IMG/VR virus record: IMGVR_UViG_3300046703_000072
Coordinates: 1-25,605 of that record
DNA length: 25,605 bases
Origin: a virus
Reading direction: 5' to 3' (one strand)
The notes beneath the pieces were generated by a model. The model was not told the origin of the DNA, ran no database searches, and saw nothing but the letters and a program-made list of their open reading frames with translations. The translations under genes and the position numbers were made by a program. The stretch's first letter is position 1. Every line of letters begins with the position of its first letter. This document shows, piece after piece, positions 1 to 25,605 of this stretch.

Positions 1-324
1 CACGATCGCCTCACTCAACTGGTTTGTATTCGTCGGAGCTGAGATTGCCATCGTGTTTCCGGTGAGTACATCAAGCTCTGCAAGTGCTGCCAGTGCCGCG
101 GTTGCGGTCTTGAAGGCTTTCAGAAACGTCGATCCATCGTTCGTGTCAAGACCGTTGACTGAGTCGACGTACACGACAGTGCCCTGACCCACACCACTGA
201 TCTGCCCACCCGACTCCACAGTCATGAGCCCTCCGTTAGGGATCACAAGTCCACGTCCACCACTCGTTCTACGACTCGCGTCACTCACCAGAGACCGGTT
301 CAACTTGTCCAAAACAGTAAACAT
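1..324 (-). CDS. Phage structural protein, N-terminal part (cut by left window edge)
   Basis: This is an open leftward frame of 108 codons that runs off the window. It starts at ATG 324 behind a good ribosome binding site (AAGGAGC, about 7 nt upstream). The visible part begins MFTVLDKLNR, then has a Gly/Ser-rich stretch, then VYVDSVNGLDTNDGS followed by a Thr/Ala-rich helix. Strings of the type YVDSvNGxDsNDGsT are common near the N terminus of phage tail-spike or beta-helix surface proteins, where a short anchor precedes the repeat region. It lies 70 nt downstream of the holin-like gene and belongs to the same leftward late operon. The tail-spike assignment is inference from this motif and the position; the rest of the protein is not visible. 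Confidence 0.75.
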   Translation of the reverse strand, partial: MFTVLDKLNRSLVSDASRRTSGGRGLVIPNGGLMTVESGGQISGVGQGTVVYVDSVNGLDTNDGSTFLKAFKTATAALAALAELDVLTGNTMAISAPTNTNQLSEAIV

Positions 325-394
325 TTTTGAAGCTCCTTCTCGTAACAGTCATCGCTCTCGACAGCTATACTTCGATAGTTCTAGGATTGAAACA

Positions 395-634
395 TCACCT
401 AACACTAGTGTCAGTACTAGGGACAGTGCCTATGGTCTTCGTAGCCTTGAAGCGACCATAAATCGCGAGAACGAATCCGATAAGGTCCGCAACTCCACTC
501 ACGGCTGTCACGATCTGATTCGTAAGCACGTCTGGGCTTCCGTAACTCGCGACGAGTTTCGGTGCCACGACTCCGAGGCCCATCACGACTATCCCCCAGA
601 TTGTCTTACTGAGATACCACGGTTTCTGCTCCAT
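395..634 (-). CDS. Small two-helix membrane protein, holin-like
   Basis: This 79-residue protein starts at ATG 634 (MEQKPWYLSK) behind GAAAGG. An in-frame TTG at 685 would add 17 residues and overlap the upstream gene, but the ATG is preferred because of its ribosome binding site. Two hydrophobic segments are visible: about residues 9-30 (TIWGIVVMGLGVVAPKLVA) and 40-60 (IVTAVSGVADLIGFVLAIYG). They are followed by a charged and Thr/Ser-rich tail. Size, two membrane spans and position among late membrane genes fit a class II-type holin, which would permeabilise the inner membrane at lysis. No endolysin is visible in this window, so the lysis role is inference. Confidence 0.7.
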   Translation of the reverse strand: MEQKPWYLSKTIWGIVVMGLGVVAPKLVASYGSPDVLTNQIVTAVSGVADLIGFVLAIYGRFKATKTIGTVPSTDTSVR

Positions 635-674
635 TGCTTCAAGCCTTTCAAGAAGTTTCTTAATCAGCACCAAG

Positions 675-995
675 TCAAAACACAATCCCGGCAGCTAGAA
701 TACCCAGTAGAAACTGGAGTCCAAGCTTGCCGAGACTCAGTAGTCTCTGCCCAGCGTCGTATCGACGTTGAGCGAAGTCCGCAGTGTCCGTGACCATGTT
801 CTCGACACGATCCGTCAGTGTCAGTGTCTGTCGAATCGCTCCGGCAGCGTCTCCACCGGTGACGTACGTCGCGATGATTCCAAGAATCTGAGCCTCGGTC
901 ATTGCAATGAGCTGATCCTTGTTCAGAGTCATGAACCCTTGAACCATCGGATTAGCACTAAACGCTGCGAAAGCCTTGTTAAAGTCAAACGTCAT
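675..995 (-). CDS. Small hypothetical protein with C-terminal membrane segment
   Basis: This 106-residue protein starts at ATG 995 (MTFDFNKAFAAF) with the ribosome binding site GAAAGGAC. A longer frame begins at 1043 with a non-ATG codon and reads into the upstream gene, so it is not preferred. The first 90 residues look helical and soluble and contain a patch rich in Thr, Asp and Ala. The C-terminal 20 residues (LGLQFLLGILAAGIVF) form a single hydrophobic segment, suggesting a tail-anchored membrane protein. It sits between the lipoprotein and the holin-like gene. I do not recognise the family; association with lysis or the virion membrane interface is only inferred from position. Confidence 0.6.
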   Translation of the reverse strand: MTFDFNKAFAAFSANPMVQGFMTLNKDQLIAMTEAQILGIIATYVTGGDAAGAIRQTLTLTDRVENMVTDTADFAQRRYDAGQRLLSLGKLGLQFLLGILAAGIVF

Positions 996-1008
996 GTCTC
1001 GGTCCTTT

Positions 1009-1350
1009 CTACTTCGGAGCCGGAACGCTAGTGCCAGGGCCACTCAGCCCACCCTGAGGAACCCACGGCAGTGTCGTTGGCTGAATCGGATGCCCTGAGA
1101 ACGTCGCGGGTTTCCAGTGTCCACCGTTACTCAGGTTCTGAAACGCCCTCGCGTAGCACTCGAAGTAATACGCTGACTCCAGCGGAGTCAACTGTCCGAG
1201 GGCTGCCGAGTCCGCGACCTGACGACTCGTCACGGCATTCGTGTCAAACGAGTCTTTTGTGACCTTGGTCAGAACATCGACACAACCAAGACATGACACA
1301 AGCAACACCAGCGCCACAATCCACAGTGTAACTTTCGTTTTCATTCTCAT
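1009..1350 (-). CDS. Small proline-rich lipoprotein (possible outer-membrane spanin)
   Basis: This 113-residue protein starts at ATG 1350 behind AAGGGAC. It has a typical lipoprotein signal peptide: MRMKTK, a hydrophobic stretch (VTLWIVALVLLVSC) and a lipobox fit at LVSC, so the mature protein would begin near Cys20. Another Cys follows at LGC. The mature part is about 90 residues. Its C terminus is rich in Pro and Gly (HPIQPTTLPWVPQGG onward), as often seen in o-spanins, which fuse outer and inner membranes in Gram-negative hosts. A membrane/coiled-coil protein (1608-1856) two genes upstream is a candidate partner. A lipoprotein with some other late function is the main alternative. Confidence 0.7.
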   Translation of the reverse strand: MRMKTKVTLWIVALVLLVSCLGCVDVLTKVTKDSFDTNAVTSRQVADSAALGQLTPLESAYYFECYARAFQNLSNGGHWKPATFSGHPIQPTTLPWVPQGGLSGPGTSVPAPK

Positions 1351-1363
1351 ATCAGTCCCTTTT

Positions 1364-1606
1364 CTAACTACACCCTAGTGAAGAACCGCAGTTATAACAT
1401 CGATAACAACTACCGTTTCGTACTACAACCATGCCACAGATACTACACTTAGGAGCATCTTCCTGAAAGTGCAGAAACTGCTGATCAAGACGAATACCAC
1501 AACTCAGAGAAGGAGAAGCAGAAGCAGAAGCAGAAGCAGCAGTAATCTTCTTGACTCCGTCCCAATCCAGAAACAGGTCCCAGAACACGTCACTCGCGTC
1601 AGACAT
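1364..1606 (-). CDS. Small zinc-ribbon protein with Ala-Ser repeat linker
   Basis: This 80-residue protein starts at ATG 1606 behind AGAAAGGAAA. It has an acidic/aromatic N terminus (MSDASDVFWDLFLDWDG), then an (Ala-Ser)n linker encoded by four copies of a 6-bp repeat, then a cysteine-rich C terminus. The C-terminal pattern is CSICG, RNGSCYRCYNCG, GCS. This strongly resembles the Cys-rich tail of adenosylcobalamin-dependent (class II) ribonucleotide reductases, which ends in a similar CxxCG ... GxCYxCxxCG ... GCS. Here it stands alone on a short protein inside a lysis/tail operon rather than in a nucleotide-metabolism operon. Zinc binding is a family-based inference and the function is unknown. 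Confidence 0.65.
   Translation of the reverse strand: MSDASDVFWDLFLDWDGVKKITAASASASASPSLSCGIRLDQQFLHFQEDAPKCSICGMVVVRNGSCYRCYNCGSSLGCS
1514..1537 (+). repeat. Hexamer microsatellite (AGAAGC)x4 within the zinc-ribbon gene
   Basis: Four uninterrupted copies of AGAAGC on the plus strand, preceded by related AGAAGG/GGAG sequence and followed by AGC AGT. On the coding (minus) strand they give alternating Ser and Ala codons that form the linker between the N-terminal part and the zinc ribbon. Because the unit is 6 bp, copy-number change would keep the reading frame. Confidence 0.9.
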
Positions 1607-1607
1607 C

Positions 1608-1856
1608 TCAGTTTCCTTTCTCTTTCATGTGCGTTTCAAGTAGTTTCTTCATATCGTCTAACTTCTCGTTCTGCGACTTGATCTCACTTATCACAGTTTC
1701 CAGACGACGGATTCTTGTCTCATGGTCTGTAGTCATAGCCTGAGCCACGTCAGCCTTGGCGTTCACGCTCGACATCCACACTGAGAGTCCGATCACCGAC
1801 ATCAGAATCGCCAGTATTAATCCTGCCCATGTTGCGGTTGTTCTGGTATCAAGCAT
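1608..1856 (-). CDS. Membrane-anchored coiled-coil protein (possible inner-membrane spanin or XhlA-like)
   Basis: This 82-residue protein starts at ATG 1856; a GTG codon immediately upstream (1859) is also possible, both behind AAAGGAG. It has an N-terminal hydrophobic segment (TWAGLILAILMSVIGLSVWM) followed by a charged helix with heptad character from about residue 40 to the end (TRIRRLETVISEIKSQNEKLDDMKKLLETHMKEK). One N-terminal membrane anchor plus a periplasmic coiled coil is the architecture of i-spanins. Haemolysin XhlA-type proteins are a similar alternative but usually carry the hydrophobic part at the C terminus. Its neighbours are the zinc-ribbon gene and, further down, a lipoprotein. 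Confidence 0.65.
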   Translation of the reverse strand: MLDTRTTATWAGLILAILMSVIGLSVWMSSVNAKADVAQAMTTDHETRIRRLETVISEIKSQNEKLDDMKKLLETHMKEKGN

Positions 1857-1884
1857 CACTTTGAACTCCTTTCATACCTCGCCA

Positions 1885-2676
1885 TTACTCATGCTCCTGA
1901 ACAAAATCCGCTGGGTTACTGGAAACTATCGAATCCGTCGCCGCCGTGTTCCACCGGGGCAACCACAAATTACTTCGCTCCTCGATATAGGGATTCTCGC
2001 CCAGATAACGAAACCCACCGTAAATTCCTACGTCGTGGGATATATTTCTAATCAGTCGGTTGCCCTTGCCAACCACGATGTATCCGCTGGTATCGTTGCG
2101 GTGGATACCGTGACCGTAGGTGAAATTACCCACAATCAGCGAATTCGTCAGCAATGGGTAGAGATGTATCCCGAAAGCGGCGTTGTTGCGAACCACGTTC
2201 CGACAGATAGTGAGTTGGTCACCATCGGCGTAGATACCGTGATCGCCGAGAGAATTCGTGCCGCACCGCTCGATCAAGTTGTCCTGAATCGTCGCGAAGT
2301 CCCAATGCTTGTCCTGCCATGAACCATGATGCTCTATCCCGTTGCCAAGGCAGTCATGTATCCACAAATTTTTGTAGGTGCAGTATTTCCCATAGAGTTT
2401 TGCCCCGGTGAGAGGAACATTCCTGATCTGGAACCCGTCCAGCGTGATATAGTCGATATCGCTATCGGAAGTAATTCCATGAACGCCCGTGAGTCCTGTT
2501 CCGTCAACCACCGCTTGCCACTTGTGTGCCGCCCGCAAGATCGTGGGCGAACCGAGTTTGCCCGCCGACTCCGCGTGCAGGCAGAACGGCTGATAAACGC
2601 CGTCCGCGAAGATGAACGTGTCTCCGCCGGTGAAGTCCACCGTGTCCTTCGGCGTGATGTTGTAGGTCTTGTTCAT
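1885..2676 (-). CDS. Right-handed parallel beta-helix protein (tail-associated, pectate-lyase-like fold)
   Basis: This 263-residue protein starts at ATG 2676, overlapping the upstream gene by 4 nt (ATGA). From about residue 20 to 235 it shows the repeating short beta-strand pattern of parallel beta-helices. Examples are GDTFIFADGVYQPF, SDIDYITLDGFQIRNV, CTYKNLWIHDCLGNGIEHHG, ATIQDNLIERCGTNSLGDHGIYAD, QLTICRNVVRNNAAFGIHLY and SLIVGNFTYGHG. In phages such proteins bind or cleave surface polysaccharides. No catalytic motif can be assigned by eye. It is short for a complete tail spike and has no obvious particle-binding domain, so a separately encoded depolymerase or adaptor is possible. Codon texture differs from the flanking early genes. 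Confidence 0.85.
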   Translation of the reverse strand: MNKTYNITPKDTVDFTGGDTFIFADGVYQPFCLHAESAGKLGSPTILRAAHKWQAVVDGTGLTGVHGITSDSDIDYITLDGFQIRNVPLTGAKLYGKYCTYKNLWIHDCLGNGIEHHGSWQDKHWDFATIQDNLIERCGTNSLGDHGIYADGDQLTICRNVVRNNAAFGIHLYPLLTNSLIVGNFTYGHGIHRNDTSGYIVVGKGNRLIRNISHDVGIYGGFRYLGENPYIEERSNLWLPRWNTAATDSIVSSNPADFVQEHE

Positions 2677-2915
2677 TTGACCACCACCACGGGCGTCAGC
2701 ACCTTTATTGCCGCCATCTGTGAGGCAAAATCTTTCGCCTCTTGTGTGGCCTGTTTAACCGCCGCGTCGAGTCGAGCCTGTTGTTCCGCCCACTGACTGA
2801 CTATCTCAGTCCACTCGGCTATCACTTTTCCCTTCGGGTCAAAGTCCTGATAGCGAGTCGTCCCATCGGCCAGTAGTTGAACTTTTACGCTGTTGATTTT
2901 CAGGGTGTCGCTCAT
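2673..2915 (-). CDS. Small tail-associated protein with helical segment
   Basis: This 80-residue protein starts at ATG 2915, overlapping the upstream gene by 4 nt and the downstream beta-helix gene by 4 nt. The N-terminal half (LKINSVKVQLLADGTTRYQDFDPKGKV) looks like short beta strands. The middle (residues 35-70, WTEIVSQWAEQQARLDAAVKQATQEAKDFASQM) is a strongly amphipathic helix. It ends in a hydrophobic TPVVVVK. Tight coupling to the fibre and beta-helix genes suggests a tail accessory or chaperone role, but I do not recognise the family. Confidence 0.65.
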   Translation of the reverse strand: MSDTLKINSVKVQLLADGTTRYQDFDPKGKVIAEWTEIVSQWAEQQARLDAAVKQATQEAKDFASQMAAIKVLTPVVVVK

Positions 2916-3673
2916 GGATTTATATAACCTCCAAAGACGGGCAAGGGCAAGAACGAAGTAGTCTTGTCAGCTGCTCCGAGAGCAACACAGCCTAACCCTC
3001 CAACGCCTTGATTGAATAGAACTTGGGTTGCGTAAGACGAAAAATTCGGGTCTGCCGATGAAAGCCAATAACGCGAGGCGGCAAGGTGGAAAATGGCCGA
3101 ATCAAATCCGGTAGCTATACCGTAATTCGCTATGTTGATCACCTCAAAAAGGTTCGCCGCCCGCCACGGCCCCATGCCCGCGAAATAAAGTGCAGCACAA
3201 CTTGTCAGCACGTTCGCGTGGGTCATCGTGGCGGCCACGATCTGCGACAAGGCCGTGCCCGCTCCGAGAGCGTAAATCCACGGAGTTGACCGCCAATGTC
3301 CCCCATCGACTGCAGGTGTGGTTGAGGCATCACCGGGGCCGACATGAGCCACAATGCACACCCAGAAACCAGAAGAGAACACAAGGTCGCCTTTGGCATA
3401 CTCCGTCGAATCCGCCCATACTCCTTTGTTCGCTGTTATCAGATTCGTCGCCGTGATAGCCCCGGAAGCCTCACCCGCGACTCCCGGAATCATCAACCGC
3501 ACGTCAGTCGGAAAATACAACGGCGGCCTCGCCCAGCCATTGCTCCGAGCATAACCCAGTCCCGTGTCAATCCACGGCGCGGCAACCGGGAACCCGTGCT
3601 TCGAGGTCGTGCCTTCATAGGTCTGCAGCGGCCCAGCCGCATATTGCGAAACTACTTCAACTCGATTGTTCAT
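2912..3673 (-). CDS. Tail-fibre-like protein with carbohydrate-binding-module-like segment
   Basis: This 253-residue protein starts at ATG 3673 behind AAGGTGAA. Around residues 82-130 it has the spacing typical of CBM5/12 or ChiA1 chitin-binding domains, with a tryptophan, Tyr-x-x-Gly-Asp-x-Val, a short gap, Trp-x-Cys and a following His-x-G (WADSTEYAKGDLVF, GFWVCIVAHVG, then VDGGHW). This module is common in phage tail fibres, where it binds glycans. The rest is Gly/Ala-rich and ends in GGLGCVALGAADKTTSFLPLPVFGGYINP. Context with the beta-helix protein supports a host-surface recognition cassette. The remaining fold is not recognised. Confidence 0.75.
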   Translation of the reverse strand: MNNRVEVVSQYAAGPLQTYEGTTSKHGFPVAAPWIDTGLGYARSNGWARPPLYFPTDVRLMIPGVAGEASGAITATNLITANKGVWADSTEYAKGDLVFSSGFWVCIVAHVGPGDASTTPAVDGGHWRSTPWIYALGAGTALSQIVAATMTHANVLTSCAALYFAGMGPWRAANLFEVINIANYGIATGFDSAIFHLAASRYWLSSADPNFSSYATQVLFNQGVGGLGCVALGAADKTTSFLPLPVFGGYINP

Positions 3674-3685
3674 AATTCACCTTCC

Positions 3686-4045
3686 TTACGCTGGCAGGTA
3701 GAGAACTACCACCCCGTCGGTCGCCGTGTCCGCGTCAACGTACACCGTCGCCAAGTCCAGACTCGTCCCCGGCGCAATCGGCAACTGCATCGACTCACCA
3801 GGGTTCAGGTCAAACTCCTGCGGCGTTGTCTTGTCCACAGCCGAATCCCCGACGTAAACCTTCCCGGTGTTCGCCGCACCCGCCCGCTTCGCCTTAACGT
3901 ATGCGATAATCGCCGGTGTCGCCGTCGCGGCCAGGGCCACGCCCGTCCCCGCCGTCGCCACGGCCTTCACCAAGTAAGTCAACGTCTTGGCCGTGCTGGA
4001 CGTCCCTTTCGCCGTCGCCACAAGTTGTCTTAGTTCCTTAAGCAT
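3686..4045 (-). CDS. Small phage structural protein (decoration or tail-adaptor type)
   Basis: This 119-residue protein starts at ATG 4045 (MLKELRQLV) behind GAGGAAAG. The longer frame from 4069 lacks this support. The first 60 residues are Ala/Thr-rich and helical. The second half (NTGKVYVGDSAVDKTTPQEF, LNPGESMQLPIAPGTSLDLATVYVDA, GVVVLYLPA) follows the NtGkVYVG...LxPGeS...VYVDA...V.V.Y pattern seen in small immunoglobulin-like or jelly-roll phage head/tail proteins. It overlaps the end of the terminase gene by 16 nt. The exact virion location is unknown. Confidence 0.7.
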   Translation of the reverse strand: MLKELRQLVATAKGTSSTAKTLTYLVKAVATAGTGVALAATATPAIIAYVKAKRAGAANTGKVYVGDSAVDKTTPQEFDLNPGESMQLPIAPGTSLDLATVYVDADTATDGVVVLYLPA

Positions 4046-5631
4046 AGTCTTTCCTCGTCTCCTGCCCATGATAAGTTAAAGCCTAAACTATCATTTCGCG
4101 TTGTCTCGAAGATATCTCTCAGAGGCGACGTGCGTCCCAGTGTGGACTTCGCACGTCCTCGTAGTTCTTTGATTGCATGATCTAGTGTCAGTGGGTCTTG
4201 AGCCCGACGCTCCTCGTCGACGGCTTCGTCTGTCATCATCGCGATGTCCCACAACGGAATCTGCATTGACAAACAGTCAATGATATCGTCGTGAGCCCCG
4301 ATTGGGAACGCTTCAAGCTCGGACATAAGCTCGATCATCCACCGTCTGATCCGTATCCGGTGTTGCATGAAGAACGGCTGAAGTGCTGAGATCTTCTGAG
4401 TCTTCGAGCCCTTACGGTGAGGAACCCCTTCAACCAGGAACCACACGTTTTCGACTTTCTGACGTTCACGAATCCAGTACTGAAGCGTTCCCTGATACGC
4501 GACGGACTCAACCCAGACCTTCAGGGGATGAAACTTCTTGACTTGGTTGAAGATCTCCACAACGACCTCACCGGGGTTCGCACGTCGACGCCAGTAATCG
4601 AGAACGTAGACGATTCCCTGACGTAACGAGCGTCCACAGGTCACGACCACGTTGTAGTCCCCGTCGGTGCCCTTTGAGATCTCAGGGTCACCCGCGAGGT
4701 CAACCGTGGTCCACGTGACGAGATCTCCCGGTACTGTCTCGTAGAACTCAAACCAGTCCTTCTTAAAGGCCATATCCACAGAAGCCATAGGCTTGTTCAT
4801 ATAAAGACACGAGAACAGGTAAGGCCCGGAACGTGAGAGTATCTTCGCAAGGGCTTCTTCACCAAAACGTTCAGGATACATAGCCGGGCCACTCTCGTCG
4901 GGAACTCCATCGCGTTCACGCACGGCTCTCTGGATGACCCTGAACGTTCTCTGATTAGCCATGATCCACGATGCAAGGTCCTTCTCGAACCATCGAGTGC
5001 ACACGACAAAGTTCTGAGACTTAAGGATATCATTAAGAAGTGGCGGAACTAACGAGTGCCAACCGATAGCCTGAGAGATGTCTTCTTTCGTGGGCACGAC
5101 GTTCATCTCCGTAAGGTCCTCGAGATCCGGGGCCACAGTGTCGTCCTCGACGATGAGGTCCCAGTGGGTCGAGGTCATTTGAGTTCTAGTGCCAGCGGCT
5201 TCGAACGTCGCCTCGGCATAGGCTCCGTTCCGAGGCACGCACTTCGAGTGCTCAGACCATGTGCACGATGCAGTGGGCACAAGGTCTGGGAACAAAAGCT
5301 TAAACATAGGGTTTTTGAAGAACACTCCGTCAAGGGTCTTGAGCTTGGCACATGCGTTACGGTAAGTGTTCTGCGTGAGTAGACACCGCACGTTAGGGTT
5401 CTGAACAGCGAGCCATACTGGATATGCGAGTGAGCACACGGTAGTCTTCAACCAGCCTCGTGGGAGAATCACCAGAAGTTCAGTAGGCTTCTTCTCGAGT
5501 TCACGACACAGTGGAAGGTGCACTGTCGAGGTCATCCAGTCAAACCCTAGAACTCCCTTCGCAAAGAAGTAAAAGTCTCGACGGGCAAGGTCTCGAAGCT
5601 CGTCTTGCATTGATGACGTGAGCTCAGGCAT
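4030..5631 (-). CDS. terL: Terminase large subunit (packaging ATPase and nuclease)
   Basis: This 533-residue protein starts at ATG 5631 and overlaps the small subunit by 8 nt. It cuts concatemeric DNA and drives it into the prohead. The ATPase domain comes first: a Walker A-like PRGWLKTT at about residue 57-64, and a Walker B hydrophobic strand with acidic pair, DLIVEDD, near 158. The C-terminal RNase H-like nuclease domain shows its first metal-binding Asp in TTVDLAGD (about 309) and a distal acidic motif in HDDIIDCLSM (about 445). Length and domain order match phage TerL. The last residues overlap the next gene start, and a palindromic operator-like motif lies in its 3' end (4068-4094). Confidence 0.93.
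   Translation of the reverse strand: MPELTSSMQDELRDLARRDFYFFAKGVLGFDWMTSTVHLPLCRELEKKPTELLVILPRGWLKTTVCSLAYPVWLAVQNPNVRCLLTQNTYRNACAKLKTLDGVFFKNPMFKLLFPDLVPTASCTWSEHSKCVPRNGAYAEATFEAAGTRTQMTSTHWDLIVEDDTVAPDLEDLTEMNVVPTKEDISQAIGWHSLVPPLLNDILKSQNFVVCTRWFEKDLASWIMANQRTFRVIQRAVRERDGVPDESGPAMYPERFGEEALAKILSRSGPYLFSCLYMNKPMASVDMAFKKDWFEFYETVPGDLVTWTTVDLAGDPEISKGTDGDYNVVVTCGRSLRQGIVYVLDYWRRRANPGEVVVEIFNQVKKFHPLKVWVESVAYQGTLQYWIRERQKVENVWFLVEGVPHRKGSKTQKISALQPFFMQHRIRIRRWMIELMSELEAFPIGAHDDIIDCLSMQIPLWDIAMMTDEAVDEERRAQDPLTLDHAIKELRGRAKSTLGRTSPLRDIFETTRNDSLGFNLSWAGDEERLCLRN
4068..4094. promoter_or_regulatory. Imperfect palindrome of the recurring ATGATARYTTA motif
   Basis: A 27-bp imperfect inverted repeat reads ATGATA at one end and TATCAT at the other, with partly matching inner arms. 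It lies inside the 3' end of terL, 23 bp upstream of the start codon of 3686-4045. The same half-site (ATGATA, purine, pyrimidine, TTA) recurs at 10615-10642, 16541-16565 and 21103-21130, each near a gene start. It is probably an operator or other regulator site; the bound protein is unknown. Confidence 0.5.
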
Positions 5632-6133
5632 TGGCTGGAACTCCCACTGGTATGTCTACTGGAAGTGCTTTGATTTCCGTAATCGTTACGTGCCGAGATT
5701 CTTTCAGGGCCTTCTCGAGCACGGTCATTTGCTCCACGGTGATGTTCACGGTCACGTTCTCGTTTCCAGAGCCAAGTGCTCGGTTTAGTATCTCCTTCGA
5801 CGCGGCGAGTGCTGTTCGAGGGTCGTCAGAGTTCATCAGATCGACCTGGCACTGAGCAGCACGAGGAGCAGCTTCTCGCAACGTAGCCAGAGCGTTGGAC
5901 TCCACGGAGTTTTTGATGGACTCAGTGTCCAGTAACTCGACATGGGTCACACGGCGTCTGGCGATCTCTCCCTGGACCAGAGGGGAGTTCAGAATCCTTG
6001 AGATAGCTGTCTCGTGAAGCCCTACTGCCGCAGAGATCTCTCGCTGCGTCAGGCCCTGAAGTGCCAGGTCGATAATCTGATGATGTCTAAGTAAAAGTTT
6101 CTGTAACTCAGGTTGTGGTGATTCCGAGCCCAT
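5624..6133 (-). CDS. terS: Terminase small subunit
   Basis: This 169-residue protein starts at ATG 6133 behind GGAGACC. Residues 18-50 form a helix-turn-helix (IIDLALQGLTQREISAAVG, then LHETAISRILNSP), typical of TerS DNA recognition. It is followed by a helical oligomerisation region (about 60-120, with SDDPRTALAASKEILNRALG) and a short beta-type tail (NVTVNITVEQM). TerS recognises the packaging site and loads TerL. Its place directly before terL with an 8-nt overlap supports the call. It is the first gene of the leftward unit and faces the divergent control region. Confidence 0.85.
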   Translation of the reverse strand: MGSESPQPELQKLLLRHHQIIDLALQGLTQREISAAVGLHETAISRILNSPLVQGEIARRRVTHVELLDTESIKNSVESNALATLREAAPRAAQCQVDLMNSDDPRTALAASKEILNRALGSGNENVTVNITVEQMTVLEKALKESRHVTITEIKALPVDIPVGVPANA

Positions 6134-6148
6134 CGTGAGGTCTCCATT

Positions 6149-6163
6149 CCGGTCACTGACCGG
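6149..6163. promoter_or_regulatory. 15-bp palindrome upstream of terS
   Basis: CCGGTCA and TGACCGG flank a single C, giving perfect 7-bp arms. The element lies 16 bp upstream of the terS start codon, just before its ribosome binding site. It is a good operator candidate or a short 5'-leader stem-loop; no regulator is identified. Confidence 0.5.
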
Positions 6164-6343
6164 CCCTAAGTGCCGTTCGGTGCCAGGGGTATGCGTCTAT
6201 CGCAGGTTCTCGCGAAAGAGCGTGGGTTGAAATCACGTGCGTTTCTGTGAGGAGCCGAGCCTAGATTGAGACCTCCCGGCAGGGGGGATACCGACCTCCG
6301 ACCTGGCCATGCCTACAGTAGGGACGCGTATAAGTGCATCCCG

Positions 6344-6367
6344 TAGGCTCGACGCACCGAGAGCCTA
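6344..6367. promoter_or_regulatory. Stem-loop with mutually exclusive partners in the divergent region
   Basis: TAGGCTC (6344-6350) pairs with GAGCCTA (6361-6367) across a 10-nt loop. The same GTAGGC strand can instead pair with GCCTAC at 6311-6316, and a second GAGCCTAG copy lies at 6257-6264. No U-tract follows, so it is not a standard terminator. It could be an RNA leader switch or a protein site. Confidence 0.35.
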
Positions 6368-6548
6368 GCTATCGCGACAAGAAACGATTGTGGCACGGAA
6401 TGGCTCGCCAGCCCCAGTGGGCAGGTCTAGCACGAGGGATACGACAACCCTCAGCTCCTCACCGGCACGCGACGAGACAACCTGAGAGAACGCCCCTCCA
6501 CGGCCCGTACAGATCCTAGTCCAACGCCAGCGTCGGTTGACTGGAACT

Positions 6549-6566
6549 TAGAACTAGAACTAGAAC
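6549..6566 (+). repeat. (TAGAAC)x3 leader repeat before the first early gene
   Basis: Three TAGAAC copies follow a GGAACT and lead, after TCTAACTTC, into the ribosome binding site AAGGAGAC of the gene at 6589. A very similar arrangement with (AGAACC)x3 and AACTTCTAAGGAGAC occurs before the gene at 7222. The two leaders are therefore related copies. Confidence 0.8.
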
Positions 6567-6588
6567 TCTAACTTCAAGGAGACTTACA

Positions 6589-7119
6589 ATGGCGACTAGA
6601 AAAATCACCGTAGCGATCAAGGTCGGCAAGAACCCAAAGACTGCCAAGGCCGAGTTCACCCCGGGCACGGTTGTACTGCCTACAAGGGAAACGTCCTGGA
6701 GTGACTTCTGCGAGGAGGTCGTCGCGAGTGGAACGTACACCCGACGGCAGCTCGTCGCGGCACATGTTAACGGTCTCGTCCTAGCCATGCGGCACAAGTT
6801 TGGCACGAAGATTCGTGTGGCCAAAAAGGTTGCCGAGACCGGTAAGGTGTCGGGCAAAGCATCTCGCGAATGGCTCTTTACCCAACCCATCGACGTGTAC
6901 TTGGCAGCCCAGGCATCGGGCGACGTCGAGGAGTACGCTCGCGAGGCTTACGGCAAGTCCATAGCCACAGACGGCGTAGTGTTTACGCCCATGACCGACG
7001 AGTCCGTCCTGTGCTCTAAAGCCGAACTCCACCAAGTCTACAAGGACATAATGTCCCTGCTTGTAGGAGCCGGCGACGACGACGACTTAACCGAACCAAT
7101 CGAAGCCTCGGCGGAATAA
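6589..7119 (+). CDS. Early hypothetical protein with acidic C terminus
   Basis: This 176-residue protein starts at ATG 6589 behind AAGGAGAC. It is the first gene of the rightward unit and therefore probably expressed very early. The N-terminal 25 residues are basic and beta-like (ATRKITVAIKVGKNPKTAKAEF), the middle is helical (residues 35-125) and the tail is acidic (GAGDDDDLTEPIEASAE). A basic body with an acidic tail recalls DNA-mimic or ssDNA-binding proteins, but no family motif is recognised. The protein at 10818-11201 has a similar overall plan and may be a distant relative. A hairpin (7133-7153) follows the stop codon. Confidence 0.7.
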   Translation: MATRKITVAIKVGKNPKTAKAEFTPGTVVLPTRETSWSDFCEEVVASGTYTRRQLVAAHVNGLVLAMRHKFGTKIRVAKKVAETGKVSGKASREWLFTQPIDVYLAAQASGDVEEYAREAYGKSIATDGVVFTPMTDESVLCSKAELHQVYKDIMSLLVGAGDDDDLTEPIEASAE

Positions 7120-7132
7120 GAGCCAGGCTTTA

Positions 7133-7153
7133 CAGGGACGTCGACCGTCCCTG
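7133..7153 (+). terminator. Stem-loop after the first early gene (possible terminator or processing site)
   Basis: CAGGGACG and CGTCCCTG form an 8-bp GC-rich stem around a 5-nt loop, 14 bp after the stop at 7119. No T-run follows, so a strong intrinsic terminator is doubtful. An attenuator or an mRNA-stabilising 3' hairpin is equally likely. Confidence 0.4.
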
Positions 7154-7163
7154 GCGTCGGATT

Positions 7164-7186
7164 AGAACCAGAACCAGAACCAGAAC
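7164..7186 (+). repeat. (AGAACC)x3 plus AGAAC leader repeat
   Basis: Three AGAACC copies and a partial fourth lie in the leader of the small gene at 7222. The downstream segment AACTTCTAAGGAGAC nearly repeats the leader at 6567-6585. This suggests a duplicated leader with a regulatory or translational role. Confidence 0.8.
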
Positions 7187-7221
7187 AAGTAGTAGAACCC
7201 TTAACTTCTAAGGAGACTTTT

Positions 7222-7332
7222 ATGTATCGTCTAAAACATGTCCCTACAAAACAAGTGTTTACCTTCTCATCCGAAGAGAACGCCCGCGAAGCTGCTAGAC
7301 TCTTGGGCTTTGTCGTCCGCGAGCTCAATTGA
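7222..7332 (+). CDS. 36-residue early protein
   Basis: ATG 7222 follows a strong ribosome binding site (AAGGAGAC). The product begins MYRLKHVPTKQVFTFSS and continues with a helix (EENAREAARLLGFVVREL). The strand-then-helix pattern, ending in a helix typical of small phage regulators or adaptors, looks like a real protein rather than random sequence. Function is unknown. It is followed by a 268-bp gene-free stretch that carries a large palindrome. Confidence 0.6.
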   Translation: MYRLKHVPTKQVFTFSSEENAREAARLLGFVVRELN

Positions 7333-7600
7333 TGCCTTGGTTATGGCAAGCATATTCGGATAACCGACCTAGATGGAAATTTTATCTCGACAATCAAGAG
7401 GCTAGGGTAATCATCGTTTGACTACCGACTACCGACTACAGACTTAGTACGGGGGCCCCTCGCCCCGAACACTGGTGATGATATAAAACATATATTTTTA
7501 TATATGATCAGTGTCTGCGGCCAGGGGCCGGGCCGCTAACTCTGTAGTCGGTAGTCCGTAGTCGCGGCATCAGTACTTCTCTTTCTAAAGGAGCTCCAAA
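7333..7600. other. Gene-free stretch holding a long palindrome
   Basis: No supported gene occurs here. The stretch holds the 144-bp palindromic element at 7420-7563 described separately, and the leader and ribosome binding site (AAAGGAG, 7587-7593) of the gene at 7601. The remaining flanks show no structure that I can recognise. Confidence 0.7.
7420..7563. other. Candidate replication origin: in-register 144-bp imperfect palindrome with heptamer iterons and AT-rich centre
   Basis: The outer arms 7420-7442 and 7541-7563 are inverted copies matching at 22 of 23 positions. Inside them TTAG/CTAA (7444-7447 with 7536-7539), GGCCCCT/AGGGGCC (7454-7460 with 7523-7529) and ACACTG/CAGTGT (7469-7474 with 7509-7514) also pair. 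Every pair shares one symmetry centre (about 7491.5) with no insertions or deletions. Each outer arm is built of GACTACC-type heptamers repeated about three times. The centre (about 7478-7508) is nearly all A and T. Iterons, an AT-rich unwinding-like centre and dyad symmetry are classical origin features. A giant RNA hairpin or a bidirectional terminator is the alternative. Confidence 0.55.
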
Positions 7601-7756
7601 ATGACCCATGCTCAAGGTTTACTCCCACGGATCATCGACCTCGACCCTCAGTGCGAATCCTGCGTCTGGCTTGGCTCCGAGTGCGAGGGCTCCGACGAGG
7701 GCTCCGACGACGAAACCCCTAACCGGTCTCTAGCGTGCTTCTACGAGTCCGAGTAG
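7601..7756 (+). CDS. 51-residue acidic cysteine-containing protein
   Basis: ATG 7601 follows AAAGGAG at good spacing. The product carries Cys at positions 18, 21, 28 and 46 (CESC, SEC, LACF), so a small metal site is conceivable. An internal acidic Ser/Asp/Glu/Gly tract (EGSDEGSDDE) contains a short duplicated GSDE unit. The family is not recognised. It lies immediately after the palindromic region and starts a run of short early genes, so it may be under control of that element. Confidence 0.6.
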   Translation: MTHAQGLLPRIIDLDPQCESCVWLGSECEGSDEGSDDETPNRSLACFYESE

Positions 7757-7800
7757 CCTAAACAGAACTCTAACCCCCTAACCCAGAAGGACTTCTTGTC

Positions 7801-8058
7801 ATGAAACCACTCACAAAACGTCAACGATCAGCCAAAGACCTCCACCGAATCGCAAACCGATTCCTAAAGCAACCCCTTGGCTCCGTCTTGTTTCCACAGG
7901 GACTGTCTCTGAAAGACAACACAACCCAAGTCCTGACTCGAATCTTACTCGGCGACGTAGTCACAAGCATGGAACTAGGTGAGTTTTTATGGTTCCTTGC
8001 AGATAGTCTCGACACAACAACCGATGATGTTTCAAACCCTAACTTATCACAGAAGTAG
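7801..8058 (+). CDS. 85-residue early hypothetical protein
   Basis: ATG 7801 lies behind AGAAGGAC, after a short leader containing the CTAACCCCCTAACCC pattern. The N terminus is basic (MKPLTKRQRSAKDLHRIANRF). A helical region follows (TQVLTRILLGDVVTSMELGEFLWFLADSLDT), and the tail is polar. It could be a small helical DNA- or RNA-polymerase-binding protein, but nothing diagnostic is visible. It is 14 nt from the next gene in the same direction. Confidence 0.65.
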   Translation: MKPLTKRQRSAKDLHRIANRFLKQPLGSVLFPQGLSLKDNTTQVLTRILLGDVVTSMELGEFLWFLADSLDTTTDDVSNPNLSQK

Positions 8059-8072
8059 AAAGGAACGATTAG

Positions 8073-8303
8073 ATGACAAAGGACAGACCAGACGCAGACA
8101 ATGACTTTGAAGAACAAAACCGCGAGGACCGCACGGACCGCACGGACTTCGAACAGTGGTTCAAGAGCGTTGACACTGAAGTTGAACGTCTCTGTGGAAT
8201 GTCTATCCAAGACCTTGAAGATTACGACTACCGGACAGCCTTCGAGATGAACGTCACACCAGCGGACTGTGCTCTAGAAGTGCTCCGAGCCCAGAACTTC
8301 TAG
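8073..8303 (+). CDS. 76-residue acidic early protein (phage-conserved type)
   Basis: ATG 8073 lies behind GAAAGGAAC. The N-terminal third is highly charged with a duplicated RTDRTD unit encoded by a 9-bp tandem repeat. The C-terminal part (MSIQDLEDYDYRTAFEMNVTPADCALEVLRAQNF) follows a pattern I know from many small phage proteins: a D-Y-x-Y-R-x-A-F-E core, then x-V-T/S-P-x-x-A and a final helix. Their function is not known to me. Confidence 0.7.
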   Translation: MTKDRPDADNDFEEQNREDRTDRTDFEQWFKSVDTEVERLCGMSIQDLEDYDYRTAFEMNVTPADCALEVLRAQNF

Positions 8304-8327
8304 CGGTCGCTCGTATGGGAGAAAAGA

Positions 8328-8513
8328 GTGAGACCAACGAAACTGAAAGAGAAATTCAAAGCAGCCAAGAGCGTTAACGAACTCACGAAGTTACTGGAAG
8401 TAGGTCTAACGTATGAACACGCAGCGTTCAGAACACGAATCAAGTGGACTCGAGAGGCCTTGAAACGAGAAGCCTTGAAACGAGAAGCACAACTAAGGAA
8501 GAATCACAACTAA
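8328..8513 (+). CDS. 61-residue basic helical protein
   Basis: The start is GTG 8328 behind GGGAGAAAAGA. The product is very basic and helical (MRPTKLKEKFKAAKSVNELTKLLEVG...). It contains a duplicated ALKRE unit (EALKREALKREAQ) encoded by a 15-bp tandem duplication at 8457-8486. It may bind nucleic acid, although this is inference from charge only. Confidence 0.55.
   Translation: MRPTKLKEKFKAAKSVNELTKLLEVGLTYEHAAFRTRIKWTREALKREALKREAQLRKNHN
8457..8486 (+). repeat. 15-bp tandem duplication inside an early gene
   Basis: GCCTTGAAACGAGAA occurs twice back to back, adding five residues in frame to the basic protein at 8328-8513. The copies are identical, suggesting a recent slippage event. Confidence 0.9.
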
Positions 8514-8525
8514 GGAGACTCTGAA

Positions 8526-8912
8526 ATGAACTCACGCGAACAGTGTCACAGTCTCGGAAAGCAACGTGACTCCGAGTGGATACGAACACTAGTAAGGAAC
8601 TCCGCCGTGACTCAAAGCGAGCGTCACGGAAGGTTTACCGAAGACGCAAACGGTCGTGTCACGGATCGCTTGTCAGTGTTTCGAGAGAAGCCTCGCGAGA
8701 AGTCACACGTCACGCAAGTAGCCGTATCGAAGCTTCAGAGACTCCCCGGCGAGCTTGCTACGGTCTCTTCACGAGAAGCGTTCTGGGCACTTGGCAAGGT
8801 CACGAACGGCCCCAAGGGACTCGAGATCGTGAGTGTCGGACCCCAAGGGAAACTCAGGTACGACACCGTGCTTCGATCAACCGTCCGGGTCGAGACCCGA
8901 AAGGAGACCTAG
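8526..8912 (+). CDS. 128-residue hypothetical protein
   Basis: ATG 8526 follows a strong ribosome binding site (AAGGAGAC). The sequence is polar and basic (MNSREQCHSLGKQRDSEW...). Its C-terminal half looks more ordered (LATVSSREAFWALGKVTNGPKGLEIVSVGPQGKLRYDTVLRSTVRVETRKE), with alternating beta-type strands. An overlapping +2 frame is open through much of this gene but is probably a shadow, except for its last 46 codons, which form a separate gene. The family is unknown. Confidence 0.55.
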   Translation: MNSREQCHSLGKQRDSEWIRTLVRNSAVTQSERHGRFTEDANGRVTDRLSVFREKPREKSHVTQVAVSKLQRLPGELATVSSREAFWALGKVTNGPKGLEIVSVGPQGKLRYDTVLRSTVRVETRKET

Positions 8913-8914
8913 AA

Positions 8915-9052
8915 GTGGAAGAGAGCATAAAAGTTATCATGTCCTTGTGGCTTGTAGGAATGGTTGTGAGCCTATGTGTGCTCGTAGGAATGTACTGGAA
9001 GTGGTGCGGGGCACGAAAGGCCCGAAAGGCCCGAAAGGAGACACGGCCGTGA
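8915..9052 (+). CDS. 45-residue single-pass membrane protein
   Basis: The start is GTG 8915 behind AAAGGAGACC. The product has one hydrophobic segment (VIMSLWLVGMVVSLCVLVGMYW, residues 7-28) followed by a very basic tail (KWCGARKARKARKETRP), so it is predicted to sit in the inner membrane with the tail in the cytoplasm. The tail is encoded by 9-bp tandem repeats (9014-9038), the last of which supplies the ribosome binding site of the next gene. The stop overlaps the next start (GTGA). Early phage membrane peptides often modulate host functions; that is inference. Confidence 0.6.
   Translation: MEESIKVIMSLWLVGMVVSLCVLVGMYWKWCGARKARKARKETRP
9014..9038 (+). repeat. 9-bp tandem repeat (CGAAAGGCC) creating a ribosome binding site
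   Basis: Two full copies and a partial third encode the Arg-Lys-Ala repeats of the membrane peptide. The third copy diverges to AAAGGAG and serves as the ribosome binding site for the gene at 9049. Confidence 0.85.
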
Positions 9053-9240
9053 GTAAAAAACCTTGGAAAGTCATCGGAACCTTCAACGGAGAGTCTGAAG
9101 GAACAAGACTATGCTCCGTCAGTGGATTTGAAGTTCATTTTGTGGGAACACTAGTCCGCGTGTTGAACCCTGACACTGGCACCGTGCGGTTCGAGTTCTA
9201 CCCAGGACCTCAGACAGAAGTGAAAGGATTGAAACCATGA
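9049..9240 (+). CDS. 63-residue hypothetical beta-rich protein
   Basis: The start is GTG 9049, overlapping the upstream stop (GTGA) and preceded by AAAGGAG. The product (VSKKPWKVIGTFNGESEG..., FEVHFVGTLVRVLNPDTGTVRFEFYPG) looks like a small all-beta fold with five or six short strands. The stop overlaps the ATG of the next gene by 4 nt. I do not recognise the family. Confidence 0.6.
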   Translation: MSKKPWKVIGTFNGESEGTRLCSVSGFEVHFVGTLVRVLNPDTGTVRFEFYPGPQTEVKGLKP

Positions 9241-9596
9241 CTCCAGAAGCCTTACCCAAGAATCAAGCCGAGGAGATCGAAGAGAAACTAGCTCAAATCG
9301 GAGTGACGCTTCCAGATACCAGCGAAGGGCCCTTACCCGTGTCTCGGATAGATCAGATACTCGCGGAGTTCAGTGACGGAGTCGTGCTTCAGTATCGAGG
9401 ACTTTTAGTACCAGGTGCTAGAAAGATTCTTATGGAACTCTGCCCAGAGATCTACGAAAAGGACGGAAACGTGACCTTGCTGGTGATGGCAATGATCCTC
9501 ACCGCAACGAGCACGGCTTCTCCCAAGACACGCATGCTCGTGAAAATCATGGAAGATAGCATAAGTGACTCATTCTCGGCTGACCACGGGACATGA
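9237..9596 (+). CDS. 119-residue early hypothetical protein
   Basis: ATG 9237 overlaps the preceding stop (ATGA), with AAAGGATT upstream. The sequence is mixed helical and acidic (EEIEEKLAQIGVTLPDTSEG, RIDQILAEFSDGVVLQYRG, GNVTLLVMAMILTATST). The last part may be a buried helix rather than a membrane span because it contains Thr and Ser. It is translationally coupled at both ends. No family is recognised. Confidence 0.6.
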   Translation: MTPEALPKNQAEEIEEKLAQIGVTLPDTSEGPLPVSRIDQILAEFSDGVVLQYRGLLVPGARKILMELCPEIYEKDGNVTLLVMAMILTATSTASPKTRMLVKIMEDSISDSFSADHGT

Positions 9597-9874
9597 AACC
9601 ACGGAAGCCTCAGCACTGGAAAGGCTGGAAAGGCTCAAGATATCCTCCAGGAGTCTACTGGCACAACCGAGTGAAGAAGTTCCAAGCCCGCGTTCGTGTC
9701 GGTAAGACTGAAGTGCACCTTGGATATTATGTAGAGTTGATAAACGCTCTTGTGGCTCAGAACACATGGCTTCGTCAGAACTTGCCTATGCTACCACTGA
9801 CCGAGGCCTGGAAGTTAATGTATCCACGAGCCACACGGGCACTGATCGAGAGTGTCTTATACGGAAAGGAATGA
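9593..9874 (+). CDS. AP2-like DNA-binding domain protein
   Basis: ATG 9593 overlaps the upstream stop by 4 nt. This 93-residue basic protein has the AP2/ERF-like integrase-type pattern around residues 18-53: GVYWHNRVKKFQARVRVGK, then EVHLGYYVELINALVAQN. That is a three-stranded sheet with alternating aromatic and Arg residues, then a helix. In phages this domain usually accompanies HNH homing endonucleases or stands alone as a DNA-binding protein. No HNH motif is seen here, so this is the stand-alone type. A role in transcription or DNA binding is inferred from the domain. Confidence 0.75.
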   Translation: MKPRKPQHWKGWKGSRYPPGVYWHNRVKKFQARVRVGKTEVHLGYYVELINALVAQNTWLRQNLPMLPLTEAWKLMYPRATRALIESVLYGKE

Positions 9875-9881
9875 TGAGACA

Positions 9882-10601
9882 ATGATCAAGAACGCACGAA
9901 AGTTACGTTATCGGTTCACGGTGGTGAGAAACGTAGTTCATGCCAAGTGTGAAGGAATGCCTGAGAAGCTTCGAAAGACTTCTCACGATCACACGTCACC
10001 TCTAACCGGAGAAGCTTACGGAGAAATTCGCTTCTACTCGACAGCTCACCCGTCACTTTTGATGACTGGGATATGGCTCCCTGGCACTGATCATTCACTT
10101 GACTCTAAAATCTCGACACTGGACTTTCCCGACTCCGAGAGTGCCAAGCTTTGGGTCCGAAAGGCCAAGGCCTCAATCGCGGCACTGAACAAGAAGTGGT
10201 TTGGCTCGAAAAGGGAAGGAAGTGAAGTCATGACCGGACACGAACTCGGACAACAACCAGCGTTTCCCCACACGGGATTGCCCGCCAATAGCGGTCTCAC
10301 CAAGCGTGAGTGTGCGGCGATTAAGATTGCGGCATTGGAAGAAATCGGAGACGACATGAATGAAACAAGTCAAAAACAGGAGTTGAAGGCCAAGAACGAG
10401 TCCGCCGCCGCCGAGGCCCTAGCCGCCTGTGCGGAGTATGAAGCCACGATTCGGCACTGGTTAGACGAAGGCAAACTAACCGTCGAGCAAGGACAGGAAT
10501 GGGCACTACTCTCACCGCGAAGCGGTTCCCGTTTCATTGCAATCGCGAAGGCTGCGAAAGAATTATATGATGCAATGGTTGCTTACGAGAAGACAAGGTG
10601 A
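9882..10601 (+). CDS. Two-part hypothetical protein with possible internal start at 10230
   Basis: ATG 9882 is preferred (GGAAAGGA about 12 nt upstream); an in-frame GTG at 9852 inside the preceding gene is possible. The 239 residues fall into two parts. Residues 1-115 (MIKNARKLRYRFTVV..., GIWLPGTDHSLD, SAKLWVRKAKASIAALN) share the codon texture of neighbours. From Met117 (ATG 10230, with a strong ribosome binding site of its own, GGAAGGAAG) the protein reads MTGHELGQQPAFPHTG, GLTKRECAAIKI, then a long Ala/Glu helix. The GLTKREY/CAA element is common in small stand-alone phage proteins. This may be a fusion, or two products from one frame. Confidence 0.55.
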   Translation: MIKNARKLRYRFTVVRNVVHAKCEGMPEKLRKTSHDHTSPLTGEAYGEIRFYSTAHPSLLMTGIWLPGTDHSLDSKISTLDFPDSESAKLWVRKAKASIAALNKKWFGSKREGSEVMTGHELGQQPAFPHTGLPANSGLTKRECAAIKIAALEEIGDDMNETSQKQELKAKNESAAAEALAACAEYEATIRHWLDEGKLTVEQGQEWALLSPRSGSRFIAIAKAAKELYDAMVAYEKTR

Positions 10602-10614
10602 TTATGATAAAGTA

Positions 10615-10642
10615 AATCATCTTTTAGTCCTTAAGCTATCAT
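10615..10642 (-). repeat. Dispersed 28-bp repeat, inverted copy of 21103-21130
   Basis: The reverse complement of this stretch matches 21103-21130 at 27 of 28 positions, the one difference being G here versus A there. It contains the recurring ATGATARYTTA half-site. Both copies sit at gene junctions (before 10818 and before 21151) but in opposite orientation. Confidence 0.85.
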
Positions 10643-10651
10643 GGAAACCCC

Positions 10652-10687
10652 TTAACCCGAGATCATCCCTAACGCACCGCGGGTTAA
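10652..10687. promoter_or_regulatory. 8-bp inverted repeat with 20-nt loop
   Basis: TTAACCCG (10652-10659) pairs with CGGGTTAA (10680-10687). The left arm overlaps the first GAAACCCCTTAACC copy, so protein binding or RNA folding could be coupled to that repeat. No T-run follows. Confidence 0.4.
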
Positions 10688-10763
10688 TCGCTTAGTAGTA
10701 GCAGGAATGGACCACCAAGGTACAGAAACACAATCCGTGAAACCCCTTAACCAGAGTTCTAGT

Positions 10764-10779
10764 ACGCTCGGAGGAGCGT
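10764..10779 (+). promoter_or_regulatory. 5'-leader stem-loop with GGAG loop
   Basis: ACGCTC and GAGCGT form a 6-bp stem around a GGAG tetraloop, 38 nt upstream of the start at 10818. The true ribosome binding site (AGGAGATCGAG) lies downstream, so the loop may be a decoy, a standby site or simply mRNA structure. Confidence 0.35.
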
Positions 10780-10817
10780 GTCCTCAGCGTATCTCGAACC
10801 TATAGGAGATCGAGAAG

Positions 10818-11201
10818 ATGGAAACCCGAGAAGTAGCAGTAAAGTCGAAGGGCAAGTTTATTGGAAACGCACCGTATGAGGTCTATGCGACAGTGGCAGA
10901 GATGGTCGAGAACCTGGGTGAGAGTGTCGTCCTGGCAACAGCTCATGCTCAGATCAAGACCAACGCCGCGAATCAGCTCCGAGCGGAGAAGGCCGGAAAG
11001 CCAACGAAGAAATCGTTCTTCAACAAGGCCTTTAACACCTTCACCTCAGACGAGATGGTATCGTTCGCTGGGAACGTCGGTGCGTTCCAGGCTGCGGTGG
11101 AGAAACGTGCTGCGGACATGGAAGCTGAGTGGGCTGCGGAGCACGGTTCGACGTCAAAGGAAGAAGACACCGAGGAAACGGAAGCAGTCGCAGTAGCTTA
11201 G
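10818..11201 (+). CDS. 127-residue hypothetical protein with acidic tail
   Basis: ATG 10818 lies behind TAGGAGATCGAG. The N-terminal region is mixed (METREVAVKSKGKFIGNAPYEVYATVAEMVENLG). An Ala-rich helix and a basic patch follow (AANQLRAEKAGKPTKKSFFNKAF), and the C terminus is acidic (STSKEEDTEETEAVAVA). The plan of a basic core with an acidic tail resembles the protein at 6589-7119. Preceded by the most elaborate control region in the early unit, it may be highly expressed. The family is not recognised; a nucleic-acid-binding role is conceivable. Confidence 0.65.
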   Translation: METREVAVKSKGKFIGNAPYEVYATVAEMVENLGESVVLATAHAQIKTNAANQLRAEKAGKPTKKSFFNKAFNTFTSDEMVSFAGNVGAFQAAVEKRAADMEAEWAAEHGSTSKEEDTEETEAVAVA

Positions 11202-11270
11202 TGGATTCCGAGAAGGAGAGTTGAGCATACCGGTATCGGACAGACATCGGTTCCTCCAGCTTCTTTCTCT

Positions 11271-11340
11271 GGCGACGATAGCTCAAGTTGCAGAGCCCTG
11301 GGAAACCAGGAGGTTGTGGGTTCAGTGCCCACTCGTCGCC
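11271..11340 (+). tRNA. tRNA-like element with GNRA tetraloop in place of the anticodon loop
   Basis: A cloverleaf can be drawn: acceptor GGCGACGA (11271-11278) with TCGTCGCC (11333-11340), TA linker, D stem GCTC/GAGC (11281-11284, 11293-11296), then CCTGG/CCAGG (11297-11301, 11306-11310), a 5-nt variable region, and T stem GTGGG/CCCAC (11316-11320, 11328-11332) with loop TTCAGTG. The anticodon stem is closed by only four bases, GAAA (11302-11305), so there is no anticodon and no U33. The acceptor helix is 8 bp, and G replaces the usual A at position 58. CCA is not encoded. It is thus a tRNA pseudogene, a tRNA mimic or another structured RNA rather than a decoding tRNA. Confidence 0.55.
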
Positions 11341-11391
11341 TTGACACTGGTGCTAGAGGCATCGTAGCACCACTGTGAGCGACAGTGTCAA
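11341..11391 (+). other. Nested hairpin overlapping the second tRNA-like element
   Basis: The outer stem is TTGACACTG/CAGTGTCAA (9 bp) and an inner stem is GGTGCT/AGCACC (11349-11354, 11366-11371) with an 11-nt loop. Its 3' arm shares bases 11383-11385 with the acceptor strand of the tRNA-like fold, so the two structures should be mutually exclusive at their junction. Confidence 0.5.
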
Positions 11392-11431
11392 CGCCAGGGG
11401 CAAGCCGCAGGTTCGAGTCCTGCCTGTCGCT
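11378..11431 (+). tRNA. Second tRNA-like element: acceptor and T arm without anticodon arm
   Basis: AGCGACAG (11378-11385) pairs perfectly with CTGTCGCT (11424-11431). The T arm is canonical, with stem GCAGG/CCTGC (11407-11411, 11419-11423) and loop TTCGAGT. Only 21 nt separate the 5' acceptor strand from the T arm, enough for one small hairpin (for example TGTC/GGCA) but not for D and anticodon arms. An upstream hairpin TTGACACTG/CAGTGTCAA (11341-11349, 11383-11391) competes with the acceptor strand. The element ends 2 nt before the ATG of the HD gene. Alternatives are a decayed tRNA or a captured tRNA 3' end such as an attachment site. Confidence 0.45.
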
Positions 11432-11433
11432 TT

Positions 11434-11991
11434 ATGGACAACGAGAAACCTATGCTTGTAATGGTTCTAGGCGGAGAAGTAGTCGATCTCAGGCACTTCA
11501 CCGAAGACGATGTTTCACTAGAACTCATCGCACACTCTCTCGCCCGTCAGTGCCGATGGCGAGGGCACCTGAGCGAGTACCGCTCGGTTGCGGAGCACAG
11601 TGTTGAAGTAGTGAATCGCTTGGTTGCGGATTTGCCGAACGGGAGTGTTATTGACACAAACGTGCTTCGGTGGGCATTGCTTCACGACGCACCCGAGACT
11701 TGGCTCTCGGACATTCGCTCGACACTCAAGTTACTAATGCCTGGACTCAGTGAGTTGGAAGACGAGATCATGAAAACCATATGGTCAAAACTATGTCCAG
11801 GCCAGAAGGTCCCTTCGGACTCTGAACAGGCTCTAGTGAAATACTACGACGTATGTGACGCAGAACGTGAGCAACAAGAACTAGTTAATAGTTTCAATGG
11901 TCAAAGGAGTCTTAAATGTCTGAACCCACAGGAAGCCCAGATAGCGTTTCTTCACGCAGCAAGAACCCTGAACCTCGGAACCTGGCACTAG
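11434..11991 (+). CDS. HD-domain nucleotide phosphohydrolase (YfbR-like)
   Basis: This 185-residue protein starts at ATG 11434. In-frame ATGs at 11452 and 11461 are alternatives, and none has a strong ribosome binding site. Family landmarks are DLRHFTEDDVSLELIAHSLARQCRWRGH, SVAEHSVEVV (first His), LLHDAPE (His-Asp pair, about residues 83-84) and YYDVCDAE (distal Asp). These are the metal ligands of HD hydrolases that remove phosphates from deoxynucleotides. In phages such enzymes adjust nucleotide pools; DatZ of Z-genome phages is one relative. No PurZ-type gene is visible here, so that special role is not supported. The 3' end overlaps the next gene by 76 bp. Confidence 0.85.
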   Translation: MDNEKPMLVMVLGGEVVDLRHFTEDDVSLELIAHSLARQCRWRGHLSEYRSVAEHSVEVVNRLVADLPNGSVIDTNVLRWALLHDAPETWLSDIRSTLKLLMPGLSELEDEIMKTIWSKLCPGQKVPSDSEQALVKYYDVCDAEREQQELVNSFNGQRSLKCLNPQEAQIAFLHAARTLNLGTWH

Positions 11992-13169
11992 AACCTAAGA
12001 TAGATATCTTGGAAGCTATCGTCCGAGAACTAGAAGTCCAAGGTCCCGGGCACTCATGGGACGTCTGGACAGCTCTGCGTAAGAAGGGTTTGAAGGTCTC
12101 GTTCAAGGAAGTCCAGAAGCAAGACCGAGTGATGAAGTCCGCGTATGCCCAGGAGTCACCAACCGGGGAAGCGATTCACCGCGTGACTAGGCACGAGATG
12201 AAGTCGGCACGCAAGGAACGTGACGCGGCACTGGACGTTCTCGCGAAGGTCATGAGCTTCAAAGTAGAACTTCTCGCGACGGTCAGGGCACTAGAGCCAC
12301 CGAAACTAGAACCCATGATGTCACCGACCGTAGGCTCTGATATCACCGCGGTTTCGCTACTCGGAGACTGGCACTTCGGCGAAGTCGTCAAAAGCTCCGA
12401 GGTCGAGGAGCTGAACGAGTACTCTGCAGAGATCGCAGACGAGAGGCTTCGGTCACTAGCTCGGAAGGTCAAGCATTGGATCAAAACCGAAGCCGGGGGA
12501 CACAAGATCGGAAAGATTCAAGTCGTGACTCTAGGGGATCTCATCAACGGGTTTATACACCAAGAGTATCTCTGGGGTTCGGACCTCACTCCACCGAAGC
12601 AAGTCGCACGAGCAGCGGCGGCTCTGGCTCGATACGTTCAGGAACTCTCAACCCTTGGAATTCCCATAGAAGTAGATCACATGGCATGTGACAATCACTC
12701 TAGAACGACGATCAGGCTACCGTATAAGAAGCAAGGTGAGATGAGCCTGGGACTACTCGTCGGAGAGATCGCTGAGATCTTACTGCGACAGACACCGAAC
12801 GTGAAGTTTCGTCAGCGTCTCGGGATCAGAGAAGAGATTCTCCTCGGAACAATGCCCACGCTGATCGAGCACGGGAATAATATCAAGACCTGGATGGGTA
12901 TCCCGTTCTATGGGCTCGACCGGCTTGCTGGGCTCGAAGCTCGAAAGAGACTCCGTGCAGGGAAACCCTTCGGATTGCACATTCTCGCCCACTGGCACGT
13001 TCCCGTGTGGGGACCGTCGGGGCTTATCAATGGGTGCTTAATCGGAACGACTGAGTACGACCACGCAGCGGGGAGATATGCTCGACCGTCACAAACTACG
13101 TTCTTGTTACACCCACGGTTCGGCGTGTATAACTACGTGCCTTGGGACTTAAGTGGAGGCCTTAGGTGA
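11916..13169 (+). CDS. Metallophosphoesterase (calcineurin-like) of phage type
   Basis: This 417-residue protein starts at ATG 11916 behind AAAGGAG, reading out of the 3' end of the HD gene. The metal-binding motifs appear in order: GDWHFGE (D-x-H, about 149), TLGDLINGF (GD, about 208), CDNHSRT (NH, about 250), a His near EHGNN and LAHWHVP (H-x-H, about 370). The N-terminal 110 residues carry a helix-turn-helix-like segment (WDVWTALRKKGLKVSFKEVQKQ) before the catalytic domain, which may bind DNA. Related proteins are common beside phage replication genes, probably acting as nucleases or phosphatases; the substrate is unknown. Confidence 0.85.
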   Translation: MSEPTGSPDSVSSRSKNPEPRNLALEPKIDILEAIVRELEVQGPGHSWDVWTALRKKGLKVSFKEVQKQDRVMKSAYAQESPTGEAIHRVTRHEMKSARKERDAALDVLAKVMSFKVELLATVRALEPPKLEPMMSPTVGSDITAVSLLGDWHFGEVVKSSEVEELNEYSAEIADERLRSLARKVKHWIKTEAGGHKIGKIQVVTLGDLINGFIHQEYLWGSDLTPPKQVARAAAALARYVQELSTLGIPIEVDHMACDNHSRTTIRLPYKKQGEMSLGLLVGEIAEILLRQTPNVKFRQRLGIREEILLGTMPTLIEHGNNIKTWMGIPFYGLDRLAGLEARKRLRAGKPFGLHILAHWHVPVWGPSGLINGCLIGTTEYDHAAGRYARPSQTTFLLHPRFGVYNYVPWDLSGGLR

Positions 13170-13252
13170 TACGAGAACGTCCCGAACTAAAACGAGTAAA
13201 GCACTTCTGTGAGAAGTGCATAGAACCCTTAAACTACACGGAGAACCCTTAA
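13166..13252 (+). CDS. 28-residue CxxC microprotein with frame-altering tandem duplication
   Basis: GTG 13166 overlaps the upstream stop (GTGA) and follows GGAGG. The product (VIRERPELKRVKHFCEKCIEPLNYTENP) has one CxxC pair. A 20-bp tandem duplication (13222-13261) lies at its end. With a single copy, the frame would end one Lys later at a TGA overlapping the GTG of the next gene (GTGA), exactly like other junctions here. That restored coupling argues that the frame is a real gene, only slightly altered by the duplication. It could be a single-zinc knuckle partner, but this is speculative. Confidence 0.45.
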   Translation: MIRERPELKRVKHFCEKCIEPLNYTENP

Positions 13253-13261
13253 ACTACACGG
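13222..13261 (+). repeat. 20-bp tandem duplication (AGAACCCTTAAACTACACGG x2)
   Basis: Two identical 20-bp copies are followed by a third partial copy (AGAACCC, 13262-13268). The unit belongs to the AGAACCCTTAA-type leader words seen elsewhere in the early unit. Being 20 bp, it shifts frame, yet the small gene ends almost unchanged. The second copy carries the upstream ribosome binding region of the gene at 13272. Confidence 0.9.
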
Positions 13262-13271
13262 AGAACCCAAA

Positions 13272-13460
13272 GTGAACGAAGAAGACCTACACAACGAGCG
13301 AAGTAGCATCGAGGAAATTCACAACTTTTTGGTGGATTTAACTGATTCTGGTTCTTACAAAGGTTTGGCCTCAGTAGTTCGATACAGAGCTCGGGAGCTT
13401 TTACGGGCCTGGCCCTTAGGAGACCTCAGTGGACACTCTAGCCGTTCCCGGCGAGACTAG
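13272..13460 (+). CDS. 62-residue hypothetical protein
   Basis: The start is GTG 13272 behind CGGAGAA. The product (MNEEDLHNERSSIEEIHNFLVDLTDSGSYKG, SVVRYRARELLRAWPLG) is helical, acidic at the N terminus and basic at the C terminus. It overlaps the following gene by 32 nt. The family is unknown. It lies just downstream of the duplicated leader word, so its translation could depend on repeat copy number. Confidence 0.5.
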   Translation: MNEEDLHNERSSIEEIHNFLVDLTDSGSYKGLASVVRYRARELLRAWPLGDLSGHSSRSRRD

Positions 13461-13671
13461 GCTCCGAGACCGACCGGACGGATGGCTTGAGAAGCTCCGT
13501 GAGCTTCGTACATTAGCATTCGTGAACCGTGCACGGTCTAAATCGGGTGATGGCACGAAAGTCAAGCGTCCGAAGCGGACGAAAGAACCCCGTGACCTCA
13601 TGGCACTAATGACTCCGTCAATGAAACGAGCATTTCTGAAAGGATTGGAAACCAGTGGAACCCACACTTGA
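13429..13671 (+). CDS. 80-residue basic protein upstream of the sigma-like gene
   Basis: The start is GTG 13429 behind TTAGGAGAC. The product is strongly basic (GWLEKLRELRTLAFVNRARSKSGDGTKVKRPKRTKEPRDLMALMTPSMKRAFLKGLE). It has a Lys/Arg-rich, probably disordered centre and a helical C terminus. It overlaps the next gene by 17 nt. It may bind nucleic acid or the transcription machinery given its neighbour, but that is inference from charge and position. Confidence 0.6.
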   Translation: MDTLAVPGETRLRDRPDGWLEKLRELRTLAFVNRARSKSGDGTKVKRPKRTKEPRDLMALMTPSMKRAFLKGLETSGTHT

Positions 13672-14191
13672 GAACTTGAACGAGATCGAACGTAAGGTCC
13701 GAGCGGTGCTGTGGCATGGACTTGATGCCCATGTCATCGCACTTGATATCTGGACCGAGTGTTGGACCCGTGGCACGGAACCCTTGTGGATAACGATCCG
13801 TCACCGCGTGATCGACGCGGTTCGAGCGGCACACCGTGAAGTATCGCTCGACGAGCTTGAACTAGACGTCCCCGACGTCGAACCACCGACCGAGACTCCT
13901 GAGGAACGCTACGGACCCTTTGTCTCGGATCTCGTGAGGTGTGCAAAGCTCTCGATACTGGGACGAAAACTTCTGGTTCTGAGGTTCTACGTGGGGCTCT
14001 CTCCAGAAGTCATAGCCTCGGGACTTGACATGTCGCCAATAGAAGTAAATCTGAAACTTAAGCTAGTGATCGAAACCCTGCGAAACACCGTGTTAGAAGC
14101 CCTGAAAGGAACCAACAATGGACCAGAAATGGAAGTTCTTAGAACACGACTGGAAGCCTCTGGAGCACTTAAGTCACAGCGGAGTGTGTAA
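13655..14191 (+). CDS. Phage-encoded sigma-70-like (ECF-type) transcription factor
   Basis: The start is GTG 13655 behind AAAGGA, reading out of the preceding gene. This 178-residue protein has a sigma region-2-like segment (HVIALDIWTECWTRG, then WITIRHRVIDAVRAAHREVSLDEL, about residues 26-68). It also has a C-terminal helix-turn-helix resembling region 4 (LLVLRFYVGLSPEVIASGLDMSPIEVNLKLKLVIETL, about residues 107-143). Two such regions with no region 3 define ECF-like factors, which direct RNA polymerase to selected promoters. It could switch on late phage genes. Its 3' end overlaps the nuclease gene by 74 bp. Confidence 0.75.
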   Translation: MEPTLENLNEIERKVRAVLWHGLDAHVIALDIWTECWTRGTEPLWITIRHRVIDAVRAAHREVSLDELELDVPDVEPPTETPEERYGPFVSDLVRCAKLSILGRKLLVLRFYVGLSPEVIASGLDMSPIEVNLKLKLVIETLRNTVLEALKGTNNGPEMEVLRTRLEASGALKSQRSV

Positions 14192-15014
14192 CTACGAGAG
14201 ATGTCCTCGGAGATACCTGTTCAGCAACGTGATGCGACTCAAGGCCCTGGGCGACCGTCCGGCACTTGACTACGGCACCGCGATGCACAAGGGAGTCCAG
14301 GCCGGATGGCACGGAGACCTCAAACAGGCTCTAGAACTATTCAAAAGCGTCTGGGACGGGGTGGGCGAGTCGGCCCAGAGTGATAAGCGATGTGACGCTC
14401 GAGCCATGGCTCAGCTCAAGGAGTTCATCCGAGTACGTCAAGACCCTGGGTATGACTTCGAAGTTGTAGCCCCTCCGCTGAGCACCGACTCGACGAAGCA
14501 GATCTCAGAACTTGAGTATCGGTTCGCTGTGGACATCGGCCTAGAAGTTCCCCTCGTCGGTCGGATAGACGCGATAGTGAAGTCTCGGTCGACCGGACAG
14601 CTCTGGCCCTGGGAGTTCAAGACCACGAGCGAACTAGGCTCTAGGTTCTTAATGGGCTTTGATATGAGTTCTCAAGTGATTTTATACACACTCGCAGCAC
14701 GGCTCAGTGGCCTCGCGGTTCAAGGCACAATCGTCGAAGGATGCCTCGTCGCAAAGTCCTCGACCAACTCGATGTCAATCCCAGTGTTCGTGCCAGAGCA
14801 CGTTCAGAACGAAGCTCTAGCTTGGCTACGTCGTGTATGGAGTGACGTGAAACGCGATGGTTTGGAAGGATGCCTGATCCCAAAGTTCAGCGGGTGTCAC
14901 CCCTATGGCATGTTCGGGTGTCCCGGTTATACCTGCGAGTTCGAGCCCTTGTGCAAGAACGCTTGCCCTGAGGGAGCCGCAGGACTCTTTGAGCGTCGCG
15001 AGATGGAGGAGTGA
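14118..15014 (+). CDS. PD-(D/E)XK exonuclease, Cas4/RecB-like, with cysteine cluster
   Basis: ATG 14118 lies behind AAAGGAACC. The 298-residue protein has the order Cys at CNYERCPRRY (about 18-29), Gly-x-x-x-His at GTAMHKG (about 57), the catalytic Asp in VGRIDAI (about 149) and the E-x-K pair in WEFKTT (about 165). Cysteines near the C terminus (CHPYGMFGCPGYTCEFEPLCKNAC) complete a probable 4Fe-4S site as in Cas4/AddB-type nucleases. In phages this family resects DNA ends for recombination. The neighbouring Sak4-like ATPase and DUF669-like protein support a recombination module. No cas1 or CRISPR array is present. Confidence 0.85.
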   Translation: MDQKWKFLEHDWKPLEHLSHSGVCNYERCPRRYLFSNVMRLKALGDRPALDYGTAMHKGVQAGWHGDLKQALELFKSVWDGVGESAQSDKRCDARAMAQLKEFIRVRQDPGYDFEVVAPPLSTDSTKQISELEYRFAVDIGLEVPLVGRIDAIVKSRSTGQLWPWEFKTTSELGSRFLMGFDMSSQVILYTLAARLSGLAVQGTIVEGCLVAKSSTNSMSIPVFVPEHVQNEALAWLRRVWSDVKRDGLEGCLIPKFSGCHPYGMFGCPGYTCEFEPLCKNACPEGAAGLFERREMEE

Positions 15015-15015
15015 G

Positions 15016-15303
15016 ATGGACACCCCGACACTGGTAGCAAAACTTAAGGTTCTCAGTGACGAGCGTAGGCTCACGATTCTGAGAACTGTCCGTGGCTTCG
15101 ATTGTCCACTGCCCGTGACACTAATCGCTCGCTCAGCCAACGAGAGCATTCAAGTAACGTCGCGGATACTCGCGGCCCTGAACGAGGTGGGACTCGTCAC
15201 GAGGCTTCGAGCCGGACGAGAAGTGATCTACTCGGCTGACCGAATGGCACTAGAAGTTCTACTCAAAACACTTAACTCGATACTTATAGGAGACCTAGAA
15301 TGA
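15016..15303 (+). CDS. Winged-helix (ArsR/MarR-like) DNA-binding protein
   Basis: ATG 15016 begins one base after the nuclease stop, with GGAGGAG upstream. The 95 residues fit a winged helix: LVAKLKVLSDERRLTILRTV, then CPLPVTLIARSANESIQVTSRILAALNEVGLVTRLRAGREVIYSAD and a C-terminal dimerisation helix. The SDERRLTIL and VTSRILAALNEVGLV strings are typical of ArsR-type repressors. No metal-binding cysteine motif is seen. It overlaps the next start (ATGA), so it is made with the recombination proteins and may regulate them or the recurring operator motif; that link is untested. Confidence 0.75.
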   Translation: MDTPTLVAKLKVLSDERRLTILRTVRGFDCPLPVTLIARSANESIQVTSRILAALNEVGLVTRLRAGREVIYSADRMALEVLLKTLNSILIGDLE

Positions 15304-16067
15304 AAGTCGGAGAAGTAAAACTTCAACCCCCAAAGATTCTACTGTGGGGAGCCCTTGGCACCGGAAAAACGCTCCTGGCACTGACCGTGGGCCGAGCAGG
15401 AATCGTCTACGACCTTGACGGAGGACTAAGAAGTGCTCAGACCTTTAAGGACAAGTTCTCGGTAGCCCGCCTAGAAGTAGAAGCCAAGCAATGTCTCGAG
15501 GACGACCCCGGAAAGGCCACAGCGTTCGTGAAGTTTAAGTCTTATCTTCAGAGTGCTATGGCCGAGTGCCAAGCCGGAACGTTCCCCTGGGAAGTTATTG
15601 TGATAGACTCACTAACCGTTCTGAGTGAAGTATGTCTCAGATACGTGTTGTCAATGAGTGGGAAACTTAACAAACCACCGGAGAGGCAGCACTGGGGAAT
15701 GCGTGACGGAGAGCTCGAACAAGTTCTACTGACTATCAAGGCAATTCCTCGAACCGTGATACTCATCGGGCACCAGCAAACCAACGATGACGAGAAGACG
15801 AAGACGTCAACGATTGAGATCGCGATGCAAGGTCGGAAGTTCCCACCGCGAATCGGACCGAAGTTCGATGAGATTCTCTACGTGCGATCGGCGGGAGCCG
15901 GACGGTTCACGATCCAGACTTCAGCCACTGCGATGATCGCTGTTCGGACCCGCGGCCAGCTCCCTGACGGAACGGACGTGAATCTAGGCATGCCAGAAAT
16001 ACTGAGGCTTCTTGGGAGTCCTCTGAAGAACGGTGTGGGAACGGTTCCTGCACCAGTCGTGAAGTGA
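15300..16067 (+). CDS. RecA-fold ATPase, Sak4-like single-strand annealing protein
   Basis: ATG 15300 overlaps the upstream stop. This 255-residue protein has a Walker A motif GALGTGKT (about residues 17-24), an acidic strand VYDLDGG, Walker B IVIDSLT (about 99-105) and a RecA-like motif ILIGHQQTND (about 155-164). Length and motif order match Sak4-type phage annealing proteins, which pair single strands during recombination. It is followed by a DUF669-like gene, the usual neighbour of Sak4, and preceded by a Cas4/RecB-like nuclease. Alternative: another AAA ATP-binding protein of the NTP-dependent recombination class. Confidence 0.85.
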   Translation: MKVGEVKLQPPKILLWGALGTGKTLLALTVGRAGIVYDLDGGLRSAQTFKDKFSVARLEVEAKQCLEDDPGKATAFVKFKSYLQSAMAECQAGTFPWEVIVIDSLTVLSEVCLRYVLSMSGKLNKPPERQHWGMRDGELEQVLLTIKAIPRTVILIGHQQTNDDEKTKTSTIEIAMQGRKFPPRIGPKFDEILYVRSAGAGRFTIQTSATAMIAVRTRGQLPDGTDVNLGMPEILRLLGSPLKNGVGTVPAPVVK

Positions 16068-16099
16068 AGTGATGAAACCAAACACAGAAGGAGTTTCAA

Positions 16100-16510
16100 A
16101 TGCCAAGACTGCAAGTTGACTTTAGTGGAGTTCCCGATGAGTTCGTGCCGACGACCCCTGGTCGTTACAAGTTGAACATCGAGTCGGCTACAATGGAAGA
16201 AACATCGAAGCACGATGGATCGATGAAAGTTCTCGTTTCGATGCGGATCATCGACGAAGGTCCTGCGAAGGGCAGGCAGATTCAGGATCACATCTCGACC
16301 AAGATGCTCACGACCCTGAAACGAATCGCTCTGTCCGCTGGACTGAGTCCCGGACCTCAGGGCTACGAGACCGAGGAGCTAATTGGTCGTACGGTGACGG
16401 CTGATGTGAGCAACGAGAAGGAACGCCTGACCTCGGAGCAAGTAGCTTCTGGTCAAGAAGCTCGTGTGTTCGCAAGGATCAAAAGTTACGTGATCCCCGA
16501 CCAGAAGTAG
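16100..16510 (+). CDS. DUF669-like protein, putative ssDNA-binding partner
   Basis: ATG 16100 lies behind AGAAGGAG. The 136-residue protein starts MPRLQVDFSGVPDEFVPTTPGRYKLNIESA and continues VLVSMRIIDEGPAKGRQIQDHIS, then KRIALSAGLSPG and ELIGRTVTADVSNE. Beta-rich structure with a G-R-x-I/V loop and a G-R-T-V-x-A-x-V strand is typical of DUF669 proteins encoded beside Sak4 ATPases, where they are thought to act like single-strand DNA-binding proteins. Adjacent placement supports this. The C-terminal tail (IKSYVIPDQK) lacks the acidic tip of host SSB. Confidence 0.75.
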   Translation: MPRLQVDFSGVPDEFVPTTPGRYKLNIESATMEETSKHDGSMKVLVSMRIIDEGPAKGRQIQDHISTKMLTTLKRIALSAGLSPGPQGYETEELIGRTVTADVSNEKERLTSEQVASGQEARVFARIKSYVIPDQK

Positions 16511-16519
16511 TGTGACGTA

Positions 16520-16542
16520 CAGAGGACTCCCAAGTACCTCTG
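16520..16542 (+). promoter_or_regulatory. Short stem-loop after the DUF669-like gene
   Basis: CAGAGG (16520-16525) pairs with CCTCTG (16537-16542) across an 11-nt loop, 9 bp after the stop codon at 16510. There is no T-run. Together with the overlapping inverted repeat at 16541-16565 it could act as an attenuator or operator. Confidence 0.35.
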
Positions 16543-16565
16543 ATAGTACAGAAACTAAACTATCA
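16541..16565. promoter_or_regulatory. Inverted repeat TGATAGT/ACTATCA (recurring motif)
   Basis: TGATAGT (16541-16547) and ACTATCA (16559-16565) are 7-bp inverted arms with an 11-nt spacer, 11 bp upstream of the start at 16577. The right half reads TAAACTATCATGG, matching the half-site at 10635-10644 and 4084-4094. It is a likely operator of the same regulator. Confidence 0.5.
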
Positions 16566-16576
16566 TGGAGAACAAA

Positions 16577-16873
16577 ATGAAGCGAACGAAACCAAGAACG
16601 ATTATCACGGTTCAGACACGAGACGCTAGTGGTAAGATTATCGAACGAGCGTCTGAGACTGTGTGGAAAAGACTGACCCAAATAGAGGACCTAGCACGTC
16701 AGTTTGATGGTTGTGTCATGACCTACAATGGAGACGTCTTGGTGATAAGAGGAAGAGTAATTGATATTCCTTTTGTGATCTCGCAACCCAACGGACGTCG
16801 AATCAAGTACTACGAGAATCTTTATAATGAGATTGAACTTCACTACCGAGAAAAGAAGGTAAAGTCATGCTAG
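16577..16873 (+). CDS. 98-residue hypothetical protein
   Basis: ATG 16577 is preferred over the ATG 12 nt upstream because GGAG lies 6 nt before it. The product (MKRTKPRTIITVQTRDASGKIIERASET, CVMTYNGDVLVIRGRVIDIPFVIS, RRIKYYENLYNEIELHYREKK) is a mixed alpha/beta basic protein with no recognised motif. Its 3' end overlaps the next small gene by 7 nt. It is first after the inverted repeat at 16541 and so may be directly controlled by it. Confidence 0.6.
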   Translation: MKRTKPRTIITVQTRDASGKIIERASETVWKRLTQIEDLARQFDGCVMTYNGDVLVIRGRVIDIPFVISQPNGRRIKYYENLYNEIELHYREKKVKSC

Positions 16874-16992
16874 GGTCACTGACACCCGAAGCATGGTTCG
16901 TGGTCATAGCAACGACTCTCGTCGGATACATCGTCGGACGTATCTGGAACTACGAAGAACACAAGAACGATGGCGATCCCTGGCGGGGATAA
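16867..16992 (+). CDS. 41-residue single-pass membrane peptide
   Basis: ATG 16867 lies behind AAGGTAAAG. The product (MLGSLTPEAWFVVIATTLVGYIVGRIWNYEEHKNDGDPWRG) has one clear hydrophobic segment (residues 10-27) and a charged cytoplasmic-type tail. It is too short for most automatic gene finders but has good start signals, and its stop lies 9 nt before the ParB-methyltransferase start. Its role is unknown. Confidence 0.6.
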   Translation: MLGSLTPEAWFVVIATTLVGYIVGRIWNYEEHKNDGDPWRG

Positions 16993-17001
16993 GGAAACCT
17001 T

Positions 17002-18366
17002 ATGGAGATAACAAAAGTAGTGACACCGGTCGAGAGTGGGACGTGGAAGCTCGTAGAGATCAAGAAGATTCATGTCGAGACACGAGCTCGTAGGGACTTA
17101 GGAGACATTCAAGAACTCGCGGAAGGGATACGAACGTGTGGACTCATGAACCCAGTGGTTCTCAGTGTCCGTCGAGGACCGGACGACAAGGCCTTGGACG
17201 AGTATGACCTAGTCGCCGGCGAGCGTCGGCTCCGGGCGGTGATCTTACTTGGTTCGAGTGTCATACCCGCGACGCTGTGGGACGATCTGCCAAAGGTCGT
17301 CCAGAAGGAGATGGAGCTCGAGGAGAACATCCGACGTAAGGACCTAGACTGGACCGAAGAAGTCGAGAACATTCGTCAGCTCGATGAGTTGAAACGTCAG
17401 ATTCACGGCTCTGGAATCCAAGGCAAGGCTACTGAGGGTTGGAACCTTGAGGACACTGCACGACTCGTCGGACGGTCCGAGGCCGGGGTCTCGCAACGGA
17501 TATCCATAGCCGAGACATTGCGAGACCGACCGGATATCAAAGAGAAGGTCAAGGGATTGCCAATGGCCACGGCGATTCGTGAGGCGGCACGAATCCTAGA
17601 AGCCGAACAAAACAAGTCTACGGTCGAGAACGCAGGGATTGAACTTCAGACATCACTTCATCTGGGCTCATGCGTAACGTTGCTTAAGACCCTCGGAAAC
17701 GAGTCTGTGGATCTCGTGCTTACCGATCCTCCGTTTGGCATCGGTTCGTTGCGAGAAGAGTCCGAAACGTCTCGCGAGAATGTTACTTATACCGCGATTT
17801 TGAAGGAGACGGATGATCTTGACGAGGAAGCAGTACTGGTCCTGATGCGAGAAGTGATCCCAGAACTAGCACGGGTTCTTAAACCCTCGCGGCACTTCTA
17901 CATGTTCTGCAAGACGGGCCTTGTGCACAAGTTACGGGAGCTCTTCACGGTCTCGGGTCTCGTTACGGACCCTGTGCCACTGATCTGGGACAAGTGCCGA
18001 GCGACCGCTGCGTTCAATGGACTGAAGTACAGTCCGTGCTACGAGTCGGTGATCTTTGGCTGGAAGCTCCCACGGTTACGACGACTCGCGGCTCCGGCAA
18101 AGTCGATACTTCAGTTCCCGATCGTGAGTACCAAGGACAAGGTTCATCCCTTCGAGAAGCCTCAGTCGTTGCTAGAGTTCTTTATCTCGCAGTCCTCGAA
18201 TCTCGGAGAACTTGTTATCGATCCCTTTGCTGGCTCAGGCTCGACACTCGCTGCAGCTAAGGCTCAAGGTCGTCAGGGTTGGGGCTCTGAGATCGACCCC
18301 GAACGTTACTCTGCTGGAACGATGAGGTTACTACGAGATGGCATGAAAGGTAGGATGAAGACATGA
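17002..18366 (+). CDS. ParB-like domain fused to a DNA methyltransferase
   Basis: ATG 17002 lies behind TAAGGAAACC. In the 454-residue protein, residues 12-110 form a ParB/Srx-like domain (IKKIHVETRARRDLGDIQELAEGI, VVLSVRR, VAGERRLRAVIL, ELEENIRRKDLDW). A helix-turn-helix follows (WNLEDTARLVGRSEAGVSQRISIA, about 150-172). The C-terminal half is an amino-methyltransferase with DPPF (about 242-245) before FAGSGST (about 413), the order of beta-class N6A/N4C enzymes. Such fusions modify DNA in phages and plasmids, probably protecting it from restriction. No cognate restriction enzyme is visible. The target sequence cannot be predicted by eye. Confidence 0.88.
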   Translation: MEITKVVTPVESGTWKLVEIKKIHVETRARRDLGDIQELAEGIRTCGLMNPVVLSVRRGPDDKALDEYDLVAGERRLRAVILLGSSVIPATLWDDLPKVVQKEMELEENIRRKDLDWTEEVENIRQLDELKRQIHGSGIQGKATEGWNLEDTARLVGRSEAGVSQRISIAETLRDRPDIKEKVKGLPMATAIREAARILEAEQNKSTVENAGIELQTSLHLGSCVTLLKTLGNESVDLVLTDPPFGIGSLREESETSRENVTYTAILKETDDLDEEAVLVLMREVIPELARVLKPSRHFYMFCKTGLVHKLRELFTVSGLVTDPVPLIWDKCRATAAFNGLKYSPCYESVIFGWKLPRLRRLAAPAKSILQFPIVSTKDKVHPFEKPQSLLEFFISQSSNLGELVIDPFAGSGSTLAAAKAQGRQGWGSEIDPERYSAGTMRLLRDGMKGRMKT

Positions 18367-18584
18367 GCAAGCCACAGAAGCCCGACGTCCCGTGGCCTGA
18401 GTTTGGCACTGCTGCGTACTACGTGAGATGTGGAATCCTAGAACTAGAAATACACAACACGTTTAGTGCAGCACGAACGTTTCTTGAAGCTGCGGTGTAC
18501 TGTCACGACTCGAAGCGACGGGACGAGCTCGGAGCACTGGCTAAGGGACTTTTCGCAGAAGTAGAAGGGACGAATGAGCAATGA
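18363..18584 (+). CDS. 73-residue small helical protein
   Basis: ATG 18363 overlaps the methyltransferase stop (ATGA). The product (MSKPQKPDVPWPEFGTAAYYVRCGILELEIHNTFSAARTFLEAAVYCHDSKRRDELGALAKGLFAEVEG) forms two or three amphipathic helices resembling a TPR or HEPN-like helical pair. It lacks a catalytic motif. It is coupled to genes on both sides (next start overlaps by 4 nt), so it probably works with the methyltransferase or polymerase, which is inference. Confidence 0.6.
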   Translation: MSKPQKPDVPWPEFGTAAYYVRCGILELEIHNTFSAARTFLEAAVYCHDSKRRDELGALAKGLFAEVEGTNEQ

Positions 18585-18775
18585 AAACCAGGAAACGGAA
18601 ACGGAAACCACAGCGGCGGAAACCCCCGAAGATGCAATGGACCCTTGGCAACCGTGGCTTCGAGTGGATTTGTGTCCACGGTGTAGGACACCCTGACGCG
18701 AGATTAACAAGATTTATGATTCACGGTTGTGACGGGTGCTGCTCGAGAAACGACTTTCCTGGGAGCTTGAAATGA
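18581..18775 (+). CDS. 64-residue Cys/His-rich basic protein
   Basis: ATG 18581 overlaps the upstream stop by 4 nt. The N-terminal 18 residues are almost all Lys/Arg/Pro. The rest holds ICVHGVGHPD (Cys, two His) and IHGCDGCCSRN (His, three Cys), a compact cluster compatible with one zinc ion. The CVHGxGHPD ... HGCDGCC pattern resembles small conserved phage proteins of unknown function. Its stop overlaps the polymerase ATG. A DNA-bound zinc protein coupled to replication is possible. Confidence 0.6.
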   Translation: MKTRKRKRKPQRRKPPKMQWTLGNRGFEWICVHGVGHPDARLTRFMIHGCDGCCSRNDFPGSLK

Positions 18776-21114
18776 AATACGTTGGTCCTGAAGGACCTCC
18801 GGACGCTCGAATCGCGATTGTCGGTGAGGCACCGGGAGCAGAAGAAGAACTCACCGGACGGCCCTTTATCGGCTCGTCCGGGAAACTTCTCGACGACATG
18901 CTCGCACGAGTAGGGATCGCACGTGGAGCGTGTTATGTCACGAACGTGGTGAAGTTCCGTCCACCAGGAAACGACTTCAAGCTTATGTATGACAAGGGAC
19001 GTCCGTCGGCTCTGCTCGAGTCGTCTCGCCAGGGACTCCTCGACGAGCTCGAGAAGGTCAAGCCGAACGTTACTATACTTCTTGGCAAGGAAGCCCTAAT
19101 CGCGGTCACCGGAAAGTCCTCTCTCGACTCGTGGCGTGGTTCGGTGCTCATGGGAGCTCGAGGACTTAAGTGTCTCGCAACGTATCACCCTGCGTATATC
19201 TTGAGAGTCTACGAGGACCGGGCACTTGCGGAGCTTGATCTGAAGAAGGCTCTCGCGGAGTCCACGTCACCGGAACTTCACCTGCCACAGAAGCACTTTA
19301 TCGTCAACCCAACGTTCGACCAGGTGATCGAGTACATAGCGAATCTGAAACACGCTCGAGCTCCAGTGGGTTTCGATATCGAGACTGTCGGCTCGCGAGT
19401 GAGGTGTCTTGGACTCTCGAACTCGAAGGACTCCGCGATTTGTATACCGTTTATGAGTAGTCCGATGAGTGTCCACGCTGGAAACGGACACACGTTACTG
19501 GCAATTGACCCCAAGGGCGGACTCTCAAGTCACTGGTCACTAGAACAAGAACGAGCAATACTCGTGGCACTTGACGGGCTCCTAGGCGACGAAACGATTC
19601 CCAAGATCGCTCAGAACTTCCCCTTTGACGCGTCGTTTCTATGTCGCGAGTTTGGCCTTGACGTTCAGGGGCTTGAACTTGATACCATGGTCGCGTTTCA
19701 CTGTTGCTACTGTGAACTACCCAAGGGACTTGACACACTCGTCTCGGTGTTCACACGGGTCCAGTGTTACTGGGACTACGACGCTTCGTCCGATCGCGAG
19801 ACCTGGGTCTACAACTGCTACGACGCGTCGGTGATACTAGAGATCGCTGAAGCTGAGAAACGTGAGATGAAGGAACTTAGCGTCTATGACTTCTACTACA
19901 ACCACGCTCAGCCAGCGATGCTGGCACTGATGAGAGCCGGAAACCGTGGTGTAGAGATCGACACCGAGCTACGCGAGAAGATGAAGCTCGAGTGTGAAGG
20001 GAAACTAGAACAGATCAAGACTAAGCTCGCGGTTCTTGTGGGAGTGTCGCTAAACCCAAACTCGCCAAAGCAGATGAAAGACTACGTCTACGGAAAGCTT
20101 CGAATCGTCCCTAAAACTCATCACAAGACCGGAAAGTCAACACTGAACGAGGAAGCCCTTGAGTGGATTCGGCAACACTACCCTCAGCACAAGGGCTTCG
20201 TGGACCTCTGTCTCGAGTACCGAGGGATCGTGAAGCTTATAGGAACGTTTCTCACGTCGGAGCTTCTGGCCAATGGACGGATGCCAACCTCGTACAATGC
20301 GACCGGCACTGAGACTGGCAGGATAAGTTCTAGCGAGACTATCGACGGCATGGGTGGGAATCTACAACAAGTAAACCGTGGTTCGGACCCTCCGGTTCGG
20401 CGAATGTTCATAGCCCCGGCAGGTCGACGATTCGTGAAGGGCGACCTCTCGCAGATTCAGGCTCGGTACGTGGCCTTGTTCTCGGAGGACGAGATACTTC
20501 TCGAGAAGTTCCGTGACCCTAAGTTCGATGTTCACCGATTCAACGCGTCGGTGATATATCGAAAGCCCGAATCGGAGATCACCAAGGACCAGAGACAGAA
20601 GTCCAAGGGAGTAGTTCACGCGACGAACTTCCGTGGCGGCCCTGGAGTCGCAGTAAAGCAAGCCAAGGTCACGTGGCAAGAAGCCAAAGTTGCGATCGAT
20701 ACATATCTCGCAGCGAAGCCTCGGCTCCGTGAGTGGTGGGCCTCACTAGAAGCAGAAGTTTCCACGGCACGCCGGCTCGTGAGTCCTATGGGCCGGCTAC
20801 GAATCTTTCTCGGACGCGTGGACCATAAGCTCTTTCGTGACGCTACGGCTCATCTCCCGCAAGCCACAGAAGCCGAAGTAATCGGAGACGCGTTCTGGAA
20901 ACTCGAGGCTCGACTACCCGACGGAGCGTTTCCAGTGCTTCAGAACCACGACGAGATCGTGGTCGAGTGCTTCGAAACCCAGGTCCCAGAAGTAGCTCGG
21001 ATCATGAAACGCGAGATGGAGATAGAAGTGAAGTGGAAGGGCCTGTCCGTGACCGGACCGGTGGACATAAGCACTGGGCAGAACTGGCTTGACACGACAC
21101 CGATGATAACTTAA
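18772..21114 (+). CDS. polA: DNA polymerase I-like replicase fused to a family-4-type uracil-DNA glycosylase domain
   Basis: ATG 18772 (MKYVGPEG) has GGGAG upstream and overlaps the preceding stop. Of 780 residues, about 1-165 form a UDG-like domain with GEAPGAEEE (19-25), GRPFIG and HPAYILR. The usual iron-sulphur Cys in KCRPP is Phe here (KFRPP). A 3'-5' exonuclease domain follows (FDIET, NFPFDASFL, YDAS). Polymerase motifs are A (GDLSQIQARYVA; Gln replaces the usual Glu), B (RQKSKGVVHATNF; His at the O-helix aromatic position, as in some phage enzymes) and C (HDE). No 5'-nuclease domain is present. It should be the replicative polymerase of this phage. Confidence 0.9.
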   Translation: MKYVGPEGPPDARIAIVGEAPGAEEELTGRPFIGSSGKLLDDMLARVGIARGACYVTNVVKFRPPGNDFKLMYDKGRPSALLESSRQGLLDELEKVKPNVTILLGKEALIAVTGKSSLDSWRGSVLMGARGLKCLATYHPAYILRVYEDRALAELDLKKALAESTSPELHLPQKHFIVNPTFDQVIEYIANLKHARAPVGFDIETVGSRVRCLGLSNSKDSAICIPFMSSPMSVHAGNGHTLLAIDPKGGLSSHWSLEQERAILVALDGLLGDETIPKIAQNFPFDASFLCREFGLDVQGLELDTMVAFHCCYCELPKGLDTLVSVFTRVQCYWDYDASSDRETWVYNCYDASVILEIAEAEKREMKELSVYDFYYNHAQPAMLALMRAGNRGVEIDTELREKMKLECEGKLEQIKTKLAVLVGVSLNPNSPKQMKDYVYGKLRIVPKTHHKTGKSTLNEEALEWIRQHYPQHKGFVDLCLEYRGIVKLIGTFLTSELLANGRMPTSYNATGTETGRISSSETIDGMGGNLQQVNRGSDPPVRRMFIAPAGRRFVKGDLSQIQARYVALFSEDEILLEKFRDPKFDVHRFNASVIYRKPESEITKDQRQKSKGVVHATNFRGGPGVAVKQAKVTWQEAKVAIDTYLAAKPRLREWWASLEAEVSTARRLVSPMGRLRIFLGRVDHKLFRDATAHLPQATEAEVIGDAFWKLEARLPDGAFPVLQNHDEIVVECFETQVPEVARIMKREMEIEVKWKGLSVTGPVDISTGQNWLDTTPMIT

Positions 21115-21130
21115 GGACTAAAAGATGATT
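21103..21130 (+). repeat. Dispersed 28-bp repeat overlapping the polymerase stop codon
   Basis: This stretch matches the reverse complement of 10615-10642 at 27 of 28 positions. Its first 12 bases encode the last residues and stop of the polymerase. The rest lies in the 36-bp gap before the ATPase gene at 21151. Conservation across a coding boundary suggests a protein-binding or recombination site rather than coding constraint. Confidence 0.85.
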
Positions 21131-21150
21131 AGGCTACGACTGGAGATCCT

Positions 21151-22317
21151 ATGAGCACAAAAGGACAGTTCCTCAAAAACTTTGTTGAGATACTAGAGGG
21201 CACTGAAGTACCAGTGGACTTCGCTCTGTGGAGTGGACTCAGTGCAGTGTCCGCGTCACTGTCACGGAACGTCTGGCTTGATATGGGGATATTCACGATT
21301 TATCCTAATATGCTAGTAGTGCTCGTAGCCGGAGCCGGGCAGTGTCGCAAGTCAACGGCTATCGACTTCGCAGAGAAGATTCTTCGGCTTCAGACAAACC
21401 CACCGAACTTCGTCGGTCAGAAGGCTACGCCCGAGGCACTGATAGACTCGCTGCGTTTGGGACGTGGAGACACGACTCAAGTCAGACTCTCACACACAGG
21501 GTTCGCGATGGTTGACGAACTCGTGAACTTCGTAAATCGACGCTCGTACGAGGCGGGACTTACGGACCTCTTGGTGCCGTTGTTTGACTGCAAGGACAGT
21601 TTCGAATATCGGACTAAGGCCCGTGGGATCGAGCAGATCGAGAAGGCTTGCTTCGGGATGCTTGGTGGAACGACCGTGGATCTCATTCGGGATAAGCTCC
21701 CACGAGAAATCATAGGCAGTGGACTCACGTCGAGGATGATCTTCGTCTTCGTTGAGACCCCTAACGAACCCGTACCGTTGCCGTTTCTCAGTGCTAGGAA
21801 GCAAGAGTTACTAGTAGAGTGCGGAGAAGCGGTCGATCGGATAGCTAGAGTCAGTGGTCAGATTGTGATCTCTCCTCGTGCCAAGACCTACTTCGAGAAG
21901 ACCTATATCGCGTTCTACAAAACTTCTCCGTTGTATCAGATCAAGACACTTAAGGCCTATGCTTCGAGACGTTACGTGTACCTTCTCAAGGTCGCGATGG
22001 TTCTGGCGATGAGCCAAGAAGAAGGAATGACTCTAGAACTAAGACATCTCGAAGGAGCCGACGAGATCTTATCTCGTGTCGAGTTGAAGCTCCACCGAGT
22101 AACGGAACTTATCACTAGTACTGGTGTTGGAGTCGTGAAGGATGAGGTTCAAGAGTTCATACGCAAGGTTGGTCGAGTATCACGGTCAGTAGTACTTCAA
22201 AAGTTCTCACACCAGATCTCGTCTCGTGAATTGAGTGAGGTGATTCTGACTCTCTTGCACTCAGAACAGATTCGCCCAGTACTAGAAGGCCGAGCGATGT
22301 TCTACGAACCGGTCTGA
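21151..22317 (+). CDS. P-loop ATPase, DUF3987-like (replication helicase/primase accessory type)
   Basis: ATG 21151 lies behind TGGAGATCC. The 388-residue protein has the DUF3987 pattern: an N-terminal helical part (DFALWSGLSAVSASLSRNVWLD), then YPNMLVVLVAGAGQCRKST, where Arg-Lys-Ser replaces the usual Gly-Lys-Ser of Walker A. A Walker B-like FAMVDEL lies near residue 120, and GGTTVDLI and SRMIFVFVE follow. The C-terminal region resembles a winged helix (SRSVVLQKFSHQISSRELSEVILTLLHSEQI). Related proteins sit with phage polymerases and probably act in helicase or primase steps. Its 3' end overlaps the convergent gene by 36 bp. Confidence 0.75.
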   Translation: MSTKGQFLKNFVEILEGTEVPVDFALWSGLSAVSASLSRNVWLDMGIFTIYPNMLVVLVAGAGQCRKSTAIDFAEKILRLQTNPPNFVGQKATPEALIDSLRLGRGDTTQVRLSHTGFAMVDELVNFVNRRSYEAGLTDLLVPLFDCKDSFEYRTKARGIEQIEKACFGMLGGTTVDLIRDKLPREIIGSGLTSRMIFVFVETPNEPVPLPFLSARKQELLVECGEAVDRIARVSGQIVISPRAKTYFEKTYIAFYKTSPLYQIKTLKAYASRRYVYLLKVAMVLAMSQEEGMTLELRHLEGADEILSRVELKLHRVTELITSTGVGVVKDEVQEFIRKVGRVSRSVVLQKFSHQISSRELSEVILTLLHSEQIRPVLEGRAMFYEPV

Positions 22318-23181
22318 GGCCCATCGCCACTGGGCACTGAGCTCAGTAGTAAGATCGGTTCGGTACTGCTTCTCGAGAAGTTCCACCCCACGCAACGTAC
22401 GCAACACACGTCTGACCGCCTCCGAGAGCAGTGGCGACCACGCCGTGACGACACCGATGTCAGCTGAACGGACACTGAACACTCCGGGTCTGAGCTCACG
22501 GGCTCCCCAGAAGTAGCAGTGATCAAGGGCTTCTGGGTCAACGGTTAGTATCGCTGACGGTGTCAGGGGCTTTCGAGCAAAGGGCCACGGAGCTACGGAA
22601 AGTAGAACCACGACTGACCAAGACTCGAAAAAGGTCTGAGCCTCACCCGTGAGATGTGCCGAGAACGGGGACTTAAGCATCTCGAACGTGGCCCAGACTC
22701 CGACACCGGGGAGTCCGAAACGAACCTCAGTCACGAGTCCGTCGGTTCCCAGTCCCAGCGAAAGCCATCCAATGTAGTGAAGGCTCTGAGCCGTGAGTAG
22801 TAGCGAGGGGTTGTCAAGAAGCCCCGCTTCGGGCAGAGTCTGCACGAACCGAGAAGCCCACGCAACACTAACCGAAGAGCCAAGGTTTTCGTTCATGTGA
22901 CCCTTGGCCTCGAAGCCCATGAGTGTCTGCGAGCCCAGGGAACCATTGTACCACCTCGAGAGCCATACGCGAGTCTCGTGAGATGTCGAGTGTTTGATGC
23001 CCATAGCCTCGATAAGCACCGAGGGAATCGTCATCGACGCGAGAGCGATCGGCCCCGAAGACTCACGAGGGCACTCGTCACAGATCGTGACTTCGGCCTG
23101 AGCCGCCGGGACGACCGTACCGTCAGCTGAGAGGAAACGTTCGAGCGAGGAGCCTAACCGACCTTCAAGGTGATATTTCAT
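22282..23181 (-). CDS. Truncated PurD-like (GAR synthetase) ATP-grasp protein
   Basis: ATG 23181 lies behind TTGGAGATGAA and overlaps the upstream stop. The 299 residues align by eye with the second half of phosphoribosylamine-glycine ligase. LEGRLGSSLERFLSADGTVV fits the EGxE...L.DG.tvvP segment, and LHYIGWLSLGL ... EVRFGLPG fits YrGvLYaGLM ... EFNvRFGDPE. GVFSVRSADIGVVTAWSPLL ... EKQYRTDL fits the C-terminal GRVLGVtA...L.eA...YRxDIG domain. The N-terminal domain and the first ATP-grasp half are absent, and metal-site residues are changed (EVRFGLPG for NVRFGDPE). It is therefore probably not a complete purine enzyme. It may be a repurposed fold. Confidence 0.6.
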   Translation of the reverse strand: MKYHLEGRLGSSLERFLSADGTVVPAAQAEVTICDECPRESSGPIALASMTIPSVLIEAMGIKHSTSHETRVWLSRWYNGSLGSQTLMGFEAKGHMNENLGSSVSVAWASRFVQTLPEAGLLDNPSLLLTAQSLHYIGWLSLGLGTDGLVTEVRFGLPGVGVWATFEMLKSPFSAHLTGEAQTFFESWSVVVLLSVAPWPFARKPLTPSAILTVDPEALDHCYFWGARELRPGVFSVRSADIGVVTAWSPLLSEAVRRVLRTLRGVELLEKQYRTDLTTELSAQWRWASDRFVEHRSAF

Positions 23182-25605
23182 TTCATCTCCAAGTTAGCAT
23201 AATACTGCCGGTTCGTTGCGAGAACTCTACGTTGAGTCTCGGGAGGGAGTGTTGCAAGGAAGCGTTGAAGTTGAGCCGGTGTCAGGTGTCCGAGTGGTGA
23301 CGAGGCTCTGAGTGAGGTCACGAGTCCCGACCGGAACGAGTCCACGGAGAAGGACTTCTCCTGAGAAGCCTTCGCAAGTGCAAGCTTGACCTCGGTAAGG
23401 AAAGCCTCAGAGTCTCCACGACGTGCGGCTTCAGTGACCCGGAAGAACTTTGGGTTTCGCTGGGACTCCGCAAGGAGTCGACGCTCGTCCTGAGGAAGGT
23501 TCGATGTGAATCGCCTGACCTCGGCATCGATCTTCAGACGCTGAGCTACGAACGGATAAGTCGCGGACTCGACTTGGTTGCGAACCGTTCGATACAACGG
23601 CACGTAACGCTTGAGAAGCGAGTCAGTCTGAACCGTGAACGGGAGCTCACCCTTGAGGCCACGAGTGGCCGAAGCGTCACCCTTAAGTCCTACTGGACGT
23701 AGAACTCCTCTCATCAAAGCATTGTAACCCAAGTCGAACACATCACCAAGGGCCTTGAGATGAGGACTCATCGCCACGGTTATCTCGCCGGGTTCGGCGC
23801 TCTGTGGAGCGAGCGAGATCATCGTTCGCATCAGTGGCCCAAAGAACTGCACTGCGATGAGTCCTCGCCAGAAGTCACGGAGGAATCCCTTCTCGTCCTC
23901 CGGGTATTCACGGCCCATAATCGCGTCAGCAAGTTTCGTCTGAAGATAACCCGAAAGTCCCATGCCAACGAGATGAGAGGTCAGCCGGTACAAAGCTCCA
24001 GCAATCGCGTGAGGATTGCCAGTCTTAGAAGCTTCGACTACTGCCCAGGCTGAACGAACCGTTCGCTTCATCTGGCCGACCGGATACGTCGCGAACGGAA
24101 GAAAAAGTCGTCCAATACTAGAAGTAGCTATTGCCGGACGCATGAAGCTTGGAAGTGTGTTAAACTGAGTCTCTGCGACCATGCGTTGGGCGATCTTGGT
24201 CCTAAGTTCAGGAGTCAGGTCTCGAGCCTTGAGTTGAGCCACGTCACTGGCACTAAGTCTCAGACCATTCTCGCCCACGAGTGTAAGGTCTCGAGCGGTG
24301 AGTCCCTTCGAAGCCCATCGTTCGGAGAGGACATGAGCAGTTTCCGACGCAACGAGATATGTCCAGGTCTCGGTGGCTTCGGCTCCAGTGCCTTTTTGAA
24401 GTGCCAGTGAGACAAACTCTGAGAAGTCTTCAATCGCCCGGCCTTGGCGATGTGTGAGTCTTAGAAACTTCGGACTATAAACTCCAGCGGAACGAGCACG
24501 CTCGATGGCCTGACCTGTGTGTCGCAGAACGTTCCAAGCGGCTTGAACCATCACCGGGTGCGAACTCATCCCAGGTATTGCTGCAAAGGGTTGAACTAAG
24601 TTCTGGTACTGAAGCATTGTGAGAAGTCCCGAGGTTGTAATTCGCTGACCTCCACGTCCAAGTCTCGCAAAGTATGACTGTGACGGGATGGACTCTGGGA
24701 TTCCATAGAACTTCGCAAGGGTTCGATCGAACTCCTCGGCGTTCAAGCCCTCAGAGATAGCCTGAGTTCTGAGTCTTAGAAGCTTGTCATCGTACGTGGT
24801 CTGGAATCTTGATACCAGTGCAGTGAGAAGTTCTCCCGGTGAGAGCTTCTCGACACTGGCAATACCCTTGACCGACCGGGCAATGGCTCTAAGCTTCGTA
24901 AGGTCCTCGGTACTGAGTCTTGCGACGTCCTGAGGTCCCAAGGCACTTAAGCCATCGACTAGTTCTGAGTGTGAGACTGACTTTGGAATTGCTAAAGTTC
25001 GTGCAAGGGATTCTAGTGAAGTCACGGAACTCTTACTTGAACGGTGCGGGAGCCCTTCGAGAAGTTCACTAGGCACTCCAAACTGAACGAGTCGACGTTT
25101 GAGACCTTCGATCGAGCCGGTCTTGAGAAGCACGTCCTTAAGAATCCCTGCGTCTTGGAAGAGCTTCACGGCTTGAGTGAGCTTCTCTGTAAGCTTCACC
25201 ACGGGTCGACCTGGGATCTCGGTAGTCTCGCCCTTGACGATGTCGATAAACGAGGCCTTTGCCGTAGTTCGGGCTCTGGCAATCGAGCGTCCGAACGCCT
25301 CGGCTGTGGACTTAAGTGTCGAGTAGAGTCCCGTGTCGAGAAGTTGAATCTTCTCCCCGTTGGGCAGGACGAGATAATCTGGATAGAACGGGAACGACCG
25401 CAGAGTCTCAAAGAACTCTCCGGGATGATAGACCTGAGAGTTCTTACCGACCGTAGCCAGAAGCGAGTGAATGTCTCTCAAACCCTTGTTCTCGGGAGCG
25501 GCACGAAGCTGAGCCTCAAGAATCCGACCGTTTGGAGACTCTGTGTGTTGGAGAAGCCACGAGTTGTAAGCAGTCCCGAAGCGACCGAGTTTCGGGTCGG
25601 GCGAC
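23178..25605 (-). CDS. Very large virion-type protein, C-terminal part (cut by right window edge)
   Basis: The leftward frame is open to the window edge with no stop and no convincing start. A TTG at 25481 lacks support, and at least 41 more codons lie upstream (PDPKLGRFGTAYNSWLLQHTE...). At least 808 residues are visible. They are mainly helical with long amphipathic stretches, a semi-hydrophobic segment near 23900-24000 (LTSHLVGMGLSGYLQTKL, LIAVQFFGPLMRTMISLAP) and the string FLPFATYPVGQMKRTVRSAW. Large, helical, low-motif proteins of this type are internal virion/ejection or polyvalent proteins. A C-terminal domain of a giant polyvalent protein is the most likely reading. The enzymatic parts, if any, are outside the window. 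Confidence 0.75.
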   Translation of the reverse strand, partial: SPDPKLGRFGTAYNSWLLQHTESPNGRILEAQLRAAPENKGLRDIHSLLATVGKNSQVYHPGEFFETLRSFPFYPDYLVLPNGEKIQLLDTGLYSTLKSTAEAFGRSIARARTTAKASFIDIVKGETTEIPGRPVVKLTEKLTQAVKLFQDAGILKDVLLKTGSIEGLKRRLVQFGVPSELLEGLPHRSSKSSVTSLESLARTLAIPKSVSHSELVDGLSALGPQDVARLSTEDLTKLRAIARSVKGIASVEKLSPGELLTALVSRFQTTYDDKLLRLRTQAISEGLNAEEFDRTLAKFYGIPESIPSQSYFARLGRGGQRITTSGLLTMLQYQNLVQPFAAIPGMSSHPVMVQAAWNVLRHTGQAIERARSAGVYSPKFLRLTHRQGRAIEDFSEFVSLALQKGTGAEATETWTYLVASETAHVLSERWASKGLTARDLTLVGENGLRLSASDVAQLKARDLTPELRTKIAQRMVAETQFNTLPSFMRPAIATSSIGRLFLPFATYPVGQMKRTVRSAWAVVEASKTGNPHAIAGALYRLTSHLVGMGLSGYLQTKLADAIMGREYPEDEKGFLRDFWRGLIAVQFFGPLMRTMISLAPQSAEPGEITVAMSPHLKALGDVFDLGYNALMRGVLRPVGLKGDASATRGLKGELPFTVQTDSLLKRYVPLYRTVRNQVESATYPFVAQRLKIDAEVRRFTSNLPQDERRLLAESQRNPKFFRVTEAARRGDSEAFLTEVKLALAKASQEKSFSVDSFRSGLVTSLRASSPLGHLTPAQLQRFLATLPPETQRRVLATNRQYYANLEMK

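Follow-up and report, generated by a model that had tools for sequence, protein, structure and literature searches.

Paired tRNA-like RNAs without an anticodon loop in a phage genome, read as possible boundary signals

The window analysed here, a 25,605-nt stretch of phage DNA (IMG/VR record IMGVR_UViG_3300046703_000072, positions 1 to 25,605), contains two consecutive tRNA-like elements that have perfectly paired acceptor and T stems and no anticodon loop. Our preferred reading, to which we assign a probability of roughly 0.45, is that they are non-decoding, tRNA-derived boundary or processing signals, that is, a form of 'tRNA punctuation' acting by a mechanism that we infer. The presence of tRNAs in phages is commonly attributed to codon supply or to evasion of anticodon nucleases. 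RNAs of tRNA-like form that are unable to decode, but whose acceptor and T stems are paired in phages unrelated to one another, suggest that the tRNA fold has a separate use, be it RNA-end punctuation, scaffolding or mimicry. The window pair itself is of moderate interest; the more important result is a wider class of such RNAs, in which the acceptor stem covaries strongly.

Structure and genomic setting of the two elements

Among the phage genes of the window are those for a family A-type DNA polymerase, a primase, a ParB-methyltransferase, a Sak4-like protein and a large terminase. The two elements, together with one hairpin, lie between a gene for a 127-aa protein and an HD-domain gene on the same strand (Table 1). 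The 8-bp acceptor and 5-bp T helices that the original prediction had described as perfect in both elements were found as such, with Watson-Crick pairs throughout and with tRNA spacing. So were the GAAA tetraloop said to close the arm at the anticodon position of element 1, and the canonical TTCGAGT loop and the 21 nt between acceptor strand and T arm said to mark element 2. That is, in place of a 7-nt anticodon loop on a 5-bp stem, element 1 has a tetraloop and element 2 has no arm. Neither element combines a TTCRANY T loop with a D loop containing GG, as a tRNA does: the T loop of element 2 is canonical and its D arm is absent, while there is no GG in the D loop of element 1, AAGTTGCA, and no A58 in its T loop. 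D-loop GG and T-loop A58 build the tRNA elbow, which is therefore not normal in element 1. CCA is not encoded in either element.

Table 1. Positions of the features discussed; coordinates are those of the window unless another locus is named.
Feature	Position	Strand	Details
21-nt direct repeat	10644-10664 and 10739-10759		GAAACCCCTTAACC(C/A)GAG(A/T)TC; 90%; 95 nt apart; in the long gap 5' of the 127-aa gene
Upstream gene, 127 aa	10818..11201	+	without family match; 33-38% conserved in four relatives
Element 1, tRNA-like RNA	11271..11340	+	22/22 Watson-Crick pairs; Rfam tRNA 36.0 bits; fold z -3.75
Element 1 acceptor stem	11271-11278/11333-11340	+	8/8 Watson-Crick
Element 1 D stem	11281-11284/11293-11296 (D arm 11281-11296)	+	4/4
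Element 1 GAAA-capped arm	11297-11301 GAAA 11306-11310	+	5/5
Element 1 T stem	11316-11320/11328-11332 (T arm 11316-11332)	+	5/5; loop TTCAGTG
Inverted repeat	11338..11394	+	arms 11338-11354 and 11378-11394; 82% over 17 nt
Hairpin between elements	11348..11372	+	perfect 8-bp stem TGGTGCTA/TAGCACCA, 9-nt loop; from sequence and fold
Element 2, minimal tRNA-like RNA	11378..11431	+	13/13 Watson-Crick pairs; Rfam tRNA 28.6 bits
Element 2 acceptor	11378-11385/11424-11431	+	8/8 Watson-Crick, plus G11377-U11432
Element 2 linker	11386-11406	+	21 nt in place of D and anticodon arms
Element 2 T stem	11407-11411/11419-11423 (T arm 11407-11423)	+	5/5; loop TTCGAGT
HD-domain gene	11434..11991	+	deoxyribonucleoside 5'-monophosphate phosphatase-like; phrog_318 E 1.7e-30
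Slot hairpin, L008	3745-3826		very stable; after 127-aa gene homologue
Slot hairpin, L086	3826-3935		very stable; after 127-aa gene homologue
Slot hairpin, L087	4369-4448		very stable; after 127-aa gene homologue

The tool check proposed with the original prediction gave a divided answer. The Rfam tRNA model (RF00005, curated cut-off 29 bits) detects element 1 (E 2.8e-4 over 4227 families) and places element 2 slightly below the cut-off (single-family E 7.7e-6); ARAGORN reports neither element, and no tmRNA, in the window. Predicted folds recover both structures, although element 2 alone folds no better than its shuffles (z -0.7). With a strict scanner, the chance expectation is 0.005 elements per window-sized random sequence, and adjacent pairs arose in 0 of 400 random trials, compared with two elements within 100 nt in the window.

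The two acceptor stems differ at their inner two pairs in a paired manner (GA/TC versus AG/CT), a difference that would be compensatory if the elements were duplicates, a duplication being hypothetical. A single 162-nt tRNA that joins the 5' end of element 1 to the 3' end of element 2 was considered and rejected, as it has 7/8 acceptor pairs, including two G-U, against 8/8 Watson-Crick pairs for each element alone. The inverted repeat could offer an alternative upstream pairing partner to the 5' acceptor strand of element 2.

Could the pair be recently degenerated, functionless tRNA genes? Both tRNA fragments and pseudo-tRNAs have been described in phage-derived arrays of tRNAs and in genomes (PMC6582537, PMC9897764), degradation has already reached the elbow motifs of element 1, and relatives have no copies. 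We nevertheless consider decay improbable, because the stems are perfect: all 22 and all 13 pairs remain Watson-Crick despite changed loops and anticodon arms, and by our own rough estimate, which is not the output of a tool, the 44 stem positions would remain intact with an expectation of ~1e-6 at about 25-30% loop change. Acceptor pairing is, in addition, kept across the wider class described below. This pairing and that class support the earlier proposal that tRNA-like RNAs, here probably of tRNA descent, are maintained without an anticodon.

The same proposal had offered captured attachment-site sequence as one origin, and a host tRNA gene would be its source. Phages often carry 3' tRNA fragments (PMC9897764), but element 1 has both the 5' and the 3' acceptor strand as well as a D arm, element 2 has a 5' strand of its own, and none of the window genes that were examined was recognised as an integrase. 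We therefore regard this origin as very improbable.

The setting of the HD gene bears on function. Its ATG (11434) follows 3 nt after element 2 and has no Shine-Dalgarno sequence, whereas comparison of upstream sequences shows one for most genes of the plus-strand run; the true start may be an internal ATG. In the mechanism that we propose, the tRNA top half (acceptor plus T stem), which is the part kept in both elements, would be recognised or cut by host RNase P on the 5' side and by RNase Z or RNase E on the 3' side; alternatively, the element folds would themselves shield a 3' end. The 3' end of the 127-aa mRNA would in either case be set at the elements, which would separate the upstream mRNA from the HD message, and the latter would then begin almost at its AUG. 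A cut at the 3' side of element 2, as in tRNA maturation, would thus make the HD message nearly leaderless. Transcription across the elements, their cleavage and the identity of the enzymes are all presumed in this scheme.

The corresponding position in relatives and beside GOLLD RNA

IMG/VR queries with the HD protein and with the single polymerase sequence returned no relatives; alignment searches with the polymerase led to about 150 loci. None of these carries a copy of the two elements, and a DNA search of GenBank phages with the element region gave no match. Over 50 relative records, RF00005 gave one weak match. Long inserts in these relatives conceal the elements from the model, and a structural scanner for tRNA-like elements was therefore written.

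The nearest relatives with the upstream gene are L008, L086, L087 and L088, whose polymerases are 50%, 46%, 44% and 41% identical to that of the window. In all four, the 127-aa gene has a homologue (33-38%) and the order of genes is in large part preserved. The structural scanner found no tRNA-like element in their slot after this gene, and tblastn found no HD homologue in them. Instead, a strong hairpin directly follows the upstream-gene stop in 4/4, with z values of -5.7, -5.6, -4.4 and -4.1, respectively, each for the best of several windows scanned. The hairpin sequences are unrelated, and that of L086 is followed by a T run in the manner of a terminator. What the slot seems to need is therefore structure rather than a tRNA in particular.

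Ordinary hairpins in the slot would also be expected if element 1, the hairpin and element 2 formed a plain structural stabiliser, namely a 3' barrier, or if element 2 and the inverted repeat formed an attenuating switch, the tRNA resemblance being incidental; an alternative fold indeed pairs the 5' strand of element 2 with upstream sequence. We judge this to be quite improbable, since the canonical T loop of element 2 and the D, T and acceptor layout of element 1 produce a significant tRNA-model score.

A second setting is provided by Streptococcus phages, which L211 matches. A tRNA or tRNA-like RNA begins 4-11 nt past the 3' boundary of GOLLD RNA in 6/9 GOLLD loci; none was found after GOLLD in the three pneumococcal-type loci. 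This RNA is a normal tRNA in L302, L303, L306 and L309; among these four, one is a Phe tRNA, two are Ser tRNAs and one is a suppressor. In L211 it begins four positions past the boundary (7161 to 7165) and is anticodon-deleted, with 9 nt replacing the anticodon arm and variable region, and in L305 it is altered, acceptor and T arm being separated by 81 nt. That a single GOLLD-adjacent position is occupied now by a decoding, now by a non-decoding form suggests that the end structure, not decoding, is what is conserved there. GOLLD has been described near tRNAs, or containing them, including a pseudo-tRNA (PMC12286853, PMC6582537).

Minimal elements of the element-2 type, with an acceptor, a linker of 12-14 nt and a T arm, recur in Streptococcus phages. 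That of JX01 (TGAGACG, 14 nt, T arm, CGTCTCA) lies 5 nt before a DNA block shared with L211 that contains GOLLD, and Javan527 and others have the JX01 stems with a 12-nt linker. The scan for such elements gives no covariation, because it returns mostly one near-identical sequence. A different tRNA-like family of Streptococcus phages was also observed upstream of terminase genes (L304 4460-4564, L306 2069-2175, L309 1669-1768), with ATGAACCGTGATTGGAAAACGGTA(G/A)(A/G)GGTAGCGCC after the acceptor strand.

Taken together, the slot hairpins in all four relatives, the GOLLD-adjacent position at which end structure persists and decoding does not, and the HD ATG that follows within 3 nt without a Shine-Dalgarno sequence make a 3' processing signal, one of the roles originally suggested, the best-fitting function; structures far above chance were counted in its favour as well. 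Counted against boundary signals are the elbow motifs that element 1 lacks, a deficit that may impair its recognition by RNase P, the absence of the window pair from relatives, whose slot hairpins may be plain terminators, and the existence of long-insert RNAs that punctuation alone does not explain.

A wider set of phage tRNA-like RNAs without a standard anticodon arm

Replacement of the anticodon region was seen in distant polymerase relatives, for example in L054 (8986-9194), L068 (2190-2281), L082 (364-552), L130 (161-260) and L139 (1698-1818). A scan of IMG/VR for Leu-like elements, defined by a Leu-type D arm, 51-111 nt and a T arm, with the acceptor left unconstrained, gave 47 loci, compared with 3 in 84,980 bacterial and archaeal species genomes. 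Distinct elements number 39; the seven bases on either flank pair fully in 35 of them and at six of seven positions in the remaining 4, and none (0/39) has a standard anticodon arm. Over 36 distinct acceptor rows, 98.4% of cells pair, against 57% when shuffled and 40-56% when slid, and 115 cells are changed on both sides where 29 are expected, a score reached by 0/500 shuffles. This covariation is a property of the class set and not of the window elements, which share with the class paired acceptor and T stems and the lack of a standard anticodon arm.

Introns were rejected as a general explanation of the Leu-like set, in which a split anticodon arm was found in 1/35 (0.25 in shuffles); for part of the class-I set they are genuine (11/46, against 0.15 in shuffles). 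Nine of these 11 intron-like cases fall at exactly one site, between positions 28 and 29. They are phage tRNAs with Lys, Ile, Asn and Pro anticodons (L238, L240, L244, L248, L251, L254, L274, L281 and L282), several of them on IMG/VR contigs over 200 kb, in which an apparent intron of 42-56 nt interrupts the anticodon stem within its 5' strand; removal of this intron restores five pairs and a 7-nt loop. The inserts of the Leu-like set give a moderate pseudoknot signal (23/39, against 14 in shuffles, maximum 19), which is absent from those of the class-I set.

Seven loci, six of them distinct, came out of a short-form scan in which a class-I D arm had to be followed by the T-arm motif after no more than 21 nt. 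The acceptor is fully paired in four (L208, L209, L211 and L213), and these four are similar to element 1. In L213 there is a short arm of 4 bp, and ACCA is encoded. Phage tmRNA is also carried by L209 and L213, and in L174 and L202 tRNA-like RNAs lie inside tRNA arrays.

Two further observations concern individual members. L224, L237, L241, L243, L283, L294 and L297 carry a conserved tRNA-like subfamily with an insert motif like GGTGAAGGACC...GGTAAAGCAAGCC, beside normal phage tRNAs. BS-TP2, a described phage of Bacteroides salyersiae, has an unannotated intergenic tRNA-like element (L207 3001-3121; Rfam 40 bits) whose insert also occurs in the isolate-derived IMG/VR contigs L162, L168, L186 and L191.

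The main rival to boundary signals draws in part on this wider set. The RNAs might act in trans as tRNA mimics or decoys, that is, as free small RNAs that occupy host tRNA-binding factors (synthetase, EF-Tu, modification or defence enzymes) and offer no anticodon loop to cut. The top half is intact, the anticodon arm is sealed by a stable GAAA loop or absent, unrelated phages keep such RNAs with strongly covarying acceptors, and some members lie in tRNA arrays or near phage tmRNA. Northern detection of T4 RNAC as a separate late RNA (PMC9697503, PMC3014915) fits as well, and a decoy function better explains the elaborate inserts kept elsewhere. For the window pair, however, we consider it unlikely: the loops of element 1 lack the elbow motifs that such factors read, element 2 lacks a D arm, CCA is not encoded, and adjacency to an ORF start suggests a role in cis.

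Most members of the class are missed by ARAGORN, and no description of a non-decoding phage tRNA-like class was found in the open-access literature. We see about an even chance that phages carry such a class, widespread and largely unannotated, in which selection keeps the top half, whereas the anticodon arm has been lost, has been capped or has given way to a domain of roughly 50-180 nt that is often pseudoknot-capable. Within this class, the window pair would count as minimal members and T4 RNAC as the earliest one observed.

Comparison with known systems

With canonical phage tRNAs (RF00005) the window elements share the acceptor and T stems and, in element 1, the D stem, with model scores of 36.0 and 28.6 bits; they differ in having no 7-nt anticodon loop and no encoded CCA, and element 1 lacks the tertiary motifs of D loop and T loop. 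tmRNA (RF00023) likewise has a tRNA-like end without an anticodon arm, but the window elements have no reading frame, no pseudoknots and no Rfam tmRNA match, and the linker of element 2 is only 21 nt. The theta (HDV-like) ribozymes of phage tRNAs are another phage device at tRNA ends; they are self-cleaving and lie downstream of tRNAs (PMC10879173), and none was detected in the window. Elsewhere, a possible theta ribozyme sequence, GACAGCACGGANAGACGG or similar, was observed between tRNAs in L166, L172, L174 and L188, and L188 also has a type II hammerhead (4897-4967).

Closer in form are the Streptococcus elements of L303, L311 and L211, in which an acceptor and T arm joined by 12-14 nt recall element 2, and an anticodon-deleted tRNA recalls element 1. 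Their stem sequences are different, and their neighbours are GOLLD RNA or, on the downstream side, terminase genes.

T4 RNAC (species 1 RNA, NC_000866 70908-71046) has been confirmed by Northern blot as a separate late RNA of unknown function (PMC9697503, PMC3014915). Its T arm, CCGGG-TTCGAAT-CCCGG, is perfect, its acceptor-like ends pair at 5/7 positions, and a long hairpin takes the position of the anticodon arm. Unlike the window elements, it is 139 nt long, has an incompletely paired acceptor and lies in a tRNA cluster, and the comparison showed no sequence relation between them. By its architecture, T4 RNAC may belong to one class with the other non-decoding tRNA-like RNAs. With candidates in described phages, namely T4, Bacteroides phage BS-TP2 and Streptococcus phages, its role becomes a testable question about a class.
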